DNA of 64,000 bases from an uncultured Pelagibacteraceae bacterium (GTDB lineage: Bacteria > Pseudomonadota > Alphaproteobacteria > Pelagibacterales > Pelagibacteraceae), in NCBI GenBank assembly GCA_902610655.1, contig CACLWL010000006.1, positions 1-64,000 of the forward strand, in the 5' to 3' direction. Below the pieces are notes generated by a model. The model made no database searches, was not told where the DNA came from, and saw only the letters and a program-made list of their open reading frames with translations. A program made the position numbers and the translations under genes. Shown one piece after another: positions 1-64,000 of this stretch (within the stretch, counting starts at the first letter, position 1; every line of letters starts with the position of its first letter).

Positions 1-504
1 TGGAGCTATTTCTTTACTTAAAGGTTTTACCAACACTTGTCCTAAAGCCCAAATAGCAGATCCTAATATTGTAAGAAATATACCTAAAAATTTTCCCTCT
101 AAATTAGGAGAGCCTGTTAAAATGTAAACTCCAACAAATGCAATTGTAATTCCAATTAAACTTCTTATGGTAGGTTTTTCTTTAAGCATGAAGTAAGCAA
201 ATAAAACTCCAAATGGAACCTCTGTTTGAACCAGTAGTACAGCTGCAGAAGCATCGATTAAATTTAAACCAGTGTAAGTAACGCTATACTGTAAAGTATT
301 TGCAATTAAAGAAGCTATAAAAATTTGCTTAAGATAACCTTTTGGAATTGGGAACCACCAAATTAAAATTGATGCTGCAAAAGTAAATCTCAAACCCATC
401 AAAAGTATAGGTGGAAAATGTTCCATTGCTGGTTTAGCAATTACAAAACCAAAACCTAAGAAAATTGGAACTAGAGATGCAATTAAGGTATCTCTAAAAG
501 TCAA
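1..504 (-). CDS. EamA/DMT-family transporter, N-terminal half (runs off window start)
   Basis: Inner-membrane permease of the drug/metabolite transporter superfamily; substrate unknown. The 168 visible codons hold about five hydrophobic helices, starting with a segment containing FLGFGFVIAKPAMEHFPPIL and later PTIRSLIGITIAFVGVYIL, typical of the first EamA repeat; the second repeat lies outside the window. The start is inferred as TTG at 504: an in-frame TAA lies just upstream, so no earlier start is possible, and this TTG overlaps the TGA stop of the upstream dioxygenase gene (501-503), suggesting translational coupling. Being co-transcribed with a carnitine-type dioxygenase hints at a related substrate, but that is inference. 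Confidence 0.85.
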   Translation of the reverse strand, partial: MTFRDTLIASLVPIFLGFGFVIAKPAMEHFPPILLMGLRFTFAASILIWWFPIPKGYLKQIFIASLIANTLQYSVTYTGLNLIDASAAVLLVQTEVPFGVLFAYFMLKEKPTIRSLIGITIAFVGVYILTGSPNLEGKFLGIFLTILGSAIWALGQVLVKPLSKEIAP

Positions 505-1604
505 AGATTAAATTTTCTTTTTAAGTGTCTTAATTTACCCTCTGTACTATCGAAATCTAAATAACAACCTTGCAAAAATCTATTTCCTTCATTTGCATCA
601 AATTCTGTTCTACCATGTAATAATCTATAATTATCCATCATTAAAATATCTTTTGGCTGCAGTTTAAATTCAATTCTATATTTATAAGAATTATACATAG
701 TAGATAATTTCTTTCTCGCTTTATAATATAAATCTAATTCATTTTTTTCTAAAATCGGAACAAAATCTAATCTTGGACTAAATCTAACCTGTTTAAATTT
801 ATTATTTTCATCTAATTGTATTAATTCAGCCCAATGCTCTAAAACAACATCTTTGTCTATAAATTTAAATTTAACTTTAATTTTAGTTAAAATATCAAAG
901 AATTCTGAATTTTCTTTTTTTAAATCCTCGGTCACAGTATATCCATCTACTAACGTTGAGTGACCACCAGAAACTTCGTTGATAATACAATGTAATAACT
1001 GAATACATGGTACAGGATTTCTATAAGGATTATCTGTATGTGGCGCTAAGGCAAGAGACGTATAAGCTAAATCATTAGGACTTGGAATTGACTTAACATT
1101 AAAATGCTCACCAAAATTTGTTCGTCTTACACTTCCAATTTTATTTGCAAATTTTACTAGGAAATTATCTTCAGTCGGGACATCTTCAATAATTACAAAT
1201 CCATATTTATAAAAAGACAATAATAAATCATACATTTCTTGTGTTTCAAAAAGATCATCAGAATATTTATATTTTTTAAAATCTTTAAAAGACGAATTCC
1301 ATTTAATTTTTTCTATGCCATGAATGACTTTATCTTCTTTTGAAAATTCTTCTGCAATCTTTTCAATATTTAGTTTAGAATTAACACCATCATTAAAATC
1401 AATCTCTAATAAGTCATTATTAATTCGAGCACTTTTGATTGCAATTTCAACATTTAAGGAAGTTGGATCAAAAAGTCTTTGTTGTGTTTTTTTATCTAAG
1501 TATTTTTCACCATTGGCTCTTTCACGTAACCAAAATGGATGTATCTCCTGTACAGATGAGCCATTTTTATAGAAAATCTTGTTATTATTCAGTTCTATTT
1601 TCAT
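501..1604 (-). CDS. Gamma-butyrobetaine hydroxylase-like 2-oxoglutarate/Fe(II) dioxygenase
   Basis: Predicted cytosolic 2OG-dependent oxygenase of the TauD/BBOX family, 367 residues. The N-terminal ~90 residues carry the small GBBH-like domain (HPFWLRER near residue 22), followed by a TauD fold. Fe ligands are visible as H189-x-D191 (APHTDNPY) and the distal H330 (RLLHGRTEF), with Arg residues just after it for 2-oxoglutarate. The two-domain layout and length match gamma-butyrobetaine or trimethylaminoethylphosphonate hydroxylases rather than taurine dioxygenase. A quaternary amine is the likely substrate type, which is inference. The stop overlaps the start of the EamA transporter gene. The upstream phosphatase gene is divergent. 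Confidence 0.85.
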   Translation of the reverse strand: MKIELNNNKIFYKNGSSVQEIHPFWLRERANGEKYLDKKTQQRLFDPTSLNVEIAIKSARINNDLLEIDFNDGVNSKLNIEKIAEEFSKEDKVIHGIEKIKWNSSFKDFKKYKYSDDLFETQEMYDLLLSFYKYGFVIIEDVPTEDNFLVKFANKIGSVRRTNFGEHFNVKSIPSPNDLAYTSLALAPHTDNPYRNPVPCIQLLHCIINEVSGGHSTLVDGYTVTEDLKKENSEFFDILTKIKVKFKFIDKDVVLEHWAELIQLDENNKFKQVRFSPRLDFVPILEKNELDLYYKARKKLSTMYNSYKYRIEFKLQPKDILMMDNYRLLHGRTEFDANEGNRFLQGCYLDFDSTEGKLRHLKRKFNL

Positions 1605-1670
1605 AGTATATTCGAGGATTATTTAAAATTTGTCTTTAATCAAGATAAATAAAATAGTAAGTGACTATTT

Positions 1671-2477
1671 ATGCCAGAGATAAATTCAAAGAAAATTAAA
1701 GTATTTTCAAGCTTTTTAAACAGCTTAGCTAAGGACTTAACACGACTTTATTATAAGAAGCTTAACAAGCCCTTTAAGGTAAATAATAAACTTAAAGGCA
1801 AAGGTTATGACCCGGTAACATCTGCAGATAAGGCATTTGAAAAATTTATAAGAGCTAAAATACAAAAGAAATTTCCAAATCATCAAATAATTGGAGAAGA
1901 ATTTGGACACAAAAAGGTTAAAAGTGATTTCGCTTGGATTATAGATCCAATAGACGGAACAAGATCTTTTGTGATAGGAAATCCAACTTGGAGCAATTTG
2001 ATCTCATTAAATTATAAAGGAGATCCAATTGTAGGTTTAGCAAATTTTCCTAAATTAAAAAAATACTACTATAACGTTTCTAACAAAGCAGCATATGTCG
2101 TTGATAATGGAAAAAAATCAAAGTTAAGTATCAATAAAAAAGCAACATTTAAAAATATGAAAGTGTCTGCAGCTTTTCATGGCTATTTATCCTTAAACAA
2201 ACAAAAGAAAATTCCAAAAATTTTAAAGATGATGCAGTTTCCTTGTTCTGATGCATTAAGTTATGCTCATTTATGCGAGGGAAGATTAGATGTTGTTATT
2301 CAATGTATGAATAAAATCTGGGATATTCATCCATTAATTCCAATAATTAAAGCCTCAGGCGGAATCGCTTCTACTTGGCGTAATGAAAATGTAAATAAAG
2401 CTGGAAACGTTTTAATTTCTGCTAATAAATCTATACATAAAAAAATGTTGAGGCTTTTAAAACCTACACTACAATAG
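1671..2477 (+). CDS. Inositol monophosphatase family phosphatase (HisN-type histidinol-phosphatase candidate)
   Basis: Mg2+-dependent phosphatase of the IMPase superfamily, 268 residues, cytosolic. Family metal-site motifs are all present: GEE at residues 75-77, DPIDGT at 92-97 and WD at 217-218 (KIWDIHPLIPII). In alphaproteobacteria this size class with GNPTW after the DPIDGT box is often the histidinol-phosphatase HisN, but inositol-1-phosphatase cannot be excluded and no other his gene is adjacent. The ATG at 1671 follows a 66-base gap from the divergent dioxygenase. The next gene starts 6 bases after its stop. Confidence 0.8.
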   Translation: MPEINSKKIKVFSSFLNSLAKDLTRLYYKKLNKPFKVNNKLKGKGYDPVTSADKAFEKFIRAKIQKKFPNHQIIGEEFGHKKVKSDFAWIIDPIDGTRSFVIGNPTWSNLISLNYKGDPIVGLANFPKLKKYYYNVSNKAAYVVDNGKKSKLSINKKATFKNMKVSAAFHGYLSLNKQKKIPKILKMMQFPCSDALSYAHLCEGRLDVVIQCMNKIWDIHPLIPIIKASGGIASTWRNENVNKAGNVLISANKSIHKKMLRLLKPTLQ

Positions 2478-2483
2478 TTGATC

Positions 2484-4814
2484 ATGAAAAAAGCTGCACT
2501 GATAATAATTTGCTATTTTATCTCGATTTTTATTTCAAATTTCGTAGTAGCTCGAGAACTAAATGTGAGATGGTTTGATGGAAGAATTCCTGGTGGTAAC
2601 AAAGCACATGACACTTTGACTTGTGAATCAAGCCAAACTGAGGCAGAACTTGAAAAAGATAGAACTGAAGATCCGCATGATGTTGCATGGAGTGATGATG
2701 GCTCAACAGTTTTTACAGTTAATTTAACTCGTAATAAGTTAGAAAACCATTCTTTAAGCATGAACAAAGTTGCTGTACCTTTTAAAGTAACTTCAGATCT
2801 AATGGCTAGTCAAGGTGCAGATGTAACGTGTGATGCTATTGATGCAATAGATATTAATGCTTTGTCAGGTGGTAACGTAACTGATGCTACAGAAAACATA
2901 GTAATAAAAGATGATGGAAAAATATTTTATATTTTAGACATAAATGGCCAATTAGGAAAGTTTAATGCTGCTACAGCTTTTGATGTTGATGGAATGACAT
3001 TCGAAGACAAACTTTCATTTGGAGATGATATAGATAGTGTAGCATTTAATAAAGAAGGAACAAAACTTTTTACACTTTCTAGTACTGAGGACACTCCTAC
3101 TTTAACTACTTTTGAATTACCCGCAACCCATGATTTTAGTTCATCAACTCAAATTCATCAAGTAGATCTGAGTAGTTTAGGTATTGAAGTGGAAACTACT
3201 ACTCCAAATGGTGAATTTGCAAGAGATATAGAATTTAGTGATGATGGTTTTGCAATGTTTGTATTGATTGAAAATGTAACACAAGTTGGCACTAATAATT
3301 TTCCTTTTTCTTTTATTTATCAATTTAGATTGGATGAAAGTTTCGATGTTTCTACCGCAACAAAAGTTGGTAGATGGAATGTAGAAGGATTTGGTAATGA
3401 AAATCAAAATACTAGGAAGAATGGTCTTCCTAAGGGTTTTAGTTTTTCTCCTGATGGCATGATGTTATTTATAGTGCAGAGGTTAGGGGGAGGTGGTGTA
3501 GATGAAGTAAATCGTTTTGATTTAGAATGTCCTTATGGATTGGTAGAATGTACATCTGCAACAACTTCTACCTTTGGAACAACGGTGGAGCTTACAAAGC
3601 AAAATATAAGTTTAAATACGACTACTATTTTCAAAAGATTTGAGTGGATCAAGAGAAATAGAGACGAAGAGAACTTAACCGCTCATAATTTAAATTTTAA
3701 TTATAAAAATACTTTAATAGATACTTTAGCAAATAAATTTGAACCGGTTGCAAGAAAAAATATTGCCTCATTAATTAGCAAAACTAAAAATGAAGATAAA
3801 AAATCTAAATGGTCTACTTGGAGTCTTGTAGATGTATATGTAGGTTTGTACGGCCAGCATGGAAGTGAAAGACCAAAAGATGTTCTGGTAAAAGGAATAA
3901 CATTGGGGGCAGATAGAAAATATGGTGACGATAAGTTTTTTGGATTAGCTCTTAGATATGGAGATAGCAGTAGTGAAATTAAAAAATCTAAACAAGATGT
4001 AACCATGGAGTCGCTTACTTTAAATTTATATGGAATTGCTCCAACCCAACATAATCAATATGTCAACGCTGTTTTAGGTGTTAGTTTTTTAAGTATTGAT
4101 CATATTTATCAATCTAAATTATCAGGTGAAAGAACTGGAGGACAAATTTTTGGAACACTAAATTATCGAACTAGAAGTAAAGCGGGCAGACTTAATATGA
4201 CTCCAACTGCAAAACTGACATATGGCATTACTCACTTGTCAGAATTTACAGATTATATAAATAATCCAAGTGATCCTGTAGCTAAAAATTTAACTTACAA
4301 GAATACTGATTTTGCAACCGGTGAACTTGCTGCAGGATTTTTATTTGAAATGGATGAATATGTTACCGACATGGGAACAATTCAACCAATGGGAGGATTA
4401 GAACTTCTCTATGATTTAAGTGAGGACATTGATTATAAATATATTTATCACGGCGAAACTAATGTTGTGACAGATACAATTCGAAAATATTCAAACCAGG
4501 ATCTAAAATATAATATTGGTTTCGAAGCTGTGTATTTAAATGGTTTTACTATTTCATCAAGTTTTGAAAAAATTATTAGTTTCAATGACAGAAAAGGTAC
4601 TAATAGCTCTAGAGAAATATTTATATTGAAATTTAGTAGATCAAAAGAAGACGATGGCGAGTTTGCATTTAATTATAATCCTGTAAATGCCCACGAATCT
4701 AGCTTAAGTTATAATAAAAATTTCAATGGTTTTGATTTTTCAATTAATCACAATCATATATTTGATAACTCGCTCGAGTACGATACAAATATAGAAGTTT
4801 CTAGTACTTTTTAG
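2484..4814 (+). CDS. Secreted beta-propeller/autotransporter-type outer-membrane protein (first of tandem pair)
   Basis: Large surface protein of about 776 residues. A signal peptide (MKKAALIIICYFISIFI...) is followed by WD40/YVTN-like propeller blades recognisable by repeated 'A/FSxDGxxxF' units (DVAWSDDGSTVFTV, SVAFNKEGTKLFTL, FSFSPDGMMLFIVQ). A paired-Cys motif (CPYGLVEC) ends the propeller, a short linker holds EWIKRNRDEENLTAHNLNF, and the last ~300 residues are alternating polar/hydrophobic strands ending in Phe, as in an autotransporter-type beta-barrel. The ATG at 2484 is preferred over the in-frame TTG at 2478 because it directly begins the signal peptide. The next gene has the same architecture and starts 21 bases downstream, so the two are an obvious tandem duplication. 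Ligand and role are unknown. Confidence 0.8.
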   Translation: MKKAALIIICYFISIFISNFVVARELNVRWFDGRIPGGNKAHDTLTCESSQTEAELEKDRTEDPHDVAWSDDGSTVFTVNLTRNKLENHSLSMNKVAVPFKVTSDLMASQGADVTCDAIDAIDINALSGGNVTDATENIVIKDDGKIFYILDINGQLGKFNAATAFDVDGMTFEDKLSFGDDIDSVAFNKEGTKLFTLSSTEDTPTLTTFELPATHDFSSSTQIHQVDLSSLGIEVETTTPNGEFARDIEFSDDGFAMFVLIENVTQVGTNNFPFSFIYQFRLDESFDVSTATKVGRWNVEGFGNENQNTRKNGLPKGFSFSPDGMMLFIVQRLGGGGVDEVNRFDLECPYGLVECTSATTSTFGTTVELTKQNISLNTTTIFKRFEWIKRNRDEENLTAHNLNFNYKNTLIDTLANKFEPVARKNIASLISKTKNEDKKSKWSTWSLVDVYVGLYGQHGSERPKDVLVKGITLGADRKYGDDKFFGLALRYGDSSSEIKKSKQDVTMESLTLNLYGIAPTQHNQYVNAVLGVSFLSIDHIYQSKLSGERTGGQIFGTLNYRTRSKAGRLNMTPTAKLTYGITHLSEFTDYINNPSDPVAKNLTYKNTDFATGELAAGFLFEMDEYVTDMGTIQPMGGLELLYDLSEDIDYKYIYHGETNVVTDTIRKYSNQDLKYNIGFEAVYLNGFTISSSFEKIISFNDRKGTNSSREIFILKFSRSKEDDGEFAFNYNPVNAHESSLSYNKNFNGFDFSINHNHIFDNSLEYDTNIEVSSTF

Positions 4815-4835
4815 TATATTTCTCAAAAATTAAAG

Positions 4836-6980
4836 ATGAAAAATATCAGGTTTATTTTTACAGTTTTTATTGGTCTGCTTATCCATTTTAAAGTTTATGC
4901 AGGGCCAGTATTTGTAAGCGATAGGGGTGTAAGCACTGAAATGAATACACCAACAGGAATACTTTTTAATCCATCTGGTTCTAAAATGTATGTAACTGGT
5001 TTTAGTGGAGATAATGGTCGTATAGCTCAGTATTCTTTAAGTACTCCTTTTAGTATAAGTTCAGCTTCACTTGATGAAAATAAAAGCATTGCATCAGTAT
5101 TAAAAAGACCACAAGATATAAAATTTAATTCAGATGGGACTAAAGTTTTTGTAATTTCAACCAAATCTCAAGATGGTGATATAGATTCAATAGCTGCTTG
5201 GTCATTGGCCATACCTTATGACATAACTTCATTAAATGTAAGTGATGATACGGAAACCCCTTTTGATAACACTGATCCCAGAGCAGTTGATTTTAATACT
5301 GATGGAACAAAGATGTTTATAGTAGAGACGAACTTAAATAGAATAGCAGAATATAAACTTTCAACTCCTTATGATCCTAATAGCAAAGATAATGGAGTAG
5401 GTATAAGTATTACGAATGTTACTAATCAAAGATTCCAAGGTTTTGGGTTCAGTTCTGATGGATATAAAATGTTTTTAGTAAAGGCTGACCATACTGCAAA
5501 CAATGCTAACAACGTAATTGAAGAATATAACTTATCAGTTCCTTTTAATATTAAAACAGCAGTTATTAATAGTGAAGTCTATAACTCTATACCAGACCAG
5601 GAAATTGAAGAGTCTATTGGCGGAATAACTTTTAATTTTAATCAAGGTGCAAATAAACTCTATTATGTAGATTTTAGAGACGGTGACTTAGCTCGAGAGT
5701 TTGATTTACCTTGTGCTTATGGAATTATTTCTTGTATGAATCCAACATCTAATAGCGACGATGTTGGTTCAGTAGAAGCACAATCTAGTTCAACCAAAAA
5801 ACTTATTCAACATACATCCTATCCAGTTCTAAATCGTATGGAATGGCTTAGAAGAAATAAAGATAATGTTAATTTAACTAATCAAAATTTAAAATTACAA
5901 TTTTCAAATGAAATTTTAGCCTCATTATCAAACTTATTAATGCCATCTAGTTTAACTAATGACAATACATCCTCAAATCAATCTATATCAACAAATTGGT
6001 CGTATTGGAGTGAAGGAACGATTAGTATTGGTAAAGTAGGAGACTCACTTTCTTCCTCAGCAAAAAGTATAAATACTAGCGCTATTACAATCGGCGCTGA
6101 TAAAAAAGTAGATCAAGATAGAATTCATGGTTTTGCCTTAAGATTTGGTAATGATGATGTGAAGGTTGGAAAACTTGGTAGCGCTTTAGATATGAATTCT
6201 TTAAGTTTAACCATATATGAAACTCGTCCAACAAGTGACAATATGTTTATGGATATTCTTCTTGGCGTAAGTGCGATCAAAACTGATCTCATAAATAATA
6301 GTGGTACTGTATCAACTAATGGAAAAAGAAATGGACAGCAAGTATTCTCCTCTATTAAATTTAGAGAAACTTTTACAAAAGAAAAAATTAATTTTACACC
6401 TAATATTAAATTAGATTTAGGATTAACAACTCTTTCTGATTACAAAGAAAAAGGAGCAGAAGGTTTAAATTTACGATTTGGTAGACAAAATATAGGAACA
6501 ATCGTAAGCTCATTAGGTTCAACGATAGATAATACAATTAATATAAATAATGGAATTTTAAAACCTAAGATCCAGTTACAATATAATGCTGACTTAAGTC
6601 CATCATCTAGGCAAGTATTCGAGTACGCTTCAAATGGAACTACTTATGTTATTGATAATATCAATAGTTCGACGCATAGTTTTAATGGTAGTTTTGGTTT
6701 TGATTTAATAACAGATAATGGTCTTTCAATAACTTCGAATTATGAAAGAAGTCAAAATAAAGATGCTGGTCATACAGATGCTTTTTATTTTGCTGGAAAA
6801 TTATCAACTAGAAAAGATGAAACATACACTTTAAGTTTAGATGGAATTCAAAACTTTAATACAAAATTAGATTACAACAGAAGCATAAATGGTTTTGATA
6901 TTACATTTTCTTCAAATTATAACTTAACGAGTCTCATTCCTGACTATGGAGCAAACATAGAAGTTTCAACCAATTTTTAG
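4836..6980 (+). CDS. Secreted beta-propeller/autotransporter-type outer-membrane protein (second of tandem pair)
   Basis: Paralog of the preceding gene, 714 residues, same order of parts: signal peptide (MKNIRFIFTVFIGLLIHFKVYA), propeller blades (GILFNPSGSKMYVT, DIKFNSDGTKVFVI, AVDFNTDGTKMFIV), the closing Cys pair (CAYGIISC), the linker EWLRRNKDNVNLTNQNLKL, and a C-terminal barrel ending NIEVSTNF, compared with NIEVSSTF in its twin. The shared motifs sit at the same relative places although the rest has diverged strongly. It is probably exported to the outer membrane with the propeller outside the cell, possibly for adhesion or binding. That role is inferred from fold only. Confidence 0.8.
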   Translation: MKNIRFIFTVFIGLLIHFKVYAGPVFVSDRGVSTEMNTPTGILFNPSGSKMYVTGFSGDNGRIAQYSLSTPFSISSASLDENKSIASVLKRPQDIKFNSDGTKVFVISTKSQDGDIDSIAAWSLAIPYDITSLNVSDDTETPFDNTDPRAVDFNTDGTKMFIVETNLNRIAEYKLSTPYDPNSKDNGVGISITNVTNQRFQGFGFSSDGYKMFLVKADHTANNANNVIEEYNLSVPFNIKTAVINSEVYNSIPDQEIEESIGGITFNFNQGANKLYYVDFRDGDLAREFDLPCAYGIISCMNPTSNSDDVGSVEAQSSSTKKLIQHTSYPVLNRMEWLRRNKDNVNLTNQNLKLQFSNEILASLSNLLMPSSLTNDNTSSNQSISTNWSYWSEGTISIGKVGDSLSSSAKSINTSAITIGADKKVDQDRIHGFALRFGNDDVKVGKLGSALDMNSLSLTIYETRPTSDNMFMDILLGVSAIKTDLINNSGTVSTNGKRNGQQVFSSIKFRETFTKEKINFTPNIKLDLGLTTLSDYKEKGAEGLNLRFGRQNIGTIVSSLGSTIDNTININNGILKPKIQLQYNADLSPSSRQVFEYASNGTTYVIDNINSSTHSFNGSFGFDLITDNGLSITSNYERSQNKDAGHTDAFYFAGKLSTRKDETYTLSLDGIQNFNTKLDYNRSINGFDITFSSNYNLTSLIPDYGANIEVSTNF

Positions 6981-7005
6981 TATAATAATTATAAATGGAG
7001 GTAAA

Positions 7006-7398
7006 ATGTCGATATTTAAATTAGTGAGTGAGCAGAAAGTAAAAGGAAAAGTTAAAAAAGTTTTTGATGATATCAAGCAAACTCGGAATATAAAAAAAAT
7101 TCCTAATTTTTGGCGAGCAATAGCAAATAATCCTGAGACACTGGAGAGAACTTGGAATAATTTAAAACAAATTATGAAAAAGGGTGAGCTTGATCCAGTT
7201 ACAAAAGAATTGATTTATGTTGCGGTTTCAATAACAAATAGTTGTGAATATTGTATTAGATCTCATACCGCGGCTGCTAAAAAAAAGGGAGCGTCCGATC
7301 AAATGATTAAAGAGATGATTGATGTTGTTGGAATAGCCAATCAAAATAATAAATTGGTTGAGTCTTATCAAGTAGAGGTAGATAAAATTTATAGGTAG
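7006..7398 (+). CDS. Carboxymuconolactone decarboxylase/AhpD-like peroxidase-related protein
   Basis: Cytosolic AhpD-like protein of 130 residues. The family redox motif C80-EY-C83-IRSH87 is intact, followed by the usual AAKKKGASDQMIKEM helix. AhpD-like proteins use the CxxC pair for thiol-peroxidase chemistry. A clear ribosome binding site (ggagg, 6 bases upstream) supports the ATG at 7006. The gene is convergent with the IsdG-like gene, with only 2 bases between the stops. The exact substrate is not deducible. Confidence 0.85.
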   Translation: MSIFKLVSEQKVKGKVKKVFDDIKQTRNIKKIPNFWRAIANNPETLERTWNNLKQIMKKGELDPVTKELIYVAVSITNSCEYCIRSHTAAAKKKGASDQMIKEMIDVVGIANQNNKLVESYQVEVDKIYR

Positions 7399-7400
7399 TT

Positions 7401-7703
7401 TTAGATAACTACTTCGAAGCCTTCAAAGTTTGGTGCGCCGATATAAAGATCTTTATGTTGACCAGCATTTTTATGAGCTAGCCTAAAAGCTTCGGACTTT
7501 GTCCAATCTATAAACGCTTCTTTTGACATCCAAATACTATGGGAAGCGTATAAAGTATGATCTTCATTTACATTTCCTTTAACCAAATGAAATTCTTTAA
7601 AACCATTTACGTCTTTTAAATGAGTATCCCTATTTTTCCAAACATCTTCAAATTCTTTTTCTTTTCCTTTAACAATTTTAAATCTGTTCATTGCAATAAA
7701 CAT
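7401..7703 (-). CDS. Antibiotic-biosynthesis-monooxygenase-fold protein, IsdG/HmoA-like haem-degrading candidate
   Basis: Small ferredoxin-fold (ABM domain) protein of 100 residues, predicted cytosolic. Its ordering of residues matches the IsdG/IsdI haem monooxygenases: N6 in the first strand (MFIAMNRF), W67 (FIDWTKS) and H77 (FRLAHKNAG), corresponding to the known Asn-Trp-His catalytic set of that family. This suggests haem degradation and iron release, but plain ABM oxygenases share the fold, so function is inferred. It is followed on the same strand by the SDR gene upstream at 8419, six bases away, so the two are probably one transcript. Confidence 0.75.
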   Translation of the reverse strand: MFIAMNRFKIVKGKEKEFEDVWKNRDTHLKDVNGFKEFHLVKGNVNEDHTLYASHSIWMSKEAFIDWTKSEAFRLAHKNAGQHKDLYIGAPNFEGFEVVI

Positions 7704-7708
7704 AAAAA

Positions 7709-8419
7709 TTAAGATAAAGTTGATCTTCCCCCATCAACACCAATAACTTGTCCTGTAACCCAAGAACTTTCGTCAGTTATTAAAAACTTTGCAAGCGAAG
7801 CACTGTCAGCACCTTCGCCAACTCTTTTAAGAGGGTGGGCTTTCGCTATACCTTCTGCTAGCACTGTATTCTTTAACATAGGATCTGCAATTTTTGATTT
7901 TGATAAACTTGGCGCAATACAATTTACCCTTACATTTGGAGCAAGTTCGGAGGCAAGACTTACAGTTAAACCTTCAACAGCTGCTTTTGCAGAAGCTATT
8001 ATTCCGTGATTAGCAAAACCTCTTCTGACAGCAACAGTTGAAAATAAAACAACTGATCCTTTACTTTTTTTTAAAGTATCTTGATACCCTTTAACTATTT
8101 CCAAAGCTGAGTAACAATTTAATTTCATACATTGATTAAATTCATCTTCTTTAATCATTCTAAGTGGCTTAAGCACTATTGATCCCACACAATACGCAAT
8201 ACCTTTCACGTCAGGCACATCTGCCTTAACTTTATCTAAAAAACCATTTTCAAGTACATCAGCAACTGTATATGAACAACCTAATTGTTCTGAAAGATTT
8301 TTAACTTCACTTTCATCTCTTGCAACTAAATGAACTTCTTTCCCAGAATCTTTTAGTTGTTTTGACAAACTTGAACCGATCGAACCTGTCGCACCAAAAA
8401 TTAAATATTTTTCTGACAT
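7709..8419 (-). CDS. SDR-family oxidoreductase with non-canonical active site
   Basis: Rossmann-fold short-chain dehydrogenase/reductase, 236 residues. The cofactor motif GATGSIG (residues 9-15), the VxN region (KLNCYSA, N101), catalytic-type Ser127 (VVLFSTVA) and Lys145 are present, but the YxxxK tyrosine position is Ile141 (HGIIASAKAAVEG). The C-terminal VTGQVIGVDGGRS is typical of active SDRs. Loss of the tyrosine implies altered catalysis or a binding role. It lies immediately upstream of the IsdG-like gene on the same strand. Substrate unknown. Confidence 0.85.
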   Translation of the reverse strand: MSEKYLIFGATGSIGSSLSKQLKDSGKEVHLVARDESEVKNLSEQLGCSYTVADVLENGFLDKVKADVPDVKGIAYCVGSIVLKPLRMIKEDEFNQCMKLNCYSALEIVKGYQDTLKKSKGSVVLFSTVAVRRGFANHGIIASAKAAVEGLTVSLASELAPNVRVNCIAPSLSKSKIADPMLKNTVLAEGIAKAHPLKRVGEGADSASLAKFLITDESSWVTGQVIGVDGGRSTLS

Positions 8420-8447
8420 ATATTTTTTTTAAAGCTATATTAGCAAT

Positions 8448-9944
8448 ATGAAGTTATTTTTTATACTTGGAAATCAGTTATTTCCACCAAAATATCTAGA
8501 CCGCTTCAAAAATGATCACTTATTCTTCATGTCTGAGGATCACGAATTATGCACATATGAAAAGCACCATAAATTGAAAATTCTATTGTTTTTATCATCT
8601 ATGAGATCACATGCAGATAATTTGAAAAAAAATAAATTTAAAGTTGAATATACTAATATTGAAACAAGCGATTTTAAAAAGGATTATTTAGATAAAGTTA
8701 AGAAGGTAATCAAATCAAAAAAAATTAAAGAAATCACAAGTTTTGAAATTGAAGACAAATTCTTTGAAAAAAAAGTACAGAGTTTTGTAAAAAAAAATGA
8801 CTTAATTTGGAATAAAATTAAATCACCAATGTTTTTAAATTCTAGAGAAGAATTTAATGACTATCTATCTAAAAATAAAAGACCTTTTATGGCGACCTTT
8901 TATAAAGGTACAAGACAAAAACTTAATATTTTAATGAATAAAGATGGAGCACCTGAAGGAGGTAAATGGAGCTTTGATGAAGATAATAGAAAGAAACTTC
9001 CTAAAAATACAAAAGTACCAAAGTTTCCAATTATTTCAGAAACAAAACATACTAAAAATTTGAAACCTATCATTGAGAAAATATTTAAGGACCATCCAGG
9101 GAGTACACAAAATTTTTGGTTTGCAACTGAATACAATGATGTTGTGAAACTTTTAAATTTTTTTTTAAAAGAAAAATCAAATTTATTTGGTGACTATGAA
9201 GATGCAGTTGACCAAGGAAACAATATTCTATTTCATAGCGCCCTAAGTCCATACATCAACCTTGGTCTAATAACTCCTGAATTTATTATCTCAAAAACTT
9301 TAGAGTTCCATAAAAAAAATAAAATAAGGCTTAATTCGTTGGAAGGTTATGTAAGACAAGTAATTGGGTGGAGAGAATTTATGAGGGGCGTTTATCAAAA
9401 GTATAGTGATGAAATGGAAACAAGAAATTTCTTTAAACAAAACAGAAAAATGAAAAATTCGTGGTATGAAGGAACAACGGGTCTACCACCTTTGGATTAT
9501 GCAATTAAAAATGCATTAAATCATGGCTGGTCACATCATATTGAAAGGTTAATGATACTTTCAAATATAATGAACCTTTGTGAAGTAAAACCAAAGATTG
9601 TTTATAAATGGTTTATGGAAATGTTTGTAGACTCGTCTGATTGGGTAATGGTACCAAATGTTTATGGAATGGGTTTATTTAGCGACGGAGGTATCTTTGC
9701 AACCAAACCTTATATCTGTGGATCTAGTTATTTTATGAAAATGATGGATTTTAAAAAAGGTGATTGGTGTAATACAATGGATGGATTGTATTGGAGATTT
9801 ATAAATAGAAATAGAACTTTCTTTTTAAAAAATCCAAGACTATCAATGATGGTAAGAATTTTTGATAAAATGAAACCTGACAGAAAAAAATTAATATTGT
9901 CAGAGGCTGAAAAATTTATAAATAAAAACACATATGGCAATTAA
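8448..9944 (+). CDS. Cryptochrome/photolyase family protein (PhrB/CryB-type), lacking the Fe-S CxxC pair
   Basis: FAD flavoprotein of 498 residues in the deoxyribodipyrimidine photolyase-related family, the group that includes (6-4) photolyases such as Agrobacterium PhrB. The N-terminal antenna-type domain starts FFILGNQLFP. The FAD-binding half contains GYVRQVIGWREF (about 300-311), HHIERLMILSNIMNLC (363-378) and DSSDWVMVPNVYGMGLFSDGG. C378, C424 and C441 are present, but the usual CxxC before the last Cys is replaced by KKGD (436-439). It likely repairs UV lesions in surface-water cells. It overlaps the DCC-family gene by 11 bases and heads a three- or four-gene operon. Confidence 0.85.
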   Translation: MKLFFILGNQLFPPKYLDRFKNDHLFFMSEDHELCTYEKHHKLKILLFLSSMRSHADNLKKNKFKVEYTNIETSDFKKDYLDKVKKVIKSKKIKEITSFEIEDKFFEKKVQSFVKKNDLIWNKIKSPMFLNSREEFNDYLSKNKRPFMATFYKGTRQKLNILMNKDGAPEGGKWSFDEDNRKKLPKNTKVPKFPIISETKHTKNLKPIIEKIFKDHPGSTQNFWFATEYNDVVKLLNFFLKEKSNLFGDYEDAVDQGNNILFHSALSPYINLGLITPEFIISKTLEFHKKNKIRLNSLEGYVRQVIGWREFMRGVYQKYSDEMETRNFFKQNRKMKNSWYEGTTGLPPLDYAIKNALNHGWSHHIERLMILSNIMNLCEVKPKIVYKWFMEMFVDSSDWVMVPNVYGMGLFSDGGIFATKPYICGSSYFMKMMDFKKGDWCNTMDGLYWRFINRNRTFFLKNPRLSMMVRIFDKMKPDRKKLILSEAEKFINKNTYGN

Positions 9945-10284
9945 AGTTTTTTTTAATAATTCGTGTAATGTTTGTAGACTAGAGATAAATCACTACAAAA
10001 AGATTGCCGATAGTAATTTGGAATGGATCGATATTACAAATAATGAAGATGCAATTTCATTAACCTCAAAAACGCAAGCAGAGCTTTTGAGAAGACTTCA
10101 TGTTATTCAAGATGGCAAAGTAATTGGTGGAGCAAAAGCATTCTTAATTATTTGGTCTAATATTCCAAAATATAATTTTTTGTATAAAATTTTGAGCATT
10201 AAACCATTATTTGTATTATTTCATTACGTGTATGAAATTGTTGCATATTTTTTATTTTTAAAAAATAAACATCAGTTAAAATGA
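9934..10284 (+). CDS. DCC-family (DUF393) thiol-disulfide oxidoreductase-like protein
   Basis: 116-residue protein of the DUF393 family, named for its N-terminal DxxCxxC motif; here FFNNSCNVCRLE carries the CxxC pair at residues 11-14, with Asn in place of the usual leading Asp-Gly. A long hydrophobic C-terminal segment (FLYKILSIKPLFVLFHYVYEI) suggests membrane association. It overlaps the photolyase gene upstream by 11 bases and the DUF2256 gene downstream by an ATGA overlap, so translation is coupled. A redox role beside a flavin photolyase is plausible but inferred. Confidence 0.8.
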   Translation: MAIKVFFNNSCNVCRLEINHYKKIADSNLEWIDITNNEDAISLTSKTQAELLRRLHVIQDGKVIGGAKAFLIIWSNIPKYNFLYKILSIKPLFVLFHYVYEIVAYFLFLKNKHQLK

Positions 10285-10412
10285 AAAAAACTCATTTACC
10301 TTCTAAATTATGTGCCGTTTGTAAAAGACCTTTTAATTGGAGGAAAAAATGGAAACTTAATTGGGAAAAAGTTAAGTATTGTTCAAAGAAATGTTCTAGT
10401 AAAAAAATATGA
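10281..10412 (+). CDS. DUF2256 small zinc-finger-like protein
   Basis: 43-residue protein with four cysteines in two pairs: LCAVCKRPFNWRKKW and VKYCSKKCSS, the exact pattern of the DUF2256 family, which is often found next to cryptochrome/photolyase genes. It probably binds one zinc ion. Start and stop overlap both neighbours (ATGA at 10281-10284 and again at 10409-10412), giving strong support for translation. Function is unknown; the association with photolyase is known from genome context in other bacteria. Confidence 0.85.
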   Translation: MKKTHLPSKLCAVCKRPFNWRKKWKLNWEKVKYCSKKCSSKKI

Positions 10413-11851
10413 AAATAAACATAACTAAATATTTAAAAAAAATTATATTTTTATGTTGTTTAATATTACCAAATAAACTTTATGCTGATTTTTTTGAGGA
10501 TTTAACAAGTCAGATCGTTGATAACCCAAAAAGACTTAGTTATGGTGTTTCTGTGACTGATGTAAATCAAGATGGAAACTTTGATTTTGTGGTTACCGGT
10601 TTTGGCTATTTTAATTTGGCTCTATCATATGAAGATGGAAAGTTAATAAATATAGTAGATGAAAAAATATTCTCAGATGAGTTTAGGAGAACAATTGGTG
10701 TAGCAGCATGTGATATAGATAAAGATGGATTTGAAGAAATATACTTTCTTAATACTGATACATATAGTGGGACAAAAAAATATTCAGATAGGCTCATAGA
10801 TTTTGAGGGGGATAATTTTGTAGATTTATTTGAAATTGAAAAAAATAAAACGGATCTAAATTTAACTGCTGGTAGGTCTGTTGTATGTGTTGATAGAAAT
10901 GGAGATGGAGCTTACGGTGTATATGTTGCTAATTATGGAGGGCCTACAAGGTTTTATGAATATGAAGATCAAAAAATTGTCGATAAATCAGTTCAATTAA
11001 ATTTAGCAAAAGTTACAGGTGGTAGAGCCGTTGTAGCAGGTCATATCATTTCTAATAAAATGGATATTTTTGCTGCTAACGAACGAGGTGCAAATTTTCT
11101 TTATAAAAATAACAACGGTAAATTTTTAGATGTTGCATATGAATATAGAGTTGAAGATGTCCTTCAAAATGGCAGAGGAACAGCTCTATCTGATATATAT
11201 TACAGAGGAAGATTAGATATTTTAAATGGAAATTGGGGCGGATTTCATAGAGCATATGTCTTAAAAGATGACGTATTTGAGGATATTGCAAAACCAACAT
11301 TTGATGATCCTACAAGAATTAGAACAATTATCTCTGCTGATTTAGACAATGATGGATATGATGAGGTTTTCATGAACAATATAGGCGAACCAAATAAACT
11401 CTTTAAAATTATGGACAACGGCGTTTTAGAGCAATTATCATTAGATATTGGATTAGAGCCAGATGGTTATGGTACTGGAGCTGCAGTTGCAGACATAGAT
11501 AATGATGGTGTATTGGAACTATTAGTTTCCCATGGAGAAAGTAGAGATCAACCATTATCTCTTTATAAAGCAAAAGTTGATGCTAACCATAAATATTTAA
11601 GAGTAAAACCTTTAAACAAATATGGAGCTCCCGCCAGAGGGGCAACCGTAACCCTTATTTCAAATTTAAGAAAACATTCCAAAACAATAGATGCTGGATC
11701 AGGTTATTTGTGCCAGATGGAGCCAGTTGCTCATTATGGAATTAGAAAAAATGAAAAAGACATAAGAGTTCAAATTAAATGGACAAATGGAAAAACTAAA
11801 ACAATTTCAGTTAAAAATTTAAATAAGACTATTACTTTAAGGCAAAAATAA
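10409..11851 (+). CDS. Exported FG-GAP/VCBS repeat protein with ASPIC/UnbV C-terminal domain
   Basis: 480-residue exported protein. A signal peptide (MKINITKYLKKIIFLCCLIL...) is followed by an integrin-like seven-blade propeller whose Ca2+-binding loops are visible as DVNQDGNFD, DIDKDGFEE, DRNGDGAYG, DLDNDGYDE and DIDNDGVLE. The final ~75 residues (GAPARGATVTLISN ... IKWTNGKTKTI) form an ASPIC/UnbV domain, the CRTAC1-type arrangement. Probably periplasmic or cell-surface. The start overlaps the DUF2256 stop, so it may belong to the photolyase transcript, although no functional link is evident. Converges with the fasciclin gene with no gap. Confidence 0.85.
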   Translation: MKINITKYLKKIIFLCCLILPNKLYADFFEDLTSQIVDNPKRLSYGVSVTDVNQDGNFDFVVTGFGYFNLALSYEDGKLINIVDEKIFSDEFRRTIGVAACDIDKDGFEEIYFLNTDTYSGTKKYSDRLIDFEGDNFVDLFEIEKNKTDLNLTAGRSVVCVDRNGDGAYGVYVANYGGPTRFYEYEDQKIVDKSVQLNLAKVTGGRAVVAGHIISNKMDIFAANERGANFLYKNNNGKFLDVAYEYRVEDVLQNGRGTALSDIYYRGRLDILNGNWGGFHRAYVLKDDVFEDIAKPTFDDPTRIRTIISADLDNDGYDEVFMNNIGEPNKLFKIMDNGVLEQLSLDIGLEPDGYGTGAAVADIDNDGVLELLVSHGESRDQPLSLYKAKVDANHKYLRVKPLNKYGAPARGATVTLISNLRKHSKTIDAGSGYLCQMEPVAHYGIRKNEKDIRVQIKWTNGKTKTISVKNLNKTITLRQK

Positions 11852-12325
11852 TTATTGCAAAGGTTGAAGAACTCTATTTATAAAATGAATTACTCCGTTT
11901 GAAACTTCAACATCAGCTGTTACAACCTCAGCCTCATTTATATAAACTATACCATTTACTTTTTTAATAGTGATTTCCTCTCCATTAATTGCTTTGAGTT
12001 TAATTTCACCATCTATTTCTGATGAGGTTATTTTTTTTGTAAAAACGTGTCGGCCTAATATTTTTACAAGTTTATTTTTGTTCTCCTCTCTTAATAAACC
12101 ATAATATGTTTGTGCGCTAATGGCTGCAAATGCATCATCTAAAGGTGCAAATACAGTAAATGGTCCATTTCCTTTTAGATTTTCAATTAAACCAGTTTTA
12201 GTGAGAGTTTCATTTAATTTATTAAATTTTCCTGTTTCGTTAAGTTTATCAATAACATTTCCAAATGCTACTGATGGTACAAGTACCATTATAAGCAAGC
12301 TTAATAATTTAAATAATTTATTCAT
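11852..12325 (-). CDS. Exported fasciclin (FAS1) domain protein
   Basis: 157-residue protein with an N-terminal signal peptide (MNKLFKLLSLLIMVLVPSVAFG) and a single FAS1 domain. The H1 box is seen as GPFTVFAPLDDAF and the H2 region as NGVIHFINRVLQP. Single-domain FAS1 proteins are extracytoplasmic and linked to adhesion or unknown envelope roles. Length fits the bacterial single-domain type. No operon partner on the same strand. Confidence 0.9.
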   Translation of the reverse strand: MNKLFKLLSLLIMVLVPSVAFGNVIDKLNETGKFNKLNETLTKTGLIENLKGNGPFTVFAPLDDAFAAISAQTYYGLLREENKNKLVKILGRHVFTKKITSSEIDGEIKLKAINGEEITIKKVNGIVYINEAEVVTADVEVSNGVIHFINRVLQPLQ

Positions 12326-12430
12326 AAGACTTAAATAGCTATAAATTTAAATTTTGAAAGGATAATTAAGTGCGACAAATGTTAAAATAAAAATGCTTCT
12401 AAACAGTAAAATATAATGTATTTAAGATAA

Positions 12431-12574
12431 ATGACTTTTTGTTCTGTATCATTATTTGCACTAATCGCTGCGGCATTAGCTATTTTTATTTTTAGAAAAC
12501 CCTCAAAAGCAGAGTTAAATAAATTTAAAAAAGAAGACCAAGAAAGATTTAATTGGTCAAAAATGGGTTTTTAA
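12431..12574 (+). CDS. 47-residue single-pass microprotein (copy 1 of 2)
   Basis: A 47-codon ORF: a hydrophobic segment from about residue 4 to 20 (SLFALIAAALAIFIF), then FRKPSKAELNKF at 21-32, a charged stretch, and a C-terminal WSKMGF. A second ORF at 30645-30788 has exactly the same length, with FR-PSK at 21-26, WSK at 42-44 and GF at 46-47. This parallel conservation of position and ends is strong evidence that both are real genes. Predicted single-pass inner-membrane peptide with a basic cytosolic tail. Function unknown. It lies 20 bases upstream of the Cys-rich periplasmic protein gene, same strand. Confidence 0.75.
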   Translation: MTFCSVSLFALIAAALAIFIFRKPSKAELNKFKKEDQERFNWSKMGF

Positions 12575-12594
12575 TCATTTTAATTGAAAACTAA

Positions 12595-13296
12595 ATGAGA
12601 CTTTTACGTAATTTCAAAAAATTAATATTAATTTTTTTAATTACTTTAACTTTTTCAAATATCTCTATTTCTGAAGAAAAAAATTACTATAAAGATTTAG
12701 TTACTGATTGGTCCAGGATTTTTCCTGATAATAATAGAAACGCTGCAGGCCCTAAATTTTTTAAATATATAATTGATAAAGACATCTCTTACAAAGATTT
12801 TGTTGAATATAATAAGTTATATTGTGCTGTATCTGGATCGCTGATTGATCCTAACAGCACTCCTGAGTTTGTAAATATAAATGAGGAAAAAACAGGAAAA
12901 AAAATATGTGGAAATTATTACAGATGCTGCGTTCCTTGTTCATGTGATTTAATGAAATATACAACAGTAAAAAAAATGAAACATAAGTTTAAAGATGTAA
13001 CCAAAGAATTTTATGTTCTTACGATTGATAACCCTTGCTCAAAAAAAGATTTTCCTGAGAGAGTAACAAAAAAATATTTTTGTGATGGTAATAATATTGC
13101 AAAAGACCAAGTTTATAATCTTGATGGCAGAATGGTAATAGGTTTATTTCATAATACTAAGCTTTGTAATGATAATGATATTAAAATTGTTAAAGCCCAT
13201 CCTGTAACTGGTGAATATTGTGATATCAGAAACAATACACCATTAGAAGAATTACAAGCTGGCATGGGAGATATATTTATTAAACTTGCTAGATAA
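12595..13296 (+). CDS. Cys-rich exported protein of unknown function
   Basis: 233-residue protein not recognised. An N-terminal signal segment (LRNFKKLILIFLITLTFSNI) points to the periplasm. It has many cysteines, clustered as ICGNYYRCCVPCSCD near residue 102 plus later single Cys (NPCSKKDF, YFCDGNN, KLCND, GEYCDIR), suggesting disulfides or a metal site. The final 7 bases overlap the convergent photolyase-like gene. It follows the 47-residue microprotein on the same strand and may share its transcript. Confidence 0.75.
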   Translation: MRLLRNFKKLILIFLITLTFSNISISEEKNYYKDLVTDWSRIFPDNNRNAAGPKFFKYIIDKDISYKDFVEYNKLYCAVSGSLIDPNSTPEFVNINEEKTGKKICGNYYRCCVPCSCDLMKYTTVKKMKHKFKDVTKEFYVLTIDNPCSKKDFPERVTKKYFCDGNNIAKDQVYNLDGRMVIGLFHNTKLCNDNDIKIVKAHPVTGEYCDIRNNTPLEELQAGMGDIFIKLAR

Positions 13297-14428
13297 ATTT
13301 AGTAATTATTTTTGGTATATATCCTTTAAAATTAAAAAAACCTTTATTGCAGAAACTCCAAGAAAATTGGTCTAACTCTCTATAAAGAAATTTATAATCA
13401 CTTAATTCTGATAAAATATAATCTAAATTCTCACCAATACTCGGATACAAAATATAATAATCATCTTTGATATCTTTTAATTTATCAATAGTAAGAATTT
13501 CACAATCAATTGATAAAGTTCTAATTCTTTCAAGCTGGTCATTTAGTAAATCAGTTTTAAACTTTATTACCTTATCGCTAAGTTTAATTTGTCTAAATTT
13601 ATTAGGATTGTTAATTAAAACTATCTTATTAAATTTGTATTTTTTCAAATCTGCAATTTCGAAAGATAAATTGTTTTCAAATATGACAAGAGTTTTATCA
13701 TTTTCTATCACAGGATTAACAAAATCTTTTTTAATTATTGGATAGGTTTTTTCAGATACTTTTGGAGGTACATTTTCGTTTAGTTTGATATTTTGAAATC
13801 TATTATTTGTAAATTTTTTAATATTCCATTCGGAGGCTAAATAATGTTTCCCTTGTGTTTGTATACCAGCGACCCATCTCCAACCCAATGTATTTGATGC
13901 AGCATCTCCATCATAAAGGTATTTTAAAAAAAACTCAGCTCCTAATTGCCAAGGTAAATCAAGTGTGAAAATCCAAATACTAGCAAACCACATTCTTGTA
14001 TGATTGTGTAAATAATTATACGTTTTTAATTCTTTAACCCACTGATCAAAGCATTCAATATTAGTTTTACCCTCTATTGCCTCTAAATATTTTGGATCGT
14101 CTTCATATTCTTCTCTTATAATTTTTAAGTTAATTATATAATCACTCCAAACTGATGATCTTAGCTCTAACCAACCTTTCCAATAAACCCGCCATAAAAC
14201 TTCTTGAATAAATTTTTCTATTTTTACAAATGAATGTTTTTTTAATGAAAGACTCATTACCTCAATTTCTGATAATACTCCATGAGTTATATAAGGGGAT
14301 AAACAAGAAATATTTCTTCTTTGATCCGGTCCAAAATCAAAATTTCTAAGCTTTGAATACTCTGATAAATTATTATTAATAAAATTAATTAATTTTTTAC
14401 AAGCAAAATCTCTATTTGGTTCAAACAT
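13289..14428 (-). CDS. Photolyase-like FAD-binding protein with C-terminal alpha/beta extension
   Basis: 379 residues. Residues 1-210 are the FAD-binding half of the photolyase/cryptochrome superfamily: IQEVLWRVYWKGWLE (74-88), NHTRMWFASIWIFTLDLPWQLG (142-163, split here for length), DGDAASNTLGWRWVAG (173-188) and QTQGKHYLA. The normal N-terminal antenna domain is absent. Instead residues ~245-379 look like an alternating beta/alpha Rossmann-like segment (TLVIFENN, KIVLINNP, CEILTID, YYILYPS), as if the antenna domain had been moved to the C terminus. It is a second photolyase homolog in this window and the last gene of the small-protein run on the minus strand. Repair activity is not established. 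Confidence 0.75.
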   Translation of the reverse strand: MFEPNRDFACKKLINFINNNLSEYSKLRNFDFGPDQRRNISCLSPYITHGVLSEIEVMSLSLKKHSFVKIEKFIQEVLWRVYWKGWLELRSSVWSDYIINLKIIREEYEDDPKYLEAIEGKTNIECFDQWVKELKTYNYLHNHTRMWFASIWIFTLDLPWQLGAEFFLKYLYDGDAASNTLGWRWVAGIQTQGKHYLASEWNIKKFTNNRFQNIKLNENVPPKVSEKTYPIIKKDFVNPVIENDKTLVIFENNLSFEIADLKKYKFNKIVLINNPNKFRQIKLSDKVIKFKTDLLNDQLERIRTLSIDCEILTIDKLKDIKDDYYILYPSIGENLDYILSELSDYKFLYRELDQFSWSFCNKGFFNFKGYIPKIITKFI

Positions 14429-14451
14429 TTAAGACTGATATTAGAAATTAA

Positions 14452-14691
14452 TTAATTTCCTTTTTTTCTTGGATCCTTAAGACTTTGAAGCACTCCAGCT
14501 AATCCAGATAATTTTATGCTGATATAAACTATATAAACTAAAGTTGCACCAAGAGCCATTGTTGAAAAAAATACAAATATCGCAGTTAAGAATTTTTCGG
14601 TGAACCAATTTTCAACATCTGAATTTGACAAATATAATATATTCCAAAAGGCTAAAAATATTAGTTCATAAGTAATTATTACTTTATACAT
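14452..14691 (-). CDS. Small two-helix membrane protein, unknown
   Basis: 79 residues with two hydrophobic segments (IITYELIFLAFWNILYLS and a longer one around FLTAIFVFFSTMALGATLVYIVYI) and a basic tail ending DPRKKGN. No family recognised. It starts 2 bases after the DUF2798 stop and precedes the photolyase-like gene by 24 bases, so it sits in the long minus-strand run. Confidence 0.65.
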   Translation of the reverse strand: MYKVIITYELIFLAFWNILYLSNSDVENWFTEKFLTAIFVFFSTMALGATLVYIVYISIKLSGLAGVLQSLKDPRKKGN

Positions 14692-14692
14692 T

Positions 14693-14914
14693 TCAGTTGC
14701 TTATATTATCTACAAATCGTTTTGCAATAGGTCCTACCAACAATGAGACAATAATTGCAATAGGTAGACCTACAGACCATGCCTTTAAAAACCTCATAAA
14801 ATACTCATTATCATAACCCGTATTGATGAAAGTAATAATAAGCGTCATTAAAAGACTCATTCCAAAGCCCATTATCAAAATATAAATTAAATTGGAGTAT
14901 TTTTTAGGAATCAT
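14693..14914 (-). CDS. DUF2798 small membrane protein
   Basis: 73 residues matching the DUF2798 pattern: two membrane helices, the first ending TLIITFINTGYDNEYFMRFL, then a Trp (KAWSVGLPIAII) and VGPIAKRFV at the end. Family function is unknown. The start overlaps the stop of the SMR-like gene by an ATGA overlap, indicating translational coupling with a small transporter-like protein. Confidence 0.8.
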   Translation of the reverse strand: MIPKKYSNLIYILIMGFGMSLLMTLIITFINTGYDNEYFMRFLKAWSVGLPIAIIVSLLVGPIAKRFVDNISN

Positions 14915-15249
14915 GATGAAGTTTTACCAAGTAAATTAACAATTAAAACGCCTGAAATAATTAATACCATTCCCAAAATAGTATAAAGATCTGGAAATTG
15001 ATTAAATTTTAAAATTCCAATTACAATTGTAGCTATAATGCATAGACCTGCAAAAGAAGCGTAAGTAATACCAACAGGAATAGTTTTCATAACCAAAGAC
15101 AATGTATACATACATCCAACAATTGTAATTGCAGTCATTAAACTTGGTATTAACAATGTAAAACCTTGAGCACTCTTAGCAAATCCATTTGCAGCAGTAC
15201 CTAGCGCAACAGCAATAATAAGAATTATATAAGGCAAAATATTACTCAT
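14911..15249 (-). CDS. Small multidrug resistance (SMR/EmrE)-family protein lacking the essential Glu
   Basis: 112 residues, four membrane helices, colinear with EmrE: SAQGFTLLIPSL, IPVGITYASFAGL and ILGMVLIISGVLIVNLLG match the family. The proton/substrate-binding glutamate of helix 1 (E14 in EmrE) is Val14 here (IIAVALGTA), and the helix-3 Trp63 position is Phe. A canonical proton-coupled cation exporter therefore seems unlikely; it could be a partner subunit or carry another substrate. Length is normal for the family. Followed by DUF2798 with a 4-base overlap. Confidence 0.8.
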   Translation of the reverse strand: MSNILPYIILIIAVALGTAANGFAKSAQGFTLLIPSLMTAITIVGCMYTLSLVMKTIPVGITYASFAGLCIIATIVIGILKFNQFPDLYTILGMVLIISGVLIVNLLGKTSS

Positions 15250-15256
15250 TCAGAAA

Positions 15257-15475
15257 TTATAAATGAAATATTAAAAAATAAAAATAAATTATCCATAGGA
15301 AACAAGTTGCCATAGTAACAAAAATTATAGTTATACCTGTTGCAGTTTCATTCTTGTATTTTTTATTAACCTTGTTTCTCCAACTTTTTGGGTATAATGG
15401 AATTGTAAGTGCGTATATGATTAGAAAAAAGTCAAGCGCAGTAATAACTATACAGAGAAAAAGTAATTGATCCAT
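15257..15475 (-). CDS. Small two-helix membrane protein, unknown
   Basis: 72 residues, two hydrophobic helices (LLFLCIVITALDFFLIIYAL and ITIIFVTMATCFLWIIYFYF) joined by a basic loop (KSWRNKVNKKYKN). Not recognised. Same-strand gaps of only 6-7 bases to the TPR gene upstream and the SMR-like gene downstream argue it is a true member of the run. Confidence 0.65.
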   Translation of the reverse strand: MDQLLFLCIVITALDFFLIIYALTIPLYPKSWRNKVNKKYKNETATGITIIFVTMATCFLWIIYFYFLIFHL

Positions 15476-15481
15476 TATTTA

Positions 15482-16027
15482 TCATATACTTTCTTTTTTA
15501 ATTAATTCTTTTAATTTTTCGATCATTACCAAAGGTGTCTCCATGGCAGGATAAACTTTATGTGCCTCTACATAACTATCAATAGCTTTTTGATAATTTT
15601 TTAAACCTGTTTGCACAAGCCCTTGGCCCGATAAAGCTCCAAAGTGTCTCTTTTCTAAACTTAAAACCATATCAATATCATTCTGTGATAATTCTAAGTT
15701 ACCCATAAGATATAAAACTGTAGCACGTTTATTCCATGCTTCAGCCCAGTTGGGATCCAGTTCAATTGCTTTTGAAAAAACGTTATGTGCACTAGTAAGT
15801 TGGTTTTGAGACATATATTCGGAACCTTTTGCCAACAAACTAGTCAAGCTATCTTGAGTTGGATGCGTAGTCCATAGCTTCCAAATTTTTCCCTCAATTT
15901 TTCTTGCAGACATAGGGTTACTTGTTTTTTTTAATTTTTCAAATAAACCGTCTAGTTCTGCTACAGTTTCGCTTTGTGCAAAAGAAATCGAAGAAAAAAC
16001 AAAAAAAATTAAAAATAATTTTTTCAC
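15482..16027 (-). CDS. Exported TPR-repeat protein
   Basis: 181 residues with an N-terminal signal peptide (MKKLFLIFFVFSSISFAQS) and two to three tetratricopeptide repeats; one is clear at LTSAHNVFSKAIELDPNWAE followed by AWNKRATVLYLMGN, and another at LKNYQKAIDSYVEAHKVYP. Likely a periplasmic scaffold; partners unknown. Its start directly abuts the stop of the NTF2-like gene, consistent with cotranscription. Confidence 0.85.
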   Translation of the reverse strand: MKKLFLIFFVFSSISFAQSETVAELDGLFEKLKKTSNPMSARKIEGKIWKLWTTHPTQDSLTSLLAKGSEYMSQNQLTSAHNVFSKAIELDPNWAEAWNKRATVLYLMGNLELSQNDIDMVLSLEKRHFGALSGQGLVQTGLKNYQKAIDSYVEAHKVYPAMETPLVMIEKLKELIKKESI

Positions 16028-16348
16028 TTATTTTGACATAGGGGTTGCACCAGTTTCTAAACTTATAATTTTTCCATCTTTATATTTGTAAACTGCCATT
16101 ACTGCCTCGACATTTCCATCATCAAAAGTCACGATTGCGTGGTGCACACCAACTTCATTGTTTTCATAAACTATTCTTGATTTATCTTGTTTAATATCAC
16201 CACTCATAGCCCATTTAATTACATCTGCCTTACCTAGAGTATTTCCAGATTTATGCATTGTGAATTTAAAATCATCATGCAAAATTGTATTCAGAGCAGA
16301 TTCATCTTTATTCTTCATAGCATTACTATAGTTTTCCATTATTGACAT
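16028..16348 (-). CDS. NTF2/SnoaL-like protein (third copy in the run)
   Basis: About 106 residues of the nuclear-transport-factor-2 cone fold: an N-terminal helix (MENYSNAMKNKDESALNTIL), then HDDFKFTMHKSG, TFDDGNVEAVMAVYKYKDGKII. The start is set at 16348, not the upstream ATG at 16354: a GGAG lies about 7 bases before 16348 but only 2 bases before 16354. Members of this fold bind or isomerise small hydrophobic molecules; substrate unknown. Adjacent to a four-helix membrane protein gene. Confidence 0.75.
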   Translation of the reverse strand: MSIMENYSNAMKNKDESALNTILHDDFKFTMHKSGNTLGKADVIKWAMSGDIKQDKSRIVYENNEVGVHHAIVTFDDGNVEAVMAVYKYKDGKIISLETGATPMSK

Positions 16349-16365
16349 CTTCATTCTCCTTTTTA

Positions 16366-16788
16366 TTAGTAGTTGTAGATTTTATCCGCTAGACCATAAC
16401 ATAAAGCAGCGCTCAATGTTGTAAATATAAGAGGGGCAATTATTCCCTCTCTTGATCTCTCGGGTTGTTTTATTCCAGTTTTATCAATTAGAATTGAGTA
16501 TGAGTTAACAATAAATATACACAAGTTTTGTAAGAATACTAAGTTAAAAAAAGATCCCGCTCCTACAACTCCATTAGTTCTTACAAAGAGTATATATAAT
16601 GCCATCAAAACCCAGCCAGCCATGAAGGCTCCAACAAATCTTACTAATGGAAAGGCTGTGTCGTCTAATTGATATTTTGTACAAAATTTTCTTGTGCCAA
16701 AGATTGTTTGAAATGAATAAATACCTATTCCCGCAAAGTGAATTATATAGATCAGTAAATAGTAAATATTGTTAAATTTTTCTATCAT
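16366..16788 (-). CDS. Four-helix membrane protein, unknown
   Basis: 140 residues with about four hydrophobic helices (IYYLLIYIIHFAGIGIYSF, AFMAGWVLMALYILFV, FFNLVFLQNLCIFIVN, APLIFTTLSAALCYGL) and a cytosolic-looking KTGIKQPERSREG loop. No family recognised. A good ribosome binding site (aaaggag) precedes the ATG, and it starts 1 base after the DUF1330 stop. Confidence 0.7.
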   Translation of the reverse strand: MIEKFNNIYYLLIYIIHFAGIGIYSFQTIFGTRKFCTKYQLDDTAFPLVRFVGAFMAGWVLMALYILFVRTNGVVGAGSFFNLVFLQNLCIFIVNSYSILIDKTGIKQPERSREGIIAPLIFTTLSAALCYGLADKIYNY

Positions 16789-16789
16789 C

Positions 16790-17077
16790 TCAAACTCCTT
16801 TAATTATTATTAAATTTCCCTCAGTGTTGTTTAACCTTAAATCTATGATTTGTTTGTATTCATCGGAATTATACCACTCTAGGGCTTTTTCGTAACTTGG
16901 AAATTTTATCACTACATTTCTTCCAAACTTCCATTCACCCTCTAATGATTTGAATTCCCCAGCTCTTACAAGATATTCACCACCAAATTTTTTAACAGTC
17001 GTTGGGACTTTATCGGCATATTCTTTGTACCCTTCTTTACTTTTCAAATCGATTTGAGCAATAACGTAACCAGCCAT
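16790..17077 (-). CDS. DUF1330 ferredoxin-fold protein
   Basis: 95 residues with the DUF1330 signature: GYVIAQIDLKSKEGYKEY at the start, GGEYLVRAGEFKSLEGEW in the middle and FPSYEKALEWYNSDEYK later. The family is a dimeric alpha/beta-barrel related to ABM and EthD proteins; function unknown, enzymatic roles suspected. It shares one base with the stop of the upstream GYD-domain gene, so the two are coupled. Confidence 0.9.
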   Translation of the reverse strand: MAGYVIAQIDLKSKEGYKEYADKVPTTVKKFGGEYLVRAGEFKSLEGEWKFGRNVVIKFPSYEKALEWYNSDEYKQIIDLRLNNTEGNLIIIKGV

Positions 17078-17400
17078 TACTTGCCAGGTTTTATAACCGT
17101 ATTTGCAGCATTCGCAGCATTTTGGAATGCTTTATTATAATCAATAACTTCATGCACCATTAAATCGTCCATTAGTCCAGAATTTTTAAAGGCAATTTTT
17201 AAAGCAAGAGCCTGATCGTATTCTCCTTCTACGCATGAGATTACATCAAACCTTCCTCTAACCCACTCATAACTAATCAGTTTTAACCCCGCAGCCTCAG
17301 TTACTTTTTTTGTAGAGGCGTATCTATCAGCTGAAGGATCACTCTGCATTCTTTTCATTAACTCTCCACTTATTTTACCAATTAAATAAAACTTAGCCAT
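17077..17400 (-). CDS. GYD-domain protein
   Basis: 107 residues resembling the GYD family: AKFYLIGKISGELMKRM, then KVTEAAGLKLISYEWVRGRF-D and LALKIAFKNSGLMDDLMVHE. It is another dimeric ferredoxin-fold protein of unknown function. A strong ribosome binding site (aaggagg) precedes the ATG. It overlaps the DUF1330 gene by one base, and both folds are related, suggesting a shared pathway. Confidence 0.75.
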   Translation of the reverse strand: MAKFYLIGKISGELMKRMQSDPSADRYASTKKVTEAAGLKLISYEWVRGRFDVISCVEGEYDQALALKIAFKNSGLMDDLMVHEVIDYNKAFQNAANAANTVIKPGK

Positions 17401-17412
17401 TTAGCCTCCTTT

Positions 17413-17790
17413 TTAATATAAAGTTTGCACAACCTTTTCTACTCTTCCTTTTCCATCTGGAATGGTTTTTTCTAAAAAAGCATGGCAACCATCAGTTGAT
17501 TCTTTATTATATTTAGAACCATAATGTTTATCTACTGCCTTATTAGTCCCTTCATCCCAATCTTTCTCTTTAATACCAATTTCTAAAGCATAAGTTTTCC
17601 AAACTTTAACTGATGAAATAGACTTTTCTTTCATACTGTACTCAAATGTCTCTCCTGAAGGTAAAAAGTAATTAGCCATATATATACCAACACAATCCCA
17701 TGCTTTTTCCATATCTTTTTTACTTAAATCTCCTGCATTAGCAGAGCTAATAAAAACGATGCTAAATAAAACTAAAAATAATTTTTTCAT
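17413..17790 (-). CDS. Exported small protein, unknown
   Basis: 125 residues with a clean signal peptide (MKKLFLVLFSIVFISSANAG) and a mature part of ~105 residues containing two Cys (WDCVGIYMANYF and DGCHAFLEK) that could form a disulfide. No family recognised. It sits 2 bases downstream of the 96-residue ferredoxin-fold-like gene in the same run. Confidence 0.7.
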   Translation of the reverse strand: MKKLFLVLFSIVFISSANAGDLSKKDMEKAWDCVGIYMANYFLPSGETFEYSMKEKSISSVKVWKTYALEIGIKEKDWDEGTNKAVDKHYGSKYNKESTDGCHAFLEKTIPDGKGRVEKVVQTLY

Positions 17791-17792
17791 AT

Positions 17793-18083
17793 TTAAACCT
17801 CTACTTTAGATAATTCCCATAATTGTACATTATCTACACATTCTGCATAAATCGCTTTAGCTTTTGGATTATTTCCTGCAACAAATTCTTTCATTCCTGC
17901 CTCATTATGAACTGAAACCTTAAACAGAATACCACTTTTATCTGGTTTCATAGCTCCAATTGTTTTCTCTGGATAAGCAACACTTTTCCTTACTTCCATA
18001 CCTTCATCAGACTGCATCCATCCCATAAAAGTTTCTAGTTTACCTTCTTTAAGATTAACTAAAGCTAACATTTCTTTTTCCAT
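17793..18083 (-). CDS. Small ferredoxin-fold-like protein, unknown
   Basis: 96 residues beginning MLALVNLKEGKLETFMGWMQ and ending NVQLWELSKVEV, with a central FKVSVHNEAGMKEFV. The strand-helix-strand pattern resembles the ABM/EthD/GYD-like proteins nearby, but no family is clearly recognised. It lies 27 bases downstream of the cupin gene in the minus-strand run. Confidence 0.65.
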   Translation of the reverse strand: MEKEMLALVNLKEGKLETFMGWMQSDEGMEVRKSVAYPEKTIGAMKPDKSGILFKVSVHNEAGMKEFVAGNNPKAKAIYAECVDNVQLWELSKVEV

Positions 18084-18110
18084 TTTTTTCCTTTCATTTT
18101 TTTTTAATAT

Positions 18111-18467
18111 TTATTCACCCCACATACCACCAAACTCATATGCGATAACTGGTTCATCTCCAACTACCCAAGCATCATGACCTGGTTTCACTGAATAAGC
18201 ACTTCCAGCTGAATAAGTAATTTCACTACCATCATCGTGCTTTGCACAGACTGTACCTTTAACAATAATACCAAGATGTTTTGCTTGACAACTATCAGCT
18301 TTAGAATCTATTTTTGGTTTAACATCTTTTGACCATTTCCATCCCGGCTGGAGTTTAATTTGAATAACTCTTTGACCTCCAACATTTACATGACCCATTA
18401 TAGCATTTGCGAATTGTTTAAACACTTGATCGGGCTTATCAAAGCTTTTAACTTCTAGACTGCTCAT
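18111..18467 (-). CDS. Cupin-domain protein
   Basis: 118-residue single cupin. The barrel is seen as IKLQPGWKWSKDVKP, KHLGIIVKGTVCAKHDDGS and GSAYSVKPGHDAWVVGDEPV. The usual metal-binding His/Glu set of motif 1 is only partly present, so enzymatic activity is uncertain. A GAGAGG ribosome binding site precedes the ATG. Sits between the tandem NTF2-like genes and the 96-residue protein. Confidence 0.85.
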   Translation of the reverse strand: MSSLEVKSFDKPDQVFKQFANAIMGHVNVGGQRVIQIKLQPGWKWSKDVKPKIDSKADSCQAKHLGIIVKGTVCAKHDDGSEITYSAGSAYSVKPGHDAWVVGDEPVIAYEFGGMWGE

Positions 18468-18493
18468 TTCTACCTCTCTTTTTTTAAAGTGAT

Positions 18494-18877
18494 TTATTTT
18501 TTCATAGCATTAAACATACTAAGGGTGTCATCAAAAGTCATCATGGTAACTGTTTTGCCCTGGTCATTAACTTCAAAATAATGTCCAAATATAGTATCCA
18601 TGTTGTCAGCTTTAGCGTGTACTCGCACAAATACTTTATTCCCTTCGCTTATCATATCCACAATTTTCAAATTGAAATTTGGCCACGTACTTGGGATTTT
18701 AGACATGGTTGCCATCATAGCTTGTTTCCCTTTATGAACTCCTGACAGTGGATGCACGCCTTCTTTTCCCGGAAATGTCCATACAATATTATCATCAATC
18801 AAATCATTAAAAAATGTTTCCATGTCACCTGTATTAAAAAGCTCATATGCTTTTCTTGTTTGTTCTTTAACATCCAT
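18494..18877 (-). CDS. NTF2/SnoaL-like protein (tandem copy 2)
   Basis: 127 residues, SnoaL-like cone fold: KAYELFNTGDMETFFNDLID then IVWTFPGKEGVHPLSGVHKG and TMMTFDDTLSMFNAMKK. The block FPGKEGVHPLSGVHKGK is identical in the next gene and the C termini match almost fully, so this is a recent tandem duplicate. Possible roles include isomerase, hydrolase or ligand binding; none can be chosen. A GGAG ribosome binding site is present. Confidence 0.8.
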   Translation of the reverse strand: MDVKEQTRKAYELFNTGDMETFFNDLIDDNIVWTFPGKEGVHPLSGVHKGKQAMMATMSKIPSTWPNFNLKIVDMISEGNKVFVRVHAKADNMDTIFGHYFEVNDQGKTVTMMTFDDTLSMFNAMKK

Positions 18878-18887
18878 TATTAACTCC

Positions 18888-19268
18888 TTATTTTTTCATT
18901 GCATTTGCCATACTTAAAGTATCGTCAAATGTAATAAATTTTATCAACTTTCCATCTTGAACCTCATGATAATGACCAAAGATTGTATTTTCCATTCCAT
19001 CAGCTGATGCATCAACTTTTACAAAAACTTTATTACCCTCGCTAATCATCCAATCAGGTTTAACATGAAAATTAGACCATATCCCTGGAATTTTAGACAA
19101 TGCTTTTACATAATTTTCCTTACCTTTGTGAACACCTGATAGTGGATGCACACCCTCCTTGCCAGGAAAAGTCCATTCAATGTCATCATGAATAAGAGAC
19201 ATTAAACCTTCCATGTCACCTTTTCCAAAACATTCGTAACCTTTTTTTACTATATCTTTTGCTTCCAT
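18888..19268 (-). CDS. NTF2/SnoaL-like protein (tandem copy 1)
   Basis: 126 residues, paralog of the following gene: KKGYECFGKGDMEGLMSLIH, IEWTFPGKEGVHPLSGVHKG, FGHYHEVQDGKLIKFITFDD. The cone-shaped pocket fold is typical for small-molecule-binding proteins and isomerases. A clear AGGAG lies before the ATG. Spacing to the next copy is 10 bases. Retention of both copies in such a compact genome implies different substrates or a heteromer (inference). Confidence 0.8.
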   Translation of the reverse strand: MEAKDIVKKGYECFGKGDMEGLMSLIHDDIEWTFPGKEGVHPLSGVHKGKENYVKALSKIPGIWSNFHVKPDWMISEGNKVFVKVDASADGMENTIFGHYHEVQDGKLIKFITFDDTLSMANAMKK

Positions 19269-19292
19269 ATTTATTCTCCTAACTTTATTAAT

Positions 19293-19577
19293 TTACATTT
19301 TTGAAAAGTCCATAACCTGCGAACATTCTTCAGAAGTAGTATCAAAAAAATTGTTCATATCTCCTAACTGATCAATAATGGCTTGAGGACTTTCTGCTTG
19401 CCATTTACAATACATGTTCATTGAATCGCCTGCACACATCATAGTCATGTGACACACAGCTTTTTCTCCATTTACTCCTTTTTTTAAATCTTCAGGAGAA
19501 GTTGAACCGACAACCTCATGAAATTTTTTTTTCATTTCTTCTGATTTAAAAACGTGTGTTGCTAAATAATCTTTCAT
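19293..19577 (-). CDS. Small protein of unknown function, first gene of the minus-strand small-protein run
   Basis: About 94 residues (MKDYLATHVFKSEEMKKKFH ... SQVMDFSKM), no family recognised. Contains an unusual Met/Cys-rich patch (VCHMTMMCAGDSMNMYCKW), reminiscent of a soft-metal site but unproven. The start is placed at the ATG at 19577, preceded by AAGGAAG, instead of an in-frame TTG at 19592 that lies upstream of that ribosome binding site. An 80-base gap separates it from cysK, so a promoter may sit there. Confidence 0.65.
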   Translation of the reverse strand: MKDYLATHVFKSEEMKKKFHEVVGSTSPEDLKKGVNGEKAVCHMTMMCAGDSMNMYCKWQAESPQAIIDQLGDMNNFFDTTSEECSQVMDFSKM

Positions 19578-19657
19578 TATGCTTCCTTTCAAAAATATAA
19601 TTAAACTTAATATATTCAGAAAATGTATAGATTTTATTACAATGCAGGTATGCGGTC

Positions 19658-20659
19658 TTATATCCAGTTAGGAAATGGTAAGCCTTTTTCTTGAAGAAAT
19701 TTCTTATTAAACAGCTTGGAGTTGTATTTATCTGATCGATCGCAAAGAATTGTTACAATAGTTTTTCCAGGTCCTAACTTTTTACCCAATCTTATAGCTC
19801 CAGCTATATTTACTCCGCAGCTTGTACCTAAACTTAAACCTTCATTTTGGATTAGATCGTATAAGATTGGTAGTGACTCTTGATCACTTATAGAAAATGC
19901 ACCATCAATTTTAGCTTCTGCAAAATTTGCTGTTACTCTGCTTGAACCAATTCCTTCTGTGATTGAATTACCATCGCCTTTAAGTTCTCCATTTTCTATA
20001 TAATTATATAAAGAAGATCCAGCAGGGTCTGATAAATAAATTTTTACATCTTTACTTTTTTCTTTTAAATAACTACTTACTCCGGCAATTGTTCCACCAG
20101 TGCCTGATGCACAAACAAAAGCATCAACCTTACCTTCAGTTTGATTCCAAATTTCAGGTCCAGTAGATTCGTAATGTCCTTTTGAATTTGCAGTATTATC
20201 AAACTGGTTAGCCCAAACCACCCCATGATTGTTTGAACTTTTTAATTCATCAGCAAGTCTTCCAGCAACTTTTACATAATTGCCATCGTCTTTATATGGT
20301 TTAGGTGGTACTAATCTTAAATCTGCACCAATATTCTTAAGCATATCTTTTTTTTCTTGTGTTTGGTTGTCATTCATAACTATGACCGTTTTATATCCTA
20401 CTGAATTTCCAATTAGACATAATCCTATTCCAGTATTACCAGCTGTCCCTTCAACTATTGTTCCACCTTTAGATATAAGTTTTTTTTCTTCTGCATCCTT
20501 AATTAAAGCTAAGGCTGCTCTATCTTTTACTGATCCACCGGGGTTCAAATATTCTGCTTTACCGTAAATATTACAACCAGTTATTTCTGATGCTGCTTTT
20601 AATTTAACTAAAGGAGTATTTCCAATCCCTGAAATAAAATTATTCTGAAAATTCTTCAT
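19658..20659 (-). CDS. cysK: Cysteine synthase (O-acetylserine sulfhydrylase)
   Basis: PLP-dependent beta-replacement enzyme joining O-acetylserine and sulfide to cysteine, 333 residues, cytosolic. The PLP lysine is K45 in [13 protein letters not shown], the substrate loop is [11 protein letters not shown] and the phosphate-binding loop is SGTGGTIAG; the SCGVN region near the C terminus completes the site. It overlaps cysE by 20 bases, which fits the known CysE-CysK partnership. The operon continues from the sulfide-oxidation genes, so it could use sulfide that escapes oxidation. Confidence 0.92.
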
Positions 20660-21224
20660 TTTTTTCGTCGTTGTTTATACCATATGGTTTAAATTCTTCA
20701 GTTGCTGTTCCAACATTTTTAGCTGGTATACCTATCATAATTCCATTTTCAGGAACGTTTTTTGTTACGACAGCATTTGCTCCAATTTTAGCATTTTTTC
20801 CGATTGTAATTGGTCCTAACACTTGAGCTCCAGAGCCAACTACAACATTATCTTGAAGAGTAGGGTGTCTTTTGACTTCTCTTTGGTCGTTGGAATTTAT
20901 ACTTGGTGAAATTCCACCAAGCGTTACCATATGATAAATTGTGACGTTATCTCCAATGTCTGAAGTCTCTCCTATTACAACTCCCATACCATGATCAATA
21001 AATAAATTTTTACCAATCCTTGCTTTAGGATGTATTTCTATTCCAGTCATAAATCTTGAAAATTGTGAAATTATTCTCGCTATTAAATCGAATTTTGCAA
21101 TTGCAAAAAAATTTGCAATCTTATGCATAAACACAGCTTTTACACCTGGATAAGTTAAAATTACAGCTAATTTTGATTTAGCTGCTGGATCTCTTTCAAT
21201 AATAGACTCTAAAAATTCGTTCAT
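20640..21224 (-). CDS. cysE: Serine O-acetyltransferase
   Basis: 194-residue left-handed beta-helix acetyltransferase making O-acetylserine. The hexapeptide-repeat core is clear: [40 protein letters not shown], and [20 protein letters not shown]. It is shorter than the enterobacterial CysE, lacking most of the N-terminal helical domain, as in many marine bacteria. The tail ends EEFSE without the C-terminal Ile used for CysK docking in E. coli, so complex formation is uncertain. Overlaps cysK by 20 bases. Confidence 0.9.
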
Positions 21225-21260
21225 AAAATTTTATTTTTTAGGATTAGCTAAAAACTACTT

Positions 21261-21374
21261 CTAGCAACAGCAAGAAGTGTCTTCTGGTTTACATAAACAC
21301 TCTCTGCCGCTCTCGCAAGCGCAAGCGTCATTAGAGCAGTTCGCACATATGCATTTAGGGTTATTGCATGCCAT
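21261..21374 (-). CDS. Metallothionein-like 37-residue Cys-rich peptide
   Basis: A 37-codon ORF with 11 cysteines at residues 3, 8, 10, 13, 18, 20, 26, 28, 35, 36 and 37, mostly in CxC and CxxC spacing (KCICANC, CAC, CLC, CCC). No aromatic residue is present, which is characteristic of metallothioneins. Probably a cytosolic thiolate cluster for Zn, Cu or Cd, or a sulfane-sulfur/thiol buffer given its place between persulfide dioxygenase and cysE on the same strand. Too short for routine gene calling; the very regular Cys spacing is the main evidence. Confidence 0.75.
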   Translation of the reverse strand: MACNNPKCICANCSNDACACESGRECLCKPEDTSCCC

Positions 21375-21427
21375 AAGAAAGATATAAATATTTATTGATT
21401 AATTACAATACTTTAATTTATCGCTGA

Positions 21428-22120
21428 TTATAACTGTTCTAAAGTAAGACCTTTTACGTTTGCAGGGACTGCAACATCCATCATTTTAGGATTTGCTAGA
21501 TTTAGATTTTCCATTATTTCTGCGTATTGTTCTTTTGAACCAACTTGAAGCCTTGGATTATTGTTTTTTTCTTTTTCAATTGTTGAAAATTTTTTACCAT
21601 TGTAATCGTGCGCAGGATAAACAAGTGTATTTTCAGGCAACTTTAATAGTTTATTAAATAAGGAATCATAGGCATCATATGAACTACCATTTTGAAAGTC
21701 TGTTCTTCCAGTTCCATTAATCAGCAAAGTATCGCCTGTAAAAACTCTATCTTTCATTAAGTAACTATAAGAACAGTCAGTATGACCAGGGGTGTACATT
21801 GCCTTAAGTTCGATATTTTCAATATTTATTTTTTCATTATCTTTAATTTTTAAATCAATTACTTCTGATTTTGAATTTTCACCCATTATTCTTGTACAGC
21901 TAGTTCTTTTATTAAGTTCGTTTAGTGCAGTAATGTGATCCACATGAATATGGGTGTCAATTACTTTTACTAATTTTAACTTTAATTTTTCTAAAATTTT
22001 TAAATATTCATCAGTGTGCTCAATTACTGGATCAATAATTAAAGCTTCTCTACCTTCACCGCTAGATATTACGTAAGTGTAAGTTGAGGATTTAGTATCA
22101 AAAAGTTGTTCAAAAATCAT
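21428..22120 (-). CDS. Persulfide dioxygenase (ETHE1-like metallo-beta-lactamase-fold)
   Basis: 230 residues. Non-haem iron enzyme that oxidises glutathione persulfide to sulfite. The family motif THIHVDH gives H57, H59, D61 and H62; further metal ligands are H113 (TPGHTDCS) and D130 (FTGDTL). The ETHE1/persulfide-dioxygenase hallmark GRTDFQ is at 138-143, followed by PAHDYNGK. It lies directly after the SQR gene on the same strand, the classic pairing in which SQR makes persulfide and this enzyme consumes it. Confidence 0.9.
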   Translation of the reverse strand: MIFEQLFDTKSSTYTYVISSGEGREALIIDPVIEHTDEYLKILEKLKLKLVKVIDTHIHVDHITALNELNKRTSCTRIMGENSKSEVIDLKIKDNEKINIENIELKAMYTPGHTDCSYSYLMKDRVFTGDTLLINGTGRTDFQNGSSYDAYDSLFNKLLKLPENTLVYPAHDYNGKKFSTIEKEKNNNPRLQVGSKEQYAEIMENLNLANPKMMDVAVPANVKGLTLEQL

Positions 22121-22154
22121 AAGGTAATAATATTGATATATTATTTACCTTAAA

Positions 22155-23396
22155 TTATTTTTCAAGTGCTTTATGATTTGGTTTTGCCCATTCTTTTCCT
22201 TTAAACATTACATTCCATTGTAACCAAGGAAACAGTTTTGATTTCATTTGCCAGTACAAAGAACTCGGTTTTGTTGGATCGAAAGGAAAGCTTGGTGTGA
22301 CCTTTCCTGCATAACAAAATTCTGCTAGCATTACTTTTCCATACGCAACAGTTAAAGGACATGCACCATAACCATCATAATGTCTGTAACTTTCAGAGGA
22401 TTTTTTATAATCTTTAACAATATTATGTGCAACAATAGGAGCTTGTTTTCTAACTGCAGCTCCAGTTTTAGCATTTGGAGCATTCATGACATCTCCTAGA
22501 CTATAAACATTTTCATATTTTGTGTGTCTTAATGTGCCAATTTTATGATCAACATCAACCCAACCACCAGCATCAGCAAGTGGACTATTTTTTACAAAAT
22601 CTGGTGATGTTTGAGGAGGTGTTACATGAATAAAATCAAACTTTTTGGTAACTTCTTTTGAATTACCATCTTTATCTGATTGTTTAAACACAGCTTCTTT
22701 TGATTGTCCATCAACAGATATTAAATTATGTTGAAAACTTCTTTTTATTCCATAAGAGTCGCAAATTTCATTTAAAGGTCCTTGAAAATGTGGCACACCA
22801 AATATAACTGGCTTAGCACATAAAAATTCTAAATTACTATCATTCAACTTTCCTTTTTTCTTTAAATGATCTGCTGCTAAATAAGCTATTTTTTGTGGAG
22901 CTCCTGCACACTTAATTGGCATTGGCGGTTCAGTAAACAATAAAGTTCCACCGTCTAATTGTTTTAAACAGTCCCAAGTATAAGTAGCCATCTCAGCTGA
23001 ATAATTTGTACAAACTTTATTTTTTCCTAAATTCTCTTTTAAACCTGCAACACCGTCATAGTTTAATTTTAAACCAGGACAAACTACAAGATAATCATAT
23101 GAGTATGTCCCTCCATTAGTTTTTAATGAATTTGAATCTGGTAGAAATTCTTCTGCATATTCTTTTATCCATTTTACATAGCTTGGCATTACTGAGGACA
23201 TTGGTTTTATTGTATCATTTACATTGTAAGCTCCAGCTCCAACCAAAGTCCAAGCAGCTTGATATAAAGATTTTTCTGAGGGCTCTACAATTGATATTGT
23301 TAAATCTGATTTTAAACTATTAATTCTTGAGGCAACAGCAATTCCTGCGCATCCTCCACCAACTATTAAAACATTTGAATGATTAGATTTTTCCAT
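22155..23396 (-). CDS. sqr: Sulfide:quinone oxidoreductase (type II, SQRDL-like)
   Basis: FAD flavoprotein of about 413 residues, peripheral on the inner membrane, oxidising sulfide to sulfane sulfur and passing electrons to quinone. N-terminal FAD motif VGGGCAGIAVASR; the two redox cysteines correspond to KCAGAPQKIAYL (about residue 163) and GYGACPLTVAYGKVMLAEF (about residue 346), matching the human SQRDL pattern. The ATG at 23396 (MEKSNHS) is preferred over an in-frame ATG at 23411. It heads the sulfur operon, and the peroxiredoxin gene is divergent. Confidence 0.9.
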   Translation of the reverse strand: MEKSNHSNVLIVGGGCAGIAVASRINSLKSDLTISIVEPSEKSLYQAAWTLVGAGAYNVNDTIKPMSSVMPSYVKWIKEYAEEFLPDSNSLKTNGGTYSYDYLVVCPGLKLNYDGVAGLKENLGKNKVCTNYSAEMATYTWDCLKQLDGGTLLFTEPPMPIKCAGAPQKIAYLAADHLKKKGKLNDSNLEFLCAKPVIFGVPHFQGPLNEICDSYGIKRSFQHNLISVDGQSKEAVFKQSDKDGNSKEVTKKFDFIHVTPPQTSPDFVKNSPLADAGGWVDVDHKIGTLRHTKYENVYSLGDVMNAPNAKTGAAVRKQAPIVAHNIVKDYKKSSESYRHYDGYGACPLTVAYGKVMLAEFCYAGKVTPSFPFDPTKPSSLYWQMKSKLFPWLQWNVMFKGKEWAKPNHKALEK

Positions 23397-23465
23397 TACA
23401 AAATATAGCATTAAAATTAATCATATAATATACATCCTATAAGTTGAGTGTTAATTTGAATATTG

Positions 23466-23493
23466 TTGAAATAAAGGCCTAATAGTTTATAAT
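23466..23493 (+). promoter_or_regulatory. Sigma-70-type promoter of the peroxiredoxin gene
   Basis: TTGAAA at 23466-23471, a 16-base spacer, then a perfect TATAAT at 23488-23493, 36 bases before the peroxiredoxin start; a GAAGG ribosome binding site follows at about 23516. Confidence 0.7.
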
Positions 23494-23529
23494 CATTCTA
23501 AATAACAAATTAATTGAAGGATAAATATC

Positions 23530-24192
23530 ATGACACTAAAAATTAATAGTCTTGCTCCAGACTTCAAAGCTAAAACTCAAGAAGGTGACATATCTTTTCA
23601 TGAGTGGTTAGGTGATAGCTGGGGAGTTTTGTTTTCTCATCCAAAAGATTTTACACCAGTATGTACAACCGAACTAGGTTCATTAGCTAAAATGAAACCT
23701 GAATTTGATGCAAGAAATGTTAAGGTTCTTGGATTAAGTGTTGATCCAGTTTCAGACCATGTAAAATGGTTAGAAGACATAAAAGATGTTTGCGGAATGA
23801 AACCATCTTATCCAATAATTGCAGATGAAACTTTAGCGGTAGCTAAACTTTATAATATGTTGGAAGGTGACGCTGGGGTTACATCTATGGGAAGAACTGC
23901 TGTCGATAATGAAACTGTGAGAACAGTTTATATTATAAGACCTGATAAAAGAATTGGACTTTTTCTAACTTATCCAATGACAACTGGAAGAAATTTTGCT
24001 GAAATATTAAGAGCAATTGACTCTATGCAAAGAACTGCAAAACATAAAATTGCTACTCCAGCTGACTGGAAACCAGGCGAAGACGTTATTATTGTTCCTA
24101 AAGTTACTAACGAGGAAGCAAAAAAAATATACCCAGATGGATGGGAAACAGTTAAACCTTACTTAAGAAAAGTTCCAGATCCAAATAAATAA
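23530..24192 (+). CDS. 1-Cys (Prx6-type) peroxiredoxin
   Basis: 220-residue thiol peroxidase. The peroxidatic cysteine is C45 in DFTPVCTTELG, the Prx6-subfamily form of the motif, and the Prx6-type C-terminal dimer arm is present (PADWKPGEDVIIVP, YPDGWETVKPYLR). It reduces hydrogen peroxide or lipid/organic peroxides in the cytosol. A strong promoter and ribosome binding site lie upstream, and a stem-loop terminator follows. It is divergent from the SQR operon, linking oxidative and sulfide stress genes in location. Confidence 0.92.
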   Translation: MTLKINSLAPDFKAKTQEGDISFHEWLGDSWGVLFSHPKDFTPVCTTELGSLAKMKPEFDARNVKVLGLSVDPVSDHVKWLEDIKDVCGMKPSYPIIADETLAVAKLYNMLEGDAGVTSMGRTAVDNETVRTVYIIRPDKRIGLFLTYPMTTGRNFAEILRAIDSMQRTAKHKIATPADWKPGEDVIIVPKVTNEEAKKIYPDGWETVKPYLRKVPDPNK

Positions 24193-24202
24193 ATAAAATA
24201 TC

Positions 24203-24238
24203 TAAGACCAACAGCTAATAAAAAAGTTGTTGGTCTTA
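24203..24238. terminator. Bidirectional stem-loop terminator
   Basis: Perfect 11-bp inverted repeat (TAAGACCAACA at 24203-24213 with its complement at 24228-24238) with a 14-base A-rich loop, between the converging peroxiredoxin and methyltransferase genes. The right arm overlaps the methyltransferase stop codon. Confidence 0.75.
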
Positions 24239-24934
24239 ATTAATTATTTCAAGTACATCACTTTCGTCGATAATTCTCATAAATTTTTTATGATGAATGT
24301 AATAGTCTCTAAATTTTAAGTTTTTAAAATTTTCTATTTTATCGATTAGTAAATCTTTATTTTTTCTTTTTAGAATTAACCCTAAGCCTTGATCAGCTTC
24401 AATAGTATAAGTATCTATGTCTATCCTCGTTCTTGATTTTACTATAGATTTCCACACGTCACCGTTCCAACTAGAATGAGTTTGTGGGATAGTTTGATGC
24501 CATATTTTAGCTGGTAAACAATCATGAATTAAAATAACCCCATTTTCGTTTAATACTTTTAAAGAGTTTTCTATATCTTTTAATACTTGCTCATAAACAT
24601 GAAGACCATCTATAAATATTAAATCAAATGTACTTTTGTTTTGTTTAAAAAAGTCATCACTTGTCATTCGATGTGTTCCACCAGTTTGTGGATCAACTCC
24701 AATTTTATTTTTAATAATTATTTTTGAGAAATTAACATCACTTTGACATCCAATTTCTAGATACGATTCAAATTTCTTTTTTTCTATTATTCTATTAATT
24801 ATATCAAATCGGCTTGATTTTTTGTGCCAATCATAATTAAATTTTTTTGAGAATCGCTCATTTGTAAAAAAATAATAAAGTCTTCTTAGATATAATGTAA
24901 ATTTGCCTGGTAAAGCATCATTTCTTATAATCAT
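24236..24934 (-). CDS. Class I SAM-dependent methyltransferase
   Basis: 232 residues. The SAM-binding motif I is YLEIGCQSDVNF, the acidic motif is LIFIDGLHVYEQVLKDIENS and LNENGVILIHDC follows, in the style of the Methyltransf_24 family (glycan or small-molecule methylation). The target is not deducible. Start overlaps the racemase stop by 4 bases, so the two genes form a unit. Confidence 0.8.
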   Translation of the reverse strand: MIIRNDALPGKFTLYLRRLYYFFTNERFSKKFNYDWHKKSSRFDIINRIIEKKKFESYLEIGCQSDVNFSKIIIKNKIGVDPQTGGTHRMTSDDFFKQNKSTFDLIFIDGLHVYEQVLKDIENSLKVLNENGVILIHDCLPAKIWHQTIPQTHSSWNGDVWKSIVKSRTRIDIDTYTIEADQGLGLILKRKNKDLLIDKIENFKNLKFRDYYIHHKKFMRIIDESDVLEIIN

Positions 24935-25626
24935 TTATAATATTTTTTCATAGATATTTGAGCTAACAATAAATTAGGATCGATAAATATTCTAGACTCT
25001 TTTACCTTTTTAAAAGATTTATAAGCAAATATTGCAATAGGTATTTCAGTACATCCGAGTATAATTTTTTTACATTTCATCTTTAAAAGATATTTTACAG
25101 CAGGTCGTAATACCTTTTCAGCATCTTTAACTTTACCCATTTTTACCAAATGAATTGCTTTGTTAACATTTTTTTTCTGCAAAGGTTTATTAGGACTTAA
25201 CAATTTATAATTTTTATCAAAATATTTATTATATATTTTTGTACTTAGTGTTGCTTCAGTGCATAATATTCCAATTTTTGAATTTTGTTTACAAGTTTTT
25301 TCTGTATGTATGTAAACTTCTTTTGGCATACTCAGTATTGGGATTTTAATATTTTTTTGGAGATCTTTGTGCCAGTAATGCGCTGTATTACATGGCATGA
25401 CAATAAATTTACATTTGTTTTTTTGAAGAAGTTTACAGCCAGAAATTAAACTTTTTAAAACGTTATTATATTTTTTTAAATTTTTGATTCTGTTTGGAAT
25501 TTTAGATTTATTATAAAGCATAAACATTGGGTAATTTTGATCGATTTTTCCTCGATTAATAACTGCAAGCTTATTACAAAAGTCTAAACCAGCACGAGTC
25601 CCCATACCTCCTAGAATTCCAATCAT
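24931..25626 (-). CDS. Aspartate/glutamate racemase family protein
   Basis: 231-residue PLP-independent amino-acid racemase. Both catalytic cysteines are in place: VMPCNTAHYW in the N-terminal half and ILGCTEIPIAI in the C-terminal half, with the start GILGGMGTRAGLDF typical of aspartate racemases. Likely produces a D-amino acid for envelope or metabolite use. Coupled to the methyltransferase and divergent from a LysE-type exporter, so amino-acid handling is a shared theme. Confidence 0.85.
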   Translation of the reverse strand: MIGILGGMGTRAGLDFCNKLAVINRGKIDQNYPMFMLYNKSKIPNRIKNLKKYNNVLKSLISGCKLLQKNKCKFIVMPCNTAHYWHKDLQKNIKIPILSMPKEVYIHTEKTCKQNSKIGILCTEATLSTKIYNKYFDKNYKLLSPNKPLQKKNVNKAIHLVKMGKVKDAEKVLRPAVKYLLKMKCKKIILGCTEIPIAIFAYKSFKKVKESRIFIDPNLLLAQISMKKYYK

Positions 25627-25709
25627 AAGTTATCTTGATATTATTTTTAAAAATATTTCAAGATATTTATCTTAACTAAGATAAAAGGTATCAAAGAAAA
25701 TTGTATTTT

Positions 25710-26327
25710 ATGAGTTTTTTTATTTTAGGTTTTTTAACAGGACTAAGTTTGATCTTAGCTTTAGGAGCTCAAAATATTTTTGTAATAGAGCAAGGTCTTA
25801 AAAAAAATTATATTTTTATTGTATGTCTAATTTGCTCTATCTCTGATTTAATTCTTATATTTTTAGGAATTTTCCTGTTTGATTATTTGGAAAATTATTT
25901 ATCAGGAACAGCCGAATTTATTTTGAATATTTTATTAGTTATATTTCTAATTTATTTCATATTTGAAAAAATAAAATCAAATTATCAAAATATTAACTTT
26001 AATGAACAACAAACTATTTTATCTTTTAAAAGTGTTATAATTAAAACTTTTGGTTTTACTTATTTAAACCCACATGTTTATTCAGATACTGTTTTCTTCC
26101 TAGGGAATTTTTCAAAAAATTTCGAAATTTTTAACAAGTATTATTTTGGTTTAGGTGCAGCTATTTCATCTTTAATTTTCTTTTTTTTGTTAGGATATTT
26201 ATCAAAATTTTTTTCTAATTATTTAAAAGGTGAAAAAATTTGGAAATACATTAATAACTTTATTATTATATTTATGAGCTGCCTATGCATTTATATTTTT
26301 AGAGATTTATATAATTTTATAGTTTAA
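25710..26327 (+). CDS. LysE/ArgO-family amino-acid exporter
   Basis: About 205 residues, six hydrophobic helices, inner membrane. N-terminal GFLTGLSLILALGAQNIFVI is the LysE/ArgO signature, and FGFTYLNPHVYSDTVFFLG matches the conserved middle motif (the family usually has LNPHxYLD). Predicted to export basic amino acids such as arginine or lysine. The ATG at 25710 is preferred over an in-frame TTG at 25701. Transcribed away from the racemase gene. Confidence 0.85.
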   Translation: MSFFILGFLTGLSLILALGAQNIFVIEQGLKKNYIFIVCLICSISDLILIFLGIFLFDYLENYLSGTAEFILNILLVIFLIYFIFEKIKSNYQNINFNEQQTILSFKSVIIKTFGFTYLNPHVYSDTVFFLGNFSKNFEIFNKYYFGLGAAISSLIFFFLLGYLSKFFSNYLKGEKIWKYINNFIIIFMSCLCIYIFRDLYNFIV

Positions 26328-26452
26328 GAAAAGCTAATAAAACCAAACCAAGCCAAAATAAATATCGCCAACCAAAGTAAACCTTTTATTAAAAAGAATA
26401 AAAAACTTCCAGTAAGAATATATTTGATAATTTTTTTAATTTGACTTTTCAA
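26324..26452 (-). CDS. Putative 42-residue membrane peptide downstream of hisD-family gene
   Basis: TTG-start ORF of 42 codons: a basic N terminus (LKSQIKKIIKYIL), then a single hydrophobic helix rich in aromatic residues (FLFFLIKGLLWLAIFILAWF) and the end GFISFS. It begins 13 bases after the HisD-family stop and its stop overlaps the convergent LysE stop by 4 bases. The amphipathic basic start plus transmembrane helix is protein-like, but no homolog is recalled. Confidence 0.45.
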   Translation of the reverse strand: MKSQIKKIIKYILTGSFLFFLIKGLLWLAIFILAWFGFISFS

Positions 26453-26464
26453 TATTTGCTAGAC

Positions 26465-27751
26465 TTAATTTGAATATCCATATTTTCTCAATCTAATATC
26501 ACCAGTTCTTGCATGCGCTTCCATACCTTCGTACCTTGATATTCTAGCAGCCGCAGCACCAACTTCCTTAGTGGACTCTTTGGTCATTCTTTGAAAACTT
26601 AATGTTTTAATAAATTTTCCTACAAATAAACCACCAGTGTATTTACCAGCACCCTTGGTAGGTAAAATATGATTAGTCCCTGAGCATTTATCTCCATAGG
26701 CAACTGTAGTTTCCTCACCAATAAATAAAGATCCATAATTTTTGAGACGATCATGAAACCATTTTAAATTTTTAGTTTGCACCTCTAAATGTTCTGGAGC
26801 ATATTCATCGCTTATTTTTGCCATCTCTTCATCACTGTCACATAAAATAACTTCACCGTAATCTTTCCATGCTGCCTCTGCACTTGTTCTCGGTAATTCT
26901 GGAAGTTTAGAAATTAATTCTGGAACTCTCTTCATAACTATTTCAGCAAGTTTTTTACTAGTTGTATAAAGCCAAGCTGGTGAATTATATCCATGCTCAG
27001 CTTGTCCAACTAAATCCACAGCAACAATATCTGGATCTGCAGTTTCATCTGCGATAATTGCAATTTCAGTTGGTCCAGCAAATAAATCTATGCCAACTTT
27101 TCCAAATAAAATTCTTTTTGCTTCTGCAACAAATTGATTTCCTGGTCCAACCAATATATCTGCTGGTTCATTTCCGAATAAACCATAAGTCATTGCAGCA
27201 ATTGCAGGAACACCGCCAAGATTTAAAATTACGTCTGCTCCACAAAGATTTGCTGTATAAATAATAGCAGGATGAGCACCTATTTTTTCTTTAGGAGGAC
27301 TACAAGCTATAATATTTTTCACACCAGCAACTTTTGCAGTCGTTACACTCATAACAGCAGATGCTATATGGGCATATCTTCCTCCAGGTATATAACATCC
27401 TGCAGTGTTAACAGGGACTAACTTTTGCCCTGCATATAGTCCTTTTGACAACTCAACCTCAAAATCTTGGCCATAATTTTTAAGTTGTGCTTCTGCGAAT
27501 TTTCTTACTCTTTCATGTGAAAACTGAATGTCGTCTTTAGTTTTTTGATCTAATGATTTATTTATTTGATCGATTTTCTCTTTTGAAACTATTATTTCTC
27601 CATCAAATTTATCAAATTTTTTTGTAAGTTCTTTACATCCATCCTCTTTAGATTTTTCTAATTCAGATAATAAATTTTGAACTATGTCTCGAGTTTTTGT
27701 ATCGTCAGTTGAAGCAGTTTTTATGGCTTTTTTTAAATATTGAATTCCCAT
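26465..27751 (-). CDS. Histidinol dehydrogenase-family enzyme, probably sulfopropanediol (HpsN-type) dehydrogenase
   Basis: 428-residue NAD-dependent, zinc-type dehydrogenase. The HisD fold is clear: PGGRYAHIASAVMSVT, LVGQAEHGYNSPAWLYTT, GPTEIAIIADETADP and YAPEHLEV. However the C-terminal region (CSGTNHILPTKGAGKYTGG, RYEGMEAHARTGDIRL) follows the pattern I associate with HpsN, which oxidises 2,3-dihydroxypropane-1-sulfonate to sulfolactate, not classical HisD. No other his gene is near. It is followed upstream on the same strand by a phosphotransacylase gene (26-base gap). True histidinol dehydrogenase remains possible. Confidence 0.75.
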   Translation of the reverse strand: MGIQYLKKAIKTASTDDTKTRDIVQNLLSELEKSKEDGCKELTKKFDKFDGEIIVSKEKIDQINKSLDQKTKDDIQFSHERVRKFAEAQLKNYGQDFEVELSKGLYAGQKLVPVNTAGCYIPGGRYAHIASAVMSVTTAKVAGVKNIIACSPPKEKIGAHPAIIYTANLCGADVILNLGGVPAIAAMTYGLFGNEPADILVGPGNQFVAEAKRILFGKVGIDLFAGPTEIAIIADETADPDIVAVDLVGQAEHGYNSPAWLYTTSKKLAEIVMKRVPELISKLPELPRTSAEAAWKDYGEVILCDSDEEMAKISDEYAPEHLEVQTKNLKWFHDRLKNYGSLFIGEETTVAYGDKCSGTNHILPTKGAGKYTGGLFVGKFIKTLSFQRMTKESTKEVGAAAARISRYEGMEAHARTGDIRLRKYGYSN

Positions 27752-27776
27752 TTTAGATATATTTATATTTTGATTA

Positions 27777-28688
27777 TTAATCTAATGCAACTACTGCTGC
27801 AGCTATAGATGCCATTCTGGCAGTTGCTTCATCTGATCTACTTGTTATTACTACTGGAACTTTACCGCCAACCACAACACCAGCTGCGCATGCACCCATG
27901 AAATATATCATTATTTTTACTAGAGCATTACCGGCTTCAACATTAGGTACTAACAAGACATCTGCTTGTCCTGCGACAGAATTTTTTATTCCTTTTATAT
28001 CTGCTGATTTTTTTGAAACACTATTATCAAAAGCCAAAGGTCCAAAAACATCTGCTGTAAGATTTTCTTTTTTTGCAATATCACTGATTTCTTTGGCGTC
28101 TAAAGAACTTTGTACACTATCTAAAATTTCTTCAGTTGCAGAAAGTATAGAAATTTTTGGTCTTTCAATACCAATCCTTTGACTGAAACTAATTGCATTT
28201 TTTAATATGTGCATTTTGGTTTTTACATTTGGAGAAACATTTAAAGCACCATCAGTTATAATTAGAGGACTGTCATTTTTTTCAAGTGTCATGTGCCATA
28301 TATGACTCAGTCTTGTTTTACCTAATAAATTATACTCTTTCTTTATTATTTCTTTCATAAGAACATCTGTATGAATATGACCTTTAACTATAATCTTAAT
28401 TTTACCTTTTGATGCAAGATCAGCTGCAATTTTTGCGGTGGTGTTTTCATCTGGCTCATGAATTATCTCATAATTTGAAATATCAAATTTTAGTTCATCA
28501 GCATATTTTTGAATTTCGTTTTTATCTCCAATGAGGACGGGAGTAATTAAGTTTTCTTTAACAGCATCTATAACAGAAAGCATCGGTAACATTTTTCCAG
28601 CATTAACAATTCCAGCCGGAACAATTTTTTTCTTATGTGCAATATCTAACAAATTAATAGGACAAATAATTTCTTTACTTGAAAGCAT
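27777..28688 (-). CDS. Phosphate acetyl/butyryltransferase family protein
   Basis: 303-residue phosphotransacylase (PTA_PTB fold) swapping acyl-phosphate and acyl-CoA. Recognisable segments are GIVNAGKMLPMLSVIDAV, GHIHTDVLMKEIIKK, ITDGALNVSPNVKTKMHIL and ISILSATEEI; the C-terminal MGACAAGVVVGGKVPVVITS completes the domain. It is shorter than full Pta and matches the Ptb/short-Pta type. It lies upstream of the HpsN-like gene on the same strand; in sulfonate pathways Pta uses acetyl phosphate from Xsc, but no xsc is in this window. Confidence 0.85.
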   Translation of the reverse strand: MLSSKEIICPINLLDIAHKKKIVPAGIVNAGKMLPMLSVIDAVKENLITPVLIGDKNEIQKYADELKFDISNYEIIHEPDENTTAKIAADLASKGKIKIIVKGHIHTDVLMKEIIKKEYNLLGKTRLSHIWHMTLEKNDSPLIITDGALNVSPNVKTKMHILKNAISFSQRIGIERPKISILSATEEILDSVQSSLDAKEISDIAKKENLTADVFGPLAFDNSVSKKSADIKGIKNSVAGQADVLLVPNVEAGNALVKIMIYFMGACAAGVVVGGKVPVVITSRSDEATARMASIAAAVVALD

Positions 28689-28744
28689 AAATTACTTTTT
28701 ACATGAATTTTAGACGTGTATATAGTAGGTTAATATGGCATAAA

Positions 28745-29593
28745 ATGGAAATTGCAACTAAAATTGCCCCGATAGCTTTAGCTCTCATAATGTTAACCCT
28801 TGGTTTAGGTCTTACAATTAAAGATTTTACCAGAGTTATAAAACAACCAAAAGATTTTTTATTGGGAGCTACTTGCCAATTAATTATTCTTCCAATTATT
28901 GCGTTTATTTTAATAAAAATATTTAAAACACCAGTTGAACTCGCTTTAGGTGTTATGATTATAGCAGCATCGCCAGGAGGAGTTACATCAAATGTACTTA
29001 CAAAATTCGCAAATGGTGATGTTGCGTTATCAGTTTCATTAACAGCAATTATAAGTTTAGTGAGTATAATTTCAGTACCATTTATAGTTTTTAAATCTGC
29101 TGACTTGCTTCAAATTAAATACATAACTAATGAAATTTCAATGGTCGGTATTTCTATTAAGATGTTTTTAGTTGTAACTTTGCCTGTATTAGTTGGAATG
29201 ATAATAAGAAAATTTGCAACAATAATTATTGTATCCAACGAGAAAATAATTGAAGTATTATCACTTATTTTTTTTATGATTGTTTTTATAGCAATTTGGG
29301 TAGAGGAGTGGGAAAATATTTCAACTTACTTAAAACAGGCAGGTTTTATTAGTTTAGTGTTAAATTTATCAATGATTTTAATAGGTTATTACTTAGCTAA
29401 ATTTTTTTCTACTGGTGTAGAACAAAGAAAATGCATTTCATTAGAATGTGGATTACAAAATGGAACATTGGCTGTATTTGTCGCCACTCAAATTTTTAAT
29501 GATGTATATTTCATAGTTCCTACTGCTGCTTATGCGCTTATAATGTTTGTAACTTCAATCTTATTCGTTTTACTTGTTAAAAATTTGAGATAA
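28745..29593 (+). CDS. Bile acid:Na+ symporter (BASS) family transporter
   Basis: About 282 residues, 9-10 hydrophobic helices, inner membrane. The BASS motifs GATCQLIILPIIAF and IIAASPGGVTSNVLTKFANGD are present, and ISLECGLQNGTLAVFVATQI near the C terminus holds the second Na+ motif. BASS members carry organic anions such as pyruvate or pantoate. The ATG at 28745 is preferred to one at 28703, which would leave only 14 bases to the divergent phosphotransacylase gene; this choice is tentative. Confidence 0.85.
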   Translation: MEIATKIAPIALALIMLTLGLGLTIKDFTRVIKQPKDFLLGATCQLIILPIIAFILIKIFKTPVELALGVMIIAASPGGVTSNVLTKFANGDVALSVSLTAIISLVSIISVPFIVFKSADLLQIKYITNEISMVGISIKMFLVVTLPVLVGMIIRKFATIIIVSNEKIIEVLSLIFFMIVFIAIWVEEWENISTYLKQAGFISLVLNLSMILIGYYLAKFFSTGVEQRKCISLECGLQNGTLAVFVATQIFNDVYFIVPTAAYALIMFVTSILFVLLVKNLR

Positions 29594-29653
29594 GCATTAT
29601 TTCTGGACATTTTGTAACTATTTAGATGTAAAAAAATTGATATATAAACAGTT

Positions 29654-30037
29654 ATGCAGTTTGAGATAATTTTACCATCAGTTGTACTGGGTATAATGCT
29701 TTTCTTTTCCTTTGCTGTTGCGCCTATAATTTTCAAAGTTCTCAAAGAAAACGATGCACGGAAGTTCGTAAGAACAATTTTTCCATATTACTATTTAATA
29801 AATCTAATGTTAATTTCTTTAATTTGTATATTCCTATTTTCTAAAAATTTTATTAATTTAGATTTTTATTTACTAGTTTCCATAGCAACTTTATTTGCAA
29901 TTTCACTGTTTATATTAATGCCGATGATTAATAATGCTAGGGACCTAAAACAAGATACGAAGTTTAAATATCTCCATGCAATATCTGTAATAATTAATTT
30001 CCTACAAATTATTATTCTTATTTATGTTCTGTTTTAA
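29654..30037 (+). CDS. DUF4149/TMEM205-like membrane protein
   Basis: 127 residues, four hydrophobic helices. The family pattern is visible as SVVLGIMLFFSFAVAPIIFK, then ARKFVRTIFPYYYLIN, MPMINNARD and a final helix. TMEM205-like proteins are of unknown function. The stop overlaps the next gene by 14 bases, so both are likely cotranscribed. Confidence 0.75.
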   Translation: MQFEIILPSVVLGIMLFFSFAVAPIIFKVLKENDARKFVRTIFPYYYLINLMLISLICIFLFSKNFINLDFYLLVSIATLFAISLFILMPMINNARDLKQDTKFKYLHAISVIINFLQIIILIYVLF

Positions 30038-30584
30038 TGTAAAAAAAATTTCAATATTTTTTCTTTCTTTCTTTTTTTTAACTGAAGTCTACGCTAATAA
30101 TGAAACAATAAATGCCCTGAAAGATGGTAGCAAGATAGTATTTATAAGACATTCACTTGCACCAGGAAATGGCGATCCTGAGAATTTTATTTTAAATGAT
30201 TGTTTAACGCAGAGAAACTTAAGTGAAAAGGGTATACAACAATCAAAAAAAATTGGTAATTTTTTTACAGCAAATAAAATAGAAATTGATGCAGTTTTAA
30301 GTAGTGAGTGGTGTAGGTGTAAAGATACGGCCTTTCATGCATTTGAAAACTTTATAACTTTTAATGCGCTAAATTCTTTTTATGACCCTAAGTTTTCTAT
30401 GAATGAAGAGTTACAGATAATAGATCTTAAAAAATTTATTGAGAATTGGGAAAGCAGCAAAAATCTGATTCTTGTTACACATTATGTAGTTATATCTTCA
30501 ATGTTAAACGTTGGTTCTTCATCAGGGGAAATTATTGTAGTAAATAAAGATCTTGAGATACTAGGTAGAATGCAGACTTTTTAA
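30024..30584 (+). CDS. Exported histidine phosphatase superfamily protein
   Basis: 186 residues with an N-terminal signal segment (ISIFFLSFFFLTEVYA) and a phosphoglycerate-mutase-type fold. The phospho-histidine is in FIRHSLAPG (R42-H43; Ser replaces the usual Gly of RHG), and the second active-site His is in LVTHYVVIS. Likely a periplasmic phosphatase; substrate unknown. Overlaps the DUF4149 gene by 14 bases. Confidence 0.8.
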   Translation: MFCFNVKKISIFFLSFFFLTEVYANNETINALKDGSKIVFIRHSLAPGNGDPENFILNDCLTQRNLSEKGIQQSKKIGNFFTANKIEIDAVLSSEWCRCKDTAFHAFENFITFNALNSFYDPKFSMNEELQIIDLKKFIENWESSKNLILVTHYVVISSMLNVGSSSGEIIVVNKDLEILGRMQTF

Positions 30585-30644
30585 AATCTGAGCTAGGACA
30601 ATTATTCCCATTATAAAATTAACGATTATTTATTAACTTACAGC

Positions 30645-30788
30645 ATGGTACCTATTGTATTTTCTTTAACCGTTCTTACAGTCATATTGTTTATTGCATT
30701 TATGTTTAGAACACCCTCAAAAAAAGAAATAAAAAAATTTGTTGATAAAACTAATGAAAAAGATATCTGGTCAAAACTAGGATTTTGA
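30645..30788 (+). CDS. 47-residue single-pass microprotein (copy 2 of 2)
   Basis: 47 codons: hydrophobic segment (IVFSLTVLTVILFIAFMF), FRTPSKKEIKKF at 21-32, acidic/basic stretch, WSKLGF at the end. Length and motif positions are identical to the ORF at 12431-12574, although sequence between the motifs differs, which is the pattern expected of purifying selection on a real protein. Predicted inner-membrane peptide with cytosolic C terminus. Function unknown. It precedes a second possible small ORF and msrB. Confidence 0.75.
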   Translation: MVPIVFSLTVLTVILFIAFMFRTPSKKEIKKFVDKTNEKDIWSKLGF

Positions 30789-30792
30789 CCTT

Positions 30793-30894
30793 GTGAAAAA
30801 AAAAATTAAATATTTCATTTATTTTGCTATCTACATAATACTTATACTTATTTTAGCTGCTGTATTTTATGTAAATGGTATTAGTTTAATTTAA
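30793..30894 (+). CDS. Putative 33-residue membrane peptide
   Basis: GTG-start ORF, basic N terminus (VKKKIKYF) and one hydrophobic helix (IYIILILILAAVFYV), 4 bases after the 47-residue microprotein and 6 bases before msrB. The tight spacing suggests a translated gene, but the AT-rich sequence could produce such an ORF by chance. Confidence 0.4.
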   Translation: MKKKIKYFIYFAIYIILILILAAVFYVNGISLI

Positions 30895-30900
30895 AATATA

Positions 30901-31362
30901 ATGAAGAAAAGAAATTTTATAAAATTAATTGCATCTACTTTTGTATCTTTTTTTTTCATTAATATATCTTCACTGTACGCAAAAATAGAAAAGAAAATCA
31001 TAAATAAATCTTTAACAGAGCAGCAAAAAAAAATAATGTTTAAAGAGGGTACTGAAAAACCATTTACGAGTAGTTTAATTAATGAAACTAGAGATGGTTT
31101 TTATCATTGTGCGAACTGTAATGCTAAACTATTTTCTTCAAACTCAAAATTTGATAGTGGAACTGGATGGCCTTCGTTTTCCGAGGCACTCCCTGGAGCT
31201 TTTGTAACAAAGGTTGATTACTCATTTGGCATGAAACGTACTGAGTATCATTGTGCAAATTGTGGCGCACATCATGGACATGTTTTTGATGATGGCCCCT
31301 CTGAAACGGGTAAAAGATTTTGCAACAATGGTCTTTGTTTAATTTTTATTCCCTCAAATTAA
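30901..31362 (+). CDS. msrB: Exported peptide-methionine (R)-S-oxide reductase
   Basis: 153-residue MsrB repairing methionine-R-sulfoxide in proteins. The two zinc CxxC motifs are YHCANCNAKLF and YHCANCGAHHGHVF, the substrate loop is SGTGWPSFSEA, and the catalytic region is KRFCNNGLCLIF. An N-terminal hydrophobic segment with basic start (MKKRNFIKLIASTFVSFFFI) suggests export to the periplasm, unusual compared with cytosolic MsrB but known for envelope repair systems. Stop overlaps the convergent gene by 4 bases. Confidence 0.9.
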   Translation: MKKRNFIKLIASTFVSFFFINISSLYAKIEKKIINKSLTEQQKKIMFKEGTEKPFTSSLINETRDGFYHCANCNAKLFSSNSKFDSGTGWPSFSEALPGAFVTKVDYSFGMKRTEYHCANCGAHHGHVFDDGPSETGKRFCNNGLCLIFIPSN

Positions 31363-31802
31363 TCAATAAAATTAAGTTTTATTAATTTTTCTTTATTGAC
31401 TTCTTTACACCATAACTCATAAGTTTCACACATTCTCCAAACTAAACCAAAAGCATTTTGTGAACTCGATAAAGGAAAAGAACTTTTAGCAAAATAAGTT
31501 TCGCTATTTTCTTTAAATTGTTTCATGACAGTATTCTTTTGTAAATTAAGTAGATCAATTGTCTCTTTAGGGAGTTTTTTTCCTGTTTCAAAATTTAAAA
31601 AATTATTTTCTTTAAGTTTTACGAAAAGATTATTATGAAAGCCTCCATTTTTAATTTCATCAAATTCTTTTGTAGATATAAATCTTTCAATCAACTCAAT
31701 ATTATTTAAGCCCAAGTCCTCATTTTTAATTTTAATAAGATTTGAGTAAATCGACTCAGGTAAGTAAAGCATCAATGGTTTTGAGGTATCTTTTTTTTTC
31801 AT
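31359..31802 (-). CDS. Protein of unknown function with upstream Fur-box-like site
   Basis: 147 residues, no signal peptide or membrane helix, rich in charged residues and helical by eye (SSQNAFGLVWRMCETYELWC near the C terminus; LPKETIDLLNLQKNTVMKQF in the middle). No family recognised; a phasin-like helical protein is one possibility. A perfect 7-1-7 palindrome resembling a Fur box sits 73 bases upstream between this gene and the divergent zinc-ribbon ORF. Confidence 0.65.
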   Translation of the reverse strand: MKKKDTSKPLMLYLPESIYSNLIKIKNEDLGLNNIELIERFISTKEFDEIKNGGFHNNLFVKLKENNFLNFETGKKLPKETIDLLNLQKNTVMKQFKENSETYFAKSSFPLSSSQNAFGLVWRMCETYELWCKEVNKEKLIKLNFID

Positions 31803-31874
31803 TTAATTTTTTTTTAGTGATTGATAATCATTAACAACTAAATTTTTTTTAATCAATTTTATGCATTATTTTTT

Positions 31875-31889
31875 TGATAATGATTATCA
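31875..31889. promoter_or_regulatory. Fur-box-like operator
   Basis: TGATAATGATTATCA is a perfect 7-1-7 inverted repeat and very close to the canonical Fur core (GATAATGATAATCATTATC). A weaker partial repeat, TGATTGATAATCA, lies at 31818-31830. Both are in the 158-base gap between divergent genes, so both could be iron-regulated. Confidence 0.6.
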
Positions 31890-31960
31890 TTAAAGTTGCG
31901 ATTTATTCTCAAAAAAATTAAAAAAGTTGAAAAAATATAATTATTATTTATTTTATTTGA

Positions 31961-32140
31961 ATGGAACTAGAAACACATAATTGTAGAAAATGCGGTTTAA
32001 CAATATCAGCAACTTGCTCAAAGTGTCATAGAATTGTTGATGTTAAAAAACTTGATGATGGATGTATCGTTAGAGTTACTAAGTGTGGTGATTGCGCAAA
32101 CACACCAGTAATTAAAGATATTTGTACAAAACAAGCTTAA
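31961..32140 (+). CDS. 59-residue Cys-rich zinc-ribbon-like protein
   Basis: 59 codons with eight cysteines: C8-x2-C11, C19-x2-C22, C35, C42-x2-C45 and C55 (HNCRKCG, TCSKCH, KCGDCA, DIC). Two to three CxxC knuckles suggest one or two zinc ions or an Fe-S site. Probably cytosolic. It is divergent from the unknown gene at 31359 across a Fur-box-like site, making iron-responsive expression plausible. Convergent with the GMC oxidoreductase gene, 6 bases apart. Function unknown. Confidence 0.65.
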   Translation: MELETHNCRKCGLTISATCSKCHRIVDVKKLDDGCIVRVTKCGDCANTPVIKDICTKQA

Positions 32141-32146
32141 GTCAAC

Positions 32147-33727
32147 CTAGCTTAGAATTAATTCTGATCCTTTTTCAGCGATCATTAAGACAGGTGCGTT
32201 TAAGTTTGCACTAGGTATTTCAGGTATAACAGAAGCGTCTATAACTCTTAAATTTTTTATTCCTTTTACTCTTAAGTTTTCATCAACCACAGCCATATCA
32301 TCAACACCCATCTTACAAGTACCGCATGGATGATAAGCAGTATCTGCTTTAGATCTTATATATTCATTTAATTCCTCGTCTGATTGAGCATCAGATCCTG
32401 GACCAACCTCTTTGCCTGCATGTTCTAAAAGGGCAGGTTGAGATAAAATTTTTCTTGCAACATGAATACATTCTCGAGTTTGTTTTAAATCCTCTTCATC
32501 TTTTAAATAATTAAATAGTATTTTAGGATATTCATATGGATCAGAAGAATTCAAAGTAATTTGACCTCTGCTCTTTGGTTGGTTTGGACTTGCATGTAAT
32601 TGATAACCATGAGTTTTAGGATCAACTAATCCATGATTTATTACAAAAGAAGGAAAGAAATGAAATTGAATATTAGAAACTTTTCTATCAGGGGAAGATT
32701 TAGCAAATCCACCTGCCTCTAAAAATGATTTGGAGCATGGTCCTGATTTAAACATAAACCATTGAATTCCAGCTAAAACTTTTGGCAAAAGCTTTGTATA
32801 TGTATAAAGTGTATTAGGAGTTTTGCACTCTTGTTGAATGTAGGTTTCTAAATGATCATGTAAATTTTTTCCAACTCCCTTTACATCATTTAAAACTTCT
32901 ACACCTTTATCTCTTAGATGGTCTGCATCACCAATTCCAGACAACATTAATAATTGTGGAGAGTTTATTGAGCCACCACTTAATATTACCTCTTTATTAG
33001 CATAAATTTTTTTTACTTCATTCTTAACTTTTACTTGAAGTCCTATAGCTTTTTTCCCATCAAAAAGTATTTTTTCAACGTATGAGTTTTTTAAAATATT
33101 TAAGTTTTTTCTATCTTTAACAGGATTTAAATAATATTTACCTGCACCTGCTCGTTCACCTTTGTGCATTGTAGTATCGAACATACCAAAACCTTCTTGT
33201 TCCTCGCCATTCATATCAATATTTATTTTATGTCCCGCTTGCCCAGCTGCATCAATAAAAGCTTTAAATAGTGGATTTGAATTTTTTGATAAGTTTATAG
33301 GTAAAGGACCAAGGGAACCTCTGTATTGATTTTCTCCCTCAGACCACGTTTCTATCTTTTTAAAGTAGGGTAATACTTTTTCATAAGACCAATTTTTTAA
33401 TCCAAAACGTTCCCAACGTGAATAATCCTCTTTATTACCTCTAACAAAAACCATTCCATTATGTGAAGAGCAACCACCTATCATTTTTCCCCTTGGGCAA
33501 AAAATTCTTCTATTATTTAGGTAAGGTTCTGGTTCTGAATAATATTTCCAATTATATTTTGGATCATGCATTGTATACAGAAGAGCAAGTGGCATTTTAA
33601 CTTTCCACATATCACTTGATCCTCCTGCTTCAAATATTGCAACACTATTATTATAATTTTCAGACAATCTGTTAGCAAGAACACATCCTGCTGAGCCAGC
33701 ACCTACAATTAAATAATCATAAGTCAT
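32147..33727 (-). CDS. GMC-family FAD oxidoreductase (choline/alcohol dehydrogenase-like)
   Basis: 526-residue flavoprotein of the glucose-methanol-choline family. The N-terminal FAD motif is IVGAGSAGCVLANRLSE, with GMC signature 1 in GGCSSHNGMVFVRG and signature 2 in GSINSPQLLMLSGIG; the catalytic His region is AYHPCGTCKMG and the end is SANLNAPVLMIAEKGSEL. It oxidises an alcohol to an aldehyde; choline, sugar alcohol or another substrate cannot be chosen. It lies 4 bases downstream of the PQQ-type dehydrogenase gene on the same strand. Confidence 0.88.
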   Translation of the reverse strand: MTYDYLIVGAGSAGCVLANRLSENYNNSVAIFEAGGSSDMWKVKMPLALLYTMHDPKYNWKYYSEPEPYLNNRRIFCPRGKMIGGCSSHNGMVFVRGNKEDYSRWERFGLKNWSYEKVLPYFKKIETWSEGENQYRGSLGPLPINLSKNSNPLFKAFIDAAGQAGHKINIDMNGEEQEGFGMFDTTMHKGERAGAGKYYLNPVKDRKNLNILKNSYVEKILFDGKKAIGLQVKVKNEVKKIYANKEVILSGGSINSPQLLMLSGIGDADHLRDKGVEVLNDVKGVGKNLHDHLETYIQQECKTPNTLYTYTKLLPKVLAGIQWFMFKSGPCSKSFLEAGGFAKSSPDRKVSNIQFHFFPSFVINHGLVDPKTHGYQLHASPNQPKSRGQITLNSSDPYEYPKILFNYLKDEEDLKQTRECIHVARKILSQPALLEHAGKEVGPGSDAQSDEELNEYIRSKADTAYHPCGTCKMGVDDMAVVDENLRVKGIKNLRVIDASVIPEIPSANLNAPVLMIAEKGSELILS

Positions 33728-33731
33728 TGAA

Positions 33732-34793
33732 TTATACTTTTTCCATTATCCATAAATTTTTTTTACTTAAGAAGTATATCTTACCATTTTTTGGGTGTAC
33801 TTGAATATCTCTTATTCTACCAATCTTTCGTTCAAAAATTATTTCTTCTTTTACATTTTCTAAATTTTTAAAATCTATTTTTCTTAAAGACATGTCTTTC
33901 AAAGAAGTAATTAAGGCATGACCATTCCACTCATTAAACTCATTTCCTTTGTAAATAGTTATTGCACTGGTTGCTATTGAAGGAACCCAATATTTAATTG
34001 CTTTTGTAAAACCTGGTTTCCATTTAGGTCCAATTTTTGTTCCTGAATAATTTATGCCGCCCCATCCTAAAATTTTCCAACCATAATTTTCTCCTTTTTT
34101 TACTTCACCAAACCAATCTCCACCTTTTGCACCGTGATTACTAATGTAAATTTTTTGATCAAAAGTAGAAAAAGTTAAACCTTGGGGATTCCTCACACCT
34201 ATTTGGAAGATTTCTGGTAACCAATCTTTTTTATCCATAAATTTAGGATTATCCTTAGGAATTTTGCCATCTAGATGAATTCTAATAATGCTACCTGGGT
34301 GTTTTGTTGCATCTTGCGCTATCATTCCCTGACCTCTTTCCCCAACGGAAGCAAACAAATAATCGTTCTTAATAGCAAGTCTTGATCCAAAATGATAAGG
34401 AGAGTCTATTGGAGGATGCGCTTGAAATATATTTTTAAATACTATTTTGTTTTTGTTGAAATTACCTTTTGCAATTGATGTGCTAGTTTTATAATTACCT
34501 CGATCCTCTGTGTATGAAACCCAAACTGTATCATCATGGAATAAAATATCTAATAATCCACCTTGCCCATATTCAAGAACTTTAAGGTTATGATCTAAAA
34601 TTTTTATATTTTTATTATTAAGGTTTATAAGCTTAATTTTTCCAGATTTTTCCGTAACAAGTAATTCCTGATCATTTATAAATGCAGATCCCCATGGTTC
34701 ATTTAAATTAATTATCTTTTTGAGAGTAAAATTTGCTGCATTTAAATTCGATGTTATAAAAAAAAAAAATAGAAAATTAATTAAAATTTTCAT
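33732..34793 (-). CDS. Exported PQQ-type soluble sugar (aldose/sorbosone) dehydrogenase
   Basis: 353-residue six-blade propeller of the soluble glucose/sorbosone dehydrogenase family, periplasmic by its signal segment (MKILINFLFFFFITSNLNA). Typical motifs: LGVTEKSGKIKLI-like LLVTEKSGKIKLI, YGQGGLLDILFH, GSIIRIHLDGKIPKDNP and EIFQIGVRNPQGLTF. It oxidises aldose sugars with PQQ, or related compounds. Overlaps the Ldh-family gene by 4 bases, and the GMC gene follows, so the three may form a polyol/sugar oxidation operon. Confidence 0.87.
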   Translation of the reverse strand: MKILINFLFFFFITSNLNAANFTLKKIINLNEPWGSAFINDQELLVTEKSGKIKLINLNNKNIKILDHNLKVLEYGQGGLLDILFHDDTVWVSYTEDRGNYKTSTSIAKGNFNKNKIVFKNIFQAHPPIDSPYHFGSRLAIKNDYLFASVGERGQGMIAQDATKHPGSIIRIHLDGKIPKDNPKFMDKKDWLPEIFQIGVRNPQGLTFSTFDQKIYISNHGAKGGDWFGEVKKGENYGWKILGWGGINYSGTKIGPKWKPGFTKAIKYWVPSIATSAITIYKGNEFNEWNGHALITSLKDMSLRKIDFKNLENVKEEIIFERKIGRIRDIQVHPKNGKIYFLSKKNLWIMEKV

Positions 34794-35788
34794 AGACTAA
34801 ATAAATCTTTTAATACTTCATTTGGTATATTAATTGTCTTATTCATATTTTTTTTATATCTTTTATATTTATTTTGACCAGGGTACAAAATTTCCTTTAC
34901 TCCTTTAATTTTAGGTAATTTTTTTACCCTTTTAATATTTTGCTTAATTCTTTTAGTATAATTGTTTAAAAAAAGATTAGATTTAAACACAATAAACAAA
35001 TGCCCAATATTTTGTGGACCTGAAAAATCTTCAAAAGGGTCTTTTACTTTACCTCCATGACTGGCACCAGTTAAAACACCTGACAAAATATCCACCATCC
35101 AAGCAAGACCAGATCCTCTAAATCCAGCTATTGGCAACTGAACACCCGCAAGCGCTTTAATAGAGTCTCTAGTAGGGTTTCCAAATTTATCTAAAGCTAA
35201 GCCGTATTTAATTTTTTTACCTAATTTTGAGGCAAGTCTAATTTTTCCTCTATTTATAACGGACATTGAAGTATCTAAAATAAAAGGAATCTTGCCACCT
35301 GTTGGACATGCAAAACATATTGGATTAGTACCAAACAACTTTTTTTTGGCTCCATAGGGTGCTAATGCAGGTGGAGCATTAGTAAAACACATTGCAATTA
35401 AATTTTTTTTTGTAGCTTGTTCTGCGTAATAACCTGATAAACCGTAATGACCACTATTTTTTATTGCAACCAAACCTATTCCACTTGTTTTTGCATTTTT
35501 TATTGCTTCTTTTATTCCAACGTCAGCAGCAACAAAACCAATACTATTATTTGCATCTATATGTGTAATTGATTGAGAAATTTTTTTAATTTTAATTTTA
35601 GGTTTAGGGTTAATTAATTTTTTACTTATTCTATCGCAGTACATCTTTAGTCGTGATAGACCATGCGATGAAGCGCCAACTAATTCCGCATTTATTAACG
35701 CATTAGTACAAATTTTAGAATGATTTTGATTTAAGCCGTATTTTTTAAGTACATTATTTGTCAAATTAATTAAAGTTTTTTTTTTCAT
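34790..35788 (-). CDS. Ldh-family NAD(P)-dependent 2-hydroxyacid dehydrogenase
   Basis: 332 residues of the malate/L-lactate/sulfolactate dehydrogenase (Ldh_2) family. Family motifs: GASSHGLSRLKMY, IKNSGHYGLSGYYAEQAT, FGTNPICFACPTG and LDTSMSVINRGKI, plus PIAGFRGSGLAWMVDILSG. Substrates in the family include malate, ureidoglycolate and sulfolactate (ComC/SlcC). Given the HpsN-like gene elsewhere in the window a sulfolactate role is possible, but direct operon context is with sugar oxidation. Short 4-base overlap with the sugar dehydrogenase. Confidence 0.87.
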   Translation of the reverse strand: MKKKTLINLTNNVLKKYGLNQNHSKICTNALINAELVGASSHGLSRLKMYCDRISKKLINPKPKIKIKKISQSITHIDANNSIGFVAADVGIKEAIKNAKTSGIGLVAIKNSGHYGLSGYYAEQATKKNLIAMCFTNAPPALAPYGAKKKLFGTNPICFACPTGGKIPFILDTSMSVINRGKIRLASKLGKKIKYGLALDKFGNPTRDSIKALAGVQLPIAGFRGSGLAWMVDILSGVLTGASHGGKVKDPFEDFSGPQNIGHLFIVFKSNLFLNNYTKRIKQNIKRVKKLPKIKGVKEILYPGQNKYKRYKKNMNKTINIPNEVLKDLFSL

Positions 35789-35868
35789 TAATCAATACTA
35801 GCCTTATATATTTCTATGAGTTGTTTATTATTTTTATAAAATATATGGTACATAATTGATACTTTAAA

Positions 35869-37038
35869 ATGATAAATATAAAGAAAAGTTTATTTTTAAT
35901 AATATCAGTTGTTTTTTTATTTCAAATTATAAAATATTACAGTTTTTATGATGAATTTTCAGATTGGCAATACGCTGACTGGTTAATCAATTATCAAGGT
36001 GGTTTTATAAGAAGAGGTCTAATAGGAGAAATTTTATTTAGAGTACATCAAATAACAAGAATAGATCTTAATTTTTTAGTTTTGTTGTTTATTTATTCTG
36101 TATATCTATTTATTTCTTATTTTTTAATTAGATCAATTAAATATATAAATAATTCTAGGATAAATACGCTAATTTTTCTTTCACCAGGTTTTTTCTTGTA
36201 CCCAATGATGAATTCGGCAGTTGTTGGTCAAAAAGATATATTAGTAATTTTTGTGATGGGTTTTTTATGTTTTTTTGGAAAAAAATTTGACAGCAGAAAT
36301 TTATTTTTTTTAATTATATTTTTTTTATTCTTTTTAACTTTATCTCATTCAGGTTTTTTATTTTACACACCATATTTATTATTTTTGTACTTACTTTTAA
36401 AAATTAAAATGAAGAGTAAATTACAAATCGTTGAAATTGCTGTTATTATAATTTCATTAATTTTAATCACTATTTTAATAACATTAAATCAAGGTACAGA
36501 AAATCAGGTCAAAGTTATTTGTGAGTCGGTTAAAATCTTTGTGTCTGAAAATTGTGGTAAAGTAGGTCAAACATATTGGTTAACAAATAATTATAAGGAT
36601 TATTTATCTGCAAAAACAGATTTAGGTATAAATTACATAAATTATTTAACAATTTACTTAATTTCTCTAATTTTAGTTTATTTTTTTATAATTATAAAAT
36701 GTATAAAATCAAATTTTAATATTAAGTATTTTTTCTTAAATAAAATAAATCCTCTAATAGTTTTTTTATTTCTTTTTTTATTTACTTTACCAACTTATGC
36801 CTTTGGACTAGATTGGGGAAGATATATTTTTATATCATATTCATGCAGTTTTTTTATTTATATTTATTGTATTAAAACCAACTTAATTTCTAATAACTTT
36901 GATTTAAAATTAGGTAAATTTACCTTTATATCTTTGGTAATCTTTTATAGTTTTATGTGGACTTTCCCTTTTTATAACGCTGAAAACTTTAAACTTACAC
37001 TAAAAAAACCAGTCTTATCATTAATGAAAAAATTTTAA
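35869..37038 (+). CDS. Multi-pass membrane protein, surface-glycan type, unknown
   Basis: 389 residues, about eight or more hydrophobic helices. A conserved-looking periplasmic loop near residue 31 (DWQYADWLINYQGGFIRRGL) resembles those seen in O-antigen/EPS membrane proteins of the EpsG or GT-C type. No exact family is certain. Located at the edge of a surface-glycan cluster beside DprE1-like and radical SAM genes. Confidence 0.65.
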   Translation: MINIKKSLFLIISVVFLFQIIKYYSFYDEFSDWQYADWLINYQGGFIRRGLIGEILFRVHQITRIDLNFLVLLFIYSVYLFISYFLIRSIKYINNSRINTLIFLSPGFFLYPMMNSAVVGQKDILVIFVMGFLCFFGKKFDSRNLFFLIIFFLFFLTLSHSGFLFYTPYLLFLYLLLKIKMKSKLQIVEIAVIIISLILITILITLNQGTENQVKVICESVKIFVSENCGKVGQTYWLTNNYKDYLSAKTDLGINYINYLTIYLISLILVYFFIIIKCIKSNFNIKYFFLNKINPLIVFLFLFLFTLPTYAFGLDWGRYIFISYSCSFFIYIYCIKTNLISNNFDLKLGKFTFISLVIFYSFMWTFPFYNAENFKLTLKKPVLSLMKKF

Positions 37039-37055
37039 ATTTTTTAATTATATTT

Positions 37056-37865
37056 TTAAAGATGTTTCTGTATATATTTATAGCTTAATTCCCATACTTG
37101 TTTAGCAAGATCTTCATCATAAGAGAGCTTTGAGCTTATTTGCTCCTTAGATTTGACAAAATACTTACCAGATACCTTTATATCATTCATAATAAGATGA
37201 ATTATAGATTCAGAACCTTTTTCTGGACTTACAGCTATAATATTTTTAAGTATATTTATGACAAATCTAAAAAGAGAAATATTATTATTTCCAAAATTTG
37301 TATTAACAAAGCCTGGATGTATACAATTACATCTAATATTATATCTCTTAGAAAATTCATAAGTAAAAAGAATATTCAATAATTTTGACCTGCAATAAGA
37401 TTTCCAACCACTATAAAACTTCTTATTTTCTATGTCGTTAAGATCTAATTTAAACCTTTTATGAGCTTGAGATGCAACATTAATAATCATAGGATTTTCA
37501 GATAATTCTAAATTATCAATCAATCCAAGTGTTAAGTAAAAATAAGATAAATGATTTAGCGCAAAAGTTTTTTCTATTTTTTCTGAATTTAAAACTCTTT
37601 TGGAAAATATTGCTCCAGCATTATTAATCAATATATCAATTTTTTTAAGTTTTTTTAGTTCTGAAATTAGATGCTTTACCTCAGATAATTCTGAAAGATC
37701 ACAATTTATATAATTTAGATTAGTTTTATTTAATTCATTAATTATTTTATTCCCTTTTTCTTTATTTTTTCCAATTATATATATTTGAAAATTTTTATTT
37801 ATGAGTTGCCTAACTACAGACAAACCAATACCGTTTGTAGCACCAGTAATAACTATATTTTTCAT
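37056..37865 (-). CDS. SDR-family oxidoreductase (retinol dehydrogenase-like)
   Basis: 269-residue classical short-chain dehydrogenase. Cofactor motif TGATNGIGLSVVRQL, NNAG at about residue 86, and an intact catalytic YCRSK. The layout (INCDLSELSEVKHLI; FALNHLSYFYLTLGL) fits the retinol-dehydrogenase-like SDRs. It follows the DprE1-like gene with no gap (start adjoining its stop), so it may reduce the keto-product of that oxidase, an inference by analogy with DprE1/DprE2, although DprE2 itself looks different. Confidence 0.87.
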   Translation of the reverse strand: MKNIVITGATNGIGLSVVRQLINKNFQIYIIGKNKEKGNKIINELNKTNLNYINCDLSELSEVKHLISELKKLKKIDILINNAGAIFSKRVLNSEKIEKTFALNHLSYFYLTLGLIDNLELSENPMIINVASQAHKRFKLDLNDIENKKFYSGWKSYCRSKLLNILFTYEFSKRYNIRCNCIHPGFVNTNFGNNNISLFRFVINILKNIIAVSPEKGSESIIHLIMNDIKVSGKYFVKSKEQISSKLSYDEDLAKQVWELSYKYIQKHL

Positions 37866-39170
37866 TTATATTCCCAGTCTAGTCGATTGAATTGAGTTAA
37901 ATCTTTTACCATATTTTTTTCTTAATAATTTAAAATATTTACTTTTAAAATTAATATTTGTTTTTGAAAAATTTTTTTGTGAAATTCTTGAATCTTTGAC
38001 TAAATAAATATCACCATTATATTTTATAACAATATCATCTAATGCTACCAAAACTTTTTTTAAATTTTTGTAGTTAGGAAAATCAAATACAACTGTAAGT
38101 CCTTTTTTCCCAAAAGATAGAAATCTTGAACCTTTACCTAAAGATTTTATAACCGAAACAAAAGAAAATACTTTATTACTGTTAAGTATTTGTAATATAG
38201 TTTTTATAGCTTGATATGATGTTTTTTGTGGGAATGAACACTGATAAGAAGTAAAACCACTGTTACCATAAACTAAATTCCAAGAATGAATTTTATCTAG
38301 TTGAAAAAAAAAATTTTCTAAATTTATTTCTTTTTTGCTATTTGACTGAAAAATAAAATAAATAGAATTTAATAGTTTAATGACGTATTTATTCATTATC
38401 CATGATGGAAAGTTAAACAACAAACGAATTTTTTTTTTGTTGAGAAATTCTACATTAATAGATTTATCTTTATTTTTTAAATGGTTTCCTCTAAAAACTA
38501 TAGACCTGCCAATAGAATTGCCACCACTTGAGGTATCAACCCATGCTACATTATAATCCCAACTTGAGCTTTTTTTTATTAATTTAATTGTGTCTTTTAA
38601 ATTATAACTTTTAATTGTTTCTTGAAAAATATTATTTGAGCTAATTTTTTTAAGTTTAAACTTACAGCTGTATATAATTCCAGTCAATCCCATACCACCT
38701 ATTGTATAGTTAAATAGATCTTTATTTTTAATTTTGTTACAAATTAAATAGCCTTTGTCGTTAATAACTTTAATTTCAAGTATATGATTTCTAAAACTAC
38801 CTTCATTATGGTGATTTTTTCCGTGAACATCTGAAGCAACCATTCCACCGAGGCTAATAAATTTTGAACCTGGAATAACTGGCAATATCCAGTTTTTTGG
38901 AAGGACTATATTTAATAACTTTTTTATATCGCATCCAGACTCTGCTTCAATAATGCCTTTTTTAGAATCAAATTTAATTACAGCATTTAAATTTTTAGTA
39001 ATTACAGTGAGTTTATTTTGAATAGAGCTATCACCATAGGATCTCCCATAGCCCCTTGCAATTAATTTTGTATTTTTCGAAACTTTAGTAAGTTCTTTTA
39101 AATTTTTTGGCTCAGAAATTTTTGAGATAAAGCCTTTAGTTCTTCCCCAGCCATATAAATTAAAATCCAT
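37866..39170 (-). CDS. FAD-linked oxidase, DprE1-like
   Basis: 434 residues of the FAD-binding PCMH/ALO oxidase group. The FAD loop is ARGYGRSYGDSS, the second is PGSKFISLGGMVASDVHGKN (with Asp-Val-His-Gly-Lys typical of DprE1), and the C-terminal ALO-type cap follows. DprE1-type enzymes oxidise polyprenyl-phospho-ribose; a similar sugar-lipid oxidation is likely. It overlaps the radical SAM gene upstream by 11 bases and is followed by an SDR, so the three act together in lipid or glycan modification. Confidence 0.85.
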   Translation of the reverse strand: MDFNLYGWGRTKGFISKISEPKNLKELTKVSKNTKLIARGYGRSYGDSSIQNKLTVITKNLNAVIKFDSKKGIIEAESGCDIKKLLNIVLPKNWILPVIPGSKFISLGGMVASDVHGKNHHNEGSFRNHILEIKVINDKGYLICNKIKNKDLFNYTIGGMGLTGIIYSCKFKLKKISSNNIFQETIKSYNLKDTIKLIKKSSSWDYNVAWVDTSSGGNSIGRSIVFRGNHLKNKDKSINVEFLNKKKIRLLFNFPSWIMNKYVIKLLNSIYFIFQSNSKKEINLENFFFQLDKIHSWNLVYGNSGFTSYQCSFPQKTSYQAIKTILQILNSNKVFSFVSVIKSLGKGSRFLSFGKKGLTVVFDFPNYKNLKKVLVALDDIVIKYNGDIYLVKDSRISQKNFSKTNINFKSKYFKLLRKKYGKRFNSIQSTRLGI

Positions 39171-40524
39171 ATTTAGATTGAAAAAAATAGTTTAATATTT
39201 GAAAAACTTTTTTAAAATTAAAATAAAACTTAAAATATGCTTTACTTTTAAGCTCACTAATTCTTTTTTCAGTTAAATTATTATGCTTGAAGGTTAAGTT
39301 ATACTGATTAAAATTTTCTAGCTTTTTTTCAGTTATAAGATCTTTATAATCATTGTAAACTGGCGTACCTGGATAAGGTGTAAACACACTAAATTGAGAA
39401 TATAAACTTGGTAAATATTTTGAATACTCAATTGATTGAATAATGGTATCTTCTGTATCTTCTGGATTCCCAATTATAAACATCGTTTTAACTTTTATTC
39501 CTGCATCTTCACATTTTTTAATTACTTTATATTGCTTATCATGCTCTACGGTAAATCTTTGCATATCTTTTAAAACAACATGACTTGAGGATTCTACGCC
39601 AACATATACCAGCTCTAAACCCGCTTTTGACAATAGACCTATCATCTCATCATCGAGATTATTCAGGTGAGTTTCAACCATAAATGAAATATCTAATTTT
39701 TGCTCAATCACCTTATTACAAAAATCAATTGTATGCTTTCTATTAATAGAAAAAACTGGATCTCTAAAAACAAATTTAGATGTACCCAATTTTTTTTTCC
39801 AGAACTTTATTTCATCTATTATATTATCAACCGATCGAGCCCTTACTTTTCGACCTTGTTGTAGCGGATAAGTGCAATAAAAAAAACATGAATAAGGACA
39901 TCCTCTAGTACCCAATATAGGTATTGCAATTTTTTCTTTTAAATTAAAAAAATTATTTCTTAAAGGATATATTTTTGAATAACTTCCCCAATCTGGAAAT
40001 GGAAAATCATCTAATGATACTGGGGAATAAAAATCATTCATAAGATCCGGATCTAAAAATATTTTATCTAAAAAATTTTTATTAATTTTGTCGGATTTAT
40101 TTAAATTAAAAAAAAAAGTATCTGCTTCATTTTTAACAACTATGGAATTTTTAGTTAAGTATTTATCTCGCATTGTTGTTGCAAAAATACCTGTAACAAA
40201 TATTTTGTTATTTTCTAATTTTGAAAGGGTTTCAACTTCTGTTTCATGTGCAATTATTGACGATGGTAAAATAATATAGTCACAATTTTTAATTTCCTTA
40301 TCTGTTGCGTCCCTTGTGTAATGAACCTCATGTTTCTCTTTTAAAATTGAACTTATGATCATAATTTCAATTGCAGGCATACCGATATTATTATCGACAT
40401 ATAAATTTAATAATTTTGAAAAAAAACTATTCCCAAAATCATTTCCAGTTCCATAGCCACCTGCTGTATCTTTAATTAACCTATGTTTTTTGGAGGGATA
40501 AACATCAAGTATTACAAATTTCAT
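39160..40524 (-). CDS. B12-binding-type radical SAM protein with unusual Cys spacing
   Basis: 454 residues. An N-terminal Rossmann/B12-binding-like domain (about 1-170; VILDVYPSKKHRL..., KNCDYIILPSSII) precedes a radical SAM core. The cluster motif reads GCPYSCFFYCTYP, giving CxxxCxxxC instead of the usual CxxxCxxC, followed by QQGRKVRARSVDNIIDEI. The core then shows FRDPVFSINRKHTIDFC, and TMFIIGNPEDTEDTI. Probable methyl- or rearrangement-type chemistry on a lipid or glycan. Overlaps the DprE1-like gene. Confidence 0.82.
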   Translation of the reverse strand: MKFVILDVYPSKKHRLIKDTAGGYGTGNDFGNSFFSKLLNLYVDNNIGMPAIEIMIISSILKEKHEVHYTRDATDKEIKNCDYIILPSSIIAHETEVETLSKLENNKIFVTGIFATTMRDKYLTKNSIVVKNEADTFFFNLNKSDKINKNFLDKIFLDPDLMNDFYSPVSLDDFPFPDWGSYSKIYPLRNNFFNLKEKIAIPILGTRGCPYSCFFYCTYPLQQGRKVRARSVDNIIDEIKFWKKKLGTSKFVFRDPVFSINRKHTIDFCNKVIEQKLDISFMVETHLNNLDDEMIGLLSKAGLELVYVGVESSSHVVLKDMQRFTVEHDKQYKVIKKCEDAGIKVKTMFIIGNPEDTEDTIIQSIEYSKYLPSLYSQFSVFTPYPGTPVYNDYKDLITEKKLENFNQYNLTFKHNNLTEKRISELKSKAYFKFYFNFKKVFQILNYFFQSKYGF

Positions 40525-40708
40525 AGTCTATAAATACATTATAATTAAAATATTTAAAAAGAAATTTTAAGATCTGTAATAACTAAAAATAATAGTTTTA
40601 AACGTATTATTTTAATAAATATTAACTTTATTTACTTATTTTATTAACTATTAAATATGACAATAATGTTACTATTGAAAATTTTAAATATTAAATTTAA
40701 ATAAAATT

Positions 40709-42517
40709 GTGACCTTTAGAAAAAGAGAAATTTTATTATTTATCGTATTAATTTTATCAATATTTTTATGTAAAATAATTTGGCCATTAATTAAATTACC
40801 TTTTTTAGAGACAGATATAATTGGAGAATATTCTTTGAAAAAAGTCAATTCAATGAATGATATTGTAAGATATTTTGTTTTTATATCATTTCCTGTTTTA
40901 ATATTTATTTTTTTAAAGATCAAATTATACAATTTAAAACCATTATATATTTTAAATAACTTTAAAACTAATTTTGAAAAATTCGAAAAAATTGAAAATA
41001 TTTATTTTTTTTTATTTTTATTCTTATTATATTTAATTGTAGAATTTTTTTCTTTAGACTTTTCCATTCATAAAATTGACATTTATCATGAAGGTCAAAA
41101 GCTTAGCTCAGCATATAAAAGTTTATTGGATGGATCATTATGGTCAGGATCGTATGTAACAGTTGGTATAATTTACGAAACTATTGGCACAAAATATATT
41201 TGGAAAATTTTTAACCATGAGTCTATTGGTTTAATGAGAATTTTAGATTTATGTTATATTTTAATTACAAAAATAAGTTTGATTTTCTTATTTTTAGAAT
41301 TTACAAAACTAATACCATTTAATTTATTTCAAAAGTTCTGTTTTTTTATTTTAACTAACATCTTAGCATTTAGTCTAATTGATTATAATTTGTATACTGG
41401 TGATACAGTGCACTTTAGGGAGATACCAATAATAATTTCTTTAATATTGATTATTAAGTTGATCAATAACCCTTCAATTTTGAATTTATCAATTTTAGGA
41501 TTTCTAAGTTTTTTTACATTTCTTTGGAGTATTGATAGGGGAATTGTAATATTAATTATCATATTAATTTTTTCTATTTTTTTAATTATTAATCGAAGAT
41601 ATAGAGATATACTTTATATTTTAATATCAGCTATATTTTTTTGGTCTATCTTTGCTACCTATGATCAAAAAGAATTTTTGTATTTTATTTATAATACCAA
41701 ATCAATTTTAAAAGAAATAAATCAGTTGAATGGCCTGGTACATCCTATACCATTTTCTGATGATGAGAATTCCTCAAGAGCAACTAAAAATCTTATAACT
41801 ATTCTTTTATCTTTAATTTTTACGATAAATTTATTGGTTACAAAAAGAAAATATTTTTCAAATAATCTAAAAATTTCATTATTTTTTTTAAGTATAATAA
41901 GTTTTCTCAGTTATTTGTACGCTCTAAGTAGATCTGATGGTCCACATATAAAGCAAGCATTTGGATATTCAAGTATTTTTATAATTTTAATATTAACTTA
42001 CATCTTCATAATGCTTACAGAAAAGATAAAATTCAACCTAGAACTATCTTATAAAACAAAGAATTATATTTTATTCTCAATAATATTTTTTTTTTTATTT
42101 ATAAACATCGATTTTAAAAATGTTTTAACAATTAAAGAAAGATTTAATGAATATATATACCTTGAAGATAAAATTTTTTTAAGTGATGGGGATGCAAAAT
42201 TTATATCTAGTGCTAATAAGATTATTTCAAATGAGAAATGTATACATTTAATTACGACTGACTCAGCTCTATATTACTTATTGCGTAAACCTAGTTGTAC
42301 AAGGTTTTATTTCTCATGGTCAATTGGATCGAAAAGAAATCAAATTTTAACAGTTGAAGAACTTAAATCAAGTGACACAAGTATTGTTGTTCTTAGTGGA
42401 TTAAGTGATAATTGGTCTTCATCTTATGAGATTAAACATCCGATTATATTTGAATTTATAAATAATAATTTTAAAAAAAAGATTTCATTAAACGATAGAG
42501 TCTTAATTTATAAATAA
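40709..42517 (+). CDS. Large multi-pass membrane protein, GT-C-like, unknown
   Basis: 602 residues with about ten or more helices and a soluble C-terminal part (residues ~490-602). A periplasmic-loop motif HKIDIYHEGQKLSSAYKSLL suggests a GT-C type glycosyltransferase using a lipid-linked sugar, but the family is not certain. A GTG start is used; a -35-like TTGAAA is upstream. It lies between the radical SAM and GT17 genes in the glycan cluster. Confidence 0.65.
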   Translation: MTFRKREILLFIVLILSIFLCKIIWPLIKLPFLETDIIGEYSLKKVNSMNDIVRYFVFISFPVLIFIFLKIKLYNLKPLYILNNFKTNFEKFEKIENIYFFLFLFLLYLIVEFFSLDFSIHKIDIYHEGQKLSSAYKSLLDGSLWSGSYVTVGIIYETIGTKYIWKIFNHESIGLMRILDLCYILITKISLIFLFLEFTKLIPFNLFQKFCFFILTNILAFSLIDYNLYTGDTVHFREIPIIISLILIIKLINNPSILNLSILGFLSFFTFLWSIDRGIVILIIILIFSIFLIINRRYRDILYILISAIFFWSIFATYDQKEFLYFIYNTKSILKEINQLNGLVHPIPFSDDENSSRATKNLITILLSLIFTINLLVTKRKYFSNNLKISLFFLSIISFLSYLYALSRSDGPHIKQAFGYSSIFIILILTYIFIMLTEKIKFNLELSYKTKNYILFSIIFFFLFINIDFKNVLTIKERFNEYIYLEDKIFLSDGDAKFISSANKIISNEKCIHLITTDSALYYLLRKPSCTRFYFSWSIGSKRNQILTVEELKSSDTSIVVLSGLSDNWSSSYEIKHPIIFEFINNNFKKKISLNDRVLIYK

Positions 42518-42534
42518 ATTTAAAAAATTCATAT

Positions 42535-43419
42535 TTAGTCAAACCAATCAATATATTTTGCTCTATTTTCAACTAAATAATTTGGTAATTGCTCATCTCC
42601 AATTTTTTTCAGCTTATATTCAAAATCATATTTGTTTATAGCAGTTTTATCTGCTTTATGATTATAAAAGGCAAATTTATTATCGATTTTATTTTGTAAT
42701 TCTTCCACAGTTATTTTTGAAGCATCAAACTCATTATGGTGCCCTTGGTTTATTAGTTTTAAATAAAGCTCTTCTGCAGTCTTCAAATTATTAAAGTGCC
42801 ATCCACCATTATTAATAATTTCCACGTTCATAGATTTTAACTTATTAAAAAAAATATCCAATCTCCAAAAAGGATATGTTTTATTTTTTAAATTTTTTAA
42901 CCAGGGAAATGATTTAATAGTCTTAAATTTGCAAGCTCTCGTTCCATACCATGGGATTAAATCGTATAATAAGTTGAATTTATAATTAAAAATTTTTTGT
43001 TTAAAAATGTAAATTTTATTTTCAATATTATCTAAGTTGCATGCATTAAGGTTTGGTATTTCATCGTTATCACTTAAAAAAATTATATCCTCTTGGCTAG
43101 CATCTTTAAGGCCAAACTTAATATAATCATAAGATTGTTCAAGTCTTTTTATGCTATTTAATCTTTTAGACGCAGAATCTGAATTATCATTTTCTAATTT
43201 AATAATATCCTCAGGTTCATTATCAATTACTAAATAAATTATTTTATCTTTAAATTTTTTGTATTTGTTAATATCAAAATTAAGTTTTTTTTCTTTTCCG
43301 CTGTGTGAAAATCTTGATTCAACTACTATAAACTTTTCTACATATTCATTAAGGATATTGAATCTTAGTTCCATCATTAAATGTTCCTCAAAAAATGTTG
43401 TACAATCGAAAATTCTCAT
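42535..43419 (-). CDS. Glycosyltransferase family 17-like protein
   Basis: 294 residues with the GT17 opening RIFDCTTFFEEHLMMELRF followed by LNEYVEKFIVVESRFSHSGK and the acidic motif FLSDNDEIPNL. GT17 is best known from eukaryotic beta-1,4-GlcNAc-transferases (MGAT3); bacterial members occur in surface-glycan loci. Acts in the cytosol or on the inner membrane face. Convergent with the GT-C-like gene and 15 bases upstream of tauC on the same strand. Confidence 0.82.
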   Translation of the reverse strand: MRIFDCTTFFEEHLMMELRFNILNEYVEKFIVVESRFSHSGKEKKLNFDINKYKKFKDKIIYLVIDNEPEDIIKLENDNSDSASKRLNSIKRLEQSYDYIKFGLKDASQEDIIFLSDNDEIPNLNACNLDNIENKIYIFKQKIFNYKFNLLYDLIPWYGTRACKFKTIKSFPWLKNLKNKTYPFWRLDIFFNKLKSMNVEIINNGGWHFNNLKTAEELYLKLINQGHHNEFDASKITVEELQNKIDNKFAFYNHKADKTAINKYDFEYKLKKIGDEQLPNYLVENRAKYIDWFD

Positions 43420-43434
43420 ATTCGTAAATAAACC

Positions 43435-45360
43435 TTAACCTTTTCCACGCCAAGGTATGGTTTTGTCTATTATTTTTCTTAATGTAACATCAAATAGTAA
43501 ACCTAACATTCCCATGATAAATATTGTTATCCAAATAACTTCGTACTGAAAATATTTTTTTGCTACATTTTCAACAAATCCTATACCAGTTGTTCCTGCC
43601 AAAAATTCAGCAGCTACCAATGTCCCCCAACACATACCCACCGCAACCCTTATACCAGTTAAAATTTCTGGTAACGAATTTGGGAAAATTACGTGTCTTA
43701 ATATTTGTCTTTTAGATGCACCTAATGAATGAGCTGCATGAATTTTAGAAAGTTGGGTTCCTGAAGCTCCAGCTCTTGCTGAAATAATCATAATTGATAA
43801 AGAAACCATGAACAAAAGAAATACTTTTCCAGTATTATCTATACCTAATACTGAAATGATTAATGGTGCCCAAGCCAAAGGAGGCACAGGTCTATAAAGC
43901 TCGATTAGAGGATCAAAAAAGCCTTTAGCAAATCGATTGAGCCCCATGAATAAACCTAATGGGACACCAATGATTATTCCAAAAACCAATCCCAGAAAAA
44001 CTCTTAAAAAAGAGTCCCAAATATGTCCATAAGGTACTGGCACCTTAAATAATTTGAAATCACCTGTTACTATTTTTAAAACATTACCTTTAAAGTTTTC
44101 TTTTACAATTCCATCTTTCGTATGAACAGGATATTCACCCGGTAAAATATCTGCTATCCAATCAGGCAAAATAAAACCAATCATTTTACTGACATCAACC
44201 ATATCTATCCATAGAAGAGGTATATCTTTGTAACCAACACTAGGTTTTGACATCAATATAAATTTATTAAAAGTATCTGATGGTTTTGGAAGCCATCGAC
44301 CAGATCCTTGTTCTGAACAACTTGGACCGCTAGCAACTATCGTTCCAGCTGGGAATAATAAAATATCTACAAATCTCAAACCACCCTGTGCCTTTATTTG
44401 CGCATCATCGAATTTAATAATAGCACTTTGCATTTTATTTAATGCGTTGGGTGGATATATACTTGCAAATTCTATTCTTCTTGCAATTTTTACAATATTT
44501 TTTGCATAAGTAGATGCTACTTCCTCATTATCACTAAGATCTTTTCTATAAGATTTAATATCATCTTTCAGCTGTTTTATATTATTCTTAAATTGAGGGT
44601 TATGATTTCTAAGTTTAAAAAATTCATCACTAATTAAGTTTAATTCTTGTGCTGCAGCGTGAAATTTTAAACCTCTACTAGTAGCTGGAACCAAAGGTAC
44701 TTCCATAGTATTTTCTATAGATCCAGTACCAGATTGTATTTTTACAATTCCCCAACCACCTTCTTCACTTACAGCTTTAAGTCTTTCATTAAGCTCTTGT
44801 TCAGTCTCAAATGGATAATCTGGTTTTTGAAAATTTTCAGTTAAGAGGTTAATTCTACCAGTTATTTCTTTAATTCTTTGTTTGGTTTGATTTTCAATCA
44901 AATCTTCGTTTGTTAATAATGGAATTAATTTATTTGTTTTATTTATAAATCCTGCAAGAACTGATTTCTGTTGAAAGTTTAATTCTTGAGATTTTTGTAT
45001 TTCGTCTAAAATTATATTAAGATTTCTATTTTCTTTCTTAATTTGGGAAGTACTTTTGAATTCTCTCTCTTCAATTGGAAACTGATATTTTAACCCTAAC
45101 AATGAGTCATTTACTTTAGCTACCTGACATAATTCATTTGCAGATTTTGGATAGAACCCTTTTGCAATATCCCATGAATAATAAAGCCAAATCAATAGAA
45201 GAAAGCTACTACCAACAATTACCCAATGCGTGCCACCTAAAGCTCTTTCAGGGTTTCCAAAAACTGCATCAACTTTTTCAGTTTTAATTAATCTTCTCCC
45301 ATAGAGAATACAGCCTACAACTGCCACAAAGATTAAAACAGTTACCAATTGAGTAACCAT
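43435..45360 (-). CDS. tauC: Taurine-type ABC transporter permease with large N-terminal insertion
   Basis: 641 residues, more than double the usual ~270 of TauC/SsuC permeases. The last ~220 residues are a standard BPD permease: FGIIIGVPLGLFMGLN, PPLAWAPLIISVLGI and the EAA-type loop IHAAHSLGASKRQILRHVIF. Residues 1-~60 hold two extra helices, and ~70-370 form a hydrophilic, coiled-coil-rich domain (IKKENRNLNIILDEIQKSQE, LKDDIKSYRKDLSDNEEVAS) that would be periplasmic. Its stop is on the minus strand next to GT17. Contiguous with tauB (1-base gap). Confidence 0.85.
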   Translation of the reverse strand: MVTQLVTVLIFVAVVGCILYGRRLIKTEKVDAVFGNPERALGGTHWVIVGSSFLLLIWLYYSWDIAKGFYPKSANELCQVAKVNDSLLGLKYQFPIEEREFKSTSQIKKENRNLNIILDEIQKSQELNFQQKSVLAGFINKTNKLIPLLTNEDLIENQTKQRIKEITGRINLLTENFQKPDYPFETEQELNERLKAVSEEGGWGIVKIQSGTGSIENTMEVPLVPATSRGLKFHAAAQELNLISDEFFKLRNHNPQFKNNIKQLKDDIKSYRKDLSDNEEVASTYAKNIVKIARRIEFASIYPPNALNKMQSAIIKFDDAQIKAQGGLRFVDILLFPAGTIVASGPSCSEQGSGRWLPKPSDTFNKFILMSKPSVGYKDIPLLWIDMVDVSKMIGFILPDWIADILPGEYPVHTKDGIVKENFKGNVLKIVTGDFKLFKVPVPYGHIWDSFLRVFLGLVFGIIIGVPLGLFMGLNRFAKGFFDPLIELYRPVPPLAWAPLIISVLGIDNTGKVFLLFMVSLSIMIISARAGASGTQLSKIHAAHSLGASKRQILRHVIFPNSLPEILTGIRVAVGMCWGTLVAAEFLAGTTGIGFVENVAKKYFQYEVIWITIFIMGMLGLLFDVTLRKIIDKTIPWRGKG

Positions 45361-46158
45361 TTAAATATCTTTACCCATAATTTCTTCTTCCATATTCCAA
45401 ATCATTTCTAAAATTTCTTCTCGTTTTGCTGAAAAATCTTTATTCTTTTTAATTTCTCTTAAATCTTCTTTTAATCCCATCGAAGCAAAAGGTAGATTAT
45501 ATTCTTTATGTATACGACCAGGTCTAGGAGCCATCACATATAACCTTTCACCAAGTAATAAAGCTTCTTCAACTGAGTGAGTAATAAGAATAATTGTTTT
45601 TCCAGTTTCCTTCCAAATTTTCAAAACTAAAGACTGCATTTTTTCTCTAGTCAGTGCATCGAGTGCGCCTAATGGTTCATCCATTAATATTAAATCTGGA
45701 TCGTTTATAAGACATCTTGCGAGAGCTACTCTTTGCTGCATTCCTCCTGATAACTGATAGGTTGGGGTATTACCAAATCCTTGCAATCCTACTATTTCTA
45801 ACCACTCATCAACTTTTTTTCCAGTTTGTATTGGATCTTCTTTTTTCATTCTTAATCCAAAGTTCACATTTTCTGCAACAGTTAACCATTCAAACAAAGC
45901 ACCTTGTTGAAAAACCATACCTCTTTCAACACCAGGTCCGTCAATTTCTTTATTATTTAAAGTAATTACACCAGAGGTCGGTCTGATAAATCCTGCAGTA
46001 ATATTTAATAAAGTTGTTTTTCCACAACCAGATGGACCGAGAACTGTAAGAAGTTCTCCTTTTTTAAGTGTAAAATTTAGATCTTTTAAAGCATGAACCG
46101 TTTCTCCTTTTGGAGTCTTAAAAATCATATTGAGATTTTGAGAAACTAAATCACTCAT
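45361..46158 (-). CDS. tauB: Taurine-type ABC transporter ATP-binding protein
   Basis: 265-residue ATPase. Walker A GPSGCGKTTLL, ABC signature LSGGMQQRVALA and Walker B LILMDEPLGALD are all present, with the switch His in LITHSVEEALLL. It belongs to the TauB/SsuB nitrate-sulfonate group. It is separated from tauA by a terminator-like hairpin and adjoins tauC with no gap. Confidence 0.9.
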   Translation of the reverse strand: MSDLVSQNLNMIFKTPKGETVHALKDLNFTLKKGELLTVLGPSGCGKTTLLNITAGFIRPTSGVITLNNKEIDGPGVERGMVFQQGALFEWLTVAENVNFGLRMKKEDPIQTGKKVDEWLEIVGLQGFGNTPTYQLSGGMQQRVALARCLINDPDLILMDEPLGALDALTREKMQSLVLKIWKETGKTIILITHSVEEALLLGERLYVMAPRPGRIHKEYNLPFASMGLKEDLREIKKNKDFSAKREEILEMIWNMEEEIMGKDI

Positions 46159-46184
46159 AGAGAATAGATTTATATCTAAATTTT

Positions 46185-46228
46185 TATAAAAAAAATAGGC
46201 ACCAATTAAATAAAATTGGCGCCTATTT
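46185..46228 (-). terminator. Rho-independent-type hairpin between tauA and tauB
   Basis: 15-bp stem (46193-46207 with 46214-46228) with a single wobble, followed on the minus strand by eight Us. It lies downstream of tauA and upstream of tauB, so it would reduce transcription of tauBC relative to tauA, as is common for binding-protein operons. Confidence 0.75.
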
Positions 46229-46238
46229 AAATATTAGA

Positions 46239-46259
46239 TACCTTTAAATTATAAAGGTA
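46239..46259 (-). terminator. Small perfect hairpin overlapping tauA stop
   Basis: Perfect 8-bp inverted repeat TACCTTTA/TAAAGGTA with a 5-base loop. It spans the tauA stop codon and is followed by the stronger hairpin at 46185-46228. It may aid termination or protect the tauA mRNA 3' end. Confidence 0.5.
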
Positions 46260-47190
46260 AGAAACTAGTGTCCACGTTTCCACTTGGTGTTCCCATACCT
46301 TTTAGGAACGCATCAAGATTTCCACTTTTCATAGATTTTTCAGTTTCTTCTGGTGTTAAGAATTTGAAACCACTTAAAGTTTCTTTCATATCACCAACTT
46401 TCATTTCTGAAGCTTTAGCCATTGAATTCATATCAGCTTTTCCAGATCTATATCTTGCATTTGCTTCATGAGTTACTTCAATGAAAGTTCTAAGCATACC
46501 TGGATTTTCTTTCATAAACTTAGTAGTTACTGAAGTAATGTCTATACCCAAAATACCAGCATCTCTTGCTTCTTGTACAGTAAGCAATCTAGATCCTACT
46601 GCAGTTGCAGCTTTAATTGAGTTTCCTCCAAATAAACACGACATAACAACGTCACCACTTACTAATGCAGCTGCACCTTCTTCTGGGTCCATTTGAATTA
46701 TATCCATTTTACTTCTATCAGCTCCTACAACTTTCATACTTTCATCAAAAACGTATTCAGCCATAGTTCCAAGAGGAACTGCAACTTTCTTACCTTCTAA
46801 TTCAGTAGCATTTGCTTTTGTAATACCAGATGCATTAGAGGTAACACAAGTCGTTCCTCCCATTCCGTATTCCATTGCAATATCCACTAATTTAATTGGT
46901 GCTTTTGATTTTACTGCGTTGATGAAAGGCACCAGTCCTTGTGAATAAGAAATATCGATGTCTCCAGCTAACATAGCATCAGTCATTGCTCCACCATTTG
47001 TGAAGTTAGTCCATTTAACTGGCACACCAAGAGCTTTTGCAAAATTTTTCTTTTGCATGTCTTCAAGATTCGGACTTGGCCATTCTAAAAAGTAAGCAAC
47101 TCTAACTTCATTTGCAGCTGAATTTGCAACTGAAATACTTAAGTTAAGAGCAACAATTACTCCTAGAAGATAGCTTATTACTTTTTTCAT
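46249..47190 (-). CDS. tauA: Taurine-type ABC transporter substrate-binding protein
   Basis: 313-residue periplasmic binding protein with a signal peptide (MKKVISYLLGVIVALNLSIS). The NMT1/TauA fold is visible: VRVAYFLEWPSPNLEDMQKK, NFTNGGAMTDAMLAGDIDI, ELEGKKVAVPLGTMAEYVF. Specificity for taurine is supported by the divergent tpa-like/ald genes rather than by a diagnostic residue. A GGGG ribosome-binding-like run precedes the ATG. Confidence 0.85.
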   Translation of the reverse strand: MKKVISYLLGVIVALNLSISVANSAANEVRVAYFLEWPSPNLEDMQKKNFAKALGVPVKWTNFTNGGAMTDAMLAGDIDISYSQGLVPFINAVKSKAPIKLVDIAMEYGMGGTTCVTSNASGITKANATELEGKKVAVPLGTMAEYVFDESMKVVGADRSKMDIIQMDPEEGAAALVSGDVVMSCLFGGNSIKAATAVGSRLLTVQEARDAGILGIDITSVTTKFMKENPGMLRTFIEVTHEANARYRSGKADMNSMAKASEMKVGDMKETLSGFKFLTPEETEKSMKSGNLDAFLKGMGTPSGNVDTSFLPL

Positions 47191-47410
47191 ATTTATCCCC
47201 TTTAATAATTATTAATAACATACATTTAAGTTCATATTCTTGTGGATGTAAATGATCATTTAGTTCTATTTGCCCTTATCTGCTATAATCATTATGAGAC
47301 CATATCCTTTAAATCAATTAAAGGTTGTATATAGATTTTAGTACTTTAATATCCTATGTTTTTCTAGTTTAAGATAATGTATTAATTTAGGTATTAATTT
47401 TACAAAAAAT

Positions 47411-48757
47411 ATGAGTTCAGAATACAAAAACAAAATTCCAAATTCTTTGAATGAACATTGGATGCCGTTTACTTCTAATAAAGATTTTAAGGAGAGACCA
47501 AGACTAATTACTGAAGCAAAAGGTGTATATTTAAAGAACCATGAAGGTAATACTCAAATTGATGCTAGCTCTGGCCTTTTTTGTAATCCACTTGGTCATG
47601 GAAGAATGGAAATAATTGATGCGATTACTAACCAGTTAAAAACTTTAGACTATGCACAACCATTTCAACAAGGTTTTGGAGGATCATTCGAATTAGCTAC
47701 AAGAATTTCAAAACACACACCAGGAAACCTAAACAGAATCTTTTATACCATTTGTGGATCGACTGCAGTTGAAACCGCAATTAAAATAAGTGTTGCTTAT
47801 CATAAAGCAAGAGGAGAAGGTCAAAGGTTCCGATTTGTTGGAAGAGAAAGAGCTTATCATGGAATGAATATTGGTGCAACTTCAGTTGGAGGTATGATTA
47901 ATAATGTCAAAGCTTACGCAAGTGTTTTAATGCCAGGAGTTGTTCATATGAGACATACTCATTTAGAGGATCATAAATTTATTTCAGGTCAACCTGAAAC
48001 AGGAGCAGAATTAGCTGATGATCTTGAGAGAATTTGTACTAACTTTGGTGCTGAGAATATTGCAGCATGCATTGTTGAACCTATTGCAGGATCAACCGGA
48101 ACTTTAGTTCCTCCTATTGGTTATCTTCAAAGACTTAGAGAGTTATGCGACAAACATAATATCCTGCTAATTTTTGATGAGGTAATTACTGGTTGGGGAA
48201 GAACAGGCTCTGCCTTTGGCGCTCAAGAGTTTGGTGTAACTCCTGATATAATGACAATGGCTAAAGCAACAACTAATGGAATAGTTCCGTTTGGTGTTGT
48301 GGCATGTAAAGAGGAAATTTATGATGCAGTTTTAGATGCGTCGCCTAAAGGTGCCGTTGAATTATTTCATGGTTATACATATTCTGGAATCCCAATATCA
48401 GTTGCTGCAGCATTAGCAGTACAAGATATTTTTGAAAAAGAAGATATATTTAATAGAGCTAAAGAAATGTCGTCTTATTTTCAAGATGGACTTTTTTCTT
48501 TAAAAGATATTGATGTGGTAGAAAACATTAGAGGTTACGGAATGATGGGAGGTATAGATATTAGGAAAGATACTAGACCCGGAAAAGCTGGACTTGAAAC
48601 TTTTAAACATTGTTATGATGCAGGAGTGAATTTTAAAGCAACTGGAGATGCTCTTATTATTGCTCCTATGTTTATATGTGAAAAAAAACATATTGATGAA
48701 ATTATTGAAAAATTGAGAACTGGCATTACGAATTATTCAAGAAGCAAAAAAAATTAA
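47411..48757 (+). CDS. Class III aminotransferase, taurine:pyruvate-type
   Basis: 448-residue PLP enzyme. PLP-site residues are D256-E257 (LIFDEVITGWGRTG) and K285 (MTMAKATTNG); TICGSTAVETAIKISVAYH marks the phosphate cup. Class III transaminases include taurine-pyruvate and omega-amino-acid transaminases; placement between tauABC and ald argues for taurine + pyruvate to sulfoacetaldehyde + alanine. A beta-alanine or hypotaurine donor is also possible. A 18-base gap separates it from ald. Confidence 0.87.
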   Translation: MSSEYKNKIPNSLNEHWMPFTSNKDFKERPRLITEAKGVYLKNHEGNTQIDASSGLFCNPLGHGRMEIIDAITNQLKTLDYAQPFQQGFGGSFELATRISKHTPGNLNRIFYTICGSTAVETAIKISVAYHKARGEGQRFRFVGRERAYHGMNIGATSVGGMINNVKAYASVLMPGVVHMRHTHLEDHKFISGQPETGAELADDLERICTNFGAENIAACIVEPIAGSTGTLVPPIGYLQRLRELCDKHNILLIFDEVITGWGRTGSAFGAQEFGVTPDIMTMAKATTNGIVPFGVVACKEEIYDAVLDASPKGAVELFHGYTYSGIPISVAAALAVQDIFEKEDIFNRAKEMSSYFQDGLFSLKDIDVVENIRGYGMMGGIDIRKDTRPGKAGLETFKHCYDAGVNFKATGDALIIAPMFICEKKHIDEIIEKLRTGITNYSRSKKN

Positions 48758-48775
48758 TTTTCATTTTGGGGGAAT

Positions 48776-49891
48776 ATGAAAATTGGTGTTCCAAAAGAAA
48801 TAAAACCACAAGAAAATAGAATTGGCCTAACACCTGAAAGTGTTAAGGACCTTATTAGTGATGGACACGAAGTATTAGTAGAAAGTAATGGAGGCTATGA
48901 GGCAGGGTTTGAAAATGAACAATATGAGACTGCTGGAGCAAGAGTTGTAAGTAATGCGGAAGATATTTTTAACGATTCAGAAATAATAGTAAAAGTCAAA
49001 GAGCCTTTAATAAATGAGGTTAAAATGATAAAACAGGACCAAATTATTTTTACTTATTTACACTTAGCGGCAGCAAAAGAATTGACAGCAGGATTAATCA
49101 AATCAAAGGGTGTTTGTATAGCTTATGAAACAGTTACTGATAATAATGGAAGGTTACCATTACTAGCACCTATGAGTGCAGTAGCAGGGAGAATGTCTGT
49201 TCAAGCTGGTGCACATTGTTTAGAAAAAAATCAAAAGGGAAGAGGTGTTTTATTGGGTGGTGCTCCAGGAGGAGATCCTGCTGATGTTATAATTCTTGGA
49301 GGTGGGGTAGTAGGAGAAAATGCAGCTATAATTGCAACAGGAATGAGAGCAAAAGTTCACGTTGTTGATAAATCACAAAAAAGATTGAATCAATTAACAA
49401 ATATTTTTGGTGATAAAATTATTCCTGAATTGAGTGAAAAATGTAACTTAGATAAATTAATTTCAGAATGTGACTTGTTAGTAGGAGGAGTTTTAATACC
49501 AGGTGCTGAAGCACCTAAATTAATTACAAAAAAAATGTTAAAAAATATGAAACGTGGATCAGTTATTGTTGATGTAGCTATTGATCAAGGTGGATGCGCT
49601 GAAACAAGTAAACCTACTACTCATGCAAATCCTACGTATATAGTTGATGATATTGTTCACTATTGTGTAGCAAACATGCCAGGTGGAGTCCCAAGAACAT
49701 CAACATTTGCATTAAATAAAGCTACATTGCCATTTTTAAGAAAACTTGCAAAGCATGGTTATGTAAAGGCTCTTGGAGAAGATAAAAACTTTCTTGCTGG
49801 ATTAAATGTTTGCAAAGGTGATGTGACATATAAAGCAGTAGCAGACATATTTGGACACAGTTATGTTCCTCCAGAAAAGGTGATTAATTAA
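48776..49891 (+). CDS. ald: Alanine dehydrogenase
   Basis: 371-residue NAD-dependent enzyme converting alanine to pyruvate and ammonium. Start KIGVPKEIKPQENRIGLTPE, dinucleotide motif VIILGGGVVGENAA, and the terminal GDVTYKAVADIFGHSYVPP are diagnostic. Beside the taurine-type transaminase it would regenerate pyruvate and release ammonium. Immediately followed, with no gap, by a SET-domain gene. Confidence 0.93.
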   Translation: MKIGVPKEIKPQENRIGLTPESVKDLISDGHEVLVESNGGYEAGFENEQYETAGARVVSNAEDIFNDSEIIVKVKEPLINEVKMIKQDQIIFTYLHLAAAKELTAGLIKSKGVCIAYETVTDNNGRLPLLAPMSAVAGRMSVQAGAHCLEKNQKGRGVLLGGAPGGDPADVIILGGGVVGENAAIIATGMRAKVHVVDKSQKRLNQLTNIFGDKIIPELSEKCNLDKLISECDLLVGGVLIPGAEAPKLITKKMLKNMKRGSVIVDVAIDQGGCAETSKPTTHANPTYIVDDIVHYCVANMPGGVPRTSTFALNKATLPFLRKLAKHGYVKALGEDKNFLAGLNVCKGDVTYKAVADIFGHSYVPPEKVIN

Positions 49892-50332
49892 ATGTACAGA
49901 CCACTACCAGATGGATTAACTATAAAACATTCGCCAATTGAGGGACTTGGTTTATTTACTGAGGTTAATATTAAAAAAAATACATTTATCGGAGTTACTC
50001 ATATAAGAGATGAACAATTCGAAAATAAGTATATAAGAACACCTCTAGGAGGATTTTATAATCACTCTGATGACCCAACTGTTGTGAGGATGGTCACTGA
50101 CACTTTGCCAAAACTCAAATTTGGAGATGTGCTTGATGTCGATGCTACTGAAAAAAAATTTCCAGGAAATAATAATGACGGTGAAAATGTATTTTTTAAT
50201 TTACAAGAAAAACCAGATGCTAAATATTTCTTTATGGTTGCCGCGAAAGATATAAAATCTGGCAATGAACTAACTGCAAACTATAATCTTTACACTTATC
50301 CAAAAACAGGTGTTGGATTACAAATGATTTAG
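49892..50332 (+). CDS. SET-domain protein
   Basis: 146 residues of SET fold: PIEGLGLFTEVNIKKNTFIG (the glycine-rich start), FYNHSDDP (NHS motif) and GNELTANYNLYTYP (motif IV, Tyr-containing). SET proteins are SAM-dependent lysine methyltransferases; bacterial targets are mostly unknown. Its ATG directly follows the ald stop, so it is translated with ald and may modify Ald or another protein of this pathway (inference). Confidence 0.85.
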   Translation: MYRPLPDGLTIKHSPIEGLGLFTEVNIKKNTFIGVTHIRDEQFENKYIRTPLGGFYNHSDDPTVVRMVTDTLPKLKFGDVLDVDATEKKFPGNNNDGENVFFNLQEKPDAKYFFMVAAKDIKSGNELTANYNLYTYPKTGVGLQMI

Positions 50333-50402
50333 TTTTTTTTCCATTTAATTGAACTATTTAAAATCTTACGAATACTATTAATTTGTTATAAATATATTAA
50401 TA

Positions 50403-52847
50403 ATGAAAAAAGATCTTCCAAAAAGCACAAAGGTCGTTGTAATTGGTGGAGGTGTTGCTGGTTGTTCATGCGCTTATCATTTAGCAAAATTTGGATGGAA
50501 AGACATCATTCTTTTAGAAAGAGATCAACTTACATCTGGAACTACTTGGCATGCAGCAGGTCTTCTTGGTCAGCTTGGTGCTTCCCAAACAATTACTAAA
50601 TTAAGAAAGTACTCTCTGGATTTATATAAAGAACTAGAGAAAGTAACTGGTCTTTCTACTGGTCTAAAACAAAATGGAGCTATAGCACTCGCTTCAACTA
50701 AGGACAGAATGCAAGAATTGTTAAGACAGGCAACAACTGCTCAACTATCTGATGTAGAAGTTCAAATATTAGATAAAAAAAAAACTAAAGAACTATACCC
50801 GGTCATTGAAGACTCTGACATCGAGGGAAGCGTATTTATGCCAAAGGATGGTCAAGCAGATCCAGTTGGTGTAACCAATGTATTAGCGAAAGCAGCGAAG
50901 ATGGAAGGTGTCAAAATTTTTGAAAAAACATCTGTCAAAAAAATTTTAGTAAATAAAAATAAAATAGTAGGGGTTGAAACTAATTTTGGTAAAATTGATT
51001 GTGAGTATGTAGTTCTTGCATCAGGAATGTGGTCTAGACAAATTGCAGAGGATATAAACGTTAGTGTACCGCTATATCCAAATGAACATTTTTATATTAT
51101 TACTGAACCGATCAACAACCTCCCAAAGGATCTACCAGTTTTAAGAGATTATAACGCTTGTCTTTATTTAAAAGAAGACGCTGGAAAAATACTTGTAGGT
51201 ATATTTGAACCAAATGCAAAACCAGCTTTTAAGGAAACAGGAAGAGTGCCGGAAGATTTTTCCTTTGGAGAGTTTCCTGACGACTTTGATCATTTTGAAC
51301 CTTATTTAAAAAAATCATTTCATAGATTACCTATGCTTAAAAATGCAGGAATAAGGAAATTTTTTTCAGGGCCAGAATCTTTTACGCCTGATACTCAATA
51401 TCTTTTAGGTGAAACTGCAGAAGTTAAAAATTTATATACTTGTTGTGGCTTTAATAGTATTGGCATCGCTAGCGCAGGTGGTGCTGGTAAGATTACTGCA
51501 GAATGGATGATTAATGGGCATGTAAATGAAGATCTATTTTCTTTAGATATAAAAAGATTTCAAAATTTTCATTCCTCTAAAAAATTTATTATGGAAAGAG
51601 TAACTGAAACACTAGGAGATTTGTATGGTATGCATTGGCCGTATAAACAACATTCAACATCAAGAAATCAAAAGTTACTTCCTTATCATGAAGAATTAAA
51701 AAAAGCTGGCGCTTGTTTTGGTGTTACAGCTGGTTTCGAAAGACCAATGTGGTATTCCTTAAATGGCAAAGATCCTAAATATAACTATAGTTTCAATTTT
51801 CAGAATTGGTACCCATCAGCAGAGTATGAAACGACAAATACAAGAAACAACTTAGGCCTTTTTGATTTATCATCCTTTTCAAAATTCGATTTAAAAGGAG
51901 ACAGTATTCATAAAGAATTGCAAAAAATTAGTACTGCTAATGTGAAGAATACACCTGGAAATATAACTTATACCCAGATGCTGAATCAAGACGGTGGTAT
52001 AGAAACCGATTTAAGTATTGTTTGTATTTATAAAAATCATTTTAGAGTCGTTAGTTCTGCAGGAACAAGGGAACATGATAAAAATCATATTCAAAAATAT
52101 TTATCAGACAATGTTGATTTCAAAGATGTTACAGAAGATCTTTGTTGTTTTGGTTTGTTTGGGCCGAAAAGTAGACAAATGTTAACTAAATTAAGTAATA
52201 ATGATTTTTCTAATGAAAATTTTAAATTTGGTACAGCAAAATTTGTTAAAATTAAAGATACAGATGTGTGGGCTCAACGCTTATCCTATGTTGGTGAATT
52301 AGGGTATGAACTATATGTAAAAAGCTCAGAGTCGAAAAAATTATATAATATAATTGTCTCAGAGGGAAAAAACTTTAATATGTCTCATTGCGGAATGCAT
52401 GCCTTAGAAACAATGAGGATGGAAAGTGGTTTTTTACACTGGGGCCATGATATATCGCCTGGAGAAAATCAGTATCAAGCTGGTTTAAGTTTTGCGATAA
52501 GTTATAAGAAAAATATTAATTTTATTGGCAGAGATGCTCTGCTAAAAATTAAAGACAAGACACCATCAAAGCAGTTTGTCATGCTTACACTTAAGGAAAA
52601 TACACCAGGTCAACCACTTTTACTTCATGAAGAACCTATTTATCTAAAAAAAAAAATTGTAGGCATAACAACATCTGGTTGTTATTCGTTCTGTTTTAAC
52701 AAAAACTTAATATTTGGCTATGTAGATGGAAAAATTCCAAAGGACCAACTTCAAAATGAGGAAATATTTATTGAGGTTGCCAAGAAAATGTATCCTGCAG
52801 AATTACAATCTAAAAGTCTTAATAAAAATAACTTTAAAACAATTTGA
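50403..52847 (+). CDS. Dimethylglycine/sarcosine dehydrogenase-like FAD- and THF-dependent demethylase
   Basis: 814 residues. N-terminal DAO-type FAD domain (VVVIGGGVAGCSCAYHLAKF; TSGTTWHAAGLLG, where His may attach FAD covalently), a central FAO_M domain, and a C-terminal GcvT-like aminomethyl-THF domain (about 430-814; PMWYSLNGKD, CGMHALETMRMESGFLHWGH). It demethylates an N-methylated glycine, passing the C1 unit to THF. Substrate among dimethylglycine, sarcosine or related compounds cannot be set. Same strand as the taurine genes, 71-base gap. Confidence 0.88.
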   Translation: MKKDLPKSTKVVVIGGGVAGCSCAYHLAKFGWKDIILLERDQLTSGTTWHAAGLLGQLGASQTITKLRKYSLDLYKELEKVTGLSTGLKQNGAIALASTKDRMQELLRQATTAQLSDVEVQILDKKKTKELYPVIEDSDIEGSVFMPKDGQADPVGVTNVLAKAAKMEGVKIFEKTSVKKILVNKNKIVGVETNFGKIDCEYVVLASGMWSRQIAEDINVSVPLYPNEHFYIITEPINNLPKDLPVLRDYNACLYLKEDAGKILVGIFEPNAKPAFKETGRVPEDFSFGEFPDDFDHFEPYLKKSFHRLPMLKNAGIRKFFSGPESFTPDTQYLLGETAEVKNLYTCCGFNSIGIASAGGAGKITAEWMINGHVNEDLFSLDIKRFQNFHSSKKFIMERVTETLGDLYGMHWPYKQHSTSRNQKLLPYHEELKKAGACFGVTAGFERPMWYSLNGKDPKYNYSFNFQNWYPSAEYETTNTRNNLGLFDLSSFSKFDLKGDSIHKELQKISTANVKNTPGNITYTQMLNQDGGIETDLSIVCIYKNHFRVVSSAGTREHDKNHIQKYLSDNVDFKDVTEDLCCFGLFGPKSRQMLTKLSNNDFSNENFKFGTAKFVKIKDTDVWAQRLSYVGELGYELYVKSSESKKLYNIIVSEGKNFNMSHCGMHALETMRMESGFLHWGHDISPGENQYQAGLSFAISYKKNINFIGRDALLKIKDKTPSKQFVMLTLKENTPGQPLLLHEEPIYLKKKIVGITTSGCYSFCFNKNLIFGYVDGKIPKDQLQNEEIFIEVAKKMYPAELQSKSLNKNNFKTI

Positions 52848-52896
52848 GGTAGAATTCTCAAATTGATCTAAAATTATTATTTAAAACCTCAAATTG
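52841..52896 (+). repeat. Competing inverted repeats after the demethylase gene
   Basis: AATTTGAGGT (52841-52850) pairs perfectly with ACCTCAAATT (52886-52895); an internal TTTGAG/CTCAAA pairing (52843-52862 region) uses the same left arm. The element overlaps the demethylase stop and precedes a small ORF; a weak terminator or mRNA stability element. Confidence 0.4.
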
Positions 52897-52943
52897 AACA
52901 ACCTCTAGATTGTAAAAATTATTTTTGCATGCTTTATTTAGCC

Positions 52944-53138
52944 ATGTCTGCAGATCGCTTAAACGAAAATTTTGAACATGAAGTTAAAGCTCAAAAGAAA
53001 CAAAACCTAAAGGTAGATATCAATATTCTTATGGATAAAGTTAGAGAAGAGAAAAAAAAAGAAAAAAAAGAGAATTTAATATTTATAAGTTTAATAGCAT
53101 CTGTAGTCTTAGTCACTGGAGCAATCGCATCTTTTTAA
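52944..53138 (+). CDS. Small coiled-coil/single-helix membrane protein, unknown
   Basis: 64 residues: an acidic/basic, strongly helical region with a Lys/Glu-rich repeat (MDKVREEKKKEKKEN) ending in one C-terminal membrane helix (LIFISLIASVVLVTGAIASF). No family recognised. ATG at 52944 (MSADRL) is preferred to 52929. Convergent with the double-HTH regulator, 9 bases apart. Confidence 0.6.
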   Translation: MSADRLNENFEHEVKAQKKQNLKVDINILMDKVREEKKKEKKENLIFISLIASVVLVTGAIASF

Positions 53139-53147
53139 TTATATAAA

Positions 53148-54137
53148 TTAGTTTTTATAGATCCTTGCTGCATTGAATAATTTGCAGGTCATTTCAGAAA
53201 TTGCATTTACATTTTCGATCCTAAATTTATCAACTTCTTTGATTTCTTTCGAGTTTGCCAATATGTATAAATTAGATTTATTTTTAACTACAAATTTATT
53301 TTTAACTAAAAAAATTAATTTTCTTATAACAGTTGGCCTTGGTATTCCTGTTAGATCTGAAATAGTCATTGCATTTAAACCCAAGTTATCAGTTAATGAT
53401 AATATTTCATTTAAATAATCTTCTTTAACAGAATCAGAGTATTTAGATGTATTCTTAATTTTTTTATTTAAAGATAAATTTTGATTATAAACTATCATTG
53501 CCCAAATTTGTACTGTCTCGTAATCTCCAAAAAATTTTCCCTTGAAGGTTGTTAACATTCCAATTTGAAATTTTAAAAAATAATTCCAACAGTGTGTATA
53601 ATTATTTTTAATTAATAATTCGAAATCAATCGATGATATTTGTTGTTTTATAATATTTGACTTTTTGAGTAATTTTGAAAGATTAGATAAAAATTTAGAT
53701 ATTAAATGTATAGAAGTTGTAGGCTTTTGCAAATTATAAGCATTTCTATTTATGATAACTGCTTTTTTATTTTTTTTTATAATACCTATCTTTTCTAATT
53801 CTAGAATTTTTCTGCGTGCAGTTTCTTTAGAAATTTGCAACTCCTTTGAAATATTAACAATATTAAATCTTTTAAGCTCATACTGATCAATATTATAAAA
53901 TTCATCAAAATTGTATTTAATAAAATATTCTGAATAACTATCAAAAGTTTTACTAACAAGACTCATTAAGATAAAATATTTATCTAAGTCTTTAAACGTT
54001 ACATACGCGTCATTTAACCAGATTCTTTGTAATTCAAAATAATCGGTTATGATATCTATGTAGTTTTTTGACAAAACATTATAAACCTGATGAACTTCCA
54101 CTTCTGTTGAAAATTTTATTCTATCTTCTGTTTGCAT
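53148..54137 (-). CDS. Transcriptional regulator with two winged-helix-type HTH domains
   Basis: 329 residues. One HTH spans about 93-121 (VNISKELQISKETARRKILE, GIIKK) and a second is near the C terminus (MTISDLTGIPRPTVIRKLIF, KFVVK). A ~130-residue helical part lies between them, so the protein could be an internally duplicated regulator reading two half-sites. No effector domain is recognised. It is divergent from the aldo/keto reductase gene with a 96-base AT-rich gap, so that gene is the natural target. Confidence 0.75.
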   Translation of the reverse strand: MQTEDRIKFSTEVEVHQVYNVLSKNYIDIITDYFELQRIWLNDAYVTFKDLDKYFILMSLVSKTFDSYSEYFIKYNFDEFYNIDQYELKRFNIVNISKELQISKETARRKILELEKIGIIKKNKKAVIINRNAYNLQKPTTSIHLISKFLSNLSKLLKKSNIIKQQISSIDFELLIKNNYTHCWNYFLKFQIGMLTTFKGKFFGDYETVQIWAMIVYNQNLSLNKKIKNTSKYSDSVKEDYLNEILSLTDNLGLNAMTISDLTGIPRPTVIRKLIFLVKNKFVVKNKSNLYILANSKEIKEVDKFRIENVNAISEMTCKLFNAARIYKN

Positions 54138-54233
54138 ATTTAAAATTCATTTATCAGTTTAACTTGAAAATTTGAGAAAAGTAAAACAAAATATATTATA
54201 ATTATTTATAAAAAATAAAATTTAAACAGTGTA

Positions 54234-55154
54234 ATGATATATGGAAGTATTAAAGGTTTAGAAAAAAAAATTTCAAAGTTAATTCTTGGAAATGATAACC
54301 AAAAAAAGTATTCTTCTGCTGCAAAGTTATGGGATTACTTTTACGAAAATGGTGGAAATGCCTTTGACAATTCAATTTATTACCGAAATGGAGAAAATGA
54401 GAAATTTTTAGGAAAATGGATTAAAGACAATAATAATGAAAACAATATTACTATAATCTCAAAAGTTGGTGAAGAAAATTCACAACCGTCAGAAATTTCA
54501 GATCTCTTGGAAAAGTCTTTAGAGAGACTTCAATTAAATACCATTGAAATATTAATTTTACATCATGATAATAAAAATATACCAATCCAAGAATTTGTTG
54601 ATGCTTTTAATGAACTTAAATCTTTAAGAAAAATAAAAATATTTGGAGTTTCAAATATATCTAAAGATAGATTTGATGACTCTTTAAAATGGTCTAAACA
54701 AAATAATAAAATACCATTTTCTATTATAAACAATCAACTTTCTCTAGCTAAGATGGAAAAACCACTTTGGCCAGACTGTATAAGTGTATCAAATAAAGAT
54801 TACATAAAATACTTAGAAAACAATAATATCAATCATTTTGCTTGGTCAAGTCAAGCGAGAGGTTTTTTTATCAAAGAAAGTTTTATAAAAAGAGTTTTAA
54901 GAAGAAAATTTCACAAATATCTCAAAGAATGTTTTTATAGTTTGGAAAATATTGAGAGAAAAAAAAGATCTGAGAAATTAGCAAAAAAATATAATTGCAA
55001 ACCAAATGACATAGCATTATCTTGGGTCCTAACTCAAAGATTTCCATCTTATGCAATAATAGGTTCTAGGAATATATCTCAGTTGAGTTTTTCCATAAAC
55101 TCTCATAACATTAAACTTACGGAACAAGAGAGGAATTGGTTAAATTTATTATAA
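54234..55154 (+). CDS. Aldo/keto reductase family protein
   Basis: 306 residues, (beta/alpha)8 NADPH-dependent oxidoreductase. Typical pieces: FDNSIYYRNGENEKFLGKW, the catalytic Lys in TIISKVGEEN, and the His in ILILHHDNKN, then GVSNISKDRF, and the C-terminal IALSWVLTQRFPSYAIIGSR. The usual catalytic Tyr lies at FDNSIYYRNG. Substrate unknown. Divergent from the double-HTH regulator, 18 bases upstream of a cupin gene on the same strand. Confidence 0.85.
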   Translation: MIYGSIKGLEKKISKLILGNDNQKKYSSAAKLWDYFYENGGNAFDNSIYYRNGENEKFLGKWIKDNNNENNITIISKVGEENSQPSEISDLLEKSLERLQLNTIEILILHHDNKNIPIQEFVDAFNELKSLRKIKIFGVSNISKDRFDDSLKWSKQNNKIPFSIINNQLSLAKMEKPLWPDCISVSNKDYIKYLENNNINHFAWSSQARGFFIKESFIKRVLRRKFHKYLKECFYSLENIERKKRSEKLAKKYNCKPNDIALSWVLTQRFPSYAIIGSRNISQLSFSINSHNIKLTEQERNWLNLL

Positions 55155-55172
55155 AAATTTTTTAATTAAATA

Positions 55173-55580
55173 ATGACTAATATAAAATCTATTATTAAAT
55201 ATCATAAAATGACATCTCATCCTGAAGGTGGATATTATGTTGAGGTATTTAAAAATAAGGATATAAGCCACATTTATTTTTTATTAGAAGGACATCAGCA
55301 CTCCCATTGGCATCGAATAACTAAAAATGAAACTTTACATTTTTACTCGGGCAGCCCTTTAAAAATATATACCTCCGAAGATGGTGAGGAGTTTCAGACA
55401 AACGAAATTGGATCAAAAAATAATTTTATATTTAATATTAAAAAAAATACTTGGTTTGCTATGAAATCTATAGGTACATATAGCTTGATAGGATGTACTG
55501 TTGCTCCAGCTTTCGAGTTTGATGATTTGGAATTAGCCCCAAAAAACTGGAAGCCTTCTAAATTCAAATTTGATCTATAA
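55173..55580 (+). CDS. Cupin-fold protein of the DUF985 family
   Basis: 135 residues. The DUF985 hallmark opening KMTSHPEGGYYVEVF is followed by the conserved IYFLLEGHQHSHWHRITKNE and the C-terminal GCTVAPAFEFDDLELAPK. The His/Glu cluster could bind a metal. DUF985 cupins act on sugar nucleotides or unknown small molecules. Same strand as the aldo/keto reductase and upstream of tRNA-Met. Confidence 0.88.
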   Translation: MTNIKSIIKYHKMTSHPEGGYYVEVFKNKDISHIYFLLEGHQHSHWHRITKNETLHFYSGSPLKIYTSEDGEEFQTNEIGSKNNFIFNIKKNTWFAMKSIGTYSLIGCTVAPAFEFDDLELAPKNWKPSKFKFDL

Positions 55581-55597
55581 AATTCTGATTTTCTTGT

Positions 55598-55624
55598 TTG
55601 AAAGAAAAAAATAAGTAGTATAAA
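55598..55624 (+). promoter_or_regulatory. Probable promoter of tRNA-Met
   Basis: TTGAAA at 55598-55603 and TATAAA at 55619-55624 with a short 15-base spacer, 17 bases before the tRNA 5' end. Confidence 0.4.
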
Positions 55625-55640
55625 TCAATATGAATTTAAT

Positions 55641-55717
55641 GGCGGGGTAGCTCAGTTGGTTAGAGCGCGGGACTCATAAGCCCGAGGTCAGTGGTTCGAT
55701 CCCACTTCCCGCTACCA
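55641..55717 (+). tRNA. tRNA-Met (CAT), elongator type
   Basis: Full cloverleaf of 77 bases with encoded CCA end. Acceptor pairs GGCGGGG with TCCCGCT (first pair G-U), D arm GCTCAGTTGGTTAGAGC, anticodon loop CTCATAA with CAT at 34-36, T arm GTGGTTCGATCCCAC. The closing pair of the anticodon stem (31-39) is A-G, not a normal pair. It lacks the unpaired 1-72 of an initiator and resembles E. coli elongator tRNA-Met in the D arm; a lysidine-modified tRNA-Ile(CAT) is the alternative. Confidence 0.9.
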
Positions 55718-55788
55718 TTAAAAAATAGCAAATTGCTTAAATAAATAACCAATTTACCAATTTATTGAAAAATAAAATATTTTTATAA

Positions 55789-56652
55789 TTATAATTTTTT
55801 AAGATAATTTGAATATTCACAATTTCCATAAAATTTAATTGCTTTATTTAAATCTCTTTTTTTGATCCATCCATTATTTAAAGATATTTCCTCCAAGCAT
55901 GCTATTTTAAAGCCTTGTCTATTTTCTATAGCAGATACAAAAGAGCTGGTTTTATAAAAATCTTCAATAGAACCAGTATCCAGCCATGCGCCACCTCTTC
56001 CAATTAAATCTGCGATAAGCTTTTTGTTCTTTTTATATTTATTTATCAAATCTACAATTTCTAGCTCTTTTCTTTTTGATGGTTTGAGTTGTTTTGCAAA
56101 TTTAATGACGTTGTTATCAAAAAAATATAGACCTGTAATAGCAAGATCTGATAAGAATTTTTTTGGCTTTTCTTTAATACTTATAACTTTATTTTTTTTA
56201 TCTATCTTCGCAACTCCGTAAAGTTCAGGTTTGTTTACTTTATGTAAAATAATTTTTGCACCTTTTTTTAGTTTTATAGAATTTAATAATTGCTTTGTTA
56301 AATTTTGACCATAGAAAAAATTATCACCAAGAATTAATGCAACATTGTCTTTTCCTATAAACTTTTCTCCAAGTAAAAATGCATCTGGAAGCCCTTTTGG
56401 TGAAAATTGTTCTTTATAAGTTATATTAATTCCTAAATTCTTTCCGTCAGGAAGAATTTTTCTATATTGATTTAGTTGACCTTTGTTAACAATAATCAGT
56501 ATATCTTTTATTTTGGCTAACATTAAAATAGAAAGTGGATAGAAAATTAATGGTTTATCATAAATAGGTAACAACTGTTTGTTAACAGCTTTTGTGAGTG
56601 GGCTCATTCTTGTACCCATTCCTCCAGATAATATAATACCTTTTTTAATCAT
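55789..56652 (-). CDS. rfbA: Glucose-1-phosphate thymidylyltransferase
   Basis: 287 residues making dTDP-glucose from glucose-1-phosphate and dTTP. The nucleotidyltransferase motif is LSGGMGTRMSPLTKAVNKQL, with the LLPIYDKPLIFYPLS and LILGDNFFYGQ motifs, and IGRGGAWLDTGSIEDFY near the end. First step of dTDP-deoxysugar synthesis in the cytosol. Overlaps rfbB by 4 bases. rfbC and rfbD are not in the window. Confidence 0.92.
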   Translation of the reverse strand: MIKKGIILSGGMGTRMSPLTKAVNKQLLPIYDKPLIFYPLSILMLAKIKDILIIVNKGQLNQYRKILPDGKNLGINITYKEQFSPKGLPDAFLLGEKFIGKDNVALILGDNFFYGQNLTKQLLNSIKLKKGAKIILHKVNKPELYGVAKIDKKNKVISIKEKPKKFLSDLAITGLYFFDNNVIKFAKQLKPSKRKELEIVDLINKYKKNKKLIADLIGRGGAWLDTGSIEDFYKTSSFVSAIENRQGFKIACLEEISLNNGWIKKRDLNKAIKFYGNCEYSNYLKKL

Positions 56653-57674
56653 TTAATTTTTGTTCCTAATCTAACAGTTATATCCCTTTTTTTTAGAGCT
56701 AAATAATACTTGGGATTTTTCAAATACCAATCAAAAGTCTTCTTCAATCCATTAATAATATTTGTTTTCGGTTTCCATTTAAGATTTTTTATTAACTTAT
56801 TACTATTAAGAGCATATCTTATATCGTGTCCGGGTCTATCTTTCACATATTTTATCTTTACATTTCTTCCAACATTAACTTTTGTTTTTGCAATCCTTAT
56901 TAAAAGTTTAGAAATTTTTATATTATTAAGATTTAAATTTGACCCTATATTATAGAAATTTCCAATTTTTCCTTTTTCAAAAATTTTGACTAAAGCTTCG
57001 CAATGATCATCTACATAAATCCACTCTCTTGAATTTAAACCTTTTCCATATATTGGTAAATTTTTATTATTAAAAACATTATATATTAATTTAGGGATTA
57101 ACTTTTCTGGATGTTGTCTTGGACCATAGTTGTTTGAACAATTAGTTATTATTGCAGGAATTTTAAATGTTCTAATGTAAGAATATACTAAATGATCTGA
57201 TGAAGCTTTAGATGCTGCGTATGGCGAACTAGGTTTGTAAGGATCATCTTCTTTAGACCTGCCTGTCAATACATCTCCATAAACTTCATCTGTTGAAATA
57301 TGAATTAATAGAGATTTCTTATTTTTTTCAATATATTTTTTGAAAGCTTGTAATAAATTAAAAACACCTAAAATATTACTTTTTATAAAACTCTCTGGTC
57401 CATCTATTGATCTATCAACGTGTGTTTCTGCCGCAAGATTAAAAATGCAATTTGGCTTATATTTTTCAAAAATTTGAAGAATTCTTTTTTCATTAATTAT
57501 ATCGACTTTAAAAAATTTATAATTTTTATTCTTGGAGAATTTTTTGACATTATAGAAATTTGATGAATATGTAACTTTATCAATATTTATAACTAAATAT
57601 TTTTTTTTAAGAAGAATCTTAATTAAATTACTACCTATGAAGCCAAGACCACCAGTAACTATAACTTTTTTCAT
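56649..57674 (-). CDS. rfbB: dTDP-glucose 4,6-dehydratase
   Basis: 341-residue extended SDR. NAD motif VTGGLGFIGSNLIKIL, catalytic YAASKASSDHLV (YxxxK), STDEVYGDV and the RPGHDIRYAL region are all typical. Makes dTDP-4-keto-6-deoxyglucose from RfbA product. Coupled to rfbA (ATGA overlap) in a surface-sugar operon. Located just upstream of a glycosyltransferase gene on the opposite strand. Confidence 0.92.
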   Translation of the reverse strand: MKKVIVTGGLGFIGSNLIKILLKKKYLVINIDKVTYSSNFYNVKKFSKNKNYKFFKVDIINEKRILQIFEKYKPNCIFNLAAETHVDRSIDGPESFIKSNILGVFNLLQAFKKYIEKNKKSLLIHISTDEVYGDVLTGRSKEDDPYKPSSPYAASKASSDHLVYSYIRTFKIPAIITNCSNNYGPRQHPEKLIPKLIYNVFNNKNLPIYGKGLNSREWIYVDDHCEALVKIFEKGKIGNFYNIGSNLNLNNIKISKLLIRIAKTKVNVGRNVKIKYVKDRPGHDIRYALNSNKLIKNLKWKPKTNIINGLKKTFDWYLKNPKYYLALKKRDITVRLGTKIK

Positions 57675-57724
57675 TATTTTTTTTTACAATAATTGTCTAT
57701 TTAAGTATACTTTTTTAATTTTTA

Positions 57725-58561
57725 ATGAAACTAAATTTAGACGATATAACATTTATAATTGTAACATATCAGAGTGAGCATATTATTAAAAATTGTTTAG
57801 ATTCACTTCCAAGAAACTCAAAAAAAATAATTATCGAAAATTCAAATAACATTAATTTAAAAAGAGATTTAGAATCTAAATATGACAACATTGAGGTAAT
57901 CCTCTCACAAAATATAGGTATGGGTGCAGGAAATAATATTGGTTTAAAATTATGCAAAACAAGTTGTGCTTTTGTTTTAAATCCAGATACAAAATTTAGA
58001 AAAAATACAATAATAAATTTTTTAGAAACTTTGAATGATGTACCTAATTTTGCTTTAGCCTCACCTTTAAATGACGACCCAAAAATTCCAAATTATAAAA
58101 AAATAATCGCAAAAATTAATGATAATACATTGTCTGTTGATAGCATTGATGGTTTCTCAATGCTGTTTAATTTAAAAAAGTTTAAAGATCAAAATTTTTT
58201 TGATGAGAATTTTTTTCTTTATTTGGAAAATAATGATTTATGCTTGAGAGTAAAACAAAAAAATGAAAATATATATGTTGTAACCAACTCTTTGATAAAT
58301 CATAAAGGAAGTATTTCTTTAAGTCAAAAACTTGAATATTTAAGAAATTGGCATTGGATGTGGTCAAAATTTTATTTTAATAAAAAGCACTATGGGTTTT
58401 TTGTTGCAATAAAAAACATATTTTTAAATTTTGTTAGCGCATCAATAAAATATTTTTTTTATTTAATTATCTTTAAACAAGAAAAAAGAAAAATTTACGA
58501 AATGAGAATTAAAGGAATAATTAATGCAACAATTGGAAAAAAGTCATGGTTTAGAGTGTAA
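57725..58561 (+). CDS. Glycosyltransferase family 2-type protein (rhamnosyltransferase-like)
   Basis: 278 residues. GT-A motifs: TFIIVTYQSEHIIKNCLDSL, NIGMGAGNNIGLKLCKT, AFVLNPDTKF (DxD-like) and FFLYLENNDLCLRVKQK. This matches rhamnosyl/dTDP-sugar transferases, fitting the adjacent rfbA/rfbB. The C-terminal part has a hydrophobic membrane-associated segment. Probably adds a deoxysugar to a surface glycan. Confidence 0.85.
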   Translation: MKLNLDDITFIIVTYQSEHIIKNCLDSLPRNSKKIIIENSNNINLKRDLESKYDNIEVILSQNIGMGAGNNIGLKLCKTSCAFVLNPDTKFRKNTIINFLETLNDVPNFALASPLNDDPKIPNYKKIIAKINDNTLSVDSIDGFSMLFNLKKFKDQNFFDENFFLYLENNDLCLRVKQKNENIYVVTNSLINHKGSISLSQKLEYLRNWHWMWSKFYFNKKHYGFFVAIKNIFLNFVSASIKYFFYLIIFKQEKRKIYEMRIKGIINATIGKKSWFRV

Positions 58562-58564
58562 TAA

Positions 58565-59464
58565 CTATTTTGTATTTTCGTATAAATACTTAAACCACTT
58601 TTCAAAATGAGGTTGAAAGTAAAAATCAAATCCATTTTTTCCAACAGGTTGTACTAAAGGTGTATCTGGACTAGCTTCCAATAATCTTGGCACTTTCATA
58701 GCCTCTGCTATCGGAAAACATACTGACTGGTTACCAAGAAAGAATCTTGATGATTTAATAATCTGTGCAATCTCTAAAAAATCTTTTGGGTCATAAAATT
58801 CTAAATTTGGAACTTGTTTTTTTAAATCGTCATATTCTTCTTTTATACCTACAAAAAGAGGATCATCATAATTTTTTAAAAAATTGTAATTAATATAAAT
58901 ATTCCTGTGCCTAAAGGTTCTTTGTATTACAATCCTATTTTTTATACTTGCATGTTCATCTACATCCAAGTAGCTATCATTTAAATCAGCATGTTCACCT
59001 GCAATATGAAAATACCAACGTGGTGAATTAAAAGTACTATTCCACGGGAGCTCTCTAAATAAATCAAGATTTATATCAATTGTTTCATTTTCATGTTTTT
59101 TTACTTGGTTAAAAAAGTTTTGTCGTTTAAGTAGAGGAATAAGTAAATTATACATTTTTTCATTAATCAAAAAACCACCTCCAGTATGTTTATAATATTC
59201 ATAAGTAAATTTTTTATTCACGCCAATATAAAAATTACATTTATGAGTTTGGGATAGTTTCTTAATAAGGGAAAACGAATAAATTAAATCTCCAGATGTT
59301 CCAGAATGTAAGAAATTTAATTCTTTTTTTTCGAGGACTGATTTATTTATTTGATCAATAATCTTTTTATATTTTTCATCAAATAAATTTATTTTTAATT
59401 CATCTTTAAACTGATTTTTTTTTTCAGATTTTAATAATTTGTAATAAAGTTTTTTAAATATCAC
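58565..59464 (-). CDS. Glycosyltransferase family 9-like (GT-B) protein
   Basis: 299 residues. An N-terminal Rossmann part (FLHSGTSGDLIYSFSLIKKL) and a C-terminal part with FFLGNQSVCFPIAEAMKVPR resemble the GT9 (heptosyltransferase) arrangement, but the family is not certain. It lies between GT2-like and apt, in the surface-glycan section. Convergent with the GT2-type gene. Confidence 0.65.
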   Translation of the reverse strand: MIFKKLYYKLLKSEKKNQFKDELKINLFDEKYKKIIDQINKSVLEKKELNFLHSGTSGDLIYSFSLIKKLSQTHKCNFYIGVNKKFTYEYYKHTGGGFLINEKMYNLLIPLLKRQNFFNQVKKHENETIDINLDLFRELPWNSTFNSPRWYFHIAGEHADLNDSYLDVDEHASIKNRIVIQRTFRHRNIYINYNFLKNYDDPLFVGIKEEYDDLKKQVPNLEFYDPKDFLEIAQIIKSSRFFLGNQSVCFPIAEAMKVPRLLEASPDTPLVQPVGKNGFDFYFQPHFEKWFKYLYENTK

Positions 59465-59466
59465 TT

Positions 59467-59994
59467 CTAATGACCTGGAAATTCTATTAAATTTTGAATT
59501 TCGTAACCAGATTCGACAAGTTTATCACATCCCCCAAGATCAAAAAGATTAATTACGAAAATAAAGCCAGCAACATTTCCTTCAGAAACTTTTATTAGTT
59601 TTGCAGCAGCTTCCGCAGTTCCTCCTGTAGCAATTAAATCGTCTATAATTAAGACTTTTTCATTTTTTTTTATAGAGTCTTTATGTATTTCAATTGTGGC
59701 CTTTCCGTACTCAAGTTCAAATTCAACTGAGTATTTTTCAGCTGGAAGTTTATTTTTTTTTCTTAACATTATGAAAGGTTTTTTCACCAAGTAAGATACT
59801 GCTGATGCAAAAACAAATCCTCTTGATTCTATTGCTGCAATTTTATCGAAATTAAAATTTTTAGATTTTTGAACTATCTGATCTATACAATTTGGAAATG
59901 CTTTCTCATCTTTGATTAATGTAGTTATATCTCGGAACAAAATTCCCTTTTTAGGATAATCAGGTATTGATCTAATATAATCTTTTAAATCCAT
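59467..59994 (-). CDS. apt: Adenine phosphoribosyltransferase
   Basis: 175 residues converting adenine and PRPP to AMP. The PRPP-binding loop VLIIDDLIATGGTAEAA is intact, as are the family start DYIRSIPDYPKKGILFRDIT and the IAAIESRGFVFASA segment. Divergent from mtnP by 40 bases; MtnP produces adenine, so the two genes would work together in adenine salvage. Confidence 0.95.
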   Translation of the reverse strand: MDLKDYIRSIPDYPKKGILFRDITTLIKDEKAFPNCIDQIVQKSKNFNFDKIAAIESRGFVFASAVSYLVKKPFIMLRKKNKLPAEKYSVEFELEYGKATIEIHKDSIKKNEKVLIIDDLIATGGTAEAAAKLIKVSEGNVAGFIFVINLFDLGGCDKLVESGYEIQNLIEFPGH

Positions 59995-60034
59995 AAATTT
60001 TTGCGTTATAAATAATTAAAGCATTTTAAATAAT

Positions 60035-60904
60035 ATGACAAACAAATTAGCTATCATTGGTGGAAGTGGTTTATACGATGTTGAGGAATTTAAAGAACGT
60101 GAGTTTTTGGAGATAAAAACGGCCTGGGGAAATCCTTCAGATAAAATATTAAAAACAAAATTTGATGGAAAAGAAGTTTATTTTTTACCAAGACATGGCA
60201 GAGGTCATTTTATATCTCCATCTAATATAAATTTTAAAGCAAACATTGACGCTTTAAAACAACTAGGAGTAACAGATATTGTATCTGTTTCAGCGGTGGG
60301 TTCCTTAAAAGAGAGTCTGCCACCAGGAAAATTTGTAATAATAGATCAATTTATTGATCGCACATTTGCAAGAAATAAAACTTTTTTTGAAGATGAAATA
60401 GTCGCCCATGTTTCAATGGCTCATCCAACTTCCAATGGTCTTATGAATGCTTGTGAGGTTGCAATTAAAAAATCTGGAATTAATTACCAGAGAGGAGGAA
60501 TTTATGTTGTAATGGAGGGACCACAATTTTCAACATTGGCAGAATCCAATTTATATAGAGGCTGGAAAGCTGATGTTATTGGAATGACAAACATGCCAGA
60601 AGCAAAACTAGCTAGAGAAGCTGAAATTAGGTACGCATCAGTTTCAATGGTTACAGATTACGATTGTTGGCATCCTGATCATGAAAACGTAGATGTTCAA
60701 AAAGTTATTAAAGTTCTTTTAGATAACGCAGCTAAGGCAAAAGAAATGATTAAAAATTTGATAGACAATTATGAAAAATATATTGATCCAAATGACCCAA
60801 CTAATAATTGTTTAGATGTTGCAATAATTACAGCTCCAGAAAAAAGAACAAAAGAAACTATAAATAAACTTAAACATATTGCTGGGAGAGTTTTATTAAA
60901 ATGA
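60035..60904 (+). CDS. mtnP: S-methyl-5'-thioadenosine phosphorylase
   Basis: 289 residues. Start LAIIGGSGLYDVEEF and the phosphate-binding region RHGRGHFISPSNINFKANID, then EGPQFSTLAES and MTNMPEAKLAREAEI, typical of MTAP. It splits methylthioadenosine into adenine and methylthioribose-1-phosphate in the cytosol. Overlaps the GFA-family gene by 4 bases and is followed by mtnA two genes on. Divergent from apt, which would take the adenine. Confidence 0.95.
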   Translation: MTNKLAIIGGSGLYDVEEFKEREFLEIKTAWGNPSDKILKTKFDGKEVYFLPRHGRGHFISPSNINFKANIDALKQLGVTDIVSVSAVGSLKESLPPGKFVIIDQFIDRTFARNKTFFEDEIVAHVSMAHPTSNGLMNACEVAIKKSGINYQRGGIYVVMEGPQFSTLAESNLYRGWKADVIGMTNMPEAKLAREAEIRYASVSMVTDYDCWHPDHENVDVQKVIKVLLDNAAKAKEMIKNLIDNYEKYIDPNDPTNNCLDVAIITAPEKRTKETINKLKHIAGRVLLK

Positions 60905-61356
60905 TAAAAAAAAAAGAATTAGCAGGTAAATGTGGTTGTGGAAATGTAAAATATATCATAAAAGACGAGCCGTTATTTACACAGGCGTGTCATTGTAAAG
61001 ATTGTAAAATTTCTACAGGATCATCATTTGTAATTCATACAATGGTCTTAGAAAAGGATTTTGAAATTAAGGGAGACGTTGCATCTATAGAACTTCCAAC
61101 AGGAAGTGGAAAAGGAGTAAACGCATATTTTTGTATAATTTGTGGAGTCTACATTTTTTGTAAATATAATATATCACCAGGAAGATTTGCAGTGCGAACG
61201 CAAACTTTAAAAAAATCTATTAGACCACAAGCTCATATTTTTGTTAAAGATAAAGATCCATGGATAGAAATTTTGAACAAATCTATATGTTTTGATAAAT
61301 TTTATGATAGGGATAAAACTTGGCCTAAAGAAAGTCTCAATAGAATAAAACAATGA
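60901..61356 (+). CDS. GFA (CENP-V/GFA) family zinc protein
   Basis: 151 residues of the glutathione-dependent formaldehyde-activating/CENP-V family. Zinc motifs are GKCGCGNVKY, CHCKDCKIST and FCIICG, near residues 10, 31 and 80. Function in bacteria is uncertain. It sits inside the mtnP-mtnA unit with overlapping ends on both sides (4 bases each), so a role in methylthioadenosine salvage or C1/thiol metabolism is suggested. Confidence 0.85.
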   Translation: MIKKKELAGKCGCGNVKYIIKDEPLFTQACHCKDCKISTGSSFVIHTMVLEKDFEIKGDVASIELPTGSGKGVNAYFCIICGVYIFCKYNISPGRFAVRTQTLKKSIRPQAHIFVKDKDPWIEILNKSICFDKFYDRDKTWPKESLNRIKQ

Positions 61357-62423
61357 GGATCGAAGGTAAAAATTATAAGACAATTTGGTTTGAAAATAAT
61401 TGTGTTAAAATTATAGATCAAACTAAACTTCCACATAACTTTATAATAAAGGATATTAAAACTGTAAAAGATACAATTAATGCAATTAAAAACATGGAGG
61501 TTAGAGGCGCACCATTAATTGGCGCAACTGCTGCTTATGGTTTAGTGCTATCAATTTTAGAAAGGAACGACAACACTTTTTTGAAACAATCAGCAAAGAA
61601 ATTAATTGGGTCACGACCTACAGCTATAAATCTTAAATGGGCAGTAGATAGAATGATGAATAAATTATCAGGTATCAATAGTGAAATAATTTTAGAGTTA
61701 GCGATAAATGAGGCTAATAAAATTTGCATGGAGGACATAAGTTTTTGTGAAAGAATTGGTATTAATGGTTCAAAAATAATTGAAGAAATCTTTAATAAAA
61801 AAAAAGATACAATAAATATTTTAACTCACTGTAATGCAGGATGGCTTGCAACTATAAATTGGGGTACCGCTACATCTCCTATATACCATGCACATCAAAA
61901 AGGTATACCTGTTCATGTTTGGGTTGATGAAACAAGACCTAGAAATCAAGGAGCTAACCTCACATCATTTGAATTAAATGAAGAAAATATACCTAATACA
62001 ATTATTGCAGATAACACAGGTGGTATTTTAATGCAAAGAGGTAAAGTTGATATATGCATAGTAGGAACTGATAGAACTTTGGCAAATGGTGATGTTTGTA
62101 ATAAAGTCGGTACTTACCTTAAAGCGTTAGCTGCAAAAGATAATAATGTACCTTTTTATGTTGCTTTACCCAGCTCTACTATTGATTGGGATACTAAAAA
62201 TTATAATGACATACCAATTGAAGAAAGGCCATCCTCAGAACTATCACACGTAGAGGGACTAGATGAAAATAATAATATAAAAAAAATTTTAATATATCCA
62301 AAAAAAAGCAAATCAATGAATCTAGCTTTTGATATAACGCCTGCAAAATATGTCTCAGGGCTAATTACAGAACAAGGGATATGTGAAGCATCGCTAGATG
62401 GTTTAAAAAAATTATTTAATTAA
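61353..62423 (+). CDS. mtnA: Methylthioribose-1-phosphate isomerase
   Basis: 356 residues. The eIF2B-alpha-like fold is clear: MEVRGAPLIGATAAYGLVLS, NLTHCNAGWLATINWGTATS-type ILTHCNAGWLATINWG, HVWVDETRPRNQGA and DRTLANGDVCNKVGTYLKAL. It converts methylthioribose-1-phosphate to methylthioribulose-1-phosphate. Downstream mtnB/C/D genes are not in the window, so the later salvage fate is open. Confidence 0.95.
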   Translation: MRIEGKNYKTIWFENNCVKIIDQTKLPHNFIIKDIKTVKDTINAIKNMEVRGAPLIGATAAYGLVLSILERNDNTFLKQSAKKLIGSRPTAINLKWAVDRMMNKLSGINSEIILELAINEANKICMEDISFCERIGINGSKIIEEIFNKKKDTINILTHCNAGWLATINWGTATSPIYHAHQKGIPVHVWVDETRPRNQGANLTSFELNEENIPNTIIADNTGGILMQRGKVDICIVGTDRTLANGDVCNKVGTYLKALAAKDNNVPFYVALPSSTIDWDTKNYNDIPIEERPSSELSHVEGLDENNNIKKILIYPKKSKSMNLAFDITPAKYVSGLITEQGICEASLDGLKKLFN

Positions 62424-62428
62424 AAAAT

Positions 62429-63661
62429 ATGAATTTAAAAGAAAAAAAATTTATTGAGAAATTAATTTTTAAATATTCAAAAAGTAATAAAAAAAAATAT
62501 TTTCTTACGCCTGACTCTTTTTCAAATGAAGATATTATTGCTGGAGCTAAAACTCTTTTTAAAAAACAAATCACAATGTCAGTTTTAACAAAAAAGTTTG
62601 AAAAAGAATTTGCAAGATATGTGGGAGCTAAATATGCATTGATGGTTAACTCAGGATCTTCAGCAAATTTATTAGCTTTCTTTGCATTAATTAATCCAAT
62701 GAAAAATAAAAAACTTAAATATGGAGACGAATGTTTGATACCATCTTTGTGTTGGTCGACTTCATTATGGCCAATAGTTCAATCAGGATTAAAACCTAAA
62801 TTTGTAGATATAGATACCAAAACGTTAAATATTTCCATAGAGCAAATAAAAAAAAAAATAACAAATAAAACAAAAGCAATAATGGCAGTTCATGTTTTGG
62901 GAAATTCTACAAATATGGATAAACTTCAAAAAATTATTAAAAAAAAAAAAATTTATTTAATCGAGGATACATGTGAATCGTTGGGATCAAGATACAAAAA
63001 AAAATATCTAGGCACCTTTGGTGATTTTGGTACATATTCTTTTTATTACTCACATCAGATTACCTCAGGAGAAGGTGGTATGATTGTATGTAATGACAAG
63101 AAAAATTATGAAATCATTCACTCCTTAAGAGCACATGGTTGGGATAGAGGTCTAAAAAAAAAATCAAACAAAAAATTTAATTTTATAAACTCGGGGTTTA
63201 ATTTAAGACCAAGTGAAATATCTGCTGCAATTGGTTATTCACAACTCAAGAGATTAAATAGATTTAAAAAAACTAGATCAAAAAATAGAATAAGGATAAT
63301 AAATAAATTAAAGAATTCAAAAAAATGGATAAACCAATTTACTTTCATAGACTCTATTAAAAGTTTAGACCCAAGTTGGTTTGGTTTACCAATCCTGATC
63401 AATAAACCTTTTATAAAAAAAAAGGAAAAATTCCTCAAATATTTAAATGATAATTTTATTGAGACAAGACCAATTATAAGTGGAAATTTTTTAAATCAAC
63501 CTTCAATTAAACTTTTTAAATTAAATAAAAACAATGATAAATTTCCTAAGTCACAAGAAATTGAAGATAGAGGTTTTTTTATAGGTATTCATGTTAACCC
63601 TATAAGCAAAGAAAGTTTAAATAATCTTGAAAATAAATTACTAAACATTAATGAAATATAA
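62429..63661 (+). CDS. DegT-family PLP sugar 3-dehydratase (ColD/RfbH-type), Lys replaced by His
   Basis: 410 residues of the DegT/DnrJ/EryC1/StrS family, with NSGSSANLLAFFAL (77-88), EDTCESLGSRYKKKYLGTFG and SLRAHGWDRG. The PLP-aldimine lysine is His209 (FYYSHQITSGEGG), as in ColD and RfbH (E1), which are 3-dehydratases and not transaminases. The cysteine triad that holds the 2Fe-2S of E1 is not seen, so ColD-like, Fe-S-independent chemistry is more likely. NDP-4-keto-6-deoxysugar is the probable substrate. Its end overlaps the next gene by 11 bases. Confidence 0.82.
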   Translation: MNLKEKKFIEKLIFKYSKSNKKKYFLTPDSFSNEDIIAGAKTLFKKQITMSVLTKKFEKEFARYVGAKYALMVNSGSSANLLAFFALINPMKNKKLKYGDECLIPSLCWSTSLWPIVQSGLKPKFVDIDTKTLNISIEQIKKKITNKTKAIMAVHVLGNSTNMDKLQKIIKKKKIYLIEDTCESLGSRYKKKYLGTFGDFGTYSFYYSHQITSGEGGMIVCNDKKNYEIIHSLRAHGWDRGLKKKSNKKFNFINSGFNLRPSEISAAIGYSQLKRLNRFKKTRSKNRIRIINKLKNSKKWINQFTFIDSIKSLDPSWFGLPILINKPFIKKKEKFLKYLNDNFIETRPIISGNFLNQPSIKLFKLNKNNDKFPKSQEIEDRGFFIGIHVNPISKESLNNLENKLLNINEI

Positions 63662-64000
63662 TTTGGGTATAACTGGACATACAGGTGTTTTAGGTTCAGA
63701 ATTTATAAAATATAACTCTTCAAGAAAATTTATTAAATTCAGAGGTGACATTACTAAGAAAAAAGACATTAATGAATGGCTAAGAAAAAAAAATATAAAT
63801 TGTTTATTTCATTTTGCTGCAGTGGTCCCTACAAATATTGTAAAAAGTGATTTTGATTATGCAAATAAAGTAAACTTTATAGGGACAAAATATCTCGTAG
63901 ACGAATGTTTAAAATTTAAAAAAATAAAATGGTTTTTTTTTGCATCAACATCACATGTCTATGGATTTTCAAGAAAAAAAATAAAAGAAACAAAGAAAAC
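63651..64000 (+). CDS. NAD-dependent epimerase/dehydratase, N-terminal part (runs off window end)
   Basis: 116 visible residues of an extended SDR: MKYNLGITGHTGVLGSEFIK (cofactor motif GxxGxxG), CLFHFAAVVPTNIV and FFASTSHVYGFSRKK (the Ser/Thr catalytic strand). The YxxxK site is beyond the window. Overlaps the DegT-family gene by 11 bases; likely the next step in deoxysugar synthesis or a reductase. Confidence 0.85.
   Translation, partial: MKYNLGITGHTGVLGSEFIKYNSSRKFIKFRGDITKKKDINEWLRKKNINCLFHFAAVVPTNIVKSDFDYANKVNFIGTKYLVDECLKFKKIKWFFFASTSHVYGFSRKKIKETKK

Follow-up and report, generated by a model that had tools for sequence, protein, structure and literature searches.

A family of single-span membrane microproteins of 38 to 47 residues in the Pelagibacteraceae

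Background

Two genes of 47 codons in a 64,000-nucleotide stretch of Pelagibacteraceae DNA (the window) belong to a family of predicted single-span membrane microproteins, which recurs at unrelated loci, in several classes behind a common upstream box and in one class next to the gene of a second small protein with a putative signal peptide. SAR11 bacteria are among the most numerous bacteria of the sea and have streamlined genomes. Despite this streamlining, roughly two in three good genomes of the order Pelagibacterales (59/91, all in family f1) retain one to three copies of so short a gene. We propose, at a probability of about one in three, that the microprotein assists exported redox or stress proteins as a membrane accessory with N-out/C-in orientation. 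Its orientation, its binding to partners and the stress theme are what we infer from the evidence below. With a name and a motif, annotation pipelines could find the family, and the recurrent upstream box and the pairing with an exported protein are concrete handles for assigning its function.

Results

Two diverged copies in one genome

Copy A (positions 12431-12574, forward strand) and copy B (30645-30788, forward strand) each comprise 47 codons beginning with ATG, as a reading of the sequence alone had located them. The motifs noted in that reading, F21-R22, P24-S25-K26, W42-S43-K44 and G46-F47, stand in register between the two. The hydrophobic N terminus was likewise borne out, the best 18-residue stretch starting at residue 3 in A and residue 4 in B with a mean hydropathy of 2.63 and 2.79, respectively. 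Copy A has a span of about residues 3-21, a basic tail, a cysteine at position 4 and the C terminus NWSKMGF; copy B ends in IWSKLGF and lacks Cys4. Both are hydrophobic and free of charges over residues 1-21 and have a tail with 8 basic and 4 acidic residues. A gapless alignment shows 19 of 47 residues to be identical (BLASTP 37.0 bits, E 6e-11 in a single comparison). With a dS of about 1.0 and a dN of 0.58, A and B are old paralogues. The family had been described as present twice in the window, which is correct, and the source genome (1.07 Mb, 82% complete, 44 contigs) likewise has two copies and no third convincing one. Three weaker matches there (E 0.15 or worse) lie within open frames of at least 215 aa; the genome being 82% complete, it may yet hold a third copy. 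That A and B exist as genuine genes is near certain.

Spread, classes and selection

When one genome per species was scanned, 17 loci were recovered, each under a Pelagibacteraceae title. A-type copies made up 12 of these and were 85-100% identical across the full 47 residues. With a 31-row profile at E <= 0.01, 60 of the 92 most complete genomes of the order matched (source genome included), with at most three matches per genome; no copy was detected in 32 of the 91 good genomes. Weak or odd among the 60 are G227 (E 0.009), G207 (7e-6, different end) and G012, a complete genome in which a class F-like copy (L244, G012:C1:378144-378260) is stopped four residues early by an in-frame TGA. Six f2 genomes gave no match with this profile, and weak f2 matches in another scan (E 0.02-1) were taken as chance. 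Among 386 genomes of the class, four Pelagibacteraceae genomes matched and nothing credible was found outside f1; the single outside match, G542 (E 4.5e-4), has a stop inside and was rejected as a member. A viral origin was also rejected, three scans of viral contigs (one alignment each for class E, A/C-type and class F) and one phage search with a class E protein having returned no viral copy.

Members of the family have 38-47 residues and one span, followed by F[RK]xPSKxE..KF and a W, and most end in GF; both window copies show the span, the junction motif and the C-terminal W..GF. The long class of 47 residues comprises A, B, C, C2 and D. The short class of 38-41 residues comprises E (mostly ending NWSNMGF), F (NWRGGF) and G (NWPDM-like end). 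E28 and W42 are invariant in all 31 rows, and G46 and F47 in the 22 rows without class G; that the latter two vary among the 31 is partly due to the L046 row, which is two residues short. Class G lacks the final GF, and L108 and L113 end in GL. Cys4 is present in 33 of 38 distinct long-class sequences and absent in copy B, and the C-terminal WSxMGF is preserved at unrelated loci. Clustering gave 16 locus types. The family proposed from the sequence alone thus exists, and it is wider than was described there, including a class of 38-41 residues, 16 locus types, upstream boxes and a linked exported protein.

The pN/pS from Nei-Gojobori counts, summed across all pairs in classes A to D, was lowest in class A (0.095, 13 sequences), followed by class B (0.21, 4 sequences), class C (0.275, 23 sequences) and class D (0.34, 11 sequences). 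The coding sequence in these classes is under purifying selection. The sequence-only reading had taken A and B for real diverged genes and had suggested a search for SAR11 homologues and a check of substitution rates; both were carried out, and homologues across the Pelagibacteraceae and pN/pS values far below 1 were found.

Anatomy of the protein

Seven class representatives have a best 18-residue hydropathy of 2.3-2.9, an N-terminal part of charge 0 or -1 and a tail with 5-8 basic and 4-5 acidic residues (net charge 0 to +4). The AlphaFold2 model of copy A (22 rows) shows a helix at residues 2-21 with high confidence and a second at 26-44 with low confidence (tail pLDDT 56-69). According to the positive-inside rule, the basic side of a span is cytoplasmic, by which the tail is probably located in the cytoplasm; the class C tail, with a net charge of 0, is of little help for this orientation.

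Comparison with databases

The statement that no named family fits held up: Pfam, NCBIfam and PHROGs gave weak matches only (best E for 31 members 0.0014 in NCBIfam and 0.0009 in PHROGs). Among the scores examined, FixQ (PF05545) comes nearest to its Pfam cut-off, with 12 weak matches for the 31 members, the best (L079) at E 5.1e-5 and 23.6 bits against a cut-off of 29. FixO/CcoO was found in 0 of 92 genomes with a search whose control gave a signal in Caulobacter vibrioides and Synechococcus elongatus, two of 14 known genomes; as FixO was not found in them, the 92 genomes show no ccoNOQP operon context. Membership in CcoQ/FixQ, the strongest sequence lead, was therefore rejected. YajC (PF02699) reached at best 16.9 bits (L072) among the scores examined, below its 28.2. 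A PDB sequence search with the family returned two matches only (E 0.31 and 0.75). One of 31 members touches a PADLOC model (E 0.0026), which was taken as chance, and a link to defence was rejected. Nothing on the family was found in the open-licence literature.

Neighbours of copies A and B

Upstream of copy A lie c0, encoding an FG-GAP / UnbV_ASPIC protein (10409-11851, forward strand) and neighbouring A, C and C2 copies, and between c0 and copy A, divergent from the latter, the gene of a fasciclin-domain protein (11852-12325, reverse strand). Directly 3' of copy A, after a spacer of 20 nt, follows c1 (12595-13296, forward strand), which encodes a conserved Cys-rich protein of 233 aa with an N-terminal hydrophobic segment (by eye a signal peptide) and which is probably exported. 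Classes A, C and C2 repeat this arrangement of an FG-GAP gene upstream and c1 downstream, the exception being the class C-like locus L034. The c1 protein has no Pfam or NCBIfam match. Its AlphaFold2 model is confident (pLDDT 86.5); neither the fold (E <= 0.001) nor the sequence matched an entry of the PDB. c1 is present in 39 of 91 good genomes, 36 of which also carry the microprotein, not always adjacent; G213, G280 and G204 have c1 without a detected microprotein.

Around copy A (8448-14428), the window encodes a deoxyribodipyrimidine-photolyase-related protein, a photolyase FAD-domain protein, DCC1-like and DUF2256 proteins and the fasciclin protein, which suggests a light-damage island. 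On the reverse strand at 14452-17077 lies a cluster of small genes with DUF2798, an SMR transporter (14911-15249, 2.3 kb from copy A), DUF1330 and others; in other genomes, relatives of this cluster adjoin the SCPMM gene described below or the class D microprotein.

Four nt after copy B begins a second microprotein gene (30793-30894, forward strand), which starts with GTG and encodes 33 hydrophobic residues (VKKKIKYFIYF...). It is conserved at L015, L016, L017 and L050, has a pN/pS of 0.17 (window, L015, L016, L017) and no Pfam match. The next gene (30901-31362, forward strand) encodes MsrB, whose N terminus looks by eye like a signal segment. An ORF for 59 Cys-rich residues with CxxC pairs (31961-32140, forward strand) lies between the MsrB gene and a gene which by eye encodes a GMC-type oxidoreductase.

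Neighbours named by Pfam or NCBIfam comprise MsrB, Fe/Mn superoxide dismutase, photolyase-type proteins, DCC1-like thiol oxidoreductase, cupredoxin and SRAP. Genes were called as the longest non-overlapping ORFs with ATG only, by which GTG and TTG starts and small genes are missed.

Upstream DNA boxes

Copy B is preceded by the box TAGGACAAT (30594-30602, forward strand), 51 nt 5' of the ATG and the only exact match in the window, which is followed by CCCATTATA at 30607-30615. TAGGACAAT is found 51-61 nt 5' of the ATG in B, most of C and C2 and part of D, and the genes ahead of it are a histidine-phosphatase gene (B), the FG-GAP gene (C, C2) and the SMR gene (D). Copy A carries GTGCGACAAA (12370-12379, forward strand), whose GACAA starts 57 nt 5' of the ATG, a spacing which differs by no more than 1 nt from that of TAGGACAAT in classes C and D. 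Variants occur at nearly equal spacing, TACGACAAT at L041/L082 and TATGACAAA/TACGACAAA at L040/L042. A word as long was common to B, C and D (one representative each) in 4 of 2000 dinucleotide shuffles and to five representatives in 0 of 2000, the loci C/C2 and D/L034 in this larger set being non-independent. In 12 genomes, TAGGACAATN4-8CAT has ten matches, located in 6 of them, of which six precede microprotein genes and four fall within other ORFs; this count leaves out the copies in G009 and G298 (TAGGACAAT without CAT) and G215 (TACGACAAT). The reversed-pattern control of TAGGACAAT-N4-8-CAT gave 18 matches as compared to these ten, so that the position of the box before the gene is special, not its number. 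A genome-wide TAGGACAAT regulon was rejected, there being no enrichment over the reversed control in the 12 genomes. At L035, box and microprotein are separated by an alpha/beta-hydrolase-like gene (by eye), and the box stands 61 nt 5' of this new first gene, an arrangement more in keeping with a promoter or operator than with a leader belonging to the microprotein.

Class E loci share another word, AAGTCGCAGTGA, about 42 nt before the start at four of them (L018, L046, L083, L098) and 65 nt before the start of the SCPMM gene in the source genome. This sharing was seen in 0 of 2000 shuffles, in a test in which the L098 start was set 3 nt too far downstream. Variants stand by eye at six more class E places; at 9 of 19 class E places and in classes F and G no such box was seen by eye. 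In 18 genomes, hand-chosen and several of them because the box had already been seen there, exact AAGTCGCAGTGA has 4 matches, 3 before class E copies and 1 before the SCPMM gene of the source genome. Allowing up to one mismatch gave 20 matches in the 18 genomes, fewer than the reversed control, and a AAGTCGCAGTGA regulon was rejected. RpoH- or sigma70-like spacing of the boxes, judged by eye, does not fit, and we propose no factor.

Linkage to the SCPMM protein

SCPMM is a protein of 68 aa with a signal peptide (by eye), GSCPM(M/L) and then a GDHxKS(E/D)ELL helix. Its gene lies 9-19 nt 3' of the class E copy on the same strand at 6 of 19 fetched places (L018, L046, L048, L083, L085, L098; at least three genera), repeat fetches of one place being counted once; the other 13 have no SCPMM gene directly downstream. 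At L074, SCPMM is nearby on the strand opposite to the class F copy. SCPMM and microprotein have operons, neighbourhoods and, at some loci, the AAGTCGCAGTGA box in common, yet no sequence homology, SCPMM consisting of a signal-like segment and a helical, TPR-like part (weak match). None of four SCPMM proteins scanned reached a Pfam cut-off, and NCBIfam gave weak matches only. At E <= 1e-6, SCPMM is present in 27 of 92 genomes of the order (counted by hand); at E <= 0.01 the count is 45 of 92, which includes matches to the signal peptide alone. Among 289 genomes of the class, 24 matched at E <= 0.01, a count which includes the source genome and G201; the relatives in other Alphaproteobacteria are weak.

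SCPMM also occurs in genomes without the microprotein. Elsewhere in SAR11 it stands apart from the microprotein, though partly in the same neighbourhoods: thyX-fumC, PNPase, MsrB-DUF4149, the SMR cluster, the c49-M23-TerC cluster and a photolyase-type neighbour, several of these names being assigned by eye. The SCPMM gene of the source genome (L226, G000:C3:74404-74607) is the one with AAGTCGCAGTGA in front and stands two genes behind a PNPase-like gene. At L147, L151, L152, L153, L156 and L159 (Pelagibacter), SCPMM lies amid small proteins (by eye SnoaL-like, ABM-like and others).

Genes within 4 kb were compared between 18 SCPMM places, 51 microprotein places and 20 control loci, which were hand-picked without looking, not randomly generated, and not matched to the genomes one to one; the test was framed after some of the tested loci had been seen. 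At least two gene families in common with SCPMM places were found at 26 of 51 microprotein places versus 0 of 20 controls, and one at 33 of 51 versus 3 of 20, counts which are non-independent, many of the 51 places being related. Collapsed to locus types the result was 8 of 16 versus 0 of 19 controls (p 0.0005), collapsed types pooling more genes than control types and thus having a greater chance of sharing. When each type was reduced to one representative, 4-7 of 16 shared at least two families, with a median of 6; p was 0.005 for the median draw and 0.035 for the lowest. Without L071, whose place coincides with that of an SCPMM locus, and without types having both genes together, 4 of 11 types remained, by representatives a median of 3 of 11 (p 0.04) and 2 of 11 in the lowest draw (p 0.13). 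In the reverse direction, 8 of 9 SCPMM types versus 1 of 19 controls shared families. This overlap of neighbourhoods is support, not proof, of a link between the two proteins; the shared loci could instead be hot spots for small genes, which would produce the same pattern.

Discussion

In the reading which we prefer, the N terminus would be outside and the C terminus in the cytoplasm, the tail would form a short interfacial helix, and the W..GF end may dock on a partner. From the membrane, the microprotein would then assist or regulate exported proteins which handle oxidative, perhaps light- or metal-driven, damage. Candidate partners are SCPMM for class E, c1 for classes A and C and MsrB for class B, each probably encoded in the same operon. 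The redox and stress theme was chosen after the neighbours had been seen and without a background comparison. Neither the class F place between fabI and PNPase nor class G behind c49 shows such a theme, and at class D the microprotein is followed by SRAP, by eye not exported. A single simple role is disfavoured by these three settings and by the genomes without a copy.

Somewhat less probable, and for us a tentative alternative, is that the microprotein serves a constitutive membrane complex of respiration or transport as a small subunit for structure or assembly, similar to CcoQ, CydX or KdpF, and that its gene has settled in permissive gaps of the genome. Size, single span and layout of the tail are similar, a class F member reaches 23.6 bits with Pfam FixQ, and the adjacency to MsrB, superoxide dismutase and c1 may be incidental. 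However, the 29-bit cut-off of FixQ was not reached, FixO is lacking in 92 of 92 genomes, and 32 of 91 good genomes without a detected copy would be odd for a subunit of a core complex.

A further reading, which we regard as doubtful, would be a portable module of a private promoter or operator box and the membrane microprotein, with or without SCPMM, which was copied to at least a dozen SAR11 places, each time bringing an exported redox or repair gene under common control and supplying its membrane partner. It would constitute a lineage-specific membrane arm of the defence against photo-oxidative damage.

It is unlikely that the microprotein modulates a small transporter in the manner of AcrZ, for instance the SMR proteins encoded beside class D copies and at a distance of 2.3 kb from copy A. 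The copy does follow a gene of the SMR cluster at the class D loci L024, L052, L055, L059, L063 and L069 and at the class C-like L034, and the window has its own SMR gene; in classes A, B, C, E, F and G, however, other genes directly adjoin, and SMR-like genes (by eye) also occur at L150, a place without the family. A leader-like ORF, of which the translation rather than the peptide would matter by coupling the expression of the next gene, is improbable. The spacers to the next gene are short (9-19 nt to SCPMM at six places, 20 nt from copy A to c1), but the amino acids of span and tail are conserved, WSxMGF persists at unrelated loci, and at the class F fabI-PNPase place (L075, L076, L077, L089) the gene that follows is convergent. 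Least likely of all is a membrane toxin of a type I toxin-antitoxin system (Hok/Fst-like) in scattered copies: the small size, hydrophobicity and patchy occurrence at many loci and the one of 31 members which touches Hol_Tox (PF16935, holin-like toxin; E 0.072) stand against purifying selection, the position of copies before other genes, the lack of any other toxin among 23 Pfam families (E <= 0.1, 31 members) save BhlA holin and the putative bacteriocin YxzE (E >0.08), and a window in which Rfam shows a single tRNA and no antisense family.

Several known systems come close to the microprotein. Like CcoQ/FixQ, the small subunit of cbb3 cytochrome oxidase, it has about 40-50 aa, one span, a junction of the F/Y-x-P-x-K type and a short charged tail; the FixQ match covers span and junction, ending at residue 33 or before in the scores examined, whereas the C-terminal motif is another one. 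DUF2976 (PF11190) is a weak match for both copies of the window, with 15.6 and 16.5 bits over residues 8-46, but its cut-off of 28.2 is not reached and its model is longer (87 positions). AcrZ, MgrB, KdpF and CydX are small single-span regulators or subunits which bind a larger membrane protein. The microprotein is like them in size and in its single span and differs in that no such family is among the 23 Pfam families listed for the 31 members at E <= 0.1. We take it as a new family within this known kind of small single-span membrane proteins.
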